57,197 bases of DNA. It comes from a bacterium. GTDB taxonomy: Bacteria; Hydrothermota; Tepidihabitantia; SM23-42; JAOAFX01. Positions 1 through 57,197 of this stretch are shown here, in pieces (within the stretch, counting starts at the first letter, position 1; each line of letters begins with the position of its first letter). The notes beneath the pieces are model-generated. The model ran no database searches, was not told where the DNA came from, and worked only from the letters and a program-made list of their open reading frames with translations. The stretch spans positions 92,804-150,000 of the forward strand of contig DASVHD010000035.1 in NCBI GenBank assembly GCA_036382775.1. The letters run 5' to 3'. Made by a program: the position numbers and the translations under genes.

Positions 1-2979
1 TATTTTTTTGCAGATCTTAAGTGTCGCTTCGCGGTAATAGGACCGGATATTACTGGTCCAGTCATCGATCGTCTCGCAACAGAAATCACCCCGGTACATT
101 TCCAGCGCCTTCTCATACAGCCTTACGCTGTAAGTACGGTCTAGTTTCTCATGCATCTCCGCATCCTTGACGATCGCGTCGAATCGCTGCAGATCGGTTT
201 TAACGATAAACGCCGGGTTGAAATAATAGCGCTGGTTCCGGTATACGATCAGCTGCTTCGCCGGGATAACGGTCTTGCTAATTTCCTTGATCAGGTTCCT
301 CAATGACGATATTTCAACCTGCAGGCTATGTGATGCGTCATGCAGATCCTTGTCCGGCCAGAACGCGTCGACGAACTGGTCCTTGGTGCAACCGTTCTGC
401 TGGTTGACCACGAGGAAGACGAACATGGTCCGCGCATTTCTCGTACGCCAGTTCGGCGTCACGGTCCTGCCCTGCCCGTCGCGAAGCGTAAGATCGCCGA
501 GAAAACTGCAATCCAGGTCGACCGTTCCTTTGGCTGCGCTGATCGTATTGAGCAGCCGTTTTGCCTCGTAACTATCTATGGATCCAACGATGCCCGTCAG
601 ATATTCCTTGCCGATATCGTTTTTCAATCCGAATTCGATAAGCGCAATATCGATATGGCCCTCGTAGATCAAGAACGCATCGTATTCCTGGCCCTGGGCG
701 ATGGTGACGGCTTTTCCCAGTGCGCTGGCGGCCTCCTTGCGGTCATTCAGGACAAGGTATGTACCACACATCTTGTAAAAAGCGCGCATCCGCATGTACG
801 CCTGGTCAAAGCGCACGGCCTTTTTCAACGCCTTGTCATAATATCGCAGTCCATCGCGATGCTGCCCTTTTGCCTGCTGGATATCGCCGCCGACCAGGTA
901 ATATTCGATCATGGGTGCGGGCGGTGTCCTGGCCGTCAGCAGCGGTTCCAGTTCCCGCATGGTCTTTTCGCTCTCGGCGATCCGTCCCATCTGGAGATAG
1001 GTCATGGTGATACTGAGCAGGATCGATATTTTGAACAGCTTTTCATTTGACGGCACCATCCCCAGTATGCCGCGGTAGCACTCGATCGCCTTGATATAAT
1101 TCCGCTGCGCGTAGTACAGGTCGCCCTGTGCGAAAAGCCGATAAATGTCGTGTGAATGGTCATTGTAGCGGTCGGCGAATTCCCGCGCCCGTCCGAGATT
1201 GGCATCGGCTTCCATGAGGTGGTAATTGTAAATGTTCACCATTGCCGCGTCCGCGTACATTTTCCCCAGTTCAAAAAAGATCTTGCCGCTCTCGAATTGC
1301 GAGAAGATCTCCCGGAAGACTTCTTCCGCTTTCTTGTAATTGCACATCGCCCAGTACAGGTACGCCAGGTTCTTAAGGACCTGGATCTCAAGTTCAAAAT
1401 CGCCGATGCGGCGGGCAATGGCCAGGGCGTCGCCGAGATATCTCTGGGTCATGGAAAATTTTGACAGCAGCCGGTATGAGTTCCCGAAACTGACAAGGAT
1501 CTCGATCTTGCGCCTGATGTCGTTCTTGGACGTCAGCCGCAGTGCCTTCTTGAATAAGATGAGGGCTCTCTGCGGTTCTGCGATATACAGGTAGAGCGAC
1601 CCGAGTATATAATAAGCCTCACTGAGGATCCTGACATTCCCCCGACGGTGAAAGACCGCAATGATCGGCTTGATGATCTTCATCGCCTGATCGATCCGGC
1701 CCAGGTAAAGAAGCATCCGGGCTTTTTTCAGGATAAGACCGGGATAATCGGCGATCACGGTTTCGGGAAAACCGTCGATCAAGCTGACATATGATGAGTA
1801 TTCGCCGGAGAACCGCCATACCCGGTAATTCTTTTCCAGGATCCCGGCGGCTCGGCCGTAATTCTCGGCTTTCAGGAAATAGCTCACCGCCGTTGTAAGT
1901 TCACGATTTGTCAGATAGAAATTCCCCAGGGTATAATACAGCCTTTTGATCGTCCGGCTGGGATAGTATTCCCTCAGCCGGCGCAGCAGGAAATCATGGA
2001 ACAGCGGATGACAGGTGTAGCGGCTGCCGACCCGCGTGACAAAGATGTGTTCATGTTCCAGATACCCGAGCACCTTTTCCGACCTTCTCGTCTGCAGCAG
2101 GCGATTGCACACGTCCACGCTCAGAAAATCGAGGATCGAGGTGTGCATGAGGAATTTTCTTATTTCCGCGGGCTGGCTTTCAAATACTTCACCCGCGAAA
2201 TAATTGAAAATATCTTCGCCCGATGTTATGTAATTGTTGAAAGCTTCGCTTGCTCTCGACCCGCCGATGGCGCTGAGCTTCTGCAGGATGAGCTGAATGG
2301 CGGTGATCCATCCTTCGGCGTGCTCTTCAATGTGCCCGACCGTGTCGCCCGGGATCTTGAGCCCATAGACATCCCACAGCAGGGACTGCAGCTCTTTTGT
2401 CGTAAATCGCAATTGTTCCTTCTCGATCTTCAAGAGCTCCTGTTTGGCCGATAAATAGTCGAGATTCAGCCGCGGCGTGGCGCGGGATGCGATTATCACG
2501 TGAAGATTAACCGGTGCGTTGTGCAATAGATAATCGATCATGCTCGCGATCTCACGGTTATGCAGAATATGATGGTAGTCATCAAGGATGAAGAAAAAAT
2601 CATCTTTGAATTTCTCCATGAACACATTGATGAACGTGCCCACGATTATCTGGACATCCCTCGTGTACGGGATAATGCTCGCCAGCCTTTCCCCGAAACC
2701 GCTGGCATGGCGGTTCATGCCCTCGGCGACGTAACGCAGGAATGTCGCCACATCATTGTCATGGGTATCAAGATTATAAAAGAAAAAAGGAGAAGAAAGT
2801 TCCTCACAGAACTGCGACAAGAGCGTCGTCTTCCCGTAACCCGCGTCCGCGCAGACCAGTATCAGCTTTTTGTCGGTGTTGTTCCTGAGAATGTTCAGCA
2901 GCCGCTCGCGGCGCAGGATCCGGCCCCGGGCATACGGCGGCTGCAATTTGGTCAGAACCAGCGGTTTGGATTCAGTCAT
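1..2979 (-). CDS. MalT-like STAND ATPase / TPR / BTAD transcriptional activator (C-terminus cut by window edge)
   Basis: My own reading of the minus strand gives an open frame from ATG at 2979 to the left edge (993 codons, no stop), so the C-terminus is missing. Residues 44-52 hold a Walker A loop (GYGKTT) and about 129-134 a hydrophobic strand ending in DD (Walker B). Then follows the MalT-type ATPase region (ASRATPRLNL, TTKELQSLLWD) and a long run of TPR-like helices (about 380-800). From about residue 825 there is an OmpR-type winged helix (NARTMFVFLV, DAFWPD, SLQVEISSLR) leading into a bacterial transcriptional activator domain. This is the layout of large signal-integrating activators of the MalT/AfsR (SARP) kind; ligand and targets cannot be told. 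Its ATG overlaps the stop of the nitroreductase gene (ATGA), so the two are probably translationally coupled. Confidence 0.85.
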   Translation of the reverse strand, partial: MTESKPLVLTKLQPPYARGRILRRERLLNILRNNTDKKLILVCADAGYGKTTLLSQFCEELSSPFFFYNLDTHDNDVATFLRYVAEGMNRHASGFGERLASIIPYTRDVQIIVGTFINVFMEKFKDDFFFILDDYHHILHNREIASMIDYLLHNAPVNLHVIIASRATPRLNLDYLSAKQELLKIEKEQLRFTTKELQSLLWDVYGLKIPGDTVGHIEEHAEGWITAIQLILQKLSAIGGSRASEAFNNYITSGEDIFNYFAGEVFESQPAEIRKFLMHTSILDFLSVDVCNRLLQTRRSEKVLGYLEHEHIFVTRVGSRYTCHPLFHDFLLRRLREYYPSRTIKRLYYTLGNFYLTNRELTTAVSYFLKAENYGRAAGILEKNYRVWRFSGEYSSYVSLIDGFPETVIADYPGLILKKARMLLYLGRIDQAMKIIKPIIAVFHRRGNVRILSEAYYILGSLYLYIAEPQRALILFKKALRLTSKNDIRRKIEILVSFGNSYRLLSKFSMTQRYLGDALAIARRIGDFELEIQVLKNLAYLYWAMCNYKKAEEVFREIFSQFESGKIFFELGKMYADAAMVNIYNYHLMEADANLGRAREFADRYNDHSHDIYRLFAQGDLYYAQRNYIKAIECYRGILGMVPSNEKLFKISILLSITMTYLQMGRIAESEKTMRELEPLLTARTPPAPMIEYYLVGGDIQQAKGQHRDGLRYYDKALKKAVRFDQAYMRMRAFYKMCGTYLVLNDRKEAASALGKAVTIAQGQEYDAFLIYEGHIDIALIEFGLKNDIGKEYLTGIVGSIDSYEAKRLLNTISAAKGTVDLDCSFLGDLTLRDGQGRTVTPNWRTRNARTMFVFLVVNQQNGCTKDQFVDAFWPDKDLHDASHSLQVEISSLRNLIKEISKTVIPAKQLIVYRNQRYYFNPAFIVKTDLQRFDAIVKDAEMHEKLDRTYSVRLYEKALEMYRGDFCCETIDDWTSNIRSYYREATLKICKKI

Positions 2980-3917
2980 GAAAACCGGGGCTGGCGGGCT
3001 TGAGTTTTTTTTAAGAAATGGCTCTGGAACCATTTAAATCCGTATTCTTCCATGATCGTCATGAACTCATCGTTGTTGTCAGGCATAATATCCGCCCGGT
3101 AATGAAGTCCAAAGTAGCGCTGCGCCGCGTTTATATAACCGGTTTTGCGGATACGTTCAATGCACTTTTTGGCGAACCGCTCACCTTCAACTTTCGCGCA
3201 TACCTCATAGATGGTCTTTAAACGGCCGCTGGTAATATCCACCTTCAGGTTGGAATATTTTTCATTGAATGCGTCCTTTAGTTCCCGCGCTTTAAGCCGA
3301 TGGTACTTGTTATTGTGGACGATGACTTCCGGACTAAGTTTCTTGCGCGGATGCAAGGTTCCCCGCGGATAACCCAGGCACACCAGAACGACCGGGAACA
3401 CGCACCGGGGAAGCCGGAACATGGTCCGCAGCCTCCTGAAACATTCCAGCACCGTGCCGATGTATACTGAACCCAAACCCATGGCGTCGGCCGCGGTACA
3501 AACCGTTTGCGCGCAGACCACCGTATCCTGGAAAGAGATCCAGAAATGGCGGAATGATCTTGTTGCCGAAAACGGCGCGCATTCGATCTGGGCCCATTGC
3601 CTGATCCGGTTCCAGTCAATGCAGAATAAAAGGTCGACCGGAGCGCGGGCGATGAAATCCTGGTCGCAGAGGTCCGCCAGCTCCCGCTTGGATGAAGCCG
3701 ATGTCACCTTGATGATAGAGTAAGGTTGCAGGTTGCCGCCGGTCGCCGCGTGAGTACCCGCCATGAGTATCGTCTTGATAACCCGGGCCGGAACTTTTCT
3801 GTTTAAAAAACTGCGGCAGCTTGCCCGTTCCATTAGCGATCTGACGGTCTGATCACGGCACGTTCCGCGCGTCAACGTCTCCGCGCCGTGATGGGACGGC
3901 CATTTCCGACCGGGCAT
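2976..3917 (-). CDS. nitroreductase-family flavoprotein with C-terminal extension
   Basis: Predicted FMN-dependent oxidoreductase of 313 aa. The nitroreductase fold is recognisable from about residue 29 (ERASCRSFLNRKVP, the usual SxRxF entry), through GTHAATGGNLQPY (FMN/substrate loop) to AADAMGLGSVYIG and the PVVLVCLGYP strand. About 100 residues follow that are charged and not typical of small nitroreductases; they might bind a partner or cofactor. The ATG at 3917 is chosen because a consensus promoter ends only 5 bases before it, which would give a leaderless mRNA; a TTG at residue 15 is an alternative. The stop overlaps the start of the BTAD regulator by ATGA. The substrate is unknown. 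Confidence 0.8.
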   Translation of the reverse strand: MPGRKWPSHHGAETLTRGTCRDQTVRSLMERASCRSFLNRKVPARVIKTILMAGTHAATGGNLQPYSIIKVTSASSKRELADLCDQDFIARAPVDLLFCIDWNRIRQWAQIECAPFSATRSFRHFWISFQDTVVCAQTVCTAADAMGLGSVYIGTVLECFRRLRTMFRLPRCVFPVVLVCLGYPRGTLHPRKKLSPEVIVHNNKYHRLKARELKDAFNEKYSNLKVDITSGRLKTIYEVCAKVEGERFAKKCIERIRKTGYINAAQRYFGLHYRADIMPDNNDEFMTIMEEYGFKWFQSHFLKKTQARQPRFS

Positions 3918-3922
3918 ATTCC

Positions 3923-3950
3923 ATTATATGTAATGCCGCTTTGCTGTCAA
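3923..3950 (-). promoter_or_regulatory. promoter of the nitroreductase-regulator operon
   Basis: On the minus strand TTGACA (3945-3950) and TATAAT (3923-3928) are separated by 16 bases, a perfect sigma70-type match. The start codon at 3917 lies 5 bases after the -10 box, so the transcript should begin at or next to the ATG. Confidence 0.8.
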
Positions 3951-3994
3951 CCGTGTACCTGGCGCTGTAGTACGCGATCCCCGATGGAACCGTC

Positions 3995-4022
3995 TTGCAA
4001 TCAGGGATTTTCTGGATACAAT
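3995..4022 (+). promoter_or_regulatory. promoter of the outer-membrane barrel gene
   Basis: TTGCAA (3995-4000), 16 bases, TACAAT (4017-4022). The same GATACAAT-type -10 recurs before larC and the PpiD-like gene. A Shine-Dalgarno AAGGAG follows at 4030-4035. Confidence 0.65.
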
Positions 4023-4040
4023 AATCCACAAGGAGATGCC

Positions 4041-4550
4041 ATGAAAAAATACATCGTATTGTTCATACTAATATCGACTTTTGTGTGCCTTGAAGCCAAA
4101 AGTCTGAGACGGTCAACGCTGCCCCTGCTTGAGATCGGCCCTAAGGCGAGCCTGTATATTTCGAATGATATTGCGCTGGGTATCGGCGCCGAATTGGTCT
4201 GCAACCCCGTCCGGAATATAGGCATCAGACTGGATGTCACAGAATTACGTTTTGGCGGCAATACTATATTTTACTTAAACTGCAATTCATCACTTGATGG
4301 TTTGTTCTACATACCCATGCGTGGGTTCGAACCATATGTCCACGGCGGTGTGGGATTCATGTTCGTCGATAATGAAGGCTCTGCCGGCAGCAGTACGTCG
4401 TTCACGATGCGCTTTGGCATGGGTGGTTTGTTCCCAATCAATAACCGTACCAATTTTTTCGTTGAACCAGGCATCGTCGTCGAAGACCTTGGAGACAATA
4501 CTAATGCCATTTTCCGGCTCTCGTTCGGAGCCCGCTTCGGCGTGTTATGA
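4041..4550 (+). CDS. small outer-membrane beta-barrel protein
   Basis: 169 aa. ATG at 4041 follows AAGGAG by 5 bases; longer in-frame extensions upstream run through the promoter and are rejected. Residues 1-19 are a signal peptide (MKKYIVLFILISTFVCLEA). The mature part has alternating polar/hydrophobic strands rich in Gly and aromatics (IGIRLDVTELRF, YVHGGVGFMFV, MRFGMGGLF) and ends in RLSFGARFGVL, as in eight-stranded barrels of the OmpW/OprF-N type. No enzymatic motif is seen, so a structural or adhesion role at the outer membrane is the most that can be inferred. A single gene with its own promoter. Confidence 0.7.
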   Translation: MKKYIVLFILISTFVCLEAKSLRRSTLPLLEIGPKASLYISNDIALGIGAELVCNPVRNIGIRLDVTELRFGGNTIFYLNCNSSLDGLFYIPMRGFEPYVHGGVGFMFVDNEGSAGSSTSFTMRFGMGGLFPINNRTNFFVEPGIVVEDLGDNTNAIFRLSFGARFGVL

Positions 4551-4612
4551 GAAAAGAATCCCGGCCGTAAGTCATAATATACTTCCTCGATACTGCGGTA
4601 TGTGACTGATCC

Positions 4613-5875
4613 TTGCTAAACAACATCCTTCGTAAAACCACCAAAGCTTCAGCGACCTATCGGCAGAACCTCAAACTGTTCTCACTGAACGCCCGATTAT
4701 TCCTTGTCGGTACGTTCTTCATGGGGATGGGTTTTTCCGGTTTCATGCTGCTGTTCAACCTGTATCTCAAAGCCCTTGGTTTCCCGGAAGGACGGATCGG
4801 CAATATCATAACCGCTTCGACGCTCGGTACGCTCATCATGGCGGTCCCGGCATCCGCCCTGATCCGGTCGTTTTCCATAAAAAAGATCCTGATCATAGCG
4901 ACCCCGATCTCGGTCCTTTCCTATGCCCTGATCGTAACCACGACCAGCTACTCGATCCTGTTGACCGGCGGTCTGGTATCCGGACTAGCCACGTCCTTTT
5001 TCCAGGTCGCCGCGGCGCCGTTTTTCATGCGCCATTCGACCCCCCAGGAACGGCCCTATCTGTTCAGTTTAAATTTCGCGTCTTCACTGATCGCCGGTGT
5101 CATTGGCAGCTTTCTTGGCGGATATTTGCCGGGGCTGATCGAAAGCACAGGCCTTTCGGTGATCACGACTTACCGTTTCACGTTGTACATATTCGGCGGT
5201 CTCGTTTTTGTGGCGATCATCCCCTATTTGCTCATGAGAGATGTAAAGCCGGATTCCAGCGTGTCACAGAGGGACCTTAACCAGGCGGTCAGGAATGCCG
5301 GCATTTTGGCGCCGTTGACGACCGATCGTGCCACGATCATCAAGCTGTTCCTCCCCAATCTGGTCACCGGTCTGGGCGCGGGTCTGAGCATACCGTTCAT
5401 CAACCTGTATTTCAAAAGCGTTTTTTCTTTATCTACGCATTTGATCGGTATCTTTTACAGTTTATCGCAGATCGCTATGATCATGGGTCTGCTGATGGCT
5501 CCCCTCTTTGCTGAAAAGATCGGCAAGATCATGACGGTCGTCCTATCCCAGCTTTTTTCCATCCCCTTTTTAATTATCATGGGGCTCACCCATAGCCTTC
5601 CTTTCGCCGTCGCGGCTTTTCTCGTCCGCGCGTCGCTTATGAACATGGCTCAACCGCTGTTCACGAACTATGCGATGGAACGCGTGCGGAGCGAGGAGCA
5701 GCCGCTGACCAACGCGCTGCTGGTCATCGCCTGGACCGCCGGTCGGGGCTTGAGCGCCAGTTTCGGCGGACTGCTGATCGAACGCTACACTTATGCCGTT
5801 CCTTTTTTCGGCACGAGCCTGTTGTATCTGGTATCGACAGCACTGATCTTTTATTTTTTTAAAAAACTCTCGTAG
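4613..5875 (+). CDS. MFS transporter
   Basis: 420 aa, twelve hydrophobic segments in two halves joined by a polar loop at about residues 205-230 (MRDVKPDSSVSQRDLNQ), the layout of the major facilitator superfamily. GMGFSGFMLLFNLYLKALG in helix 1 and the repeated half-structure support this. The start is uncertain: TTG at 4613 is the first usable codon and gives a normal amphipathic N-terminus, while ATG at residue 37 would cut helix 1. The next gene begins 8 bases after its stop with a strong AGGAGG, so it is likely co-transcribed with the peptidase; import of peptides or efflux are both possible. Substrate not assignable. Confidence 0.8.
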   Translation: MLNNILRKTTKASATYRQNLKLFSLNARLFLVGTFFMGMGFSGFMLLFNLYLKALGFPEGRIGNIITASTLGTLIMAVPASALIRSFSIKKILIIATPISVLSYALIVTTTSYSILLTGGLVSGLATSFFQVAAAPFFMRHSTPQERPYLFSLNFASSLIAGVIGSFLGGYLPGLIESTGLSVITTYRFTLYIFGGLVFVAIIPYLLMRDVKPDSSVSQRDLNQAVRNAGILAPLTTDRATIIKLFLPNLVTGLGAGLSIPFINLYFKSVFSLSTHLIGIFYSLSQIAMIMGLLMAPLFAEKIGKIMTVVLSQLFSIPFLIIMGLTHSLPFAVAAFLVRASLMNMAQPLFTNYAMERVRSEEQPLTNALLVIAWTAGRGLSASFGGLLIERYTYAVPFFGTSLLYLVSTALIFYFFKKLS

Positions 5876-5883
5876 GAGGCACC

Positions 5884-7968
5884 ATGCATATCCTGATGAT
5901 GATCTTGGCCATTACCGCCGCGGGTGGCGACCAGGGCAGTCCCGTTGCCCCGGTAGCCAAGCGGACACCGAAGGTGGACACGCTTTTTGGCGATATCAGG
6001 ACCGACGATTACTATTGGCTCCGCGACCGGGATGACCCCGCCGTCCGCGCATATCTGGAAGCGGAAAATGCTTATGCCCAGCAGGTGATGGCACCAACCG
6101 AATCGCTGCAGGAAGCTTTGTTCCAGGAAATGGTCGGCCGGATCCAGGAGACCGACCAATCCGTGCCCGAGAAATTTGGCGACTGCTTTTATTACACCCG
6201 TACCGTGGAAGACAAACAATATCCACTCTATTGCCGTAAACAAGGTTCGCTTGATGCTCGTGAGGAGATCATTCTTGACCAGAATACAATGGCCGCGGGT
6301 CATGCCTATTTCGATCTGGGCGTGGTCCGGCCCAGCCCCAATAACGCCATGATCGCCTATACGGTCGACACCACGGGGAACGAGCAGTACACAATGTATA
6401 TCAAGGATCTGACCGGAGACAGCCTGATCCATGATCAGCTCCCGGAGATCGAATACAATGTTGAATGGGCGCTTGATGACCGCACGATCTTTTACATGAC
6501 CTGCGATCAGACTTATCGCCCCTACCGTCTGTATCGCCACCAGATCCTCAGCCACGGCAAAGACCGCCTTTTATATCAGGAAGATGACGCGATGTTCTAT
6601 ATGGACATCAAGATCACAAGAAGCCGGCAGTTCCTGCTGATGACCCTGGGCAGCAAGACAACGACCGAGATCCGCTGCCTGAGCACGGATTTGCCGCAAG
6701 GATACTTAAAGACTATAGTACCCCGCCGGCATGGCATTGAATGTTATGTTGAACATCAGGGCAAATTTTTCTATATCATGACCAATGACCAGGCGCCGAA
6801 CTTCAAGATCATGAGGACGCCGATCACCGGCAGCAGCGCCCCATGGAGCGAGATGGTGCCGGCCAGCGATTCCATATTCATTGAAGCGATTAATGCTTTC
6901 CAGAATTTCGTTGTCGTTTCGGAACGCATTCAGGGATTGCCGCAGCTGCTGGTCATAAACGTTAAGACCGGCAGCCGGCATTACATCAAGTTCAATGAAC
7001 CGGCTTATGCGTGCTGGGTGAACCGGAACCCCGAGTATCACACTAGCGTGGTGCGTTATACCTACTCGTCGTTCGTCACGCCGACGACGGTGATCGATTA
7101 CGACATGACCGATCAAACTTCAACGGTAAAAAAGGAGGATCTGATCAGGGGATATGACCGATCACTATACATCACGGAGAGGATCCTGGCCCGCGCACCG
7201 GACGGTAAGGGCATCCCCATCGTGATGGTCTATAAGAAAGGATCGCGCGGCAATGGACCAAGCCCGCTGGTGCTTGAAGGGTATGGAGCCTATGGCAGCT
7301 CTGAAGACCCCTATTTTTCTTCTGCCCAGCTGAGCCTGCTGGACCGCGGTTTCATCTGCGCGCTCGCCGCGGTTCGAGGCGGCGGCGAAATGGGAAGGCA
7401 ATGGTACGAGCACGGCAAGATCCTGAATAAAAAAAATACTTTCACTGATTTTATCGCCTGCGCCGAGCACTTGATCGACAGCGGATATACGTCCCGCCGG
7501 CAATTGGTGATCGAAGGCGGGAGCGCCGGGGGGTTGTTGATCGGAGCCGTGCTCAATATGAGACCGGATCTGTTTTTCCAGGCCGTGGCCCAGGTCCCCT
7601 TTGTCGATGTCCTCAACACCATGCTCGACCCATCGATCCCTTTGACGGTCACTGAATACGAAGAATGGGGAGATCCGCATATCGAAAAGAATTATTTCTA
7701 TATCCGATCGTACTCGCCGTATGACAACGTAAGCGCTCAGGCTTACCCCCACATGCTGGTGACCGCCAGCCTCAACGATCCCCGGGTAGGTTACTGGGAA
7801 CCGGCCAAATGGGTGGCACGGCTGAGAGCTCAAAAGAGCGGCACCAACCTTCTGCTCTTCAAGACGAACATGGGTGCCGGACACAGCGGCGTCAGCGGTC
7901 GGTATGAGCGGTTCCGGGAAAGAGCTTATGAATTCGCTTTTATCATATCCCTCATGAAGATCCGTTGA
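5884..7968 (+). CDS. oligopeptidase B-type prolyl oligopeptidase (S9A)
   Basis: 694 aa serine peptidase. The catalytic serine lies in EGGSAGG (Ser547), Asp632 in SLNDPRVGYW and His667 in GAGHSG, the order and spacing of family S9A. The N-terminal two thirds form the beta-propeller typical of the family (YYWLRDRDDPAVRAYLEAEN at about 40 is the hallmark entry). GRQWYEHGKILNKKNTF is characteristic of oligopeptidase B, which cuts peptides after basic residues. Residues 1-14 (MHILMMILAITAAG) look like a short signal peptide, so it may act in the periplasm. The ATG has AGGAGG five bases upstream and follows the MFS gene by 8 bases. Confidence 0.92.
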   Translation: MHILMMILAITAAGGDQGSPVAPVAKRTPKVDTLFGDIRTDDYYWLRDRDDPAVRAYLEAENAYAQQVMAPTESLQEALFQEMVGRIQETDQSVPEKFGDCFYYTRTVEDKQYPLYCRKQGSLDAREEIILDQNTMAAGHAYFDLGVVRPSPNNAMIAYTVDTTGNEQYTMYIKDLTGDSLIHDQLPEIEYNVEWALDDRTIFYMTCDQTYRPYRLYRHQILSHGKDRLLYQEDDAMFYMDIKITRSRQFLLMTLGSKTTTEIRCLSTDLPQGYLKTIVPRRHGIECYVEHQGKFFYIMTNDQAPNFKIMRTPITGSSAPWSEMVPASDSIFIEAINAFQNFVVVSERIQGLPQLLVINVKTGSRHYIKFNEPAYACWVNRNPEYHTSVVRYTYSSFVTPTTVIDYDMTDQTSTVKKEDLIRGYDRSLYITERILARAPDGKGIPIVMVYKKGSRGNGPSPLVLEGYGAYGSSEDPYFSSAQLSLLDRGFICALAAVRGGGEMGRQWYEHGKILNKKNTFTDFIACAEHLIDSGYTSRRQLVIEGGSAGGLLIGAVLNMRPDLFFQAVAQVPFVDVLNTMLDPSIPLTVTEYEEWGDPHIEKNYFYIRSYSPYDNVSAQAYPHMLVTASLNDPRVGYWEPAKWVARLRAQKSGTNLLLFKTNMGAGHSGVSGRYERFRERAYEFAFIISLMKIR

Positions 7969-7981
7969 TCACACGCTATCG

Positions 7982-8010
7982 ATTGACAGATAAGGCTTTT
8001 TGAATATATT
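7982..8010 (+). promoter_or_regulatory. promoter of the TPR/coiled-coil gene
   Basis: TTGACA (7982-7987), 17 bases, TATATT (8005-8010). ATG codons follow at 8012 and 8018, so the mRNA would be leaderless or nearly so. Confidence 0.6.
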
Positions 8011-8017
8011 TATGGTA

Positions 8018-9340
8018 ATGATCCCGGATAAAACGAGCAAGGAGATCACTCAGATCGTAAAGAACGCGGGTGATCTTGAGATCAAGGGGAAAACCAAGGA
8101 AGCGATCGTCGAGTATGAACGGGCGGTGAAGGTCTGCCCGTCCGACGGCAACCTGTTCAACCACCTCGGCGATCTGTACATCAAGGTCAACCGCATCAAG
8201 GAAGCCGTTGATGCCTACATGAAAGGCATTGATATTTTCCGTAATGATAATTTCTACCGCAACGCGCTGGGCATCTGCAAAAAGGTGTTAAGGTACGATC
8301 CGGGCAATCTCGAGATCAACCTTATCATCGCGAAATTGCTGGTCGAACTGGATGAAAAAAGCGACGCGTCGATCTACCTTTTTTCTTATATCGAGCGGCA
8401 GATGGCATTGGGCAAGAAAAAAGAAGTCATGCAGGCTATTGAGTACCTTAAGGAACTAAAGCTGGCAGACCGAAGGTTTTCGGACAAGATGGCGCAAATA
8501 TATGAAGAAGTCGGTGAGCCAGCTAAGGCAGCGGATGTGAAAAAAGAACCGGTCAAACCCGCTCCCGCCGCAAAGCCTGTTCATGAGATCCACGAGGTAA
8601 TGACGCCCCCGCTTCTATCCGAAGAAAAAAGGGATTCTGCGGAAGTATATGATTTTCAGCCGGTTCTCGACGATCTGAATCGGAACGAAAGGCTGCTCAC
8701 CGGCACGGTGGAAAAACTGGGCGGCACGGTCCAGGATATTGAAAGGGTGATCCTCGAGCTCCGCAAGGCCATGCGCCTTGACGAGATCATTTCAGCCCTG
8801 GACAAATCCCTTACGATCTTTTCCGATGAACAGAAAAAAACCATCGCTCTCCTCCAAAAATCACTGAGCAGTAACATCGAGACACTGCAAAAATCTGTCA
8901 GCTCGCACCAGCAGAGCGCCGAAAAGAGCAGCCACGAGCAGCAGCAGTTGTTCAAAGACCTGGAAGCGGCCCTGGCCACTCTCAACAAAAACCAGACATA
9001 CCTGTCCCAGGAGATCTCGCGCAACCTGGAAAAGGTGAGCGTCAGCTTCAATACAACCGCGGACCGAAGCATGCAAGAGATCAAATCCATGATGACTCAC
9101 TATGAAAAAGCGACGAACGACATGGTCTGCAGCCTGAGCGAAACGAAAGAATGCAATACATCGCTCATCAAACTTTTCGAAGACACCAAAACCGGGATCC
9201 TGACGCTTAACGGTTCCCTGATCAAGTTCATCGCGGCCCAGGAAACAAAAGAGAAAAAATTCACGCGCAACATCTACATCATCATCGGCCTTGCCGGCGC
9301 CATTGGCATCCTGCTGATTCTTTCCCTGATATTCAAATAA
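8018..9340 (+). CDS. TPR protein with long coiled coil and C-terminal membrane anchor
   Basis: About 440 aa. An N-terminal tetratricopeptide region (residues 5-170; AIVEYERAVKVCPSDGNLFN, HLGDLYIKVNRIKEAVDAY) is followed by a Pro/Ala/Lys-rich linker, then about 180 residues of heptad-like coiled coil, and a single membrane helix at the very end (IYIIIGLAGAIGILLILSLIFK). A tail-anchored scaffold with its body in the cytoplasm is likely. Start is ambiguous: TTG 8000, ATG 8012 or ATG 8018; 8018 is preferred because the promoter -10 box ends at 8010. No Shine-Dalgarno is seen. Function unknown; similar TPR scaffolds organise envelope or motility machinery. Confidence 0.75.
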   Translation: MIPDKTSKEITQIVKNAGDLEIKGKTKEAIVEYERAVKVCPSDGNLFNHLGDLYIKVNRIKEAVDAYMKGIDIFRNDNFYRNALGICKKVLRYDPGNLEINLIIAKLLVELDEKSDASIYLFSYIERQMALGKKKEVMQAIEYLKELKLADRRFSDKMAQIYEEVGEPAKAADVKKEPVKPAPAAKPVHEIHEVMTPPLLSEEKRDSAEVYDFQPVLDDLNRNERLLTGTVEKLGGTVQDIERVILELRKAMRLDEIISALDKSLTIFSDEQKKTIALLQKSLSSNIETLQKSVSSHQQSAEKSSHEQQQLFKDLEAALATLNKNQTYLSQEISRNLEKVSVSFNTTADRSMQEIKSMMTHYEKATNDMVCSLSETKECNTSLIKLFEDTKTGILTLNGSLIKFIAAQETKEKKFTRNIYIIIGLAGAIGILLILSLIFK

Positions 9341-9345
9341 CCATA

Positions 9346-9492
9346 CTAGCCTGATACCCGGCGGTCATAACGCTGGATCATGATCCCGGCCACGATCAAA
9401 ACGAGCCCCAGGATCGCGGGCGCCCTTATCGTCTCCCCCGCAGTGAAGCGGATGATCACGAATGATGAAGCGGACATCGATGTGAAGGTTAC
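9346..9492 (-). pseudogene. remnant of an EamA/DMT-family transporter C-terminus
   Basis: Between two minus-strand genes' worth of silence, a 48-codon open stretch ends in TAG at 9346. It reads SASSFVIIRFTAGETIRAP, then a hydrophobic helix AILGLVLIVAGIMIQRY, which is how the last helix of EamA drug/metabolite transporters looks (GE turn, then ILG..LI.AGI). The frame is closed upstream by TGA at 9493-9495 and no start or Shine-Dalgarno exists, so this is the last trace of a deleted gene. Assignment rests on a short match and is tentative. Confidence 0.45.
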
Positions 9493-9499
9493 TCATCCC

Positions 9500-9527
9500 T
9501 TGAAATCCGGTCGAATATGGATACAAT
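9500..9527 (+). promoter_or_regulatory. promoter of larC
   Basis: TTGAAA (9500-9505), 16 bases, TACAAT (9522-9527). The preferred larC start (ATG 9538) is 10 bases after the -10 box, leaving a leader of only a few bases. Confidence 0.6.
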
Positions 9528-9537
9528 ACCTCAACTT

Positions 9538-10692
9538 ATGAAGGTGCTGTATTTTGATCCGATCCTCGGTGTCAGCGGTGATATGATCCTGGCATCGCTA
9601 ATTGACCTCGGTGTGGCAGAAAAATACCTCGCGCAGAAACTGCGGTTCGCCGGGGATTTCGACCTGGTCGTGAAAAACGTGAACCGTTCAGGAGTCAGCG
9701 CGAAAATGTGCACGTTCGAGATACGGATGAAGATAAACGAAAACCGTTTTATTCCCCTGGTCACTCGCAGCCGCCTGCCGCAACACATCAAAAAAACAGC
9801 CATCACTATCATCCGGCGGATCTTTGCCGTCGAAAGGAAAGTACATCATACCCGTCATCTTCATCTTCATGAACTCGCGGATGCCGATACCCTGCTGGAC
9901 ATCGTGGGCGCCCTTGTCGCCATTGATTTCTTGAAGGTCGAGCATGTGTACACGCGTTCGATCAAAGCGGGAAGGGGATTTATCCAGACCCGCGAGGGAT
10001 CGATGCCGGCATTCAATTTCGCCACCGCCCATCTGCTGCGCGGTTTCCCGGTGGAATTCATGCCGGTCAATGCCGAGCTCGTAACACCCACCGGCGCCGC
10101 TATCCTATCGACCATCGCCGAACCGACCGATGATCTAATCTTTATGTCGTATGACAGGGTCGGTATGGGCGCCGGCTCGAGAACGATCAAAGGCTATCCC
10201 AACGTGCTGCGCACTTTTCTGGGCAGGACAACGGATACCATCGGTGATGAATGCCTGGCGATCGAGACCAATATTGACGATATGAATCCCCAGGACTACG
10301 AGATCCTGTTTGAGCGCCTTTATCAGGCGGGTGCGCTGGAGGTCTTTTTGACGCCCGTGATCATGAAAAACAGCCGGCCCGGTGTCCTGCTCAATATCCT
10401 GTGCGAACGGTATGACCAACGCATCATGGACATCCTCCTGTCCGATACGACGACCCTGGGGATCAGGCTCAGGTTTACAAAACGGATAAAACTGTCGCGC
10501 CGGCTCCTGAAAATGTCCACGCCTTACGGTCCGATCCACATTAAGATCGCTGATCATGGGCGCGCCCCCCGGTTTTCGTTGGAATATCGCGACATCAAGA
10601 GCATCGCCCAAAAAACCGGCGCGTCGATCATTAAACTCCGGGAAGATCTGCTGAGGTATGTGACATCCAGATTGCCCGGCCTTAAAAGGTAA
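9538..10692 (+). CDS. larC: LarC, nickel-inserting enzyme of the nickel-pincer cofactor
   Basis: 384 aa from ATG 9538; an in-frame ATG at 9517 lies inside the promoter and is less likely. The N-terminus (KVLYFDPILGVSGDMILASL) is the LarC signature (YFD..GisGDM), followed by HHTRHLHLHELADADTLLDI and the C-terminal domain with ETNIDDMNPQDYEILFERL. LarC is a CTP-dependent cyclometallase that inserts nickel into the pincer nucleotide used by lactate racemase and related enzymes. Here it is one unbroken ORF, unlike the frameshifted larC1/larC2 of some lactobacilli. LarB lies at 23377-24057; LarE and a LarA-type client enzyme are not in the window. The sigma gene follows after 5 bases. Confidence 0.9.
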   Translation: MKVLYFDPILGVSGDMILASLIDLGVAEKYLAQKLRFAGDFDLVVKNVNRSGVSAKMCTFEIRMKINENRFIPLVTRSRLPQHIKKTAITIIRRIFAVERKVHHTRHLHLHELADADTLLDIVGALVAIDFLKVEHVYTRSIKAGRGFIQTREGSMPAFNFATAHLLRGFPVEFMPVNAELVTPTGAAILSTIAEPTDDLIFMSYDRVGMGAGSRTIKGYPNVLRTFLGRTTDTIGDECLAIETNIDDMNPQDYEILFERLYQAGALEVFLTPVIMKNSRPGVLLNILCERYDQRIMDILLSDTTTLGIRLRFTKRIKLSRRLLKMSTPYGPIHIKIADHGRAPRFSLEYRDIKSIAQKTGASIIKLREDLLRYVTSRLPGLKR

Positions 10693-10697
10693 ACAAA

Positions 10698-11255
10698 TTG
10701 ACGCTGACTTTGTCTAAATACAGGGAGCTAAGCGATGAAGAGATCATTAAACTTGTCAAGACCGGCGAGGTCGAGCCTTACGACGAGCTGGTTCGGCGAA
10801 ACGAGGTCAAGATCCACGATCTTTGCTACAAGATGGTAAAAAATTATGATGACGCGCGGGATATGGCACAGGAAACGTTCTTAAAAGCATACCGGAACAT
10901 AAACAAGTTCGACGGACGGTCCAAATTCTCAACCTGGTTATACCGGATCGCGGTCAATAACTGCCTTAATTTCCTCAAGCGCCAGAAACCGACCGAGGAG
11001 ATCCAGGAGAATATCATCGAGACGCCGAAAAACAATCCGGTCGAGATCTACAAACGTAAACGCGCGAAGGAACTGGTCTATGAAGCGGTCGGGAAATTGC
11101 CGAATGTTCAGAAGACGGTTTTTACGCTCCGGGCATTTGAAGATCTGCCCTATCAGGAGATCAGTGAGATCCTGAAAAAACCTCTCAGCACGGTCAAGGT
11201 GAACTATCACCTGGCCGTGAAGAACCTTAAGACGATACTTAAGGGGAAAGTATGA
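10698..11255 (+). CDS. ECF-type RNA polymerase sigma factor
   Basis: 185 aa. Sigma2 is seen at about residues 25-95 (VKNYDDARDMAQETFLKAYRN, then FSTWLYRIAVNNCLNFLKR) and sigma4 at about 130-180 (VQKTVFTLRAFEDLPYQEIS, then STVKVNYHLAVKNLK), with no sigma1 or sigma3: an extracytoplasmic-function factor. Start is TTG at 10698, supported by AAAGG nine bases upstream; TTG 10710 is a second choice. Its stop overlaps the next ATG (ATGA), tying it to a zinc-finger anti-sigma factor. With larC and the foldase gene nearby, a role in envelope stress is plausible but not shown. Confidence 0.9.
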   Translation: MTLTLSKYRELSDEEIIKLVKTGEVEPYDELVRRNEVKIHDLCYKMVKNYDDARDMAQETFLKAYRNINKFDGRSKFSTWLYRIAVNNCLNFLKRQKPTEEIQENIIETPKNNPVEIYKRKRAKELVYEAVGKLPNVQKTVFTLRAFEDLPYQEISEILKKPLSTVKVNYHLAVKNLKTILKGKV

Positions 11256-11710
11256 ACTGTCAGGAAATCCAGGAAAAGATAATAGATCTCATTTCCGGGG
11301 ATGTCTCGCCCGAGGAAAAAATGATGATCCGCGAGCATATCGAAAGCTGTCCGATGTGCAGCGAGGAGTACGAGTTCATAAGCCAATGCGTCCAATGCTG
11401 GAGCCCGGCGGAAACCGAGAGGTTCTCCGCCACCTACTGGGAGGAATTCGAAATATCGATCCATGAAAAGATATGCCAGTGCAAACCAGTACGGATCATC
11501 CCCTACCGGATCATCATCCCCATCGCTGCCACCGTGCTCAGCGCCGCCGGCATATGCTATATCCTGTTCTTCAGGCCGGCCCCGAAAGAGGTCGTGAAAC
11601 CGACCCCGTCTTCCCAGCAGTATGATCCCTACGAGGAAGTATACGAACTGTCACCTGAAGAACAGCAAGAATTCATAAAACTCATTAACCAGAAATATCC
11701 CGGCGACTAA
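11252..11710 (+). CDS. membrane anti-sigma factor with zinc-finger (zf-HC2) domain
   Basis: 152 aa. The N-terminal putative zinc finger has the anti-sigma arrangement (CQEIQEKIIDLISGD, then HIESCPMC: HxxxCxxC). One membrane helix spans about residues 83-107 (YRIIIPIAATVLSAAGICYI). The C-terminal periplasmic tail is short and acidic (about 45 residues). It overlaps the sigma gene by four bases, the standard arrangement of a sigma/anti-sigma pair in which the finger sequesters the sigma factor until the membrane protein is released or degraded. Confidence 0.85.
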   Translation: MNCQEIQEKIIDLISGDVSPEEKMMIREHIESCPMCSEEYEFISQCVQCWSPAETERFSATYWEEFEISIHEKICQCKPVRIIPYRIIIPIAATVLSAAGICYILFFRPAPKEVVKPTPSSQQYDPYEEVYELSPEEQQEFIKLINQKYPGD

Positions 11711-11756
11711 CCCTTTTTCACGTACCTATCGTGAGGACATCCGGTCAAGGATCGTC

Positions 11757-11784
11757 TTGACTTTAGCGGCGATCTGAATACAAT
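11757..11784 (+). promoter_or_regulatory. promoter of the PpiD/SurA-like gene
   Basis: TTGACT (11757-11762), 16 bases, TACAAT (11779-11784); GGAGG follows at 11797-11801, so this transcript has a normal short leader. The box is of the housekeeping type, not an ECF type. Confidence 0.7.
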
Positions 11785-11807
11785 AACCCCATGCTACGGA
11801 GGCACCC

Positions 11808-13505
11808 ATGATGCAGACTTTCAGGAAAAATATGCGCTTGATCCTTTTCGTCGCGTTGGCCTCGTTCGCGCTCCTGATATTCTTCCAGTGGGGACTGGAC
11901 ATTACCGGCATCAAGACCGCCCCCGAGACCAACATCGTGGTTGTCGACGGCTCTCCGATATCCTACAACGATTATACGCGTTACGTGCAGGGCAAAGAAA
12001 ATACGCAAAAAGGGATCACCCGCGATGAGATCTGGACCATGCTGCTGGATGATATCATGTGGAATAAACTGATCCAGAAAGAACGCGCATTCATCACGGA
12101 TGAAGAGGTCTGGGCGATAATCAAGAATAACCCGCCAAGACAGATCTACGAGTCTGAATACCTCAGGAATGAAAAAGGGGAATTTGACTACAACAAATAC
12201 ATCGCCCTGCTCAGGGCGCCGGAAAGCCAGATATGGCTCCAGGAATACGAAATGAACATTCGCCGTGAACTGCCGCGGGAGAAGATCCGTTCCCTGGTTT
12301 CGACCATGGGATGGGTATCTCCCTTTGAGGACAGCATGGCGGCGGTAAAACAAACGACAACTTGCGCTTTTTCCATGGTGAGCATGCCTATATTCAAGCT
12401 CCGCGTTCGCGTTAAGACCGACAGCGCGGAAGTAGTCACCTATTACAATGAACACAGCGATGAGTTCACGACCCCGGAGTCAAAGATCGTTAAGTACGTG
12501 TTTTTCGAGCGGGTGCCGTCAAACGGCGATACGAATGATGCGCGAGCGCAGATGGATGATTTCCTGTTCCGGATGAACGAAGGCGAGAATTTTGATTCGG
12601 TCGCGCGTGAAGTATCCGATGATACTATTGTCGAGATCTCGTTCAACAATACCGGCGAATTACCCGGCCACCTGGCCGGACCGTACCAGGAACTGAAGGA
12701 CGGTCAGACCTCAGGCATCATTGCCGGACCAGCCGGATTTGAAGTCATACAGCGGGTCAAAAAAGGGCTCCTCCGCCAAGCTAAATCCATGATCAGGGTA
12801 TCCCCGTCAACGATCGGTGACATCTATGATCGGATCGAGGCGTTCAAGGAAGCGGTCAAAGCAAATGGATTTGAAAATGCCGCCGAGGAATACGGTTTAG
12901 AAGTTCACAAGAGCTATCCATTGAATCCGGCGAAAGTCACCTTTCCGATCCGGGATCCCGAGGAGTTGTCAAAATTTCTCTCAAAAAATGACCTGCGGCA
13001 GATCGCGGGACCGATGAACAGCATGGCCGGATATTATCTCTTCATGCAGGATTCCGTGATCCCGGCCAAGACCTTGGACTTAAACCAGAATTTTCTGGTC
13101 GTGAAAGCGCGGTACGAACGTGAAAAATTGAAATCTGAGCTGGCCCAGTACATGGACCGGACCTATGCACTGCTGTCACCCAGCAGAACGCTGGATCAGG
13201 TCGCCGCGGAGGACACGGTTCTCCTATTTCAGAAGGACGTAAAGAATGTTTTTCAGATCCAGCGGGAATACGGTGTTGAATTTGCCGGCACCGTTGCTGC
13301 TCTTGAGCCTAATCAGACCTCGAAACCGCTCATAACAGACTGGGCCGGATACATCATTCGTTGCGACGCCCGGACTGCGGTGCCTTTTGATTCATCCATG
13401 GCCGGGTACCTGCAGATGGCGCGGCAAATGCGCCTGCAAGTCCTGAGTCAGAGTATTTTTACGCCAAAGAAGATCGTCGATAATCGGGATAAATTTTTCG
13501 AATAG
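11808..13505 (+). CDS. membrane-anchored PpiD/SurA-like periplasmic foldase
   Basis: 565 aa. A short N-terminal arm is followed by one membrane helix (residues 11-27, LILFVALASFALLIFFQW), then a SurA-type N-terminal region (VVVDGSPISYNDYTRYV, about 43-170), a parvulin-like region (about 215-320; TPESKIVKYVFF, GENFDSVAREVSDD, GELPGHLAGPY) and a second, weaker repeat at the C-terminus. This is the plan of PpiD and related chaperones that escort outer-membrane proteins through the periplasm. ATG 11808 has GGAGG six bases upstream; M2 is an equal alternative. Isomerase activity cannot be judged from sequence. It converges with lptD with 24 bases between stops. Confidence 0.8.
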   Translation: MMQTFRKNMRLILFVALASFALLIFFQWGLDITGIKTAPETNIVVVDGSPISYNDYTRYVQGKENTQKGITRDEIWTMLLDDIMWNKLIQKERAFITDEEVWAIIKNNPPRQIYESEYLRNEKGEFDYNKYIALLRAPESQIWLQEYEMNIRRELPREKIRSLVSTMGWVSPFEDSMAAVKQTTTCAFSMVSMPIFKLRVRVKTDSAEVVTYYNEHSDEFTTPESKIVKYVFFERVPSNGDTNDARAQMDDFLFRMNEGENFDSVAREVSDDTIVEISFNNTGELPGHLAGPYQELKDGQTSGIIAGPAGFEVIQRVKKGLLRQAKSMIRVSPSTIGDIYDRIEAFKEAVKANGFENAAEEYGLEVHKSYPLNPAKVTFPIRDPEELSKFLSKNDLRQIAGPMNSMAGYYLFMQDSVIPAKTLDLNQNFLVVKARYEREKLKSELAQYMDRTYALLSPSRTLDQVAAEDTVLLFQKDVKNVFQIQREYGVEFAGTVAALEPNQTSKPLITDWAGYIIRCDARTAVPFDSSMAGYLQMARQMRLQVLSQSIFTPKKIVDNRDKFFE

Positions 13506-13529
13506 TCCCCTTAAAGATCACCTTTTTCG

Positions 13530-15545
13530 TCACTCCAGCAGGTAACCAAGCAATCCCCGGCCGATCTGGATATCAGGTATTTCCTTTATGCGGACTTTGA
13601 AATCGTAGCGCCAGCTGTCGGCCAGCTGGCTGAACGTGAACACGCCTTCCCAGCAGTGAAGGTTCCTCGTCAGGCCGATGCTGTAATCCACGAGCTTTCT
13701 GGTTTCGTAGTCATACCGACCCGAATATGCGACCAGCCAGTTCCTGGTCGGTTTTATGTCGCCATTGAACCATAACTGGTACTGGCCGCCTTTTGTGTAA
13801 CTTTGACCTATGGTCAATGACAGATTATCGGTCTTGATCTGCAGCCCGTTCGTTGCCGTGTAAGTATAATCCCTGGTGTAGATATTGTATGATCCCTCAA
13901 GACGATTGGTAAAACCCGTTACCGGTTTGGGGAACGGATTCAATGGCAGGTTCACACTAAATGCGACCGGGTCTAACGAGTCGCGGTAAAAATCAAAGGC
14001 GCTGCCCGCGGTTATTCTTAAGAAGTTTTTTTTGTTTTTATTTTCGCCGACCTTGGCCTCAAATTCCTGGTTCAGGTCGAAACTCACGCGGTTCTGCTTA
14101 CGGTACTGCGGAATACCGGAAACCGCTGGGAACCTCCCGTAGTCGGTGAAATCGGGCGTCCAGGAAAAAGCCGCGCTCGGCGTGATCTTGTGCAGGATCC
14201 CGTGGATACCCATGGCTTCGACCGGGAACAACCGGAATAAGGTCGTGTTCACGCCCAACCCGCACGAATACCCGAATCTGGTCGGGTATTTGCTGCCCGC
14301 AGTGTCCTCATCAAAGACCGCCGCATCCATGTCAATGCTCGGCGAGACCGTGAACAAACCCATGATATTCTGCTGCGCGGTCGGGGTCGCGTGCAGATTG
14401 GCGCCGCTGACTTCCTGCCCGCTATCGCCGGACGCAGCGCGGTCGCGGTTCATGTGGCCGGTTACCGAGTAAGTGATAAATGACAATAAACTGCGCGACG
14501 GCGTGGCGATCGTGTAGTGCGGTAATCGATCGTAAGTCGAGTCATACTGGAATATGATCCGGCGTTCCAGCGAGAGCGTGTTCTTGATACTGCCGATGTC
14601 CCGGCTGATCGTTGCCGTGGATGTCATCTCCCGCTCGACCCAGATGGTCGTCGTCTCAGCGTAGTCGGACCGGAACTGGTTATCGCTGGAATACTTGATA
14701 TCGCAGTTGAATGAGGAACCAAGCAGGAAGTATGGCGAATTATCCCGTGCCGCAATGCTGTACCGCACTCGGTCAGTATCGGTCTCTTTTATATAGGTCA
14801 CGAGTGCGGAACCAACGCTGAAAGGATTGTAATCCCAGACCGCTTCAGCCTGCGGCATGATCCCTTTCTTCTCGTAGGCATCGAGCTGCAGGGTCATATC
14901 GGCATAATCTGTCAGGACATGATAATAGGCGAAGCTCCGTATGTATTTGCCGTACACGCGAGAATTGCCGACCTTGAAAGGCAGCAACCCTGATTTCCGC
15001 TTATTCGAGATCGGCACGAACCAGAAAGGCGCTACCAGCACTGGCATGTTATAGATGAACAGGAAAATGGGACGGGCAATGACCATGTCGCCGAGGTACA
15101 CTTTCATCCGGGGCGAGTAAAAATAGTAGTGGGGCGGCGAATCATTGCAGGTCGTGTACCGGCCTTCATACGCATTGACCTCCTTATTGCTGACCCAGCA
15201 TATTTTCTCGCCCGCCATGAATCCCTTGTCGATCTGCGTGGCTCCCGTCTCCATCATGGCCTTCTTTGTTTCAATGTTGTATACGAGATAGTCGCCCTTG
15301 ATCGAATCATCGACCTGCCGCAGGTGACAGGCCCCGAACGCCCGCAGCTGATTGCTGTCGATGAAGTAATGGGCGCTGTCCGAATACAGGACGATATCCT
15401 GATAGGTGATGATCGATGAATCGTTCAGGATCACCAACGATTTATTAAGGTCAAAGGTGATCTGGCGCGCCTGGTAAGTTATCGTTGATGAGGAATCGGT
15501 CTGGATCGTGTCCTGGCTGATGAGCCAGACAAGGAAAAACATCAT
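13530..15545 (-). CDS. lptD: LptD-like LPS-assembly outer-membrane protein
   Basis: 671 aa. A signal peptide (MMFFLVWLISQ) is followed by an OstA/LptA-like beta-jellyroll (residues 20-130: ITYQARQITFDLNKSLVILN, then DIVLYSDSAHYFID, QLRAFGACHLRQ) and a large C-terminal barrel rich in aromatic alternating strands (PIFLFIYNMPVLVAPFWFVP is typical of LptD). LptD inserts lipopolysaccharide into the outer leaflet. The last gene of the deoB-cdd-ATPase-lptD operon; its ATG overlaps the stop of the ATPase gene (ATGA). It lacks the four cysteines at the positions used by E. coli LptD, as is common outside Proteobacteria. Confidence 0.85.
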   Translation of the reverse strand: MMFFLVWLISQDTIQTDSSSTITYQARQITFDLNKSLVILNDSSIITYQDIVLYSDSAHYFIDSNQLRAFGACHLRQVDDSIKGDYLVYNIETKKAMMETGATQIDKGFMAGEKICWVSNKEVNAYEGRYTTCNDSPPHYYFYSPRMKVYLGDMVIARPIFLFIYNMPVLVAPFWFVPISNKRKSGLLPFKVGNSRVYGKYIRSFAYYHVLTDYADMTLQLDAYEKKGIMPQAEAVWDYNPFSVGSALVTYIKETDTDRVRYSIAARDNSPYFLLGSSFNCDIKYSSDNQFRSDYAETTTIWVEREMTSTATISRDIGSIKNTLSLERRIIFQYDSTYDRLPHYTIATPSRSLLSFITYSVTGHMNRDRAASGDSGQEVSGANLHATPTAQQNIMGLFTVSPSIDMDAAVFDEDTAGSKYPTRFGYSCGLGVNTTLFRLFPVEAMGIHGILHKITPSAAFSWTPDFTDYGRFPAVSGIPQYRKQNRVSFDLNQEFEAKVGENKNKKNFLRITAGSAFDFYRDSLDPVAFSVNLPLNPFPKPVTGFTNRLEGSYNIYTRDYTYTATNGLQIKTDNLSLTIGQSYTKGGQYQLWFNGDIKPTRNWLVAYSGRYDYETRKLVDYSIGLTRNLHCWEGVFTFSQLADSWRYDFKVRIKEIPDIQIGRGLLGYLLE

Positions 15546-17329
15546 TCCCGTAGGATTTCTTTGTAGCTATCCAGGACTACCTTGTAGTATTTCAATGCTT
15601 TTTCCTCGTCACCGAGCGCCCGGTAGATATCGGCCAGGCCTTCGTTAATAGCCACGAGGATCTCCAGGTCCGCAACCTCTTTTTGCCGGCGGCATAGGTC
15701 CAGGGCCTGCTCATAATAGGCAATCCCCGAACTGCAGGCTCCTTTTTTCAAAACCGCCTTTGCCGCTTTTAGCAGGTATTCGACCGCTTTCTTGTAGTTG
15801 GCGGACCTGAGATAATGGAACGCCGTTTGCCCTTCATATCCCTCCAGACGGCGGTAGTAATCGGCATTCCGTGCATGCCGTGATTCACGGTCCGGGATCA
15901 TTTCATATAGGGCTTCGTGCAGCAACGACGAGACGAAAATATATTTGGTGCCGTACTTCTTGAGATAGTTCTTATCGACAAAATATTCGAACCGCTGCAG
16001 TTCCTTGTATTCGCCGGGGAATTCCTGTGGATCGATCTCAATGCCGAACATCGCCAGGGCGTATAGCGCATCCTTCCTTTCATTGAGCAGTTCGACGCGC
16101 CGTTTGACTATCGACTTGAAGTCGGCGAAGGGCAGGCTGAAATTCACCAATGACATCTCCCCGCGGTACTGGTTAAATGAATACGCTTGTTTTTCTTCCT
16201 GGTACAGGGAGATGTATTGACTGACATGCAGCGGTCCGGTGGGCGGCAGATTGATCCGCTCGCCGATCGATTTCTCGACGTAATTCTCAAGCTCCTTGTG
16301 GTCGATCTCGGAGAACTCATACTCTCTTAAACCGGCAATTCCTACCTGCACGCGGCACGAGGTGAAGATAAAAACAACGCCCTCGTCGAGCAACTGCGGC
16401 AGCATGCTCTGGATAAAACCCGCGGACGACACATCCATCGTATCGATGTCCTCGATGATCACCACCGCGGGTTTTTCCCAGGATGCCAGCCTTAACACTT
16501 CAACGACGCTTTTGATGATGATCTCCTGGCGCGTTTTAACATCGAGTTTCTCCAGGATCGATTCTTCATCTTCGAGGCCGAGGAAATCAAGGATCGCGAG
16601 ATACGTGGTGCCGATGTCCTTGATCCCCAGTGATTTCAATCTCCTGCTGATATGCTGATGCCGCTCGTCGATCGATTTTATCCCGGTAAGACCCAGCACC
16701 TGCGAACAGATCTCGAGGATCGCCCGCAGCGGCTGCTGGGCTGGATAAGACGGGCAGCACGTCCGGAAAACCTGACGGTCCGGCAGTTCCTCGATGAGCT
16801 GATCGATGAACACTGTCTTGCCAATGCCCGCGGCCCCGTACACCAATACCGTCTTGCTGACGCTCAGGAGGTTTTTGAGCCCCTCGATCGACCGCGCATA
16901 TTTGATCGGCGACACCAGGGCGCGGGGCTGGGGGAATTTTTTCTCGCCTGCCGGCACATCGACACGGCACACCAGGATCTGGCTTTTCATACCCTCGATC
17001 GAGAGCATCCCCAGCGATGTCAACTGGAAAAGCTCGATCATCTTCGGTTCCATTTCCTCGGATATCAGGATCTCGCCGAAATTTGCGATCTTGGACAGTC
17101 CCTTGGCCAGGCCCAGATATTGTGAAAATCCAAAACGTGCTTCCGGATATATTTCTTTCAGCTTGAACATGTAATAGACGGCATTAAGATCATTGGTCTG
17201 CCCTACGATCGTGTCCTTTTCAACCTGCACGATGAGCGTGGAAAATTTCTCAAGCAGCTTTACAAGGTCCTTGAACTTGTCCTCGGTCAGTTCGCGCACC
17301 AGGATGCTGACAAAATAATCCATGGTCAC
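15542..17329 (-). CDS. AAA/NACHT-like ATPase with degenerate nucleotide-cyclase-like N-domain and C-terminal TPRs
   Basis: 595 aa. Residues 1-120 resemble the second half of a class III nucleotide cyclase domain (ARFGFSQYLGLAKG, FGEILISEEM, LTSLGMLSIEGMKSQILVCRV) but the metal- and base-binding residues are not evident. A P-loop (GAAGIGKT) sits at about 164-171 and VVIIEDIDTMD is a probable Walker B. The C-terminus (about 480-595) holds TPR-like helices (YEQALDLCRR, IYRALGDEEKALKYYKVVL). Proteins of this plan act as signalling or regulatory ATPases; there is no DNA-binding domain here. Start GTG 17329 overlaps the cdd stop (GTGA); ATG 17323 is the alternative. Its stop overlaps the lptD start. 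Role unknown. Confidence 0.7.
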   Translation of the reverse strand: MTMDYFVSILVRELTEDKFKDLVKLLEKFSTLIVQVEKDTIVGQTNDLNAVYYMFKLKEIYPEARFGFSQYLGLAKGLSKIANFGEILISEEMEPKMIELFQLTSLGMLSIEGMKSQILVCRVDVPAGEKKFPQPRALVSPIKYARSIEGLKNLLSVSKTVLVYGAAGIGKTVFIDQLIEELPDRQVFRTCCPSYPAQQPLRAILEICSQVLGLTGIKSIDERHQHISRRLKSLGIKDIGTTYLAILDFLGLEDEESILEKLDVKTRQEIIIKSVVEVLRLASWEKPAVVIIEDIDTMDVSSAGFIQSMLPQLLDEGVVFIFTSCRVQVGIAGLREYEFSEIDHKELENYVEKSIGERINLPPTGPLHVSQYISLYQEEKQAYSFNQYRGEMSLVNFSLPFADFKSIVKRRVELLNERKDALYALAMFGIEIDPQEFPGEYKELQRFEYFVDKNYLKKYGTKYIFVSSLLHEALYEMIPDRESRHARNADYYRRLEGYEGQTAFHYLRSANYKKAVEYLLKAAKAVLKKGACSSGIAYYEQALDLCRRQKEVADLEILVAINEGLADIYRALGDEEKALKYYKVVLDSYKEILRE

Positions 17330-17745
17330 AGCCGGAATGGTTTTGCGATCAGGGTCGCCAGCGGATAGAACATGAATTCATCCTGGTTATTTACCGTGGC
17401 GATCATCAGATCGGGCGCGAGCTCGCCCAATACCTGAAGGCACGCGCCGCACGGTGTGATGAAATCGATCTGCGGCGACCAAACAAGCATGAGCATGAAC
17501 GAACGTTCGCCTTCAGACCAGGCCTTGTACAAAACTGCCCGTTCGGCGCACATGCTGAGGGAATATGAACTGTTCTCAACATTGACCGCGGTGTAGATCG
17601 CGCCGCTCGAGCAGTATAATCCGGCGCTCACACGCACCTTAGAATAGGGAGCGTAACAGTAGCGGTCCGATCTCTTGACCGCCCTGACCAGAGCTTTCGC
17701 GGCCTTTTGAAAGGAACCAGCGTTACCGGAGGAAGCTTTCGCCAT
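17326..17745 (-). CDS. cdd: cytidine deaminase
   Basis: 139 aa, the size of the tetrameric cytidine deaminases. Zinc site: C66-A-E68 (catalytic Glu68) and PCGAC with C99 and C102. YAPYSKVRVSAGL and NVENSSYSLSMCAE are family signatures. It converts cytidine and deoxycytidine to the uracil nucleosides. The start ATG 17745 lies inside the 3' end of deoB (23-base overlap); a longer frame reaching 17907 exists only because of the deoB coding sequence and is rejected. It follows phosphopentomutase, a normal nucleoside-salvage pairing. Confidence 0.93.
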   Translation of the reverse strand: MAKASSGNAGSFQKAAKALVRAVKRSDRYCYAPYSKVRVSAGLYCSSGAIYTAVNVENSSYSLSMCAERAVLYKAWSEGERSFMLMLVWSPQIDFITPCGACLQVLGELAPDLMIATVNNQDEFMFYPLATLIAKPFRL

Positions 17746-18877
17746 GTTTGATACCATCGATGCCAAGGTACTGCGCGATCGTTCTTGCCATATCGGCAAA
17801 GGAGCTTCTGACGCCCAGGTCCCGACCATCCTGGCCGGGGATATAGGCGAGCAAAGGAACGAACTCCCTCGAGTGGTCGGTGGAAACTGTCGTCGGGTCA
17901 TTCCCATGATCGGCCGTGATCATTAAAATATCGTCCTTGCGCACCATTTCTACCGATCTTCCGATGGACCGGTCGATCTCAACCAGGCCATCCTTGAAAC
18001 CCTTGATATTGTTGCGGTGTCCCCAATCCATGTCAAATTGCACGAAATTCGCGATGATCAATCCCTTGAATGTCCTGTCCATCACGCGACAAACATGATC
18101 CATGCATTCTAAATTATTGACCGAGTGATAGGTCTCGGTATAGCCGCGGTTCCCGAATAAATTGTCGACCTTGCCGATCACGATGACCTCGCATCCCTGA
18201 TCCTTAGCCAGGTCAAGGAGCGTGGGACCAAAAGGCGGCAGCGAAAAATCCCGGCGGTCCGGTGTGCGGTAGAAATCAGGGTGCTTCCCGGTGAACGGAC
18301 GGGCAATGACCCTCGCCACGGCGTGTTCGCCCTGCAGCAGGTTCCGGGCGACCTCGCAGAACCCGTACAGCTCTTTCAAAGGGAAAACGTCAACATGGCA
18401 GGCGATCTGAAAGACGCTGTCCGCCGAGGTGTACACGATCGGCCTCTTTGATTTAATGTGTTCCTCGCCCATGGTCTTGATTATCTCTGTGCCTGATGCC
18501 GGTACATTGCCGATCACCCTGTGCCCGATACGTGCCTCGAATTCTTTGATGATCTCGGCCGGAAAACCATCCGGATAAACGGGAAAGGGCTGGTCAAGAA
18601 CGAGCCCCATCAGCTCCCAGTGACCGGTCGTGGAATCCTTGCCTGGAGATATTTCCGCCATCTTACCGTAAGAGGCAAGCGGTCTGGGAACACGCTTGAC
18701 ACCGTCAATGGACGCGATATTCCCCAGTCCAAGGTTCTCGAGCACGGGTAGTTTCAGACCGCCGCTGGCGCTGGCCAGGTTGGCCAGAGTGTTGCTGCCG
18801 GTGTCTCCGTATCGCTCTGCATCAGGCAGGGCTCCGATACCCACTCCGTCAAGGATCAACACGATCGCCCTTCTCAT
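17723..18877 (-). CDS. deoB: phosphopentomutase
   Basis: 384 aa. Entry RRAIVLILDGVGIGALPDA, catalytic-threonine region PGKDSTTGHWE, and metal-binding ITADHGNDPT near the C-terminus mark the alkaline-phosphatase-superfamily phosphopentomutase DeoB. It interconverts (deoxy)ribose-1-phosphate and -5-phosphate in nucleoside salvage. ATG 18877 lies 6 bases after a TATAAT box, so the mRNA is predicted to be leaderless; a TTG at 18880 just before it is an alternative. First gene of the deoB-cdd-ATPase-lptD operon. Confidence 0.95.
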   Translation of the reverse strand: MRRAIVLILDGVGIGALPDAERYGDTGSNTLANLASASGGLKLPVLENLGLGNIASIDGVKRVPRPLASYGKMAEISPGKDSTTGHWELMGLVLDQPFPVYPDGFPAEIIKEFEARIGHRVIGNVPASGTEIIKTMGEEHIKSKRPIVYTSADSVFQIACHVDVFPLKELYGFCEVARNLLQGEHAVARVIARPFTGKHPDFYRTPDRRDFSLPPFGPTLLDLAKDQGCEVIVIGKVDNLFGNRGYTETYHSVNNLECMDHVCRVMDRTFKGLIIANFVQFDMDWGHRNNIKGFKDGLVEIDRSIGRSVEMVRKDDILMITADHGNDPTTVSTDHSREFVPLLAYIPGQDGRDLGVRSSFADMARTIAQYLGIDGIKHGESFLR

Positions 18878-18883
18878 CAAGAC

Positions 18884-18911
18884 ATTATACGTAAAATCGG
18901 CTGTTTGTAAA
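18884..18911 (-). promoter_or_regulatory. promoter of the deoB-cdd-ATPase-lptD operon
   Basis: Minus strand TTTACA (18906-18911), 16 bases, TATAAT (18884-18889). The ATG of deoB begins 6 bases after the -10 box. Confidence 0.75.
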
Positions 18912-18916
18912 GAGAT

Positions 18917-18963
18917 GAACCGCCCCGCACCAGATCCATTCGATCATAGTGCGAAGCGGTTAC
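18917..18963 (-). terminator. imperfect GC-rich hairpin after the secreted-protein gene
   Basis: ACCGCTTCGCAC and GTGCGGGGCGGT on the minus strand can pair imperfectly around an 18-base loop, just downstream of the gene ending at 18991. There is no U-run, so a rho-independent terminator is not established. Confidence 0.35.
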
Positions 18964-18990
18964 CTATGGTTTTGATCTTAAATTATTTGC

Positions 18991-20088
18991 TTATTTCGCG
19001 ACGACCAGCTTGTGGCTTGCCGTCATTTCTCCCGCGGTCAACCGCAGGATGTAAACGCCGTCAGAAAGCTGGTTTGCGTCAAGATCGGCAGACCTGACAC
19101 CGGCATCCTGATAGCCGTCAATGACGGTTATCACGTGCCTGCCTGATCCGTCGTACACATCAAGCGTCACCCGGCCCGGCTCAATCACAACGTAAGAAAT
19201 AACCGTGGATCCCTTTGCCAGACCCGGTGTTTGCGGCGCAAACCCGAAAGCTGATGCTCTTACGTCAACGGGTTTTTCCTGAACGCCGGTATAGCCGAAC
19301 GCCGTGAGCATGCCCAAGACCATGCCTTCCCAATCGGCCTGCGAGCTCGGACTGCGGCCGTCAACCGTCCAGAACGAAGTGTTCAACGGCAGTGTATTCG
19401 GCGACGCGATCGAAGGATAAGCGCTGTAGCCCTGGTCGAGGATGACATGATGCGCTTCTGCATCAGGCGTGAGATCGTCACAGAAGAAAGGATTGGATAC
19501 ATAATCCGAGGTGGCAATGAAAGTCCAGCCGGCGATCTCCGCCTCTCCCAGAAGATCTGCGGTCGCGATATTATAGTTATAATCCTCGACATAGCTGGCC
19601 AGGTGGAAATTCGGCGTTAGCCATGACAATTGTACGCCGCTGTATATGATATCCTGGCCGATCAGCCAGACTTTGCCGCCGCCGGTGATGTAATCGGCGA
19701 TATTGGTCTGGTCATTGGCCGTCAGCGCGTCATCGGTCCAAAAGTCATCATAGCAGTTCCAGATCACGATCTGGTAGGTCTGCATCGTCGCCAGGTCAGG
19801 GCCGTCCTGAGGAGAGGCGGTGGTTTGAAACCATCCGTATTCTCCGGGTATCAGCGTGGTCAGAACGCCGTCCCAGTTCGGGTCAGGATGGGTAGCCACG
19901 CCGAACGTGCCGTTCCAGTCCTCGACAAAGAGCACGACATTCTGCCGTGCGGCCGGCGTGTATATCGGCAGGTCGTGACCGCTGTTAACGGTCCCGGTGG
20001 TCCCCCGGGTAACGCCGGGCATGACCTTATACCCGTACAGCATGGGTACGATCATGGCCACCAATAAAACCAATGCTATTTTTTTCAT
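18991..20088 (-). CDS. secreted protein with C-terminal sorting (FlgD-like/Por) domain
   Basis: 365 aa. Signal peptide MKKIALVLLVAMIVPMLYG. Residues 50-260 form an unassigned globular domain (NVVLFVEDWNGTFG, YQIVIWNCYDDFW, YITGGGKVWLIGQDI) that looks like a class I glutamine-amidotransferase-like flavodoxin fold as found in many secreted proteins. The last 85 residues are a FlgD-Ig-like domain ending in GVYILRLTAGEMTASHKLVVAK, the form of type IX secretion/Por sorting tails. A surface or extracellular protein is inferred. ATG has AAAGGAGG seven bases upstream and its own promoter. Function unknown. Confidence 0.75.
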   Translation of the reverse strand: MKKIALVLLVAMIVPMLYGYKVMPGVTRGTTGTVNSGHDLPIYTPAARQNVVLFVEDWNGTFGVATHPDPNWDGVLTTLIPGEYGWFQTTASPQDGPDLATMQTYQIVIWNCYDDFWTDDALTANDQTNIADYITGGGKVWLIGQDIIYSGVQLSWLTPNFHLASYVEDYNYNIATADLLGEAEIAGWTFIATSDYVSNPFFCDDLTPDAEAHHVILDQGYSAYPSIASPNTLPLNTSFWTVDGRSPSSQADWEGMVLGMLTAFGYTGVQEKPVDVRASAFGFAPQTPGLAKGSTVISYVVIEPGRVTLDVYDGSGRHVITVIDGYQDAGVRSADLDANQLSDGVYILRLTAGEMTASHKLVVAK

Positions 20089-20114
20089 GCAACCTCCTTT
20101 TGGTTGATTATAGT

Positions 20115-20142
20115 ATTATAAAAAAATATGATATGATGTCAA
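20115..20142 (-). promoter_or_regulatory. promoter of the secreted-protein gene at 18991-20088
   Basis: Minus strand TTGACA (20137-20142), 16 bases, TATAAT (20115-20120); a strong Shine-Dalgarno follows. Confidence 0.75.
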
Positions 20143-20151
20143 TGGTCATGA

Positions 20152-20193
20152 TCAAATAAAAAACCGCCCCGCACATTTTACAATGCGGGGCGG
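20152..20193 (-). terminator. rho-independent terminator of the Kelch-like gene
   Basis: On the minus strand a perfect 10-bp stem (CCGCCCCGCA at 20164-20173 with TGCGGGGCGG at 20184-20193) with a 10-base loop is followed directly by TTTTTTATTT. It lies 33 bases after the stop at 20226 and before the next promoter. Confidence 0.9.
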
Positions 20194-20225
20194 AATGTCT
20201 TATGCTTCCTGTGTATTTGCTCTGT

Positions 20226-22982
20226 TTACTTTATCACGACCAGCTTGGTGCTCGCTGACTGTCCTTCAGCCTCAAGCCGAACAAAGTAAATGCCATTGGA
20301 AACACTGCGCTGACCGTCGTCCCGGCCGTCCCAGTACACGATACGGCTGCCTGCCGGTTCGCGTGGACTGTTAACCAGGGTCCGGACCAGTCTTCCGGTA
20401 CCATCATAGACCTTCAACGATACCCGGCTGCTGACCGTGGTCGTATAGGCAATAGGCGTGTACCCGTTTGTCAGGTTCGACATGTTGGGTGCAAACCCGA
20501 ATATCGCCACTGAACCGCCCTGATCAGGATTTTCCGTCACGCCAGGCAGCATCCACTGAAGTTTCCAGGTCTGAGCCGTGCCTGTCCAATCACCGCCATC
20601 ATCGCCGCCGCAAACGTAGATCTCAGCATTCCCTTCGCGTCCGACCAGGAAGTCATTTCTGACCACCGGGAACGTGTAGTCGGGTAGTGAAGCCCAGGTC
20701 GCGGTCGCGACGTTGTATTCCCATGCTGCCGCGGTCGCGGTCGCCAGGTTTTCAAATCCGCCGACCAGGTAGACATACCACTGGCCATTGCGGTACAGCT
20801 GGGTCGCGCCGTTGATGCAGTTTGGAACCGGCAGGGCGACGCCTGTTGACCAGGTAATGGTCTCGCAGGCAGATGGATTGATGACGCCCATGTACAGGTT
20901 GGAGAACGCGGATGAACCATTGTAACCACCGACTAGCCAGATAGTATCGCCGGTTATGGCGACGCCGCCCATCTGGAAATTGGATGGTAATGCCGTACCG
21001 GTCGTCCACGCATTGGTATAGGTATTGTAGATCTGTACGTTATTGGTCGGGGCGGTACTGGTGGAACCACCCAACATGTAAACCAACGAATCCTTGTAAG
21101 TAACTTGACCGCCGCACATGCGCGCCAAAGGCATGGCAGTACCGGTCGCCCATGAGTTACCCGCAACGTCGTAGATCATGTTGTAGTTAAAGGCTGAGCC
21201 GCCAGCAAACCCACCAAAGCAATAGATCTTGCCGTTCACGTATGACGCATCGATCCAGTCGAGCGCGTACGGTGCATTGGCCATGGTCGCCCAGGTGTCG
21301 GTGTTCGGGTCGTACTGGTACACGAAGTTGGTGTAAGTGTAGCCGCCATCCGGAGTGCCGCAGAACGTGTAGATCATGTCGTTGTCGGGATCATAACCGG
21401 TACCATGCGCGAGTTCGGCCGAAGGCATATCGGCGCACTGGATCCAGTTGGAAACGATCGTCGTGATGGTCTGACCAAAGGTTGAGTCGTTCCCCGGATT
21501 CAAATCGCCGGCAAGAACCGTTACCGCTGCCAGGTCATAGACGATTCCGTCGCCCGGACCGGCAACCCAGTTAGGAAAAGCAAGGGTCGTCTCTGCGCCG
21601 GCAGCCAGGGAAACATTGAACACGTTGTTGTATATTATGACGTTGGCCGAGTCAATGATGAAACGGCAGTCAAACGTCTCTGGGTTCTGACCGCTGTTCC
21701 GGTAGGAGGCGATAGGCGCCCAAGAAGTATTCGGGAAAACGGTCGCCGGCGGTGCGCTGATCGCAACGGCCCGCGCGTCATGCTGCAGCCCGATCGCGCC
21801 CCTGAGTTCCAGGTTGTCGATCGCCGCGTAATAGCCCCAGGAATCATAGTCAGTGAAGTAAGCGTAAACCTGGACGCTATCAGCCGATGCGTATGCCGAA
21901 ACATCGACTGAATCCCAGCCCACGAATGTCGAACCGTTCGGATAATGCCTGAGCTGAACCGCGGTCCAGACCCCACCGGTCTTGTACTTGATCCCCATGT
22001 TCAGCTCGTTAATATACGATCCGCTACCGCCATAATTATATGCACCCCATTTGAACAGGTACATATTCGCCGGGGTCATTACTCTTGGTGATAGAGCCGT
22101 ATCGGTAGCTACTCCTGCCGCATCCGCGTCGATCCACAAGCACCATAGATCAGGATCAGGTGGATAAGTCGTTTTATAATTATAAGCCACCCTATCCCAA
22201 CCACCCGGGAATGCAATACCATTGGTGTGAGTCCAGCCCTGAAGGTCTGGCTCGAAATCCCAGATATAGCTGGTGATCGCCGGGAAGCCGAAGATCTCAA
22301 AAGATGACTCCGCGTAATTGCCGAAAACAGTGTACGCAGGAACCCATTGCGGATAGCCAAAGTAGGCGCTTTTGAAATAGAACTGCTGGCCATCGCCCCA
22401 TCCCGGGCTGTTCGCCGGCCATGAGGAGTTATTGCCCCACTGTGGAGGGAATATGAGGGTCGGTTCGAATTCGATCCAGTAATTCACGCCCGATGATGCA
22501 TTGAACGGTGTAATCATCCCGGTATACAGGTAATAACCGCCGACATCGGTCTCGGTATACGCAATGCGCTCGGTATAAGTGGGAAGCTGCGTCGGCTGAC
22601 TGCTGGAATCCGTGTAAATCTTGATCCAGAAATCAATCGGTGGCATTGGAGTGCCGTTCCAATAACCGCCCCACCATACCAACGAATCGACGAACGCCGT
22701 GTAAGGCACGTTGAAGTTGTCAGCGATCTCGGCTTCAAACACAAGCACGCTATCCCACTGGCAGGCATCCAACGTATAATATCCGGTCGCGCTCTGGTCA
22801 AACAGCAATAAACTTCGACCAGCCGGAGTGACCGGTATTCTTACCGCATGCATTTTGGGCGATACTGGACCCTGCAGCTGGGGAACCGTAATCGGCTGTT
22901 CCTTCTGCAATCCGGTCTGGTCTGCGCCAAATGCTAACGGTATCATAAGTAGCATCATAGCTACCATTACGAGTTTTTTCAT
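20226..22982 (-). CDS. large secreted Kelch-repeat protein with C-terminal sorting domain
   Basis: 918 aa. The start ATG 22982 (MKKLVMVAMMLLMIPLAFGA, a signal peptide) follows AAGGAG; an upstream in-frame extension to 23066 is leader sequence. Residues 70-300 hold beta-rich jellyroll-like segments, about 390-520 an adhesion-type Ig region (GLQHDARAVAISAPP), and about 525-810 at least five Kelch-type blades (YVNGKIYCFGGF, LVYMLGGS, DTIWLVGGY, WYVYLVGGF). The end (SLKVYDGTGRLVRTLV, then GIYFVRLEAEGQSASTKLVVIK) is a FlgD-like/Por sorting tail. A cell-surface or secreted binding protein or glycan-acting propeller is inferred; no catalytic motif is recognised. Confidence 0.8.
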   Translation of the reverse strand: MKKLVMVAMMLLMIPLAFGADQTGLQKEQPITVPQLQGPVSPKMHAVRIPVTPAGRSLLLFDQSATGYYTLDACQWDSVLVFEAEIADNFNVPYTAFVDSLVWWGGYWNGTPMPPIDFWIKIYTDSSSQPTQLPTYTERIAYTETDVGGYYLYTGMITPFNASSGVNYWIEFEPTLIFPPQWGNNSSWPANSPGWGDGQQFYFKSAYFGYPQWVPAYTVFGNYAESSFEIFGFPAITSYIWDFEPDLQGWTHTNGIAFPGGWDRVAYNYKTTYPPDPDLWCLWIDADAAGVATDTALSPRVMTPANMYLFKWGAYNYGGSGSYINELNMGIKYKTGGVWTAVQLRHYPNGSTFVGWDSVDVSAYASADSVQVYAYFTDYDSWGYYAAIDNLELRGAIGLQHDARAVAISAPPATVFPNTSWAPIASYRNSGQNPETFDCRFIIDSANVIIYNNVFNVSLAAGAETTLAFPNWVAGPGDGIVYDLAAVTVLAGDLNPGNDSTFGQTITTIVSNWIQCADMPSAELAHGTGYDPDNDMIYTFCGTPDGGYTYTNFVYQYDPNTDTWATMANAPYALDWIDASYVNGKIYCFGGFAGGSAFNYNMIYDVAGNSWATGTAMPLARMCGGQVTYKDSLVYMLGGSTSTAPTNNVQIYNTYTNAWTTGTALPSNFQMGGVAITGDTIWLVGGYNGSSAFSNLYMGVINPSACETITWSTGVALPVPNCINGATQLYRNGQWYVYLVGGFENLATATAAAWEYNVATATWASLPDYTFPVVRNDFLVGREGNAEIYVCGGDDGGDWTGTAQTWKLQWMLPGVTENPDQGGSVAIFGFAPNMSNLTNGYTPIAYTTTVSSRVSLKVYDGTGRLVRTLVNSPREPAGSRIVYWDGRDDGQRSVSNGIYFVRLEAEGQSASTKLVVIK

Positions 22983-23376
22983 TTTTTTTCTCCTTAAAGT
23001 AAGTGATTCAGCTAATGCTGAATTTAGCACGAACAAAGTGCGGTTCATGGAGTAATGTTTCATCATGCATCATATGCTTGATCCTTGCACGCTCCATTTC
23101 CCACTTTTTTGTTTTTGTTTTCCAAACACCTCCTTTCTATGTAAAGGTAGAAAATTTATTTTATTCACATAAGGGGATAAACCACCCATCACTATATCCT
23201 CTTCAACATTACGGACATATTGAAAAAGCTAGTTTTAGAATGCAGTTGATTCCCTATCTATTAAGTATACTAACTTTTCCATAAAAGTCAAGAGGAAAAT
23301 AGCCGGGATACCTCCGATTTTAATACTATATAGTATACTTAAGTCTTATAAAATGTCAAGGGGTAAAAACACCAGT
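22983..23376 (-). promoter_or_regulatory. long 5' leader of the Kelch-like gene with two tandem promoters
   Basis: No gene in this 394-base AT-rich stretch. Minus-strand promoters: P2 TTGACA (23354-23359)-N16-TATACT (23332-23337), overlapped by a perfect 14-bp palindrome at 23323-23336; P1 TTGACT (23286-23291)-N16-TATACT (23264-23269). Leaders of about 275-340 bases result. They contain an isolated strong AAGGAGGT (23127-23134) far from the start codon and a hairpin ATTCAGC/GCTGAAT at 23005-23022 just before the real Shine-Dalgarno. This suggests post-transcriptional control. Confidence 0.6.
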
Positions 23377-24057
23377 TTATCTTATATGGTTTATGACCGC
23401 CGCCAAGTACCCGGCGCCAAACCCGTTATCAATATTAACCACGGCAACGCCGGGTGCGCAGGAGTTAAGCATGGTCAATAATGGCGTTATTCCCTTAAGA
23501 CTCAGTCCGTATCCGATGCTGGTCGGAACCGCGATGATCGGCTTGGCGAACAATCCACCGGCGACCGAGGCAAGAACTCCATCCATACCCGCGACCACGA
23601 CGATGACCCGGGAACGGTCGATCTCCCGTTTCAAAGCCAGGAGCCGGTGGATCCCGGCAACGCCGACATCAAAAAACCGTTTAACCACGCATCCCATGAT
23701 TTCGGCAGTGACCGCGGCTTCCTCCGCGACCGGGATATCTGCGGTCCCGGCCGACAGAATGGACACGAGACCGGTCCTGGCGGGCATGGGTCCGAGGTAG
23801 AACAGACGCGCCTGACTGAACAGCCGTCCCTTGGGGAACGCTTTTTTTATTCGCCGGGCCTGTTCACGGTCGATCCTGGTCAGGAGCACACGATGGTTGG
23901 ATTTGAATATCGTTTTGGTAATATCTCTGATCTGAGCTGTCGTCTTGCCTTCGCAAAAAACAACCTCGGGAAACCCTTTTCTTTTTTCACGGTGCAGATC
24001 AAGTTTGGCAAATCCGAGATCTTTGTAGGGGTCGATGAATATTCTTTTTGTTTTCAT
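23377..24057 (-). CDS. larB: LarB, pyridinium-3,5-biscarboxylate mononucleotide synthase
   Basis: 226 aa from ATG 24057 (MKTKRIFIDPYKDLGFAKLD); a TTG at 24078 adds seven residues. The DLGFAKLDLHREKRKGFPEVVFCEGKT block and the PurE-like C-terminal half (GTADIPVAEEAAVTAEIMG, VVVAGMDGVLASVAGGL, PTSIGYG) identify LarB. It carboxylates and hydrolyses nicotinate adenine dinucleotide, the first step of the nickel-pincer cofactor. The last step enzyme LarC is at 9538-10692 in the same window, but the genes are 13 kb apart and on opposite strands. No clear Shine-Dalgarno. Confidence 0.93.
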   Translation of the reverse strand: MKTKRIFIDPYKDLGFAKLDLHREKRKGFPEVVFCEGKTTAQIRDITKTIFKSNHRVLLTRIDREQARRIKKAFPKGRLFSQARLFYLGPMPARTGLVSILSAGTADIPVAEEAAVTAEIMGCVVKRFFDVGVAGIHRLLALKREIDRSRVIVVVAGMDGVLASVAGGLFAKPIIAVPTSIGYGLSLKGITPLLTMLNSCAPGVAVVNIDNGFGAGYLAAVINHIR

Positions 24058-24169
24058 TCTTTGGTTCTTTATTTTCAAATTTTTATCTTTCGCTTTACCA
24101 CCCTTTGTCCTGCGCTTTACCCCTCTCTGCTCTTTGAACTTTATCCTACGCCCTATGCCGTTTGCTCAT

Positions 24170-25675
24170 CTAAAAAACTTCGGCTGAGAACTTAAAAATT
24201 TCCGTGCCTTTCTGTTTGTAAGCATCGGCAGGCAGCCCCGCTTTATTGCATGTGTGCTCAAGGAATTCCTCGACCGTCCACCCGTAGTCGGTCGCGACCT
24301 GAGGCAGCAGCAACCCGCTGTAATAACCCCGCTTGATTATCAGACCGTCCCTGCCGATCACGATCTTCTTAAAATCCTTCACCGGCTCAAACGGTGTCAG
24401 CACCGAGATCTCGATCTCAAGGTCATTAAGTTCATCCCTGGTGACAGGATCGAACCTGGGATCGCTCAAGGCCGCGGCCTTCGCCATTTCCGCGCAGATC
24501 AGATATAGGGGTTGATCCGCGATGATATGGCCGATGCACCCCCGCAGGCTGCCATGCTTGTTGATGGTTACGAAGACTCCGTACGGTTCTTTCAACATCT
24601 TGCTGATCCCATCAAATTCCGGGATCTCTTCGCCCTGCACCGCCGCTTCAATGCTTTTGACCGCGATCTCCCTCAGTTTCGCCTTCTCGTCCTTTGAAAA
24701 ACCAAGATCGACGCCGACCTCTTGCTTGCTGCTGTCGCCCGCGTAGAGCGCAGCTGAAAGATAACCCACGACCTGCGAAAAATCGCCGCTCGTGTTCCCG
24801 CTTGTCGCGTAGTTCAGGATCCCGGCGGTCGTGGCGCCTATTTCCCGCGCCGCCAGCATCACCGTGATTATCGGACCGCCCCCGCACGCTTCGCAGCTGT
24901 CCTGGCTCAATCTCCTGCCCAGCAGTTCGGGATCGTACTTTTTGACCGCATCAAGAACAAACCCGTCCAATTTCTCGGCGGCCGCCTGCGCGTGGTAGTG
25001 GGACAGGTCTGAGCTGGCAATAAGCAAAGTCTTTTTTCCTTTTGCTGCCTTGACGATGGCGCTGGCAAGCGCCTTACAGGTCTCGTCATCCTGCGTGCCC
25101 ATAACGACCTCTACGGTTTTAAATTTTTTTAAGACCACCTGGAGGAACGGCATCTGGATCTCAACCGAATGCTCCTGTTCATGTGCCATCGGTTCGTAAG
25201 TAATGATCTTGCTGGTTTTGAGCAGTTTGCGCGCGGTCTCAAGATCGTATTCAATGGTTCCCAGCGGTGTTTTCCTTCCCTGTATCGTATCCACGGATGC
25301 GCCCTGGAACCTATATTGGTGGCTGGGGCCGATAACCACGACCAGATCGTAGGTTTTGTTTTCGACCTGTTTATAAGAAAATGCCGCGACCGGACCGGAA
25401 TACACATACCCGGCATGCGGCGAGATCAATCCATAGATCTCGCCCGTTATCGTCGACCGGGCGTTCTTCAGATATCCGGCTATTTCCTCCCGGAGATCTT
25501 TTTCTTTTCCCGGATACCAGGTACTGGCATGAATAGAATTACGGTATTCTTTTGCATTGCATGTTTGTGCCATGATCAGTGCTCCTGCCATGATTATCCG
25601 GCATATCAGGCCTCGCCAGGACAATCTGAAAAAATCAAACCCCAAGCTCAGCGCGTTGCTTCTTTCCGTGCGCAT
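24170..25675 (-). CDS. AmmeMemoRadiSam system B-A fusion (MEMO1-like + AMMECR1-like)
   Basis: Up to 501 aa. MEMO-like half (about 45-300): GLISPHAGYVYSGPVAAF, VVVIGPSHQYRFQG, HEQEHSVEIQMPFLQ, IASSDLSHYH and SCEACGGGPI, matching the metal-site His and Cys residues of the MEMO/LigB fold. AMMECR1 half (about 325-495): GVFVTINKHGSLRGCIGHI, with the invariant LRGCIGH, and DPRFDPVTRDEL. The third partner of the system, a radical SAM enzyme, is not here. Start is unsettled: ATG 25675 overlaps bioY by 28 bases and gives a signal-peptide-like N-terminus, whereas ATG 25573 has an excellent GGAG eight bases upstream and would give a cytoplasmic protein. Biochemical role of the family is unresolved. Confidence 0.85.
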   Translation of the reverse strand: MRTERSNALSLGFDFFRLSWRGLICRIIMAGALIMAQTCNAKEYRNSIHASTWYPGKEKDLREEIAGYLKNARSTITGEIYGLISPHAGYVYSGPVAAFSYKQVENKTYDLVVVIGPSHQYRFQGASVDTIQGRKTPLGTIEYDLETARKLLKTSKIITYEPMAHEQEHSVEIQMPFLQVVLKKFKTVEVVMGTQDDETCKALASAIVKAAKGKKTLLIASSDLSHYHAQAAAEKLDGFVLDAVKKYDPELLGRRLSQDSCEACGGGPIITVMLAAREIGATTAGILNYATSGNTSGDFSQVVGYLSAALYAGDSSKQEVGVDLGFSKDEKAKLREIAVKSIEAAVQGEEIPEFDGISKMLKEPYGVFVTINKHGSLRGCIGHIIADQPLYLICAEMAKAAALSDPRFDPVTRDELNDLEIEISVLTPFEPVKDFKKIVIGRDGLIIKRGYYSGLLLPQVATDYGWTVEEFLEHTCNKAGLPADAYKQKGTEIFKFSAEVF

Positions 25676-26235
25676 CCAGTTGTCAATACCCTGCCCATAC
25701 TTACGGCAATGAGACCTTTCAGCAGGTCAAATGGGATAAAAGGCAATACGGCCATAACCATTGCTTTTCCCGGTTCGATGCCGGTGAATAATATGAAATG
25801 GAGCGTTCCCAGCACGTAGATGACCGCGATCCCGCTCACGATCGCGCCAAGCTGGGCCAATAATCTGTTGCTGCGCCTGAATAAATACCCGATCAGCAAA
25901 GCAGCCGGTACGAACCCGATCAAATAGCCCGCGGTCGGTCCGATCGTCGATCCGCTCGAACCACTGGCAAACCACGGTAGACCGAGAAAACCAAGCAACA
26001 AATAAAACGCCATGCTTAAACCGCCGTAATACTCACCCAGTAAAATGCCGCATGAAAGAACGGCCAGCACCTGCCCAGTGACCGGCACTGGCGTCCAGGG
26101 TAACATGATGCGGATCTGGGCAAAAACCCCGGTGATCCCTGCCATCAACAAAGAAAGCCCGAGCTTACGGCTCCACGCCAAACCGGATAGCCATCGGTAG
26201 TAGTCCAGGCCGCTTGTCCTCGATACGTTCATCAT
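25648..26235 (-). CDS. bioY: BioY-type biotin transporter S component
   Basis: About 195 aa, six hydrophobic segments. LPWTPVPVTGQVLAVLSCGI and GPTAGYLIGFV are BioY signatures; FIPFDLLKGLIAV closes the protein as in the family. It binds biotin in the membrane and usually works with an energy-coupling factor ATPase, not in this window. ATG 26235 (or 26232) is preferred over TTG 26247, which overlaps the -10 box. Its promoter is back to back with that of lpxD. The downstream AmmeMemoRadiSam gene overlaps its end. Confidence 0.9.
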   Translation of the reverse strand: MMNVSRTSGLDYYRWLSGLAWSRKLGLSLLMAGITGVFAQIRIMLPWTPVPVTGQVLAVLSCGILLGEYYGGLSMAFYLLLGFLGLPWFASGSSGSTIGPTAGYLIGFVPAALLIGYLFRRSNRLLAQLGAIVSGIAVIYVLGTLHFILFTGIEPGKAMVMAVLPFIPFDLLKGLIAVSMGRVLTTGCARKEATR

Positions 26236-26246
26236 ACTTTCGTCCA

Positions 26247-26274
26247 ATTCTAATTACATTGCTATCAAAGTCAA
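26247..26274 (-). promoter_or_regulatory. promoter of bioY
   Basis: Minus strand TTGACT (26269-26274), 16 bases, TAGAAT (26247-26252). The leader is about five bases. It is separated by only three bases from the -35 box of the divergent lpxD promoter. Confidence 0.7.
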
Positions 26275-26277
26275 TAC

Positions 26278-26306
26278 TTGACACGTTATTCACCGGTGAA
26301 TAGGAT
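26278..26306 (+). promoter_or_regulatory. promoter of lpxD-lpxC with a palindrome in the spacer
   Basis: TTGACA (26278-26283), 17 bases, TAGGAT (26301-26306); GTG of lpxD is 5 bases further, hence leaderless. The spacer holds a perfect 14-bp palindrome, ATTCACCGGTGAAT (26288-26301), a likely operator. Confidence 0.75.
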
Positions 26307-26311
26307 AGACC

Positions 26312-27259
26312 GTGAAGCTTTTTGAGATCGCTGCTATGATCCGCGGAAAACCGTACGGCAGATCAGACCGTGCGATCCGGCATATCCTGCCGCCCGATGA
26401 GGCGCAAGGTCCAGATCTTACATTCTTGTTCGATCAGCGGACCAAAACCCACTCCTCAATGGTCATCAGTTCGCGTCCGGTCAAAGACAAATCGGGTATT
26501 GTCGTGCCCGACCCGCGGCGTGCAATGTTTGAACTCCTGCGGCGATTATCAGCGCGCGTCCGCTTGCCGTCGGTTTCGAAATTATCGGTTGTCGATCCCT
26601 CGGTGCGTATCCCCCGGTCCTGCACGATCGAACCCTATGCCGTAATCGGGGAAAACGTCAGGATCGGAAGGGGCACTTATCTGGGCGCTCATTGTGTCAT
26701 CGGCGCGCACGCCGTAATCGGGGATCACTGCGATATCCACGCGGCTGCGGTCATCTGCGGCAGTGTCCTGATCGGCGATCATGTCATCATCAATGCCCAC
26801 AGCGTCATCGGTAAGCAGGGTTTTGGGTATTACCGCTCCAAGGGCAACAGATCGCGCTACCGCCGCATGGAACACATCGGCAAGGTGGTCATTAACGACT
26901 TTGTCGAGATCGGAAGCGGCGTGACGATAGATCGGGGGACGATCGGCGCGACCGTGATCGGCAGGGGCACCAAGATCGACAACCTCGTGCACATCGCCCA
27001 CAATGTAAAGATCGGGCAGAACTGTATGATCATGGGTCAGTGCGGTATCGCCGGTTCCAGTTCGCTCGGCGATAATGTCGTGCTTTGTGGCCAGACCGGA
27101 GTGAGTGACCACGTTACCATTGGCAGCAATGCCGTGGTATTGGCAAAAAGCGCGGTCTTTAAGTCCATCCCCGGACAAAAACGGTATTCCGGGATCCCGG
27201 CCCGCGAACATACCGCAGTGCTCAGGGCGCTGGCCCGTCTTTACGATCAGGGAACATGA
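26312..27259 (+). CDS. lpxD: LpxD, UDP-3-O-acylglucosamine N-acyltransferase
   Basis: 315 aa. N-terminal uridine-binding domain (about 1-90) followed by a left-handed parallel beta-helix of hexapeptide repeats (IEPYAVIGENVRIGRGTYLG and onward). GKQGFGYYRSKGNRSRYRRM and DNLVHIAHNVKIGQ match LpxD, with the catalytic His at residue 230. It adds the N-linked acyl chain in lipid A synthesis. The start is GTG 26312, placed by the promoter. The stop overlaps lpxC (ATGATGG), so the two lipid A genes are coupled. Confidence 0.93.
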   Translation: MKLFEIAAMIRGKPYGRSDRAIRHILPPDEAQGPDLTFLFDQRTKTHSSMVISSRPVKDKSGIVVPDPRRAMFELLRRLSARVRLPSVSKLSVVDPSVRIPRSCTIEPYAVIGENVRIGRGTYLGAHCVIGAHAVIGDHCDIHAAAVICGSVLIGDHVIINAHSVIGKQGFGYYRSKGNRSRYRRMEHIGKVVINDFVEIGSGVTIDRGTIGATVIGRGTKIDNLVHIAHNVKIGQNCMIMGQCGIAGSSSLGDNVVLCGQTGVSDHVTIGSNAVVLAKSAVFKSIPGQKRYSGIPAREHTAVLRALARLYDQGT

Positions 27260-28059
27260 TGGATCAAGGATCGAACATTTCGGGGTTCACCCTGCACCAG
27301 ACCTATGCGCGAGTGCATTTCTCGGCGAGCCGGCGGCTTGATATCTATCTCCATGAAAACTCGATCCCGCCCCGCCGATTAACGCTCGATCCCGACGCCA
27401 TATCAGTGCATGAGCACGTGGTTTCGCTGGATCGTTCGCGCGCCGTGAACGTTGTGGAACACCTTTTCTCGGCCCTGTACGGGCTTAGGATCTTTAACCT
27501 GAGGATCGATCTTTACGGCAACGAGATACCGTTTTTTGACGGCTCAAGCTATCCCTTTATCATGCCGCTCGCGCGGGTCAAGACGAACGCCCCGGCTCAA
27601 CCATCGCATCACATCCCTCTGCTCGAACGTATTTCCGTGGGCAGCGGAAATTCCTTTATTCGATACGAACCAGCCAGGACTCGCCGGGACCCGCTGGTCG
27701 TGGACATGACGCTGTCCCACCCTTACATAAAGAAACAGCGTATCGAGCTGGAAGTCACGCCGCGCTCATACCGCGCGGAGATCGCGCCGGCACGCACTTT
27801 CGTTTTCACGACCGAGGACGATCCGCGGCTTAAAGAACTCCCGCCCTATGGCATCGGCATCACCCGCCGCAATATCTACAGCGCCTCGCCGCTGCGGTTC
27901 CCGGACGAACCAGTGCGTCACAAGATCCTGGATCTTCTCGGCGACATGTTCGTATTGCGGAAAATGATCTCCGGCAAGATCATCGCCCGCAACACATCGC
28001 ACCGGCTCAACCTGAGGTTCGTAAAAACACTGCTGGGTTACCTCGATTTCGATCATTAA
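27256..28059 (+). CDS. lpxC: LpxC, UDP-3-O-acyl-N-acetylglucosamine deacetylase
   Basis: 267 aa, shorter than the 305 aa of E. coli. Zinc and catalytic residues are all found: VVEHLFSAL (Glu68, His69), HKILDLLGD (His222, Asp226) and TSHRLN (His249), with the same +4 and +27 spacing as H238/D242/H265 in E. coli. FFDGSSYPF is also conserved. It performs the committed step of lipid A synthesis. ATG 27256 overlaps the lpxD stop. Confidence 0.94.
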   Translation: MMDQGSNISGFTLHQTYARVHFSASRRLDIYLHENSIPPRRLTLDPDAISVHEHVVSLDRSRAVNVVEHLFSALYGLRIFNLRIDLYGNEIPFFDGSSYPFIMPLARVKTNAPAQPSHHIPLLERISVGSGNSFIRYEPARTRRDPLVVDMTLSHPYIKKQRIELEVTPRSYRAEIAPARTFVFTTEDDPRLKELPPYGIGITRRNIYSASPLRFPDEPVRHKILDLLGDMFVLRKMISGKIIARNTSHRLNLRFVKTLLGYLDFDH

Positions 28060-28091
28060 AAAACCGGCGCCCGTGAAATTCAGGCGCCGGT
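28058..28091 (-). terminator. terminator between lpxC and the DUF4412 gene
   Basis: ACCGGCGCC (28063-28071) pairs with GGCGCCGGT (28083-28091), perfect 9 bp. On the minus strand it is followed by TTTTTT, so it ends the DUF4412 transcript; the hairpin also lies directly after lpxC. Confidence 0.8.
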
Positions 28092-28124
28092 GCGTCGATA
28101 TATCTCGTATTGTTTTTGCTGTCC

Positions 28125-28931
28125 TTACTTGCCGCCCGGGATCATGCTGAAATCGACCTTTTTGTAATCGGCCGGGATCGTGAACAGATCCGCGCTGAGA
28201 TCCTTGACCGCGACGTCTGAAACGGTCATCTCGGTCGTGGTCGTTTCGCTCTTTCCCTTGCTCGTGGTCGTTTCGGTCGTTAACGATTTGACCGCGAAGC
28301 CCATGGTCTTGTATATCTCGATCTCTTTATCGATCAGGGAATCCAGACCCATGATACCTGACTTAATCGATCTCATGCTGTAAGCGAACGAGATCTCTTC
28401 CATTGGTATCCCGGTCGTGGTCCACATTTCTTTTCTCGATTCGATATGGCTGTTTACCTTCATGATCAGGACCTTCATCTCCATATCGTAGGCATTGGTG
28501 ATCACGAAGTGCTGGCACTCATAACCACCAACCGTTTCCGGGTCGAGTTCCTGCACCGTACTGGTCGGGTTGGTGATCTTCATCTGTATGAACTTTCCCA
28601 GGGCGCCGACCAACTGCAACAAAGAATCCATCGACATTTCAATATAGGTTTTCTTCTCCGGATCAACGATCGTAATGGTGTTGCCGGTGCCCTTGTACAG
28701 CCACCAGCCCCCCTTCTGGCCGAGGCCGCTCTTGCCTTCGACCTGCACGAATTCCTCGCGGACCAATCCGCCCTGAGCGTACACGTGGTGAATATCAGTG
28801 GTCGAATCGCCCTTGCTCGACCGGACGAACGTCGACGTCCATTCGATGCCGGCAAAACCCATGCCGGTCAGAAAGACCATCGCTGCCAGACCGATTCCAA
28901 TAATGCACGTACGCATTGTTTTAATGTTCAT
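28125..28931 (-). CDS. periplasmic DUF4412-type protein
   Basis: 268 aa. Signal peptide (MNIKTMRTCIIGIGLAAMVFLTGMGFAG). The mature part has the beta-rich LolA-like pattern of DUF4412 proteins (EWTSTFVRSSKGDSTTDIHH, GGLVREEFVQVEG, ITIVDPEKKTYIEM, GGYECQHFVI) followed by a Thr/Ser-rich segment and FTIPADYKKVD. The family is uncharacterised; a lipid- or envelope-related periplasmic role is inferred from the fold. ATG 28931 has AAGGAGG eight bases upstream and a consensus promoter. Confidence 0.7.
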   Translation of the reverse strand: MNIKTMRTCIIGIGLAAMVFLTGMGFAGIEWTSTFVRSSKGDSTTDIHHVYAQGGLVREEFVQVEGKSGLGQKGGWWLYKGTGNTITIVDPEKKTYIEMSMDSLLQLVGALGKFIQMKITNPTSTVQELDPETVGGYECQHFVITNAYDMEMKVLIMKVNSHIESRKEMWTTTGIPMEEISFAYSMRSIKSGIMGLDSLIDKEIEIYKTMGFAVKSLTTETTTSKGKSETTTTEMTVSDVAVKDLSADLFTIPADYKKVDFSMIPGGK

Positions 28932-28958
28932 GCCTGAACCTCCTTCTTGGATCAGTTC

Positions 28959-28986
28959 ATTATAACTGCCCCATAGGCAATGTCAA
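28959..28986 (-). promoter_or_regulatory. promoter of the DUF4412 gene
   Basis: Minus strand TTGACA (28981-28986), 16 bases, TATAAT (28959-28964), a perfect match. Confidence 0.8.
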
Positions 28987-29022
28987 GTCACATTCAGTGG
29001 CATGCCCGTCGGTATTTTGTTA

Positions 29023-29051
29023 TTGACATACCGGTGGAGAGGGCTTATAAT
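29023..29051 (+). promoter_or_regulatory. promoter of the DUF4159-DUF4175 operon
   Basis: TTGACA (29023-29028), 17 bases, TATAAT (29046-29051), a perfect consensus. GTG 29057 is 5 bases downstream, so the mRNA should be leaderless. Confidence 0.85.
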
Positions 29052-29056
29052 AAATC

Positions 29057-29695
29057 GTGCACATGACGCTGCTGGTATCATTATTACTGTTTTTCTCCCA
29101 GTACGATTTCACGATCGGCCGGCTCAAGTACGGCGGCGGCGGCGACTGGTATTCGAACCCCTCGTCGCTGCCCAACCTGCTGCGGGCCGTCAGCTCGCAG
29201 ACGTCGATCCGCGCCGCCCCCAAGGAAGGCGTCGTGGAGATCACCGATCCGCAGTTGTTCCAGTATCCTTATCTCTACCTCAACGGCCATGGCAATATCC
29301 GTTTCACGGACGAAGAAGTGAATATCCTTCGTTCCTATTTTGCGGCTGGCGGTTTTTTGCATGCGGACGATAACTACGGCATGGATTCGTCGTTCCGCCG
29401 GGAGATCCAGCGCGTGTTCCCTGATGTCACGCTCATGGAACTGCCGTTTGACCATGATATCTATCACTGTTTCCATGATTTCCCCAACGGACCGCCCAAG
29501 ATCCATGAGCACGACAAAAAAGAAGCTCAGGGATTCGGCATATTCTACGAAAACCGCCTGGTGGTATATTACACTTATCAATGCGATCTCGGCGACGGCT
29601 GGGAAGATCAGGATATCCACAACGACCCTGAAGAAAAACGAAAAGCCGCCCTCGATATGGGGGTCAATATCGTCGTTTATTCCCTTACCCACTGA
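29057..29695 (+). CDS. DUF4159 domain protein
   Basis: 212 aa. A hydrophobic N-terminus (MTLLVSLLLFFS) leads into FTIGRLKYGGGGDWYSNPSS, then YLYLNGHGNIRFTDEEVNIL, RSYFAAGGFLHADDNYG and ALDMGVNIVVYSL, the DUF4159 pattern, a class-I-amidotransferase-like fold without a catalytic triad. It is probably periplasmic. The start GTG 29057 is set by the promoter; ATG 29063 is possible. It precedes DUF4175 by 29 bases; the pair is often found together with MoxR/vWA genes, which are absent here. Confidence 0.8.
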   Translation: MHMTLLVSLLLFFSQYDFTIGRLKYGGGGDWYSNPSSLPNLLRAVSSQTSIRAAPKEGVVEITDPQLFQYPYLYLNGHGNIRFTDEEVNILRSYFAAGGFLHADDNYGMDSSFRREIQRVFPDVTLMELPFDHDIYHCFHDFPNGPPKIHEHDKKEAQGFGIFYENRLVVYYTYQCDLGDGWEDQDIHNDPEEKRKAALDMGVNIVVYSLTH

Positions 29696-29724
29696 TCCGC
29701 TGATCAAGCCGGGATGATCTCAGC

Positions 29725-32700
29725 ATGGACGCGATCGAGATAATCCGCGATAAAGTCGAAAAGTATGGACGGCGCCAGAGCATGGCCGATATTTTGGCTC
29801 TGGTCTTGACCGCAGCCGGTCTTGCGGTTATCGCCGCTTCGGTCGCCCTGTTATTCCTCAAATCGCCATGGTTTGGACTGATCGGGATCGTTCCCTTTAT
29901 TTTATATCGGCGGCGCCGGGTAATCGACCGGGCGCGGGAGCTCGAACGTTGCGCAGGCCTGGAAGGGGAACTCGTCAACAGCCTGCAATTATCCCGGATC
30001 GCGCCGGATAGCCGCGAGCACTACTCATCCCAGCTCATCCACGCGTACATTGAAGGATCAGCCCAGAAAGCGAGAGTGATCGACAGTGTCGGGATGGTAT
30101 CGCATGCGGGACTGAAACGCGCGCTGTTCTTCTGCCTGGTCGCCATTGTGCTCGGCCTGCTGTATCCGGCACTCATGCCTTCACGGTTCTGGTTTTCTCT
30201 CCACCATCAGGCGCAATATGTCGTCGATCCCGAGCATGGTTCCTATGACAAGAACGCGGAAGCTGTCCTGACGATCGAATTCCTCGGTCCCTATGTGCCG
30301 CAACGCGTTGCCTGCGTGTTCACGGATCCGCTGGCGCCCGGCAAAAAACGCGAGACCATCACGGTCACTGACGGCATCGCCCGCCAGAAGATCACGGTGC
30401 AGTCCCAATTCACGTATCATTACGAATTTGCAGGCATGCGCACTCAGGAATACGCCATTACCGCCAAAGCACCGCTTTATCTCAGGGAGATCGCGTTTGA
30501 ACTCGATTACCCTGCTTACCTGGATATGACAAACGATGTCAAAAAAACGCGCATCCTGATCGCGCCGGCCGGCACCCGGGTCATAATGACCGGCCGCGCT
30601 TCCCAGCCGCTGCGCTGGGCCCGGTTTGAATACTCGGACACGGTCATTGATTGTGCTTGCGCCCGCGACTCGTTCAATGGCGCTTTCGCCATCAGCAAAA
30701 GCTCTGGTGCCCGGCTTTTCCTGACGTCCGCAAGCCGCGCGACGGAGACGATCGAAATTTACGCGATACCGGATCTGGCGCCGCTGGTGGACGTGTACTA
30801 TCCGGCCGCCGACATCAACATGCCGGTCGACCTGATCGTGCCGCTGGGCATCCGGTGCAGCGATGATTACGAGCTGCAAAGCGCCATCCTCCATTATCAA
30901 TTCAGGGAGGATGCACAGCGATCCCTGAAACTGAAGAGCCATGCGACCGAAGACACGATCGAGTACGAGTGGGACCTTTCCGACCTGGGCATGTTACCGG
31001 GGGACCGTATGTCCTACTATGTCACGGTACGCGACAATGCCGGCAACCAGACCAAAAGCAGGACCTATACCGTTTACTTCCCGACCATGGAACAGATCTA
31101 TCAGGATGTCACCGACCAGGAGAACATGCTCCAGGGAGACATCCGGGAGATGTCGAACCAGCAAGCGAAAGAATCAAGGGAAGTAGAGCGGATCAAGGAC
31201 AAGCTCATGAAGCAGCGCGAACTCGACTGGGCCGACAAGGAACGGCTGAAAGAGATGATGACGCGGGAAGAAACGTTCGTGAAAAAACTCGATGAATGGC
31301 AGGAGGAACTACGGCAAACGATCGAGCAGCTGGATAACGGCATCCTGCTGGACCAGGAATCGATCGAACGCCTGAAGGAAATAACCAGGATCCTCAACGA
31401 GATCGCGCCCGAGGAGATGCGCAGTGCTTTGGAGAATCTCGAACGCGAGCTGGCAAAAAACCCTGAGGATATAAAAAAGGCGCTGGAGAACCTGAAAGAC
31501 GCACAGGATGAATTCACCCGGTCTTTGGAACGGACACTGGAGATCCTGAAACGCTATCAACAGGAAGAAAAACTGAGGGAACTGGCCCAGCAAGCACAGG
31601 ATCTGGCACGCCAGGCGGAAAACATCCCCCCTGGATCCGATACTGCTCAGACAGTCAGGGACAAGGTAAAAGAGCTGCAGCAGAAGATCGACAGCCTGGC
31701 TGCGGAGATCGGTAAACTGGCTGAATCCGAAGGTCTCGAGCAGAACATCAAGGATGAGCTGAACATTCTTTCCCAAAAGGCCGGGGATATTTCGTCCAGT
31801 GACCAACCCCCGGGCAAGACCGAGCAGGACCTGAACAAACTTGCCGCGGACCTGCAAAGGCTCTATGAACAGCTCACGCAGGGCCGGAGCGCAAAGTTAA
31901 GAAAGAACATCCTGGAAACCATCCACCAGCTGATCGATATCTCAAAGCAGGAAGAAAGCTTGACGGTCATGAAGGATATCGATCCGGACATGCAAGACCA
32001 GATCATCGATGCCACCAGGACCATCGCCGACAGCATGTACGGTCAGCAGAAAAAGAGCCTGTACGTGATGCCCGGTACCGGCAAAAAAATCGCCCGGGCG
32101 ATCAAAGAAATGGAGCAGGCGAGGACCAAAGGCAGCCTGCGCCAGTCCGGTCGCGAAAACGCGCGCTCGGCAATGGCACAACTGAACATCGCCTGCCTGG
32201 AATTAATGGAGGGCCTTGATAAGGGATCCGAGGGCAGCTCCTCCACGGGGATGGACCAGTTCCTGCAAAACCTGTCAAGCATTGCCCAGGGTCAGATGTC
32301 GCTCGGGCAGTCGATGATGAGTCTCTTTCCTCTCCCGATGGCCGGCCCGAACGCGGAAATGATGAGCCAGATGCGCAGCCTTGCCGGCAAGCAACGCGAG
32401 CTGCGGCAGGCGCTCGAATCACTCGGGAACGAATCCGGAACCGGCCAGTTGGATCAGGGCGTGCTCGATAACATGGCGTCGGAGATGAAAGAACTCGAGC
32501 AAGCGCTATACCAGTACAAACTTGACCGCACGCTGATCGAACGGCAACAGATCCTGATATCGCGTCTGCTCGATGCGCAAAAATCTATCCGCCAGGAAGA
32601 TTTCCGGAAAGAAAGAAAAAGCGTGACCGGTGAGGATATGATCCGTTTGTCGCCGGGTGCGCTGCCGGACCGTTTGGGGATCGATGAACTGCGGGAACGT

Positions 32701-32787
32701 CTTTTACGCGCCCTGAAAGAACCGTATCCCGAAGAGTACGAAATCTATATTCGGGAGTATTTCAAAACCCTGCTGGAGGAAAAATGA
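29725..32787 (+). CDS. DUF4175-type large membrane coiled-coil protein
   Basis: 1020 aa. Two membrane helices near the N-terminus (about 24-62) and a third at about 130-150 precede a periplasmic beta domain (about 160-440), then some 450 residues of charged coiled coil rich in Glu, Gln, Lys and Arg (REMSNQQAKESREVERIKDK and following). The layout is that of DUF4175 (TIGR02302-like) proteins. Function unknown; an envelope-spanning scaffold is likely. A weak Shine-Dalgarno precedes ATG 29725. Its stop starts a chain of ATGA overlaps leading to the TPR gene. Confidence 0.78.
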   Translation: MDAIEIIRDKVEKYGRRQSMADILALVLTAAGLAVIAASVALLFLKSPWFGLIGIVPFILYRRRRVIDRARELERCAGLEGELVNSLQLSRIAPDSREHYSSQLIHAYIEGSAQKARVIDSVGMVSHAGLKRALFFCLVAIVLGLLYPALMPSRFWFSLHHQAQYVVDPEHGSYDKNAEAVLTIEFLGPYVPQRVACVFTDPLAPGKKRETITVTDGIARQKITVQSQFTYHYEFAGMRTQEYAITAKAPLYLREIAFELDYPAYLDMTNDVKKTRILIAPAGTRVIMTGRASQPLRWARFEYSDTVIDCACARDSFNGAFAISKSSGARLFLTSASRATETIEIYAIPDLAPLVDVYYPAADINMPVDLIVPLGIRCSDDYELQSAILHYQFREDAQRSLKLKSHATEDTIEYEWDLSDLGMLPGDRMSYYVTVRDNAGNQTKSRTYTVYFPTMEQIYQDVTDQENMLQGDIREMSNQQAKESREVERIKDKLMKQRELDWADKERLKEMMTREETFVKKLDEWQEELRQTIEQLDNGILLDQESIERLKEITRILNEIAPEEMRSALENLERELAKNPEDIKKALENLKDAQDEFTRSLERTLEILKRYQQEEKLRELAQQAQDLARQAENIPPGSDTAQTVRDKVKELQQKIDSLAAEIGKLAESEGLEQNIKDELNILSQKAGDISSSDQPPGKTEQDLNKLAADLQRLYEQLTQGRSAKLRKNILETIHQLIDISKQEESLTVMKDIDPDMQDQIIDATRTIADSMYGQQKKSLYVMPGTGKKIARAIKEMEQARTKGSLRQSGRENARSAMAQLNIACLELMEGLDKGSEGSSSTGMDQFLQNLSSIAQGQMSLGQSMMSLFPLPMAGPNAEMMSQMRSLAGKQRELRQALESLGNESGTGQLDQGVLDNMASEMKELEQALYQYKLDRTLIERQQILISRLLDAQKSIRQEDFRKERKSVTGEDMIRLSPGALPDRLGIDELRERLLRALKEPYPEEYEIYIREYFKTLLEEK

Positions 32788-32803
32788 CAATGGACTCATC
32801 AAT

Positions 32804-32866
32804 ATGACAACAAAAAATTATCTAAAGAATTATTCGCATACTGCTTTTATGGGGTTTATAGCATGA
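32804..32866 (+). CDS. 20-residue mini-ORF linking DUF4175 and the TPR gene
   Basis: MTTKNYLKNYSHTAFMGFIA from ATG 32804. A seven-residue frame (32784-32807) overlaps the DUF4175 stop by ATGA and ends in an ATGA at this start; this frame ends in an ATGA at the start of the TPR gene (32863). It may serve only to carry ribosomes; whether the peptide matters is unknown. Confidence 0.3.
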   Translation: MTTKNYLKNYSHTAFMGFIA

Positions 32867-33591
32867 TGCCAGTACTGCTGCTGGCTTTGATCTGCGGCGA
32901 TTCGCTACCGGCTGTGGACAGCCTTGAGGACCTGCTGCGGCGGCAGCCCGGCATGGCTCATGCCGTGGAATTGAACCGCCGCTACTGCGCTGAAGGTCGC
33001 TTTGACGAGGCGGCCAAAATGCTCGGCACCTATGAAGAACGCGCTTTGGCCGGAGAAAAAGGCATGGTCAATTTCCTGATCGCCGAAGCTCACCTGTTCG
33101 CGGGAAAGATCATCGATGCGCGCCAACATTATCTCCAGACCGCTGCCCGGTTTTCCAGTACCGCCATCGCCAACGACGCGTTGGAGAGGTTGTACCTTAT
33201 CGAAGTCTGCCGCAAGGATACCGCTCTCATGACACGCCTGATCCGTGCCCTCTGCTATCAGTCGACATCCCAGCTTGTGCCGGCCGAGGAATCCCTGAAG
33301 ATCCTGATCCCGACCGCACTGGGAGACTATGCGCTGTATTTCACGGCCCTCAATTTCGAAGCTCAGGACAAGATCCCGCTGGCGCTGAGCGCACTGCAGG
33401 AACTGGCGGTAAAATTCCCCAACCACACCATCCATACCGTGGACATCCTGGCCGCACGCCTTCATGTCCAATTGAAGAACTATAAGACCGCTGCCGCGCT
33501 CCTGGAATCGTTGATCGTAAGAAAACCTGAAACCATCTACGCGGTGCAGGCGCGGGCGATGCTGAAAGAGCTGGATCTCAAAAGGCGTTAA
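32863..33591 (+). CDS. exported TPR protein
   Basis: 242 aa. Residues 1-17 (MMPVLLLALICGDSLPA) form a short signal sequence. The rest is helical repeats (RRYCAEGRFDEAAKML, AHLFAGKIIDARQHYLQTAA, ALSALQELAVKFPNH), like YbgF/BamD-type periplasmic TPR proteins. It belongs to the DUF4159-DUF4175 operon by position and by the ATGA chain at its start; it lacks its own Shine-Dalgarno. A partner-binding role with DUF4175 is inferred. Confidence 0.7.
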   Translation: MMPVLLLALICGDSLPAVDSLEDLLRRQPGMAHAVELNRRYCAEGRFDEAAKMLGTYEERALAGEKGMVNFLIAEAHLFAGKIIDARQHYLQTAARFSSTAIANDALERLYLIEVCRKDTALMTRLIRALCYQSTSQLVPAEESLKILIPTALGDYALYFTALNFEAQDKIPLALSALQELAVKFPNHTIHTVDILAARLHVQLKNYKTAAALLESLIVRKPETIYAVQARAMLKELDLKRR

Positions 33592-33784
33592 CGCTGCCCC
33601 GGATTATTCCGTTTTATGTCGGAAACAGCGAATTGAATAAAGGTGTATCTCCAATCAGAACCTCGGAAATACACATCCCCCTTCTTCCCCCTTTAAAAAG
33701 GGGGAAGAAGGGGGATTATAATCGACCAAATTATTCTCGGCGGACAAATAAAATTGACAGGTATCTGATTATATAGTAAATTTG
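33592..33784. repeat. convergent intergenic spacer with long perfect hairpin
   Basis: Between two convergent genes lies a palindrome of about 42 bases (33675-33717): ATCCCCCTTCTTCCCCC, TTTAAAAA, GGGGGAAGAAGGGGGAT. No U-run follows on either strand at once. It resembles other GC-rich palindromes of this window (37332-37378, 40024-40050, 55216-55266) and may be a dispersed repeat that also blocks transcription. Confidence 0.6.
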
Positions 33785-35191
33785 TTATGGGTTTTCTTTT
33801 CCGGTCCAGCAATAGGTGCACAGATCGCGGGCCGGCAGCTTGGTTGCAGATATCATGTCCTGGAGTCTTTGATACTTCAGCGACGTGATATTCAGGTCCC
33901 TCTCCATCAACCTTATCATCTTTTCATATTCTTTGGATTCAGGATCGAGATAGGCTTTCACGTTCTTCCGATGCCTGCCGTGCATTGATTTAAGGACGCG
34001 CCGCGCGAAGAGCTCATCCAGGGCGCGCGTGGAAAACAGATACTTGCACGGGAACATCAACGCCGGGCAGGCTGGACGGACGTGGAGTTCCCTCGCGCCG
34101 GAATTCCAGAGTTTGACCAGCAGAAAATTCTTCAGCTGGGTCCCGCGCACGATCGAATCCTCGGTAATGACCATCCGTTGACCCCGGATTATGGAATCAA
34201 TCGCGATCTGCTTCATCAGCGCGACCAGGTCCCGGGTATCCTGTGATGGCGGCACATAGCTCCGCGCCCAGCCGGGCGTGTATTTCAAGAGGGGCACTCT
34301 GATCGGGATACCTGATTCCTGGGCGTACCCGTGCGCGTATGCGGTCCCGGAATCGGCAATACCGGCGACAAAATCAGCCTGGACATTGTCCCGGCGCGCG
34401 ATGATCCGGCCGGAATATTCGCGGAATTCTTCGACGTTCATGCCTTCATACTCGGATGCCGGGAACCCGGTATACACGAACAGGAAGGTGCACAGCTGCA
34501 TGGTCTTGCGCGGTGCCTTCAGGCGGATCGAGCGGCTCGGCGTCATCTGTATGACCTCACCCGGGCCCAGGAACCTCTTGGTCGAATACCCGAGGTTCTT
34601 GTAAGAACATGTTTCCGTTGCCACGAGCCTCGTGCCGCTCTTTTCCGCGAGCACCAGCGGGCTTCGGCCGTACCGGTCCCGCGCCGCAATGATCCCGTCG
34701 GCCCCAAGAAAGATCATTGACATTGATCCCCTGATCCGGTCGTGCATGTATTCTAAGCCATCAACAAGGTCCTTTCCCTGGTTGATGAGCTTGGCGGCCA
34801 GCTCGATCTGGTTGACCTTGCCATTGGGCATTTCCGAGAAGACCGCTCCCTCCCTGATCAATTCTTGCGCCAGTTCGTCCTGGTTATCGATGAAACCGAC
34901 GCCGCAGATCGCAAATTCGCCGAACTTCAGGCGCAGGGTTAGCGGCTGGGTATCGCGGTCGCTGATGACCCCGACGCCCGCGTAGCCGTTCATGCCGATG
35001 TAGTCCATATCCTCGGAAAAACGCGATTTGAACTGGGCACGGGCAATGTTGTGGATCTTCTTGTTGAGGTTATGGCCATCGTACATGGCCATGCCGCCGT
35101 ACGATGTCCCGAGGTGAGAATGGTAGTCGGTTACGTAGAACAGGTCGTTCTTGCAATCCTTGCTCGAAATGACCCCGACTATGCCGCTCAT
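33785..35191 (-). CDS. PurF-like amidophosphoribosyltransferase homologue lacking the N-terminal nucleophile Cys
   Basis: 468 aa, glutamine amidotransferase class II domain (1-230) plus a PRPP-binding domain (about 260-420; RMVITEDSIVRGTQLKN is the PRTase loop). It begins MSGIVGVISS: the residue after Met, Cys in functional PurF, is Ser here (codon AGC). DYHSHLGTSYGGMAMYDG replaces the QHRGQE block of ordinary PurF. GVGFIDNQDELAQEL and IIAARDRYGRSPLVL are conserved amidotransferase elements. It may use free ammonia or another amide donor, or have a different role. No purine genes are adjacent, and no Shine-Dalgarno is clear at ATG 35191. Confidence 0.8.
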   Translation of the reverse strand: MSGIVGVISSKDCKNDLFYVTDYHSHLGTSYGGMAMYDGHNLNKKIHNIARAQFKSRFSEDMDYIGMNGYAGVGVISDRDTQPLTLRLKFGEFAICGVGFIDNQDELAQELIREGAVFSEMPNGKVNQIELAAKLINQGKDLVDGLEYMHDRIRGSMSMIFLGADGIIAARDRYGRSPLVLAEKSGTRLVATETCSYKNLGYSTKRFLGPGEVIQMTPSRSIRLKAPRKTMQLCTFLFVYTGFPASEYEGMNVEEFREYSGRIIARRDNVQADFVAGIADSGTAYAHGYAQESGIPIRVPLLKYTPGWARSYVPPSQDTRDLVALMKQIAIDSIIRGQRMVITEDSIVRGTQLKNFLLVKLWNSGARELHVRPACPALMFPCKYLFSTRALDELFARRVLKSMHGRHRKNVKAYLDPESKEYEKMIRLMERDLNITSLKYQRLQDMISATKLPARDLCTYCWTGKENP

Positions 35192-35272
35192 AGTCTGATC
35201 TGCTCTGTTGCCATATGTTAGTGAATAACCGGCTCTATTCTATGCGATAAATCTATAAACTCTGATAGATAC

Positions 35273-35479
35273 TTATGATTTGGCTTTCTCCAGCTCTTTC
35301 GCATAGCCAACAAGAATTCTACCGAGCCGGCGATAACCCGCTTTCAAATACCACTTCCTCAGCCATACGGCAGCAGTTTTTTTCATATCATCGGGGAGCC
35401 TGTCAAAATCATCCTTTGCCTGTCTTGCTGCCTCATCCATTCCCGCTAAGATCTCTTCGCTCGTCTTTTTTTCTAGCAT
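35273..35479 (-). CDS. small helical protein, function unknown
   Basis: 68 aa, MLEKKTSEEILAGMDEAAR..., all-helical and charged, ending in AKELEKAKS. ATG 35479 is preferred because GGAGG lies six bases upstream (an in-frame ATG at 35491 would put the Shine-Dalgarno inside the gene). It has a perfect promoter at 35521-35548. No known domain is recognised. Confidence 0.6.
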   Translation of the reverse strand: MLEKKTSEEILAGMDEAARQAKDDFDRLPDDMKKTAAVWLRKWYLKAGYRRLGRILVGYAKELEKAKS

Positions 35480-35520
35480 AAGAACCTCCATGTCGCATCA
35501 CCGCTATATAACTATATTAT

Positions 35521-35548
35521 ATTATATTGGCGATTTGCCTGATGTCAA
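35521..35548 (-). promoter_or_regulatory. promoter of the 68-aa protein gene
   Basis: Minus strand TTGACA (35543-35548), 16 bases, TATAAT (35521-35526), perfect. The -35 box overlaps the stop codon region of the pmbA-like gene. Confidence 0.8.
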
Positions 35549-37461
35549 GGGTGAAAAAGAAAATAGGGGTGTTTCAAGACCGGCGGCTTGCTGGTCTTTG
35601 TTTCTTTTGTCACCAGATCGATCTCCTCGACCACGACCGGCGGCGCGATCACGGACATGGGATAGGAATTGCCGTTCTCATCCCGGAAGAAAAAATTGTA
35701 GGTATAGGCAGTATTGCCAACGGCGACGATATCCCTCAAGATCCTTGATGTGGCGGACGAAAACTCAAGACCCCTTGCCAGCGTCAGCGCGCCGGTCTCC
35801 ACATCGATCTTGTACGCGACAAGCGGCGACGATAAAAGGGGTTTTCCCTTGCCCGCGCCGGCGAAATATCTCATGTAACGTTCCATCGGATCTCCAGCCA
35901 GTGTTGCCTCAAGCCGGCTGATGATAATACCGTATGAGTTCCCGTAACTCTTGCACATCTGGACCAGGGTTTTAATTGGATCGGAAATGGCCGCCGCATC
36001 GTCAACACCGACCACCATGACGCTCGGCAAAGCCGTGTACCGGAAACCATACGATTCGCTCCGGGAACGGCCGTGTCCGTTGGATCCGGGGATCTTCTTG
36101 GTGGGAGACCGGTTCATGAAAAATCCGGCCAGTTTGCCCTCCTTCACGATGTCAACGCGCTGGCTACGAACTCCCTGATCATCGATCAGGAAAGCGCCCA
36201 ATAATGGCACTCCATGCCAGTTAACCAGTGTCGGGTCGTCATACGCGAACATGAAATCCGGCAATACTTTACGTCCGAACCTCCCGCACAGACCGCCGAG
36301 GCCGCTCTTCATGTTCTCGCCCATCATCTCGTTCTCGAACAACGGGGTTCTGGGATCAGACACACCTTTGCCCAGGACCTGGAAAAAAAGCTCGGCCGCG
36401 GCCTGATCCGTGAAAAGCACTGGTCCGGAATAATTTTCTTCCTTTATCAAACTCGCCTGCAGGGAAAGGGTTTCGGCCATGGCCTTGATCGAACTGGTGA
36501 TCTCGGCCAACGGAGGTAGTTGTCCGGGTTCCGGTGCGCAGAAAGACATGAAATCCTCGAGCGGGTCACCGTCCGCAGACTGGGCCTTCGCCGTAACATC
36601 GATCGAAGTGCCCATTTCGACGCGCCGGCTGCGGTTGCCTTCGGCATCCAGAAAATACTGGGCTTGCACGCCGGTATGAAACGTCACTTTTGACTCCTGG
36701 ATGCGCGGGTACATCCGGAACAGACTTGACAGCTCGCCTATTTTCAATTCCCAGGCCGCCCGCTCGAGTCGAAGCTGCGCAAGCCGTTCGTCATCACGGC
36801 AGACCGGGACTTTCGCGAAATCAGCGATCTCGTCCTTGACCTGCTGGTTTTGGATATAAGCCTTTTTGCGTGAAAATTTCTCCAGCGCCTTTTTATAGGT
36901 CCCGTCCGTAACCAGCCACAGCCCGTGCCGGATCGCTTCATAATCATCATCCAGCGGCAGGGTCGCTTGATCAGATTCGATCGATTCCGAACCGCTGACC
37001 TGACAGATGAAATTGCTGTTATCGAAATCATAAGAACCGACCCTCAGATCGACGAAAACGTCCCGGTTGCGCTCGTCCTCGCTGTATATCAAGCCGCCGA
37101 ATGCTGCCTCAATATCGCAAGCCTGCCGGTCGATGACGCGGTAACTCAGGTAATAGGGCTTGATCTGGTTAGAGATCTGCAAACTGGTCATAGATCGGTT
37201 CAGCTCATCAGCCATGGCCCGCATCAACACGCTGTTGTCAAGGTCGTCCGTGTATCCAATATTAACTTGAAGCATAAGAACAACTAATGTTGTAATAAAT
37301 CCTAATATCGAATTTCTAAATCCTAAACAAGCCCCCCCCACCTTCCTCCCCCTCGAGGGGGGAGGATAAAGGAGGGTGTGTTGGTTATTGGTAATTGGTA
37401 ATTGGTAATTATCTGTCATTTGTTTGAAATTTGGTATTTGGTATTTGGTATTTTTCTTCAT
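35545..37461 (-). CDS. pmbA: PmbA/TldE-family exported protein with repeat-derived N-terminal insert
   Basis: 638 aa in the annotated frame. From about residue 60 there is a signal-like helix (SILGFITTLVVLMLQVNIG), then a TldD/PmbA fold (VDLRVGSYDFDNSN, NYSGPVLFTDQAAAELFFQ, GVRSQRVDIVKEGKLAGFFM, SNGHGRSR). The HExxxH motif is absent, as expected for the TldE partner. ATG 37461 overlaps the tldD stop (ATGA). Residues 4-50 are translated repeats: three and four copies of TTGGTAA/TTGGTAT-like units (37385-37452) and a GC-rich palindrome (37332-37378; translated YPPPSRGRKVGGA). The signal helix is therefore displaced from the start. TldD/E proteases process small peptides. Confidence 0.82.
   Translation of the reverse strand: MKKNTKYQIPNFKQMTDNYQLPITNNQHTLLYPPPSRGRKVGGACLGFRNSILGFITTLVVLMLQVNIGYTDDLDNSVLMRAMADELNRSMTSLQISNQIKPYYLSYRVIDRQACDIEAAFGGLIYSEDERNRDVFVDLRVGSYDFDNSNFICQVSGSESIESDQATLPLDDDYEAIRHGLWLVTDGTYKKALEKFSRKKAYIQNQQVKDEIADFAKVPVCRDDERLAQLRLERAAWELKIGELSSLFRMYPRIQESKVTFHTGVQAQYFLDAEGNRSRRVEMGTSIDVTAKAQSADGDPLEDFMSFCAPEPGQLPPLAEITSSIKAMAETLSLQASLIKEENYSGPVLFTDQAAAELFFQVLGKGVSDPRTPLFENEMMGENMKSGLGGLCGRFGRKVLPDFMFAYDDPTLVNWHGVPLLGAFLIDDQGVRSQRVDIVKEGKLAGFFMNRSPTKKIPGSNGHGRSRSESYGFRYTALPSVMVVGVDDAAAISDPIKTLVQMCKSYGNSYGIIISRLEATLAGDPMERYMRYFAGAGKGKPLLSSPLVAYKIDVETGALTLARGLEFSSATSRILRDIVAVGNTAYTYNFFFRDENGNSYPMSVIAPPVVVEEIDLVTKETKTSKPPVLKHPYFLFHP
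37332..37452. repeat. repeat cluster inside the 5' end of pmbA
   Basis: 37332-37378 is a GC-rich palindrome centred on CTCGAG at 37352-37357 with CCTCC arms; 37385-37452 holds tandem TTGGTAA and TTGGTAT units. The palindrome has a close relative at 55216-55266 in the por operon. Confidence 0.75.
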
Positions 37462-39170
37462 GGCAGCTCCTCTTGCGGTTGACCGGTCGGCGCCGGCAGG
37501 ATCGGCGGTTTATCCTGTCCCTTGGCTTTCTTTTCGATCTCGATCTCCGAGACCAGGATCGACGGCGAGATCGATGATACGGGCACCCAACCCGATTCCG
37601 CGCCGCAGGTGCCGTTGAAAATGCCGTAATCGTCACCAGTTAGAATGATCTTGGACAGGGAAAGCAGCGGCGTTCCCACAATGTCGACGCCCCTTACAAC
37701 CTCATCGGGCCGGCCGTCAACATAGACCCGTTTGACCAGTAGGGGAATGACCTTGAACGTTTGCGCCGATTCCCGGCCGGTCATCGTGTATCCGCCGGAA
37801 ATATCGTAAAAAATGAGACCGTATGGTTTATTCTGTTTTTTGCACTCCTCGATAAGATTTTCCCTGAGCTGGACAAAAGGAACCTTGTTATCCGACTGCG
37901 TGTACAGCACACCCTGCCGGGATACGACGCGGCGTCCGTATGACCTCCGGCCGTGACCATTGGACATGGGAAAGTTGGCGATCGGCGAACGGCTGGTCAA
38001 GAACCCCTTGAGCACTCCCTTTTCCACGATTACAGCCTTCTGGGCCGCAACGCCTTCGTCATCATAGTTGTAATGGCCGTTCAGGTCCTGGTTACCGAAC
38101 ACGGTCATGGTCGGGTCATCAACGATGGATATGAATTCAGGCATGATCCGCTCATTGATCTTCTTGGTGAACGTCTGCCCTTCATACTCGCTTTTCTGCC
38201 GGTGTCCTTCAATGCGGTGCCCGAAAATTTCATGGAAAAACACGCCGCAGGCGCGGTTCATGAGAATGGCTGGACCCGAATAGGGCTCGACCAGGGGCGC
38301 ATTCTTGAGCGCCGACAGGTTCATTATCAAGGTATCGATCTTGGCCAGTATGATCTCCTCTGCGGGCAGGGCGTCAAGGTCAGTGGCATAGAAGGACTCG
38401 GCCAGATACAGCTCCATCCCATCGTCGGCCATGGTCGACGCCGAAACCCTGACATAGTAGCGGAAGTATTTATCAAGTATCCTTGTTCCGTCGGTATTGA
38501 CAGTATACTTGTTCTGCGCTAATGCCCGGAGCGAGATCTGCGAGTCGTAGATCCACGCATGCTCCTTGAACCGGGATGACAGCCGCTTGAGCTCAGAGCG
38601 CCAGGGTTCAGTATCCAGCACCAGCGCTGCTGGCTGTCCATCAACAAAAACTATCGGCTTTGATGCGGAAAAATCAGCCGACGTATCGGATTCCGCGACT
38701 TTTACCTGGCGTTCGCTTTGCACCTTGATGTATTTTTCCTGGGCGGATTTGAAGCGCTTGTCGGTCTCTATCCAGAGCGTCGACCGCAGGGCGTCGGGAT
38801 CGTCATCCACGCACACCTCGACCTCGGAAGACATCCAGTCGGAATAATCAAACCCGCCGCCTCTGATCTCGTGGGTATTGTCCAGTTTTGCCGAACCCAC
38901 GCGGACGTCGATATCGAGAAAGCGGTTTTTTTCGTCGGTGTCAGAATAAATGGCGCCCAACGATGCCACGATGCTGACCTGGTGCTGATCCCAGACCTCG
39001 TACTGCAGGAAATACATGGGGATTGGTTTCTGCTTGTGCATCGTATTGAACGAACGGTTAAGCTCCTGTGTCAGCGTCTTCAGGACGATGTTTTCACTGG
39101 CGCGGCCCAGCGCGCAAAGCGTGAGGAGCGCGGCCGCGATTTTCAGCATCCTGCGGTTCTTAAAGTTCAT
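37458..39170 (-). CDS. tldD: TldD-family exported metalloprotease
   Basis: 570 aa. Signal peptide (MLKIAAALLTLCALGRA, from residue 8). HEIFGHRIEG at residues 313-322 is the TldD zinc motif HExxxH; GVAAQKAVIVEKGVLKGFL, SNGHGRRS and a C-terminal ILTGDDYGIFNGTCGAESGW complete the fold. TldD with TldE forms a heterodimeric peptide protease. The export signal on both subunits implies action outside the cytoplasm, unlike E. coli TldD/E. It follows an SDR gene by 8 bases; GGGGG precedes ATG 39170. Confidence 0.88.
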   Translation of the reverse strand: MNFKNRRMLKIAAALLTLCALGRASENIVLKTLTQELNRSFNTMHKQKPIPMYFLQYEVWDQHQVSIVASLGAIYSDTDEKNRFLDIDVRVGSAKLDNTHEIRGGGFDYSDWMSSEVEVCVDDDPDALRSTLWIETDKRFKSAQEKYIKVQSERQVKVAESDTSADFSASKPIVFVDGQPAALVLDTEPWRSELKRLSSRFKEHAWIYDSQISLRALAQNKYTVNTDGTRILDKYFRYYVRVSASTMADDGMELYLAESFYATDLDALPAEEIILAKIDTLIMNLSALKNAPLVEPYSGPAILMNRACGVFFHEIFGHRIEGHRQKSEYEGQTFTKKINERIMPEFISIVDDPTMTVFGNQDLNGHYNYDDEGVAAQKAVIVEKGVLKGFLTSRSPIANFPMSNGHGRRSYGRRVVSRQGVLYTQSDNKVPFVQLRENLIEECKKQNKPYGLIFYDISGGYTMTGRESAQTFKVIPLLVKRVYVDGRPDEVVRGVDIVGTPLLSLSKIILTGDDYGIFNGTCGAESGWVPVSSISPSILVSEIEIEKKAKGQDKPPILPAPTGQPQEELP

Positions 39171-39178
39171 GAAACCCC

Positions 39179-39937
39179 CTATCGCACGTAACTGCCGGAA
39201 TTGATGTCGACCGTGTTTCCCGTTGCATGATCCATCAGACCGCTCAGCAGGAATACGACGGTCGGCGCGACATCATGCGGCATTGCCACCCGGTTCATTG
39301 CGATCTCGGTGGCAACGAATTTTTTTTCGTTTTTTCTAAAATAATCTTCGGTCATCGGTGTCCAGACATAACCCGGAGCCACCACGAACGAATAGATATT
39401 TTCCTTGCCATACGCCCGCGCAACGGTCCGGTTCAAAGCAACCATGCCGGCCTTGGATGCGGCGTATGCCCAGTGATCCTTGTCATCACCCCGAAAAGCC
39501 GCGCGCGAAGCGATATTCACGATCCGTCCGCCGCCTGTTTTCTTGAAATGAAGCACTGCCTCACGGCACAGGATGCCGGTCGAGGTCAGGTTCGTCTCGA
39601 TCGTTCTCTGCCAATCTTTGATCCATTGACGGCGATCGCGAGACAAGGGCGATGACTCATAGATACCGGCATTATTGACCAGCGCGTGGACCCGCTTGTA
39701 TTTTCTTACGACCGATCGAAACAAGGCAGTGCATTTTGAAGGCTCTGAGAGGTCCGCCTGGAACACGGTCGCGTCATGACCCAACGCGCGCGCCACTTTT
39801 TTTGCGTTTTGGATATTCTTATGGCAGTGGACAGCGATCGTCGCACCGTAATCTGCCAGGCACCGCGCTACGGATTCGCCGATGCCACCCGAGGCGCCGG
39901 TCACCAGGATCGTTTGTCCATGAAGGTTTATTTTCAT
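39179..39937 (-). CDS. short-chain dehydrogenase/reductase, FabG-like
   Basis: 252 aa. Cofactor motif TGASGGIGESVARCL (TGxxxGIG), LVNNAGIY (NAG), serine in NIASRAAFR, and catalytic YAASK; AVHCHKN after the second strand is typical of NADP users. Classical SDR fold, probably a 3-oxoacyl or sugar/alcohol dehydrogenase; substrate not assignable. Promoter at 39952-39979 gives a leader of about eight bases without a Shine-Dalgarno. First gene of an apparent SDR-tldD-pmbA operon. Confidence 0.85.
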   Translation of the reverse strand: MKINLHGQTILVTGASGGIGESVARCLADYGATIAVHCHKNIQNAKKVARALGHDATVFQADLSEPSKCTALFRSVVRKYKRVHALVNNAGIYESSPLSRDRRQWIKDWQRTIETNLTSTGILCREAVLHFKKTGGGRIVNIASRAAFRGDDKDHWAYAASKAGMVALNRTVARAYGKENIYSFVVAPGYVWTPMTEDYFRKNEKKFVATEIAMNRVAMPHDVAPTVVFLLSGLMDHATGNTVDINSGSYVR

Positions 39938-39951
39938 TCTATTGTCAGCTT

Positions 39952-39979
39952 ATTATATGCCTTGTTGACAATGAGTCAA
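39952..39979 (-). promoter_or_regulatory. promoter of the SDR-tldD-pmbA operon
   Basis: Minus strand TTGACT (39974-39979), 16 bases, TATAAT (39952-39957). Confidence 0.75.
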
Positions 39980-40023
39980 GATGATCGGCTTTGATGCCTA
40001 TCCACTCTTTCGAGATCCCAACA

Positions 40024-40050
40024 TTACTCCCCCCTCCCTGGATGGGGGAG
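40024..40050. repeat. short GC-rich palindrome
   Basis: CCTCCC and GGGAGG arms around TGGATGG, after the HAD gene end and before the SDR promoter. Related in composition to the palindromes at 33675, 37332 and 55216; no U-run. Confidence 0.45.
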
Positions 40051-40103
40051 GTTTTCTCTTTGGGAACAAAATAAAAAGTGAAAAGGACTTATGGCCGGCG
40101 TAC

Positions 40104-40712
40104 CTAAAGCTTCAGTTTGTAGATATCCTCGGGTCCCATGACCGCCAGGGTTTTCATACCCAGCGCCTGGGCCGGTTCCAGGTCGACGTCTAAGCGGTCG
40201 CCGATGACCAGGCATTCTTCCGGGATGATACCCATGGTATCGATGATCTTCTTGAAGAGCTCCAGATCAGGCTTGAGCATTTCAAAGCTGTTGTATGTGA
40301 ACACCTGATCGAACAGCGCGAAAACACCCAGGGCGATCAGTATGCGTTCGGCCTGAACCTGATTGTTATTGGTCAGAACCGCCAGTTTATATTTCGCTTT
40401 CATCTGTTTAAGGGCCTGCTTCAATTTGGGGTCTTCGTGAATGTATTCGCCGGCGTCAAAATAGGCGCTGTTTTCCTGATGCCAGACACTGATCGGTATG
40501 CCGTATGAGATCAGTGCCCGCGTATACGGCACCGCATGTCCGGTTTGCTTCTTCAGTTCGGCGCGGCGTTCTTCGATCAGCTGTTTTGCCGTTTCATAAT
40601 CGACCTTCTTGTTCTTGGCATACGTGTAATACGCGGCTTCGGCAAAGCATTTTAGCACCTGCGGGCTGCTGTACAGCGTGCCGTCAAGGTCAAAGACGAT
40701 CGCTTTGATCAT
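40104..40712 (-). CDS. HAD-superfamily hydrolase
   Basis: 202 aa. Motif I DLDGTLY (catalytic Asp8 and Asp10), motif II AVLTNNNQ, motif III Lys in EMLKPDLELFKK, motif IV VIGDRLDVDLEPAQALGMK. A helical cap of the C1 type (about 15-85). Phosphatase of an unknown small phosphoester. ATG 40712 overlaps the dedA-like stop by ATGA. RBS not needed if coupled. Confidence 0.87.
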   Translation of the reverse strand: MIKAIVFDLDGTLYSSPQVLKCFAEAAYYTYAKNKKVDYETAKQLIEERRAELKKQTGHAVPYTRALISYGIPISVWHQENSAYFDAGEYIHEDPKLKQALKQMKAKYKLAVLTNNNQVQAERILIALGVFALFDQVFTYNSFEMLKPDLELFKKIIDTMGIIPEECLVIGDRLDVDLEPAQALGMKTLAVMGPEDIYKLKL

Positions 40713-41353
40713 GGGGTCACTTTATCCGGTGCCGTCTTTTTTCTTTTATGTTTGATATATTCCGTCAGCATGGGGATCAGGGAAATGAGGATGATCGCGA
40801 TCACGAAGAATTTCAGGTTATTTTTTACAAACGGTATGTTGCCGAAGAAAAACCCGGCAAAGACGAACAATGCCACCCAGGCCACGCCGCCGATGACGTT
40901 ATAACTGATGAACGCAAAGTAGTTCATCCTCCCGACCCCGGCCACGAACGGCGCGAAAGTGCGGACGAACGGCACGAACCGGGCGATCACGATGGTCTTT
41001 TTGCCGTAGCGGTCAAAAAACGACTTTGTCCTGTCCAGGTGTTCGCGCTTGATAAAGCGGGAAAAGACCTTTTCGCCGAAAAAGTGTCCGATCCAGTAAT
41101 TAACCGTGTCGCCGAGGACTGCGGCCAGGGCGAGAATAAAGAACAGCACGTACACGTTCAGAACGCCGGCGGCGGCAAAAGTACCGGCGATGAAAAGCAG
41201 CGAATCTCCGGGCAGGAACGGAGTCAGCACCAATCCCGTCTCCATGAAGATGACAAGGAATAAGATGACATAAACGTAGTTGCCATAGGTCTGAATAAGC
41301 GTCAGGAGATAAGTATCGACGTGCAGGATGAAATTGATGATGTTTTTTATCAT
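40709..41353 (-). CDS. DedA-family membrane protein
   Basis: 214 aa with four to five membrane helices. FMETGLVLTPFLPGDSLLF and RFVPFVRTFAPFVAGVGRM are the DedA signatures (ExGxxxPxxPGD; RxxPxxRxxxxxxAG). These proteins are thought to translocate undecaprenyl phosphate or other lipids across the inner membrane. The C-terminus is strongly basic (HKRKKTAPDK). Translationally coupled to the HAD phosphatase downstream, so the two may act on a shared lipid carrier phosphate, an inference from position only. Confidence 0.88.
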   Translation of the reverse strand: MIKNIINFILHVDTYLLTLIQTYGNYVYVILFLVIFMETGLVLTPFLPGDSLLFIAGTFAAAGVLNVYVLFFILALAAVLGDTVNYWIGHFFGEKVFSRFIKREHLDRTKSFFDRYGKKTIVIARFVPFVRTFAPFVAGVGRMNYFAFISYNVIGGVAWVALFVFAGFFFGNIPFVKNNLKFFVIAIILISLIPMLTEYIKHKRKKTAPDKVTP

Positions 41354-41360
41354 GGTTCCA

Positions 41361-41939
41361 TTAAGAATGCGTTTTTTTATTTATTTTTTTTAAAAACTCT
41401 TCCGCTTTTTTCCCGGTGGCATGGCGGCTGTTTGTTGTCTGCCGCTTTACGAACTCGCGTGCCGCCTGTTTTTCTTTCATGCCCAGGTCATCATAAAATG
41501 TTTCCAGCGCCAAAATGACCTTGCCGAGCGCGATATTGCGGCATTCAACCGTATCGTAATCGTAGTGTTCGACCTTAAGCAGTTTTCTGGTGATCCGTCC
41601 CCGGTACTCGCACTTTACCTGGGCGATCTCGGCCAGAGCCGAAACCGCATGACCCGCGGTGATAAGCTTGCCAGCATTGAGAAAACCGCATAATCTGCCT
41701 AGCAACCGGCCGGCTTTTTTCTCTTTGTCGGCTTTTATCAGGCACCCGACAATGTCGATCGCGGTCCATTTAAGGATCTGGTTTTCGCTGTCCAAAAGGT
41801 CGATAAAAAATTCAATATGCGGATAGAGCCTGCGGGGATTTTCTCTTGCCGTCGCGACCAGCGCCTTCGCGCAGCCGTACTTAATCTTTGGATCGCTGGA
41901 GGACAGGTCTTTCAGATCCCAGGACGTTGTTTTTTTCAT
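41361..41939 (-). CDS. HEAT-repeat protein
   Basis: 192 aa, pairs of antiparallel helices (KIKYGCAKALVATAREN, QILKWTAIDIVGCLIKADK, HAVSALAEIAQV) in the HEAT/armadillo style. Lys/Arg-rich C-terminus. ATG 41939 lies 7 bases after a TATAAT box, a probable leaderless start. DedA begins 8 bases after its stop, so the three genes form one operon. Function unknown; a second HEAT protein lies at 44120-44653. Confidence 0.7.
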   Translation of the reverse strand: MKKTTSWDLKDLSSSDPKIKYGCAKALVATARENPRRLYPHIEFFIDLLDSENQILKWTAIDIVGCLIKADKEKKAGRLLGRLCGFLNAGKLITAGHAVSALAEIAQVKCEYRGRITRKLLKVEHYDYDTVECRNIALGKVILALETFYDDLGMKEKQAAREFVKRQTTNSRHATGKKAEEFLKKINKKTHS

Positions 41940-41946
41940 TATGGAT

Positions 41947-41974
41947 ATTATACCAAATCTAATGCAAAATTCAA
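41947..41974 (-). promoter_or_regulatory. promoter of the HEAT-dedA-HAD operon
   Basis: Minus strand TTGAAT (41969-41974), 16 bases, TATAAT (41947-41952); start codon 7 bases on. Confidence 0.7.
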
Positions 41975-42017
41975 GGAACTGATTGTGGTTAATCTGCTCT
42001 CTACGTCAATAATATTA

Positions 42018-42054
42018 ACATTCTAACATTCTAACATTCTAACATTTTAGAATG
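42018..42054. repeat. tandem 8-bp repeat ending in a hairpin
   Basis: ACATTCTA is repeated three times plus ACATTTTA; the end forms a perfect stem CATTCTAA/TTAGAATG (42035-42054). It marks the change from core genes to the AT-rich island. Confidence 0.7.
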
Positions 42055-42102
42055 ATCGAATCTTTCCCGGGGTTTAATCTTGCATGGAATGGTTCTATCT
42101 TA

Positions 42103-42255
42103 TTATCCTGCCGCTTTAACAATTTCTCTTGCCCAGTTGGCAGCGCGCTCCAGCTCCACATCCTTTTCAAAACCCTTGCCCAGAGCATCACCCATCGCCC
42201 GGGCGATTTTCTCCGTGTTGCCGTAAACCGAATCATAAACGATCAGTATTTTCAT
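42103..42255 (-). pseudogene. internally deleted flavodoxin
   Basis: A 50-aa frame not visible as a normal-length gene: MKILIVYDSVYGNTEKIARA is a flavodoxin N-terminus with its FMN-phosphate loop, but it passes at once into ELERAANWAREIVKAAG, which resembles a flavodoxin C-terminal helix. The central ~90 residues that hold the isoalloxazine are gone, in frame. Its first 23 bases overlap the end of the AbiEii gene. Non-functional as a flavodoxin. Confidence 0.65.
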
Positions 42256-43078
42256 GGTTGTTTTTGCTCCTTTCCGTAAAAGGCATAAAAAAATCCTTTA
42301 TCAGAGTTACTAATTCGTTGACAGCAAAATCAAAATCGATAAGCTCAGGTATTTGATTTTTCAGCCTGATGTTCCACAATCTTTTGTAATCTGGATGTTT
42401 AATCGCTCTTAACAATGACGACACCTCAATATCAGCACCGCTTTTTTCATAAAAAGACTCCCTGACCGTCCTGATACTTATATTAGACTTAAATAAAAAC
42501 AATAAATCCCATAAATCACGCGGTTCATTAACAACATCTAGAATTCGTAATATTTTTTCCGCAGCTATCGATTCCAAGTCATATGTCTTGAGCTGACGGG
42601 TTTGTCCTTTATAATCATCAAACGTAAATTGGATTTTTCTCTCTTTTGAAGACAGAACAATTATATCCTCTATCATATCTATTTTCAACTTCTTATCCAT
42701 TTGTATCTCAGGTATGATATTGTATGCGATCAGCAACTGGATGTGACCCTTTTGCGGACGCAGTACCTCGCTTATGTTCAGGTCAATAGGCAATACCTTT
42801 TTTGTCTCATCGACAACGCTGGTAAATGCGGTTTCATAAAACGTGCTTTTATTGCCATGGTGTATAATGAAATCAAGATCTTCAGAATACCTGAATTCCG
42901 GAAAGTATATTTTTTTAAGGGCTGTGCCTCCCCGGAAAATCAATTGGGTTCTAAGAAAATCGTTGCCGGCAATGCGGTCAAGGAGCAATTCAATAAAATA
43001 GTCTTTTTCAATCGTATCTTCCGATACTTTGTATTTATCACTTAGTCTCAGGGCAAGGTTGTAATCGATCATCCTCAC
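42233..43078 (-). CDS. abiEii: AbiEii-type nucleotidyltransferase toxin
   Basis: 281 aa. FRGGTALKKIYFPEFRYSEDLDF (residues about 48-70) carries the nucleotidyltransferase motif of AbiEii/AbiGii toxins (GGTxL...R.SEDLDF), with Lys/Asp-rich following strand (KKLKIDMIEDI) and AAEKILRILDVVNEPRDLWDL. Toxins of this group transfer nucleotides to tRNA or other targets and mediate abortive infection. GTG 43078 overlaps the antitoxin stop (GTGA); ATG 43072 is an alternative. The gene end overlaps the flavodoxin remnant. Confidence 0.85.
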   Translation of the reverse strand: MRMIDYNLALRLSDKYKVSEDTIEKDYFIELLLDRIAGNDFLRTQLIFRGGTALKKIYFPEFRYSEDLDFIIHHGNKSTFYETAFTSVVDETKKVLPIDLNISEVLRPQKGHIQLLIAYNIIPEIQMDKKLKIDMIEDIIVLSSKERKIQFTFDDYKGQTRQLKTYDLESIAAEKILRILDVVNEPRDLWDLLFLFKSNISIRTVRESFYEKSGADIEVSSLLRAIKHPDYKRLWNIRLKNQIPELIDFDFAVNELVTLIKDFFMPFTERSKNNHENTDRL

Positions 43079-43914
43079 GCCTGCAAGATTTTCCTAATTT
43101 GCTCCGCGCCCACATTATCCAACAAGCGCCAGCTATTGCCTTTTATTGCTCTCTTACCCATTGTCGGATCGAAAATATCGTACCTCAATCTTACATATTT
43201 TTTTAGCGCATCCAAAAGCCAGGAAGGACCTATCTCAGTGAGTTCAAGAATATAGCCAATCCTTTTTGCCACCACATTCTTGCCGTATTTTTGAACATAC
43301 GACAGTAATAGTTTATAATCAATTCTATCTTTAGCCAACCAAATGCCTTTTGCCACTTCGGTCATGCCGCCGCAGTATTCCGGATGAGCGACAGCATCAA
43401 TGATTGTTTTTTCAATGTTCGACAGATTGGCTTTTTCGGTCTTTGTAACCCAGGCGCTGGTCACACCCCAGATCTTGGATTTATCAACGAATACAAAGAT
43501 AACCGTTTGCTTTAGCGCCTTGGGAACAACCTGTCTTATCGGCGTGGCCACAAAAATTTTCAGTAATGGCTGGGTCGTCATACCCCAGTACCGCATCGCA
43601 CTGTAGAATGCGATATAATAATGCGGTGAATTGGCAATCTCCCGGGCGACTATATACCAGTTGCCGGAATAGCTGTCAATTGATCCGAGTTCCTGGGGGA
43701 TAATAATATGTATTCCCTTTTTGAGAGTCGATATTATTTTTCGCTTTGTAAGCTCGGAAACCAGACGACCCGCCGAGAAGTAATTCAACCCGGTTATTCG
43801 CTCCACATCCTTTATCGTAAAGATCAGCTTATGCTCATTGTAGAGTTCCGTAATCAACCCGGCACTCGTTCTTCCAAGCGTTCTAATGATTCTTTTATCC
43901 ATATTATCAACCAT
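43075..43914 (-). CDS. abiEi: AbiEi-type antitoxin/transcriptional repressor
   Basis: 279 aa. N-terminal winged helix (TIKDVERITGLNYFSAGRLVSELTKR, cut here as residues about 32-58), then the AbiEi-C domain (YIAFYSAMRYWGMT, VIFVFVDKSKIWG, VTKTEKANLSNIEKTIIDAV). AbiEi silences its toxin by repressing the operon. An inverted repeat at 43927-43945 in its promoter fits such autoregulation. Start ATG 43914 has no strong Shine-Dalgarno. Confidence 0.85.
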   Translation of the reverse strand: MVDNMDKRIIRTLGRTSAGLITELYNEHKLIFTIKDVERITGLNYFSAGRLVSELTKRKIISTLKKGIHIIIPQELGSIDSYSGNWYIVAREIANSPHYYIAFYSAMRYWGMTTQPLLKIFVATPIRQVVPKALKQTVIFVFVDKSKIWGVTSAWVTKTEKANLSNIEKTIIDAVAHPEYCGGMTEVAKGIWLAKDRIDYKLLLSYVQKYGKNVVAKRIGYILELTEIGPSWLLDALKKYVRLRYDIFDPTMGKRAIKGNSWRLLDNVGAEQIRKILQA

Positions 43915-43926
43915 TTCTGTATAGAA

Positions 43927-43972
43927 TTAACGCTCTCATCGTTAATTATATACACAAATAGTAGTTTGTCAA
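43927..43972 (-). promoter_or_regulatory. promoter and operator of the abiE operon
   Basis: Minus strand TTGACA (43967-43972), 16 bases, TATAAT (43945-43950). Immediately after the -10 box lies TTAACG-N7-CGTTAA (43927-43945), a likely AbiEi binding site. Confidence 0.75.
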
Positions 43973-44092
43973 GCGTTATATAACATAAACCCAGACACAG
44001 ATTTATACAGCAAAGACATAGTTTCCTCTCCCCTTGTGAAAAGGAGTTTAACCAATCTGAACGGATCGGCTTTGTTCAACGCTGTAAGCCAA

Positions 44093-44124
44093 GTAGTGGT
44101 CGAGCTAGAGTGTGGCAGGTCAGC
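44093..44124. repeat. short dispersed repeats (GTAGTGGTCGAGCT and GTGTGGCAGGTCAGC)
   Basis: GTAGTGGTCGAGCT (44093-44106) recurs at 44885-44898, where it continues into the palindrome GTCGAGC-TT-GCTCGAC (44891-44906). GTGTGGCAGGTCAGC (44110-44124) recurs at 49507-49521 at the broken start of the YaaC-like gene. Here it spans the stop codon of the HEAT gene. Confidence 0.65.
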
Positions 44125-44653
44125 CTTTATTCTTATCAATGAATTTTAAAGCCTTTAGATAAACGTTTTTTACTCCGTTATTGGTTTCCTTTGCCAATAT
44201 TTCAACAAATTTGTTAACAAGTTCTTTTTGCAACCCGAGATTGCTTTTTGCTATTTCCGTTAGAGCGAATGCCGCACTCCATCTTACGACCGTGCCTTTG
44301 TCCATTGTATTTTCTAAAAGTTTTGGTATAGCTTTTGAGACTTCTTTGGGAAATCGCTTGGCTACATTGCCGATAATTCTTGAGGCTTCCCATTTCACCC
44401 TTGGAGCCTTGTCAGTAAGACTTTCTATAACAAAATCAAGACAGTTTTCGGCAAATTCGGGATCTTGCTGGGTAACGTACTCCAATGCTTCAATACAATT
44501 ACCCTTATCCGCAGTAGAGCCGGCTTTGAAACAACCGATAAGCTCATTGACCAGGGTTTTGTCATTATTCAATGCTTGCGCCAGGAGCGTTACGATTTCC
44601 TTCGGTTTCTTGTTTGACTTGAGTATTTTTTCTATTTTACTCTCAGGCAGCAT
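44120..44653 (-). CDS. HEAT-repeat protein of the accessory island
   Basis: 177 aa from ATG 44653, which follows GAGGAGG by five bases. Five helical pairs (NCIEALEYVTQQDPEFAEN, APRVKWEASRIIGNVAKRF, TVVRWSAAFALTEIAKSN) of HEAT type. AT-richer than the HEAT gene at 41361 and not closely similar to it. The stop codon lies in a dispersed repeat. Function unknown; solenoid adaptor proteins occur in several defence systems but nothing ties this one to defence except position. Confidence 0.7.
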   Translation of the reverse strand: MLPESKIEKILKSNKKPKEIVTLLAQALNNDKTLVNELIGCFKAGSTADKGNCIEALEYVTQQDPEFAENCLDFVIESLTDKAPRVKWEASRIIGNVAKRFPKEVSKAIPKLLENTMDKGTVVRWSAAFALTEIAKSNLGLQKELVNKFVEILAKETNNGVKNVYLKALKFIDKNKG

Positions 44654-45113
44654 ATTATCCTCCTCTGCAATTATCAAATATTGATTTCCGGTTTGTATGT
44701 GCGTTCATTTTTTGCTCATTTAATTATATCGATACCCCAGTTAAATTCAAGATTCAACAATTTATGTTATGTCGCGAAGCAACGAAGTCGCTGAATCAAT
44801 CTCATACTTACCGGAACCAAACAAAACAGGACAGGCCGGTTTTGTTCCTAATATCATTTATGCTTCTGCCATGCTGCAAGAAATGTAGTGGTCGAGCTTG
44901 CTCGACAAGCGTTTGAAAACTAAAAAAAGTATCATGAGTTAGTTTTCGTTCCTGACGTAAATCTGACAGAAATCTGACGAAAAAGAATCATATACAAGAC
45001 CTGACGAAAAGCTGACATATTTCTGACACAATATTATTCTCTCCCCGACACCGTTGGAAATAACAAATCTGGTATTGTTTTTATTCGGAATTTAGTAATT
45101 AAGAACACCTTGA
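44654..45113 (-). promoter_or_regulatory. promoter of the HEAT gene and array of CTGAC repeats
   Basis: No gene in this stretch. Minus strand promoter TTGAAT (44745-44750)-N16-TATAAT (44723-44728) serves the HEAT gene. Further up, CTGAC occurs six times on the plus strand at 44952, 44963, 44974, 45001, 45012 and 45023: two groups of three with exact 11-bp spacing, as in direct-repeat binding sites of response regulators. A GTCGAGC/GCTCGAC hairpin is at 44891-44906. Confidence 0.65.
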
Positions 45114-46637
45114 TTAAATATGCACTAGTACATAATATGTAGCTCTTCCAGTGCCTTTTCTTTCTATAAAATTGAGGCTCATCAATTTTCTGAACTTTTG
45201 GTTTGCGGTTTCCCTGGTAATTTTGAACCTTTTTGTGATATCTTCACTTGCTACTCTCCCACGCTCCCAGATGAAATTCAGAATCTCTTTCTCTCTATCT
45301 GTAAGCTGAGCGTATGTTTCTTGTGGAATTCTGTATATCGGTGCCGACTTCTCCCGACCGTAGAAAGTGACAACAAAATATCCCCCATCATAATCAAAAT
45401 CAGGAGGACGAAGCCCATAATTTCTCAGTTGAGAAGGCATACCAGGAATACCATAACCCTCTCTTTCCATTAAATCCATAACAAATGCCGCGTCGGCTAT
45501 TCTTTGATTTCGTCTAACATTAGTCACATCAAAAGATTTTATACGTTCTATTGTATTGGGTCGGAGAAGATGCCCAGGGCTTTTTATTATTACCCTATCT
45601 CTAAACATTCGGAATGAGATATGGGCACCTAGTGTGTAATCCCTGTGAACCAATGCATTAACTATGGCTTCTCGAATGACTTCCTCAGGGTATTCAAAAT
45701 CTTTATTCGCCCTCTGGAAGCCCTTGATTCGAGGTACCTTGGTAACGTGTTTCTTATAAAAATTTACAGAAGCTTCTACCATGTTAAACAGTGGACCAGT
45801 GATGTTCCCACTACCATCTCCAACTATTTTTTCAAGCGATATTCCATCTTTGGGAATCCCACTAAAACACTCTACTGTAATGGTATGTTCTTTAAGAAAA
45901 ACCTCAGGGTGTTCTCCGAAAATCACAATTCCAGCTAAAGTCGGTATATTATGACCTCCCCGTTTAACTAGATATTTTACCTTCCTAAAGTAATCCCATA
46001 ATTTTATGGACGGAATTTGATATGACAACTTTTTCTTTTTTAAATAATTTTCAATTGCCTTATATGAAAAATCACTGGTAGAAGCTTCAGGCACTGGTCT
46101 TTCTTCTTCAAGCGATGGACATTCCATTTTATCTGGCATTGTCATAGTATCCTCCTTTTTTTTGCTTTTGTTTTGCATATTACTTAAATAATCTTTGTTT
46201 ATTATTCTTATTTCCTCCGCAAGATCTTCATCAAAGAAATCAACTTTTACGCCATGCTTGCGTAGATATATTACACCATGTATCTCAGGATTAGGGTCAA
46301 GAATACCAACTACTACTCTAACAATACCTTTCTCAACTATCCTTTGAGCACAGGGTATTTTAGGTGGCTTTCGTTCAGTGCACGGCTCTAAGGTCGTATA
46401 TAGTGTACCACCAAATGAATCTTCATCAGTCTGCATTTTCATCAAAATTGTGAACTCTGCATGATCGCCAGCACTGAAATGACAACGATGAGCCCTGGAA
46501 AATGTTTTTTTATTTTTGTTAACCAACACAGCCCCGACCATAGGATCTACTTTGTTAATATGCTCTGATTTTGCTAGTTTCATCTCCTCAACAGCAATTT
46601 CCATGAAATTTCTCTCTCTCCTATTAGGCCTACTCAT
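45114..46637 (-). CDS. fusion of RibD-like deaminase, divergent HATPase (RecG-associated type) and winged helix
   Basis: 507 aa from ATG 46637 (AAGGAG 11 bases upstream; GTG 46649 possible). Residues about 10-150: a cytidine-deaminase-fold zinc domain close to RibD-D (GDHAEFTIL with HAE, LEPCTERKPPKIPCAQRIV with PC...PC, then GILDPNPEIHG). Residues about 185-420: the region that in other proteins follows an AlbA_2/Schlafen domain, with EEVIREAIVNALVHRDYTLG, the N-box-like motif of HATPase_c_4. C-terminus (about 440-507): a winged helix (LTDREKEILNFIWERGRVAS, ITRETANQKFRKL). The usual AlbA_2 domain is replaced by a deaminase. A nucleotide-altering defence or regulatory role is inferred; no riboflavin genes are near. 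Confidence 0.72.
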   Translation of the reverse strand: MSRPNRRERNFMEIAVEEMKLAKSEHINKVDPMVGAVLVNKNKKTFSRAHRCHFSAGDHAEFTILMKMQTDEDSFGGTLYTTLEPCTERKPPKIPCAQRIVEKGIVRVVVGILDPNPEIHGVIYLRKHGVKVDFFDEDLAEEIRIINKDYLSNMQNKSKKKEDTMTMPDKMECPSLEEERPVPEASTSDFSYKAIENYLKKKKLSYQIPSIKLWDYFRKVKYLVKRGGHNIPTLAGIVIFGEHPEVFLKEHTITVECFSGIPKDGISLEKIVGDGSGNITGPLFNMVEASVNFYKKHVTKVPRIKGFQRANKDFEYPEEVIREAIVNALVHRDYTLGAHISFRMFRDRVIIKSPGHLLRPNTIERIKSFDVTNVRRNQRIADAAFVMDLMEREGYGIPGMPSQLRNYGLRPPDFDYDGGYFVVTFYGREKSAPIYRIPQETYAQLTDREKEILNFIWERGRVASEDITKRFKITRETANQKFRKLMSLNFIERKGTGRATYYVLVHI

Positions 46638-46937
46638 TTCTTCTCTCACTCCTTATAAATTTGCATTATTTCATAGTGGACGTATTTATATTATGCCTTT
46701 ACTATCATTCTATAAGTAATACGACACCGACGAATACAATTTCTATAGCACCACTACTATTGTCATCAACAATAATGTCAGTACGAACATAGCAAGCATT
46801 ACTGTTTCGCCTATTGTCCATTATAAAAGCTGTTGCCGAAGGTTATTTAGGGGAATTTTGATTCCCTTCTTATCAAATGTTATATACTTATGAGCTTTTT
46901 TTATCATTTCACTATTCGTTATTTGTGATAACATAGC
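46638..46937. other. AT-rich intergenic stretch, no gene recognised
   Basis: I see no convincing promoter, hairpin or coding frame here beyond the Shine-Dalgarno of the deaminase-fusion gene at 46648-46653. A hydrophobic frame near 46735-46800 is discussed under rejected items. Confidence 0.5.
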
Positions 46938-47723
46938 TTAAATTCTAAATGTAAGCGCAATATCGTCGAAAAGTGCTATTGAAGAATCAAAGTCTTCTTG
47001 GGTAGTTGTGAATGTGAGGGTATACAGATTTTCCTTGACCCTGTCTACCACAAGGATTTGGTAAAGCGCTAACTGCTCGCCCAAGTTAGTTACCCAATCG
47101 ACCCGATATTTCTTTGCGGCAAGACCCAGGAAGAGAAAATTCTCTTTGAAAACAAGTTTTGCATTAGGCATGAGTGCGAGAACATCTGCTAAGCCACTTT
47201 CGTACATTTCATCTAATTCACCTTTCCAGGTATCAATATTAGTAATTATCACATTCACATTCCTAGCAAATCCCAGTCTTTCAACAGACTTCAAATCTCT
47301 AGCAAAACCGTATTGGGTTTCTTGAGGAAATCTAGAAAACTCCCAATATTCAGGGTAGCAAAAGCCGAATTGAAACTCCTTTGACACTTCCGGTTTATAG
47401 CCTATGGGGACAATAAAATTATCCAATTTGCTGGTAATTAGCTGTTCAATCTGAGTTTCGAGTCTGCGAATCTTTTCATCAGCAGAGAACTTCTTAAATT
47501 CCCTTTCCGTAGATGTAATTCTAAAGTAGGTATCTCGAAGCAGAAGGAAAATTACAACAAATCCTGCTGCTGCCCCGCCTATACTTACACCCTTATTCTG
47601 AACCTGAGCAAACGAATCCAGAAAGTAAAAGAGAACATAGGCAGCCACTAAGCTCAGGATGAACAATACAACAACTACAAGTAAGAAGCTTCTTCTCTCT
47701 CTTGAGTGATTTATGTCAGTCAT
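46938..47723 (-). CDS. membrane protein with soluble C-terminal domain, unknown
   Basis: 261 aa. Two membrane helices (about 12-35, LLVVVVLFILSLVAAYVLFY; about 46-62, IGGAAAGFVVIFLLL) and a short coiled coil precede a cytoplasmic or periplasmic beta domain (about 105-261; EFQFGFCYPEYWEF, NVNVIITNIDTW, LYTLTFTTTQEDFDSSIALF). The ending LTFTTTQEDFDSSIALFDDI resembles PsbP/DUF1795-type domains. ATG 47723 has AAGGAG seven bases upstream. AT-rich like its neighbours. Function unknown. Confidence 0.6.
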   Translation of the reverse strand: MTDINHSRERRSFLLVVVVLFILSLVAAYVLFYFLDSFAQVQNKGVSIGGAAAGFVVIFLLLRDTYFRITSTEREFKKFSADEKIRRLETQIEQLITSKLDNFIVPIGYKPEVSKEFQFGFCYPEYWEFSRFPQETQYGFARDLKSVERLGFARNVNVIITNIDTWKGELDEMYESGLADVLALMPNAKLVFKENFLFLGLAAKKYRVDWVTNLGEQLALYQILVVDRVKENLYTLTFTTTQEDFDSSIALFDDIALTFRI

Positions 47724-47777
47724 ATTTTATCTCCTTCAAGTTAATGACGTTTAACGACTATGCTTTGTCGTGCGCTA

Positions 47778-48683
47778 TTATTTAATTTCGTCATTCCGCA
47801 ATTTATCTATTTTTTTCTTTAAAGCTAATTTAGGATTTAAATCTACAGCTTTTAAGAAATATTTAAGAACACTTTTTTTGCCATCCAAGACCAGAAATAA
47901 TTCTCCAATTTTTCTATATGATGTCGCCTTCTTATTAACTGAAACATTTTTATTTATTACCTTTTCGTATTTGTTAATTAATTTCTTAATAATAACTTCA
48001 TCTTCACAAGCTGCTTTCTCACCATATTCGCTTTCTGCTCTATTAAATAGATCATATAGATTGAGAAAATCATCCAATCTTTCTTCTTCTAGACAATAGC
48101 CTTCAAAGGAATATTTAATTCTATCATTTGATATTATTAACGAAACTGTTTTTTCTTTAGAGTTAATTTCATATGAATCTGCTCGGCTAACTTGAGGTCT
48201 AAATTTATTAATGATTGATGCATCCTTTATATTAATGATAAAAAGCTTATCACCATCTTCATGATCGCTATCCAAAGAACAGAAAACACAAAAATTCCCG
48301 TTAGAATCAATTCCATTATTTAATAAATTTGCGTGCAAGCGATAACTAAAAACGATATTCCCCTTAATATCTTTTACATAGAAGATACCCTGTAAATCTG
48401 AGGTAAATAACCAATCATTCACAATATAAATACCACTGTTTGAAATTTTGCAATCGTTCGGTCTTTGTATTTTATCATCGATTAATAATATTTTATCATT
48501 CTGTAATATTACAATTCTTCCATTACCAGAATCTCTATGTCCAATCATGTCTCCATTCAAATTGGCATCAGCCCATGCAATCATATACTGTTTGTTTTTT
48601 GAATAAGAGAATTGTCCAATAAAATTAATATTATCAATAGTAACGAAGTCACCCATAAACGACAATTTTACGTTCGGGAACAT
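47778..48683 (-). CDS. predicted beta-propeller plus helical tail, unknown
   Basis: 301 aa. Residues 1-170 show repeated short strands with Asp/Asn turns (GRIVILQNDKILLIDDKIQ, GIYIVNDWLFTSDLQGIFYV, GNFCVFCSLDSD), as in WD40-like propellers; about 215-301 is helical with one TPR-like unit (YRKIGELFLVLDGKKSVLKY, FLKAVDLNPKLA). The ATG 48683 is preceded by GAGGA at a long distance, so the start is uncertain. Upstream sequence has the palindromic words ACATG and CATGT (48719-48745). Not a family I recognise. Confidence 0.5.
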   Translation of the reverse strand: MFPNVKLSFMGDFVTIDNINFIGQFSYSKNKQYMIAWADANLNGDMIGHRDSGNGRIVILQNDKILLIDDKIQRPNDCKISNSGIYIVNDWLFTSDLQGIFYVKDIKGNIVFSYRLHANLLNNGIDSNGNFCVFCSLDSDHEDGDKLFIINIKDASIINKFRPQVSRADSYEINSKEKTVSLIISNDRIKYSFEGYCLEEERLDDFLNLYDLFNRAESEYGEKAACEDEVIIKKLINKYEKVINKNVSVNKKATSYRKIGELFLVLDGKKSVLKYFLKAVDLNPKLALKKKIDKLRNDEIK

Positions 48684-48749
48684 TTTTTATAGTATCCTCA
48701 TATTATCTAACTAATGTCACATGAAACATGACAGAAAGCATGTCGTATT

Positions 48750-49523
48750 TTAACACGGTTGGCGTACTGCTGGAAGCATGAAATTTTGGTTTGTAATTTC
48801 ACATGATATTTGGTCTATAAATTCAATGGGTGCGGCTTTAATAAATTCTGATAGTAACCAGTTTTGTTTTAGCTCAAAATGCCTAAAAAGCACGGTTGGT
48901 TGATATCTTGCCAATTCACTTAGCCTGTGCATTGAAGCAAGCATAATAGTCAAGGGATGTCTGCCGATAGCTTTTGGATGTGTATGTCTTTTTAAATACC
49001 ATAAAGTGTTGCTACCAAATATATATTGAAAATCCTTTCTAATTTTTTCGTGATATGTTGTTAATTTTATTATATTGTTTTTCCTTTCATTTCCAGAACG
49101 ATACCAGTCAAAACGTTTCTTCTTTCTTACTATGAACTTATCTTTGACACCCTCATCTTTTTCATAACCCATTGGACTAATTTTGTTTATTATATATTGG
49201 TTTGAATAATTTTCTGGTAATTCAGCACAAATCCACGCTTCATTTGACCTACATTTAGCCACAAAATGGGGATTGATTACTGGAATATATATTTCGGAAT
49301 ATCCACTTGGAAATGTAAGATAGAAACAACGATGAATAAACGGTAAATTATATAGCAAATCTTTTAGTGAATATTCATTACAGCCAGATTCGCCAAAATA
49401 ATTACACAAACTTGATAAAATTCCACTGGAACGAAATGTTATTAATTCATTTTTCAGATTCGTAACATCCTTTTTAACGCTACCCGTTGCTCCATGAAGC
49501 TCAAAAGTGTGGCAGGTCAGCAT
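48750..49523 (-). pseudogene. YaaC-like gene truncated at the 5' end
   Basis: 257 codons. LHGATGSVKKDVTNL, then ITFRSSGILSSLCNYFG, lines up with the middle of Bacillus YaaC (about residue 95 onward, AHG...GLF), and HPLTIMLASMHRLSELARYQP, WLLSEFIKAAPIEFIDQI with its conserved C-terminal half. The first ~90 residues are missing: the present start ATG lies in the dispersed repeat GCTGACCTGCCACAC, so the gene was cut at the repeat. No Shine-Dalgarno. YaaC has no known function. Confidence 0.55.
49507..49521. repeat. second copy of the GTGTGGCAGGTCAGC repeat
   Basis: Identical 15 bases to 44110-44124. It forms the first codons of the truncated YaaC-like frame. Confidence 0.7.
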
Positions 49524-49553
49524 TTCTCCGAAATTTTAACAGGTAGGCCGAAA

Positions 49554-50345
49554 TTATTTTAGATTTTGAGATTTTCCCCAACGTTCTTCAAAACTCTTCT
49601 TTAACACTGGCAAGAATTTAGTTACTAATTTTCTAGGCAAAAAGACAACAAATGATTCTTTATCTGCTAAATCTTTTATACCATGGCCCACTATAATTAA
49701 TGCATTATCCGCAATTATATATCTATCATGTAATTCATAAGGCTTGTCATATTTTCTCATCGCGATGTTCTTGAATTCTTTTCTAAACCGTTTGAGATTG
49801 ATTCCAAACTTTGTAATATTACCCTGCTCTTCAGTGCCAGGTCTACATGATAAAAACCTTATTTTTCTGTTTTTCCCGAATTTTTCAAGTACATAAAAAG
49901 TACCGTTTCCATAGAATGGATCTACAATACAAAGATTGCCTTTTAATAAATCAATAATTTTGGGGAAATTTTTGTTTGGATCTGTCCAAGAATCCTTCCC
50001 TGTAAAAAACAAAACCTCTTCCGAAGTTGATGAAGATACGATCTCTTGTCCTACTTTTTGTTTGTCTATCCAACCAGGGAACCAAAACTTCCTTTTGTTT
50101 CTACCCTTACCTAAAATCTTAATTTTTATTATATCTTCTTTAAGTAATGGCTCCATTAATGCAGTAAGACAATTAACTTTAATCTTCTTCCCAGCCCCCT
50201 CATTCAATAAGTGAGTCAGTTCTTGGGAAGATAGAATTTGGAAAAAATCTCCATCTTTTAATAATTTACAAACCCTGTATGCAAAACTTCTTTTATTAGT
50301 TAAAAACTTCTCGCATCTTTGTAAAATCGTGTTTTTGATAACCAT
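49554..50345 (-). CDS. winged-helix protein with PLD-like C-terminal domain
   Basis: 263 aa. Helical N-terminal region (about 1-85) with a winged-helix look (LSSQELTHLLNEGAGKKIKV), a linker with FWFPGWID, and a C-terminal alpha/beta domain (about 120-263; LCIVDPFYGNGTFYVLEKFG, RFLSCRPG). ELHDRYIIADNALIIVGHGI fits one phospholipase-D half-motif, HxR-x4-D followed by GxG, seen in single-motif PLD-like proteins. A nuclease or sensor is possible. It ends an operon of three small winged-helix genes, two bases after the last. Confidence 0.55.
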   Translation of the reverse strand: MVIKNTILQRCEKFLTNKRSFAYRVCKLLKDGDFFQILSSQELTHLLNEGAGKKIKVNCLTALMEPLLKEDIIKIKILGKGRNKRKFWFPGWIDKQKVGQEIVSSSTSEEVLFFTGKDSWTDPNKNFPKIIDLLKGNLCIVDPFYGNGTFYVLEKFGKNRKIRFLSCRPGTEEQGNITKFGINLKRFRKEFKNIAMRKYDKPYELHDRYIIADNALIIVGHGIKDLADKESFVVFLPRKLVTKFLPVLKKSFEERWGKSQNLK

Positions 50346-50347
50346 TA

Positions 50348-50698
50348 CTACACCTTAATATAAAGCCATTTTTTTGACGGAGACCCATTAACGTTTCTCT
50401 TTATTTTTTTTAGCAGTCCTTTGCGTACAATTTTTCTCAAGGGGAGAGTTAAGTCGGATGCTTTTAAATGGTAGTCTTTCGTTTTTAATTCGGATATAAT
50501 TTCACTTATGGTTTGCGGAGCGTTAAAAAAACCCTCATCAATAAGTGATTTAATTTTCTCTATCGTGCTTCCGTGTTTATACCATGTATTTGTTTTTGAT
50601 ATGACCTTGACAGCTTTCTTACCCTCGAGCGCAGTTATTCTTTTTTCGTGATTTTTTAGTATCTTGATGATTTTACTCATTTCTTTTTCGCTTGGCAT
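50348..50698 (-). CDS. small winged-helix-like protein
   Basis: 116 aa. Coiled N-terminus (KIIKILKNHEKRITALEG), then an SWITCH-like helical domain (STIEKIKSLIDEGFFNAPQT, ISEIISELKTKDYHL, LTLPLRKIVRKGLLKKI) ending in KKWLYIKV, a typical wing. It overlaps the previous gene by 26 bases. Resembles small archaeal-type HTH proteins; DNA or protein target unknown. Confidence 0.6.
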   Translation of the reverse strand: MPSEKEMSKIIKILKNHEKRITALEGKKAVKVISKTNTWYKHGSTIEKIKSLIDEGFFNAPQTISEIISELKTKDYHLKASDLTLPLRKIVRKGLLKKIKRNVNGSPSKKWLYIKV

Positions 50699-50927
50699 CT
50701 GTTTCCTCTTCTATATAAGGGTATTTTTGCAGAAATTTTCTATCCCCCCGTTTTCCCTGTGATAGTAAAAAATCTGCTCTCTCCAAAGCCTTGCGTGTTG
50801 CATCACCAAAATTATATCCTTTATTATGTAATTCTTCTTCTACTTCATTCAGAGTCTTGCCTTTGATAAAAAATTTGTTTTGCCACAATATTTTCAAAGC
50901 ATCCGGGGCAGTTTTTGCTATTTTCAT
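50673..50927 (-). CDS. small winged-helix-like protein
   Basis: 84 aa, helical and basic: GKTLNEVEEELHNKGYNF, ATRKALERADFLL, then a Lys/Arg-rich tail (DAKRKRNE). The helix pattern is that of a minimal winged helix. Overlaps the downstream gene by 26 bases and follows the upstream one by 9. Confidence 0.55.
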   Translation of the reverse strand: MKIAKTAPDALKILWQNKFFIKGKTLNEVEEELHNKGYNFGDATRKALERADFLLSQGKRGDRKFLQKYPYIEEETDAKRKRNE

Positions 50928-50936
50928 TTCAGGTAC

Positions 50937-51164
50937 CTAAATAAAATATTTATATTTACCAGCGCCATCCTTTTCCCTTTGTATACGCTCTCTCCTAAGT
51001 AGATAAAGTAGATTGACTCTGATGTCGGTGAGTTTTGCGGTGCAACCTAATCTGTCTTTAAGTTCTTTCTTTATTTCTTCAGCGGTTTTTGGGTTCTTTT
51101 CCAGGATTTTTAAAATTTTTTCTGCCAAACTTGTTCCTTGTTTCTTCTGTTTCTTTTTCATCAT
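50937..51164 (-). CDS. small winged-helix-like protein
   Basis: About 75 aa from ATG 51164 (an in-frame ATG at 51182 gives 81). Lys-rich N-terminus, then KILKILEKNPKTAEEIKKEL, LTDIRVNLLYLLRRERIQRE and GAGKYKYFI, a winged helix. AGGTG precedes ATG 51164. First full-size gene of the operon with the PLD-like protein. Confidence 0.6.
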   Translation of the reverse strand: MMKKKQKKQGTSLAEKILKILEKNPKTAEEIKKELKDRLGCTAKLTDIRVNLLYLLRRERIQREKDGAGKYKYFI

Positions 51165-51172
51165 CTTTGCAC

Positions 51173-51268
51173 CTACCTCCATTGCTGTTCATCCCTTATA
51201 TAACCCAGCTCACGCCTTCCCAATAATTTGAGAATAATGGCTAACTGAGATTGTTTATTATCGAACAT
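51173..51268 (-). CDS. 31-aa leader ORF of the winged-helix operon
   Basis: MFDNKQSQLAIILKLLGRRE... (31 residues) from ATG 51268, preceded by AAGGAG at a 12-base distance. Its stop TAG lies in the GGAGGTAG that serves the next gene, so translation of the two is probably coupled. It is too short to classify; helical and basic. Confidence 0.4.
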   Translation of the reverse strand: MFDNKQSQLAIILKLLGRRELGYIRDEQQWR

Positions 51269-51338
51269 GCTGATATTTCTCTCCTTAGTTCTTTTACCCT
51301 AAAAGCTACGTTAATTTTGTCCTCTACTTACTGACTTA

Positions 51339-51366
51339 AGTATAAATAATTTAGGATAATTGTCAA
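51339..51366 (-). promoter_or_regulatory. promoter of the winged-helix/PLD operon
   Basis: Minus strand TTGACA (51361-51366), 16 bases, TATACT (51339-51344). About 65 bases of leader precede the 31-aa frame. Confidence 0.7.
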
Positions 51367-51525
51367 TAACTGGATGCAGGAGTCGAGTTCGCTGGACATA
51401 TGTTCTATATAAAAAGTATAATACATATGCAAAATCACCTTTTATTCTAAACATCACCTGAAATTTTATGATTTTATAGTTAAAAACATAGAAAATACGG
51501 CAGTTCAGTTTTTTACCCAGTAATG

Positions 51526-52470
51526 CTATTGCTCCCTAGCAATCCGGAAACGGTCTTTTGTCTGTTGATTTCTTATTTCGGCAAAATTTTTCGATGCATT
51601 TTCTTTAAGTTCTTTAATATTCCTTAAAAATAATTTACGCATTTTCTCGGTTTCATTGGCTACGTTTGATAAATATTTTGGTAAATATGATTCCTTTATC
51701 ATGTCAATACAATAATTCGCCTTCATATTTCGTGAAGATATCGAATGAATGAGAACCATATGGTCATTTTCTTTTATCTTGTATCTTGATCCTTTTGTTT
51801 TACATTCGTACAAGTCGCCGCTGAACAAAATCACGGGATAAATGATTTTTATAAAAAGAGCTGCCTCCTTAGAACTCTGGTGATCAGCATTAACTTTTAT
51901 ATACTCATTATACTCTTTCTCTTTGGATCTCGTGGCTTTACACAATCCATATAGTGTTCCATACAATTCACCGTGATTCGCTTCGTTTTTCCCCCCTGCT
52001 CCGTGTTTAACAGTACAAAATTGTGTTGCAATATATTCACACTCCCTGTAGTGAGATACAACATCTGCAAGTTCATATTCCATTGGTACTCCCTCAAAAA
52101 ACCATGGAACACTACAGCATGCTACAGCAATATCAAATTGACCCAGAAATGTTGCTTTTCTTGTGAAACCAACTATTGGAAAGTGATTATTTTTACAAGC
52201 TATTAGTATTTCAACTTCAAAACTGTCAAGGATATCTTCACTTTCAGATAGTTTGATAGAACGAGTCGCATCTGCATCAAGTTCACGTGATTCCCCTGAG
52301 TCTATATCTTCATACGGTGTGTTTGTAATGACATTATATTTAAACTTCTCAAGAATGGGACATATACGCTGTTCTAACAAATAACCTGAATACTGTAGAG
52401 CATCACGGATTTGTTGCGTCTTTATCTTATTAAAACTCATTCTTTTATCAAACCGTTCATTCATATTCAT
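51526..52470 (-). CDS. PD-(D/E)XK-like nuclease, putative
   Basis: 314 aa. SRELDADATRS, then DSFEVEILIACKNN fits a D...ExE-x-L-I-x-C-K core of the PD-(D/E)XK fold (Asp at about 65, Glu/Lys at about 87-93). The rest is mixed alpha/beta (HGELYGTLYGLCKATRSKEK) with a charged helical tail. AT-rich and alone with its own promoter; no methylase partner is adjacent. A restriction-like defence nuclease is inferred. ATG 52470 or 52464; a second TATAAT lies 2 bases before 52470. Confidence 0.5.
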   Translation of the reverse strand: MNMNERFDKRMSFNKIKTQQIRDALQYSGYLLEQRICPILEKFKYNVITNTPYEDIDSGESRELDADATRSIKLSESEDILDSFEVEILIACKNNHFPIVGFTRKATFLGQFDIAVACCSVPWFFEGVPMEYELADVVSHYRECEYIATQFCTVKHGAGGKNEANHGELYGTLYGLCKATRSKEKEYNEYIKVNADHQSSKEAALFIKIIYPVILFSGDLYECKTKGSRYKIKENDHMVLIHSISSRNMKANYCIDMIKESYLPKYLSNVANETEKMRKLFLRNIKELKENASKNFAEIRNQQTKDRFRIAREQ

Positions 52471-52538
52471 TTATTATATCTATTTCCAAAACAAACACTT
52501 CTCCTGAACTTTTATGTCTCTATCGCTTCTCTGTCTCT

Positions 52539-52567
52539 ATTATCCACAGTTTACAGTTCTTTGTCAA
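52539..52567 (-). promoter_or_regulatory. promoter of the putative nuclease gene
   Basis: Minus strand TTGACA (52562-52567), 17 bases, GATAAT (52539-52544). Confidence 0.6.
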
Positions 52568-52645
52568 TGACATTTTATACGTGGTAGTTTATTTTTAATA
52601 ATGGCCATATATTCACACCTTCTGGCTAGAGCCAAAACAATAACC

Positions 52646-53017
52646 TTAATCTCCGGACGGCTGGATGGTGCTGGCTTCCATCATGAGCATCACTGTTCTT
52701 TGCGGGGCTCTTGTCCGGTGCGTAAAGCCCTTTGATATCGTCACTCCCTGATCGGCATACAATTCAATCGTTCTGTCCTTCAGATCGATAAACAAGTAAC
52801 CGTCCAAGACAAAAAAGAATTCATCGGTATCATCATGCTTATGCCAGTGATACTCGCCCTGGACTATGCCAACCCTTATTACGCAGTCATTAACCCTTGT
52901 GAGCGTCTGGTTGTACCACTTGTCTTTGCATTCGGTCACCATTTTAGGAATATCAATAAGTTCGAAATGCTTGTATTTGATATCCAGTTTGGTCACGTAA
53001 TCGAATTGTTTTCCCAC
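52646..53017 (-). CDS. cupin-domain protein
   Basis: 123 aa, single cupin barrel: GEYHWHKHDDTDEFFFVLDG (metal-binding His, His and Glu of cupin motif 1) and GVTISKGFTHRTRAP (motif 2 His). Probably a metal-dependent isomerase, dioxygenase-like or binding protein; substrate unknown. GTG 53017 has GGGAGG five bases upstream. GC-richer than the island, so it belongs to the flanking core genome; it follows the por terminator. Confidence 0.85.
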   Translation of the reverse strand: MGKQFDYVTKLDIKYKHFELIDIPKMVTECKDKWYNQTLTRVNDCVIRVGIVQGEYHWHKHDDTDEFFFVLDGYLFIDLKDRTIELYADQGVTISKGFTHRTRAPQRTVMLMMEASTIQPSGD

Positions 53018-53030
53018 TGATCCTCCCTAT

Positions 53031-53076
53031 AAAAAGCCAGTCCCGCCTTCATAAAGCAAAATCATAAAGGCGGGAC
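53031..53076 (-). terminator. terminator of the por operon
   Basis: GTCCCGCCTT (53040-53049) pairs with AAGGCGGGAC (53067-53076), perfect 10 bp, 17-base loop; on the minus strand TGGCTTTTT follows. It lies 21 bases after the porB stop. Confidence 0.85.
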
Positions 53077-53096
53077 CGGAAAGAATGTAAGGTCGC

Positions 53097-54017
53097 TTAT
53101 TCTGCGCTGCGCTTGAGCAGACGTTCCCACTGCCGGTCGATCTCGGCCTGAAAATCCGGGATCGTAGTATTGTCTTTGAGCTTGAACAGATGACCGAATC
53201 GGCCCTGCATCTTCAGATATTCCTCAATCGGCTTTTTCTCTTTGGGTTTGACCGTTATCTTGTACTTGCCGTTCTCGTATTCGTACAAGGACCAGATACA
53301 GCACTCCATTGCTAGGCGCGCCACGACCGCGGTCTTCTCGGGAGCATAAGCCCATCCCAGCCGGCACGGCGAAAGGATGTTTATGAACGACGGGCCGTCG
53401 GCATCGAGCGCTTTGCGTACCTTTGTCACCAGGTCGTTCCAGTGACCGATCGACGCCTGCGCCGCATAAGCCGGATCGTGCGCGATGATGATCTCGGTCA
53501 GGTTCTTGCGGGGCTGCATCTTGCCCGGGATCACGGTCCCGGCCGGCGATGTCGTCGTGTGCGCGCCCGAGGGCGTGGCCGACGAACGCTGGATCCCCGT
53601 ATTCATGTACGCTTCGTTATTGTAGCAGACGTAGAGCATGCGATGCCGGCGTTCGATCATCCCTGACAAAGCCTGCAATCCGATGTCGTAGGTCCCGCCG
53701 TCGCCGCCGAATGCGATGAACCTGATCTCTTTATCGATCTTGCCCCTCTTCCGGAATGCACGGTACGCGGATTCCACGCCCGAAATAGTGGCCGCGACGT
53801 TCTCGAACGCGTTATGGATGTAGGGGACTCCCCAAGCAGTATAAGGGTAGATCGTCGAGATGACCTCAAGACAACCGGTCGCTGCGCCCACTACCACGGG
53901 TTGCTGGGCTGCAAGCAGTACCTGCCGCGCCGCGATCGTCGCGCCGCAGCCGGCGCATGCCCGGTGACCGCCCAGGAATTTTTCCTTTTGAGCCGCGAGT
54001 TCTTTTATGTTAGCCAT
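53097..54017 (-). CDS. porB: pyruvate:ferredoxin oxidoreductase, beta subunit
   Basis: 306 aa. Thiamine-diphosphate domain: CAGCGATIAAR (first Cys pair for the [4Fe-4S] cluster), GCLEVIS, and FGGDGGTYDIGLQALSGM with YNNEAYMNTG, the GDG...N pocket for ThDP. HTTTSPAG and ILSPCRLGWAY are PorB features. It decarboxylates pyruvate and passes electrons through the subunit cluster to ferredoxin. The start ATG overlaps the porA stop by one base (TAATG). Pyruvate is the likely substrate but another 2-oxoacid is not excluded. Confidence 0.93.
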   Translation of the reverse strand: MANIKELAAQKEKFLGGHRACAGCGATIAARQVLLAAQQPVVVGAATGCLEVISTIYPYTAWGVPYIHNAFENVAATISGVESAYRAFRKRGKIDKEIRFIAFGGDGGTYDIGLQALSGMIERRHRMLYVCYNNEAYMNTGIQRSSATPSGAHTTTSPAGTVIPGKMQPRKNLTEIIIAHDPAYAAQASIGHWNDLVTKVRKALDADGPSFINILSPCRLGWAYAPEKTAVVARLAMECCIWSLYEYENGKYKITVKPKEKKPIEEYLKMQGRFGHLFKLKDNTTIPDFQAEIDRQWERLLKRSAE

Positions 54018-55201
54018 TATTCACCCCGCACTCCGTAATACGCAATATCCTTGTCTACTTTGCCGGTTTTCTTAAACGCCAGAAGTTCCTCGTAGATACT
54101 CTCGATCTCTTCGATGCTGATATCCCTTCCGCCCAGGCCGTAGACGTAGTTCTTCAATATCGGTTTCGTGTTCGAATCGTATAGGACGGACCGGCAGTCA
54201 TTGTACAGGTGGCCGCCCATGGACGAGAGCGTGTCCGCCCGGTCCATGATGCCGACAACATTCACCTTCGTGAGTGCCTTGAGCATTGCTTCCCTGGGAA
54301 ACGGACGGTAGACCCGGCACCGGATCAGACCGACTTTCTTGCCGTTCTCGCGCATCCGCTCCACCGCGACCTTTGCCGTACCGCCGGTCGAACCCATGGC
54401 GAGGATCGCCACTTCGGCGTCGTCCATCTTGTACTCTTCCAGAATCGGGTAGTGGCGTCCGAATTCTTTAGCAAAATCATTCTGGGCTTTATCGATTATC
54501 GGCAGCACATGGTCCATGGCGTCGATCTGAGACCGCTTATGCTCGAAATAATAATCCTGCAGATCAAGGGCGCCAAGGGTTATCGGGTGATCAAGATCAA
54601 GCAGCGAATTCTTCACTACTCTCTCTCCCAGCCATTTTGGCACTTCCTTGTCATCGACGAGCTCCACCCGTTCCATGCCGTGACTGATGATAAATCCGTC
54701 GGTCGTGACCATCACGGGCATCAGCGCCTCTTCCGCTATTTTAACGGCCATGATCGTCGAGTCGTAGGCTTCCTGCGTATTCTCGGTGAATATCTGCAGC
54801 CAACCTGAATCCCTTGATGCCAGCGAATCCGAATGATCGCAATGAATATTGATCGGGCTCGACAGCGACCTGTTAACCAGGCAGATCACGATCGGCAGCC
54901 GCAGGCCGCCGGCAATGAAAAGGATCTCGTGCATCAACGCCAGACCCTGCGAAGAGGTTGATGTCATAACCCTGGCACCGGCAGACGACGCGCCCACGCA
55001 GGCACTCAACGCCGAGTGCTCGCTTTCCGCGGGTACGAATTCGGTCGTGACCTGTCCATCGGCTACAAACGACGCGAACAACTGGACGACTTCGGTCGCG
55101 GGTGTAATCGGATAAGCGGCGACCACGTCAGGGTTGATCTGGCGCATGGCTTCAGCCATCGCCTCGTTACCGGTCCGCGCAACTACGATGTTCTTATTCA
55201 C
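54017..55201 (-). CDS. porA: pyruvate:ferredoxin oxidoreductase, alpha subunit
   Basis: 394 aa from GTG 55201, which has GGGAGG about six bases upstream. Longer frames start in the GC-rich repeat and porD and are rejected. VVAAYPITPATEVVQLF, VPAESEHSALSACVGASSAG, TSSQGLALMHEIL and ALMPVMVTTDGFIISH are alpha-subunit signatures; LGGRDIS near the end belongs to the transketolase C-domain. Located between porD and porB. Confidence 0.93.
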   Translation of the reverse strand: MNKNIVVARTGNEAMAEAMRQINPDVVAAYPITPATEVVQLFASFVADGQVTTEFVPAESEHSALSACVGASSAGARVMTSTSSQGLALMHEILFIAGGLRLPIVICLVNRSLSSPINIHCDHSDSLASRDSGWLQIFTENTQEAYDSTIMAVKIAEEALMPVMVTTDGFIISHGMERVELVDDKEVPKWLGERVVKNSLLDLDHPITLGALDLQDYYFEHKRSQIDAMDHVLPIIDKAQNDFAKEFGRHYPILEEYKMDDAEVAILAMGSTGGTAKVAVERMRENGKKVGLIRCRVYRPFPREAMLKALTKVNVVGIMDRADTLSSMGGHLYNDCRSVLYDSNTKPILKNYVYGLGGRDISIEEIESIYEELLAFKKTGKVDKDIAYYGVRGE

Positions 55202-55215
55202 AACAAACCTCCCTT

Positions 55216-55266
55216 CACCCCCTCCTTTGTCCTCCCCCCTCGAGGGGGAGGGTAAGGGTGGGGGGC
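55216..55266. repeat. GC-rich palindrome in the porD-porA gap
   Basis: Centred on CTCGAG at 55239-55244 with CTCCCCC and GGGGGAG arms. In reverse orientation the copy at 37332-37378 reads almost the same (CTCCTTTRTCCTCCCC). It overlaps the last bases of porD. Confidence 0.75.
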
Positions 55267-55268
55267 GC

Positions 55269-55559
55269 TCATTTTTCCTCCCGGACCATGGTAATAGCTT
55301 TGACCTTGGGCGGGCATTCTTCCGCGCAGATCCCGCAGCCCTTGCAGTACCGGTAATCGATCCCCTGCACTTTACCATCCTTGACGATTATTGCCGAATC
55401 CGGGCAGTAGATCCAGCATATCATGCAGTGCGTGCATTTTTTCGAATCCCAGACCGGCTTGTCGCTCCGCCAATCGCCGGTTTCGAATTCCTGGCTGGTC
55501 CCGGCTTCCAGGACCAATCCAATCGGCAAATCCTTCCAGCCTTTCTTTTCCTTTTTCAT
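55269..55559 (-). CDS. porD: pyruvate:ferredoxin oxidoreductase, delta (ferredoxin) subunit
   Basis: 96 aa with two [4Fe-4S] motifs, CTHCMICWIYCP and CKGCGICAEECP. It takes electrons from the PorB/A core to free ferredoxin. ATG 55559 overlaps the porG stop (ATGA). The operon order gamma-delta-alpha-beta is the one found in Thermotoga and archaea. Confidence 0.94.
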   Translation of the reverse strand: MKKEKKGWKDLPIGLVLEAGTSQEFETGDWRSDKPVWDSKKCTHCMICWIYCPDSAIIVKDGKVQGIDYRYCKGCGICAEECPPKVKAITMVREEK

Positions 55560-56131
55560 TTCTCTTTAACCTCCTCGTACGCCCTTCTTATGGCCTTGAT
55601 ATTACCATCGACCACATCCGGGCGGGTAGGAAATTTGTGATGCAATCTGTTTTCAACGGATCCCAGCATGGGCTCGAACTCAAGCAGCTTTGATACTTTG
55701 ATCAGCGCGCCCAGCATTGGCGTATTCGGGATGTCGCGCTTCAGAATGTCATTGGCGATCTTGCTGGCATCGACAACGTAAACTTTTTGAGACGTTATTT
55801 TCAATTGTTTTTTTATCTCCTCGGCTGTTTTCTGGCTATTTACAAGGATGATGCCGTCTTTTGCCAATCCTTCGGTCACGTCAATACTCTCCATTAGTGT
55901 TGGATCCAGCACCACGACGATATTGGGCTCCTTAATGCCACAGTGCTGGAGTATTGGTTTGTCAGATATGCGGTTAAAGGCATAAACCGGAGCACCCATG
56001 CGTTCGGGTCCATATTCCGGGAACGCCTGGATATATTTTCCGGTTTCCACGGCGGCATCGGCAAATAACAGAGCGGCGGTTTTTGCGCCCTGGCCGCCCC
56101 GGCCATGCCATCTTATTTCCAATAATGCCAT
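55556..56131 (-). CDS. porG: pyruvate:ferredoxin oxidoreductase, gamma subunit
   Basis: 191 aa. WHGRGGQGAKTAALLFADAA and EYGPERMGAPVYAFNRIS are the gamma-subunit signatures; NTPMLGALIKVSKLLE completes the domain. First gene of porGDAB; AAGGAG seven bases before ATG 56131. Confidence 0.94.
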   Translation of the reverse strand: MALLEIRWHGRGGQGAKTAALLFADAAVETGKYIQAFPEYGPERMGAPVYAFNRISDKPILQHCGIKEPNIVVVLDPTLMESIDVTEGLAKDGIILVNSQKTAEEIKKQLKITSQKVYVVDASKIANDILKRDIPNTPMLGALIKVSKLLEFEPMLGSVENRLHHKFPTRPDVVDGNIKAIRRAYEEVKEK

Positions 56132-56485
56132 TTAGACTCCTTTCCTTGCAGCATTAAAACGTGTCGATTACGGTGATAAATCATAGATTATCCCGATTTC
56201 ATCATTCAAATTCCTTATACCAAGGAATCGGGATCCCGTTTCACGGGACAGTGATAAAAAAATCTGTGTTTCCGTGCTCAATGTATATTCGCCGTGATCG
56301 CAGGATGGAGTAATTATATGTAAAATAACGTGAAAGTCAAGTAAAATTGACCTGTTAACCGCTTCTGTCACTCCTGCCCCGTACTTTTGTACGGGATAAA
56401 CTCCAGCAGGAGTCTAGTATGTCGAATATCTGGATTCCGCGCCATGCACGGAATGACGCATAAATTCTTTTTTTCGGTTCTTTTT
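56132..56485 (-). promoter_or_regulatory. por promoter, structured leader and nested hairpin
   Basis: No gene. Minus strand promoter TTGACT (56335-56340)-N16-TATAAT (56313-56318). The leader of about 175 bases can form mutually exclusive hairpins: ATCCCGATT/AATCGGGAT (56190-56198 with 56226-56234), ATTCCTT/AAGGAAT (56210-56216 with 56222-56228) and TCCCGT/ACGGGA (56234-56239 with 56243-56248). Upstream of the promoter a nested palindrome ACTCCTGC/GCAGGAGT enclosing CCCGTAC/GTACGGG (56370-56413) ends the neighbouring peptidase region. Confidence 0.6.
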
Positions 56486-57197
56486 TTAATCGACGATCAC
56501 TAACCGATAATTCCTGCCCTCGATTACGGCATGATACACCCCGGCAACATGAGGCTTGAAGATCAGTTCCTGGCAGTATTTCTGCAATACCTTTCTACCG
56601 GATATATCAAAGATCTCGATCATTGCCTGGCGGTCAGTATGAATGCGGATCGCTCTGCCAATTGTCTGAACCTGTTCGATCATTGCCGGCGGTGCAGCAA
56701 TGTGAGACTCATCAATGGCCGTTACGGTATTTTTCTGGATGATCCAGGTTTCGGGATCGATCACGATGCTGACCGGTTCCTGCGGCAACATGCACTCAAC
56801 GTGTTCATATGAAGAATCGACCGCGAGCGTGACGATCGTGTCACCGGCGGCATAATTGACCCCAATGGGCAAGGGCATATGAAATACCGCGGGCCCGATC
56901 GTCTGCACCTGGTCGACATCCAAAACCAAGCGCCAGTTCGGAGATTCGAATATTTTGTTCCATTGCACCTGGTAGACAGGATATCCCATGTCATACACCC
57001 ATTCCTGGAAGAACCAGTCGTAATCGCCGGCAAGGGTCTGGTTCATGATGCGGTTAAGATCATCGGTCGATGCATTTGAGTACTCAAATGAATCCCGGTA
57101 TGCGGCCATAAGATCAAGCCAGGTCGAGTCATCGTGGCACAGGTACCTGATCATATGCAATACCCAGCTTCCCTTATAATAACTGTGGCTGCCGCTG
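56486..57197 (-). CDS. M1-family metallopeptidase, C-terminal part, with sorting tail (cut by window edge)
   Basis: Open to the right edge (about 237 codons seen, N-terminus missing). SYYKGSWVLHMIRYLCHDDS at the edge is the conserved Tyr/KG segment that follows the zinc site in gluzincin aminopeptidases, and WFFQEWVYDMGYPVYQVQW is the usual C-domain. The HExxH zinc motif lies outside the window. The last 80 residues (AMIEIFDISGRKVLQKY, GVYHAVIEGRNYRLVIVD) are a FlgD-like/Por sorting tail, so the enzyme is exported or surface-bound. Confidence 0.85.
   Translation of the reverse strand, partial: SGSHSYYKGSWVLHMIRYLCHDDSTWLDLMAAYRDSFEYSNASTDDLNRIMNQTLAGDYDWFFQEWVYDMGYPVYQVQWNKIFESPNWRLVLDVDQVQTIGPAVFHMPLPIGVNYAAGDTIVTLAVDSSYEHVECMLPQEPVSIVIDPETWIIQKNTVTAIDESHIAAPPAMIEQVQTIGRAIRIHTDRQAMIEIFDISGRKVLQKYCQELIFKPHVAGVYHAVIEGRNYRLVIVD

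Follow-up and report, generated by a model that had tools for sequence, protein, structure and literature searches.

A RibD-related deaminase in the N-terminal slot of a bacterial Schlafen-type ATPase and winged-helix protein: a candidate conflict effector

The window, the whole stretch of 57,197 nucleotides analysed here, carries on its minus strand a gene (45114-46637) whose product, a single ORF of 507 aa, joins a deaminase, a HATPase_c_4 ATPase and a winged helix (wHTH). The question raised by this locus is what a deaminase does at the head of such a protein. Judging by its sequence, the product is best described as a familiar switch that carries a putative effector of a new family. The architecture is absent from papers in the literature searched, but it may exist in nr or InterPro, which lie outside that search. 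No PADLOC model covers the fusion.

The ORF listing starts the gene at a GTG at 46649. The ATG at 46637 is preferred, since a ribosome-binding site read from the sequence, AAGGAG (46649-46654, minus strand), lies 11 nt ahead of it, a spacing that makes the 507-aa start the likely one. The first-pass annotation had recognised a deaminase, an ATPase and a winged helix in this frame, and Pfam profiles, motifs and AlphaFold2 models bear out the ORF, its coordinates and all three segments. The deaminase domain (residues 1-160; 46158-46637, minus strand, as for all parts of this gene) is assigned to the RibD-related 'HAEFT' family by Pfam, the model and the tree, with a Pfam match to dCMP_cyt_deam_1 at residues 12-115 (1.6e-14) in the 511-aa numbering that starts from the GTG. 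Its HAE motif (46455-46463) comprises H59 and the catalytic E61, both invariant in an alignment of 27 rows, and the PC...PC zinc ligands extend from P85 to C96 (46350-46385, from the alignment). With the zinc residues H59, E61, C86 and C96 all intact, the HxE and PC..C motifs and the modelled fold mark the protein as a zinc-dependent deaminase of the CDA fold, with predicted activity.

The C-terminal half opens with a connector domain (residues 181-336; 45630-46097) that is common to AlbA_2- and DUF4062-type ATPases and contains 'PTLAGIVIFG' (alignment A6). The N-box of the GHKL-type ATPase, REAIVNALVHRDY (45636-45674), is intact and directly precedes the Pfam match to HATPase_c_4; its E, N, A, H and Y are invariant in 37 proteins. 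HATPase_c_4 itself (PF13749, Pfam 5.8e-21) covers residues 337-425 of 507 (45363-45629), or 341-429 in the 511-aa numbering. It is followed by the C-terminal winged helix, residues 444-504 of 507 (45126-45308), which rests on the model and on several Pfam and NCBIfam wHTH matches, all weak, at 448-508 in the longer numbering. Structure prediction of both halves, proposed in the first-pass annotation and carried out on each half separately with rows from the window and genome loci only, gave a mean pLDDT of 90.2 for the deaminase half and 87.4 for the C-terminal half. In Foldseek, the best PDB match of the deaminase model is B. subtilis RibG (RibD/RibG; 4g3m, 1.4e-11), and that of the C-terminal model is DIP2311 (3lmm, 2.4e-15), a solved member of the same ATPase family.

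Whether the two halves truly belong to one gene was settled by a search of 147 genomes of the phylum. A second intact fusion, L024 in genome G144 (508 aa, of which residues 11-508 were matched), aligns with the window protein end to end at 33% identity, spanning the junction. In genome G022, the start of the deaminase runs into the winged-helix coding sequence in a different frame; by its sequence, this copy is what an internal deletion has left of an L024-like gene. The intact L024 and the decayed copy show that the fusion is real, which is near certain; an assembly join or gene-prediction artefact, the former suspected in the first-pass annotation, was rejected. Counting the fusion in other genomes, also suggested there, thus gave 3 carriers among the 147 (2 intact, 1 decayed). 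When these three copies were used to build a deaminase-domain profile (A2), the intact ones scored 298-320 bits and the decayed one 208, all of these being self-scores; the next-best match, an ordinary protein of RibD size, reached 82 bits. Although G144 and G022 belong to different classes, the DNA of their copies is 85% identical across 500 bp, which points to horizontal transfer; the patchy distribution of the fusion within the phylum appears consistent with it. The tree of the C-terminal halves places the window protein and L024 apart, but a single clade, and with it one origin for both deaminase fusions, is not rejected (p-AU 0.106). No fusion covering both halves was found on the plasmids, phages or IMG/VR contigs searched, and one scan of genome contigs returned solely a TadA-like protein. 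A stretch upstream of the fusion, rich in Asn and Ser codons, is conserved between L105 (upstream of 2070, minus strand) and L045 (3700-3861). In L105 it is in frame with the fusion, in L045 it is ended by a stop, and it may be a leader ORF or a DNA repeat.

The deaminase had been read as RibD-type, which was half right: it is RibD-related in sequence and fold, but the tree and column counts set it apart as a separate family with a changed pocket. Its match to the NCBIfam RibD model TIGR00326 (4.8e-20) reaches 72 bits against a curated cut-off of 156. A tree that also takes in RibD and TadA rows groups the window protein, L024 and two IMG/VR proteins, L083 and L084, in one clade (support 97/85), separate from the RibD clade of 30 rows (support 96/93). 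Position 31 in window numbering, an Asp here (46545-46547), is Asn in 30/30 aligned RibDs and Asp, Asp, Lys and Ser in the members of the window clade (n=4). Position 51 is Arg in the window protein (46485-46487) and throughout its clade (4/4), His in 30/30 RibDs and Asn in all 14 rows of TadA and dCMP deaminases. The Asn of 'NPxVG' and the His of 'GxH' are thus present in every one of the 30 RibDs and in 0/4 window-clade members, while column counts show H59, E61, C86 and C96 unchanged across the deaminases compared. The two RibD residues correspond to those numbered Asn23 and His42 in B. subtilis RibG. The Asn equivalent to position 51 contacts the base in TadA and in yeast cytosine deaminase. 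The changes at positions 31 and 51 therefore suggest that the deaminase acts on a substrate other than that of RibD, and on these alignments it belongs to a family of its own, related to RibD but with a different substrate pocket. Among its IMG/VR members, L084 (3916-4809) has an uncharacterised C-terminal tail and L083 (9610-10644) an uncharacterised N-terminal half.

The place that the deaminase occupies is best seen by comparison with 35 HATPase_c_4 relatives from the phylum. Their N-terminal slot holds SLFN_AlbA_2 in 22 cases and DUF4062, likewise at the N-terminus of its carriers, in 6 (L036, L026, L027, L005, L041 and L012). In the alignment of the C-terminal halves, homology starts just past the AlbA_2 site, at a stretch resembling 'RPVPxxSxxD' that is also present in the window protein, and PF04326 (SLFN_AlbA_2) has no match in the window protein or L024. 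The slot alignment therefore upholds the earlier claim that a deaminase stands where AlbA_2 normally is. In the C-half tree, the proteins with DUF4062 form two separate groups. Their single origin is rejected (p-AU 1.6e-5), which implies that the N-terminal domain has been exchanged on the HATPase_c_4-wHTH chassis, DUF4062 having been swapped in at least twice. DUF4062 has been reported as a TIR-like NADase that causes abortive infection in antiphage defence (PMC13174449). The combination of a Schlafen RNase, a minimal histidine kinase and a wHTH has been tied to BREX-type loci across at least 1017 taxa and is able to serve as an abortive antiphage module, the Schlafen target being tRNA (PMC12839542). 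A fusion of SIR2 with a Schlafen domain is reported in the pAgo literature (PMC6299218).

The gene lies in an insertion between a HAD and a PFOR-beta gene (40713-53096), delimited by synteny and GC content. The two flanking genes are directly adjacent in G012 and G013, of the same family, and are 12.4 kb apart here. GC content is 0.31-0.42 around the fusion gene and mostly 0.48-0.58 in the flanks, the low-GC core covering about 42.0-52.6 kb; from these sequence features, the island is taken to be acquired. It contains an AbiEii/AbiEi pair (42233-43914, minus strand; Pfam AbiEii 4.5e-26, PADLOC AbiEi 4.3e-67), a YaaC-like gene and several genes without an assigned function. The first-pass annotation had described an island with AbiE and nuclease genes; the AbiE pair in an acquired low-GC insertion was found, but no nuclease gene was recognised by Pfam, PADLOC or NCBIfam profiles. 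No convincing att-like direct repeats were seen at the island ends. A 20-nt repeat, 95% identical, lies at two gene boundaries of the island (44109-44128 and 49506-49525) and may be a recombination site or chance, and the low-GC island also contains a 17-nt inverted repeat (94%; 44026-44042 and 50432-50448) with 6.4 kb between its arms. A HEAT-repeat protein adjoining the fusion gene (44120-44677) has a weak PADLOC match to OloA (7e-4), and 49554-50345 in the same island weakly matches the PADLOC phage-defence candidate PDC-S05 (1.5e-10). Elsewhere in the window, 29725-32787 encodes a 1020-aa protein without a Pfam or PADLOC match. L024 is flanked by an AbiTii-like gene and by a fragment that resembles a tyrosine recombinase, the recombinase being named from sequence only. 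Neighbour genes thus differ between the fusion copies, so the fusion protein probably works alone, and proximity to AbiE is weak evidence of a defence role.

Regarding the question posed at the outset, the chances appear about even that the protein is a single-protein conflict effector, probably anti-phage, built on the bacterial Schlafen chassis with the deaminase as its effector; this reading is limited by the finding of two intact copies among the phylum genomes, with differing neighbours. In such a protein, the C-terminal half, made of the connector, the GHKL-type ATP-binding domain and the winged helix, would form the sensor and switch, and the N-terminal slot would hold the effector, here a zinc deaminase replacing the Schlafen RNase or the DUF4062 NADase. 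Because these two are effectors in the same slot, the deaminase may by analogy be an effector released by the switch, and the case for an effector role leans most of all on the DUF4062 NADase found there. In the uninfected state, the switch would hold the deaminase silent. An infection signal, either a nucleic acid or a phage protein, would be sensed through the ATPase and wHTH, and we infer that it alters the ATP state and thereby exposes the deaminase. The exposed enzyme might deaminate a free nucleotide or a nucleotide-like metabolite, which would halt phage growth, possibly at the cell's expense. The first-pass suggestion of a protein that could alter nucleotides in response to a signal agrees, as a proposal, with the evidence. 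A bolder version, in which the protein represents an undescribed type of defence, is advanced only tentatively: a Schlafen-chassis deaminase with a new substrate and an Arg at the base-contact position would, upon infection, destroy or edit a nucleotide that known defence deaminases spare.

Four other explanations have to be weighed against an effector role. The idea that an assembly or gene-prediction artefact merged two genes could draw on the division of the assembly into 51 contigs; its probability is negligible, as it is already refuted by the independent intact fusion in G144 aligned over the junction, together with the decayed G022 copy and the position of the gene inside a 355-kb contig. 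Very improbable, too, is a riboflavin or housekeeping enzyme fused by accident, despite the TIGR00326 match. This reading is contradicted by a score far under the cut-off, the absence of a C-terminal reductase domain from the window protein (its C-terminal half is ATPase and wHTH according to Pfam), the loss of the RibD pocket residues and the genome's own RibD on another contig; a canonical RibD or riboflavin operon gene was ruled out on these grounds. The related suspicion of a common housekeeping fusion in a riboflavin operon likewise fails, with carriers in 3/147 phylum genomes.

If the protein were a transcriptional regulator, the deaminase would either sense a ligand or act as a metabolic enzyme; the ATPase would pass its state on to the winged helix, and that domain would control nearby genes or its own. 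The winged helix resembles those of DNA-binding regulators, Pfam names DIP2311-like proteins transcriptional regulators, and a role in gene regulation would suit the wHTH and ATPase just as well. Yet all catalytic and zinc residues are retained, effector-type domains fill this slot on the same chassis, and no conserved adjacent genes offer themselves as targets of control, so that regulation is unlikely but has to be reckoned with. Distinctly doubtful is a nucleic-acid editor, in which the target of the activated deaminase is RNA or DNA (phage or tRNA) and not free nucleotides. The nucleic-acid deaminase models Inv-AAD and MafB19 match the fusion deaminases weakly, and the usual occupant of the slot, Schlafen, acts on tRNA (PMC12839542). 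The top sequence and fold match, however, is RibD, a small-molecule deaminase, and the Asn of TadA is missing at position 51.

Should the effector reading be true, the HATPase_c_4-wHTH unit would be an infection switch of general use, on which RNase, NADase and deaminase effectors can replace one another. The deaminase version would let the signal of the switch be probed cleanly, with a product readable by chemistry, and a distinct deaminase family would be added, with possible use in nucleotide chemistry.

Among known systems, AvcD, an anti-phage dCTP deaminase, sets a precedent for defence through the deamination of nucleotides (PMC10511110); it is a candidate parallel only, with a weak profile match. 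The window protein differs from it in deaminase subfamily (NF041025, 19.2 bits vs a cut-off of 400) and in the regulatory half. No AvcD-type structured RNA antitoxin was seen: the upstream 298 nt fold no better than shuffles (z -0.71) and have no Rfam match, results that bear on structured RNAs and leave room for an unstructured antitoxin RNA. RibD/RibG proteins are the closest relatives in sequence and fold, and the window deaminase retains their HAE, PC..PC and DPNP motifs. Unlike them, it comes without a reductase, shows Asn to Asp/Ser/Lys and His to Arg changes and an altered zinc loop, and falls in a separate clade. The DUF4062-HATPase_c_4 proteins (6/35 in the phylum) resemble it in that this chassis again carries a different domain at its N-terminus, but their effector is a TIR-like NADase, not a deaminase. 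In Swarozyc, a DUF4062 NADase occurs with a portal-binding AUX protein, and a HATPase is unmentioned there (PMC13174449). The bacterial Schlafens, which combine SLFN_AlbA_2 with HATPase_c_4 ('minimal histidine kinase') and wHTH and are linked to defence loci (PMC12839542), share the connector, the GHKL-type ATPase and the winged helix in the same order, with the fold match to DIP2311 (3lmm) at 2.4e-15. They differ at the N-terminus, where the window protein has, instead of the AlbA_2/RNase domain, a zinc deaminase.
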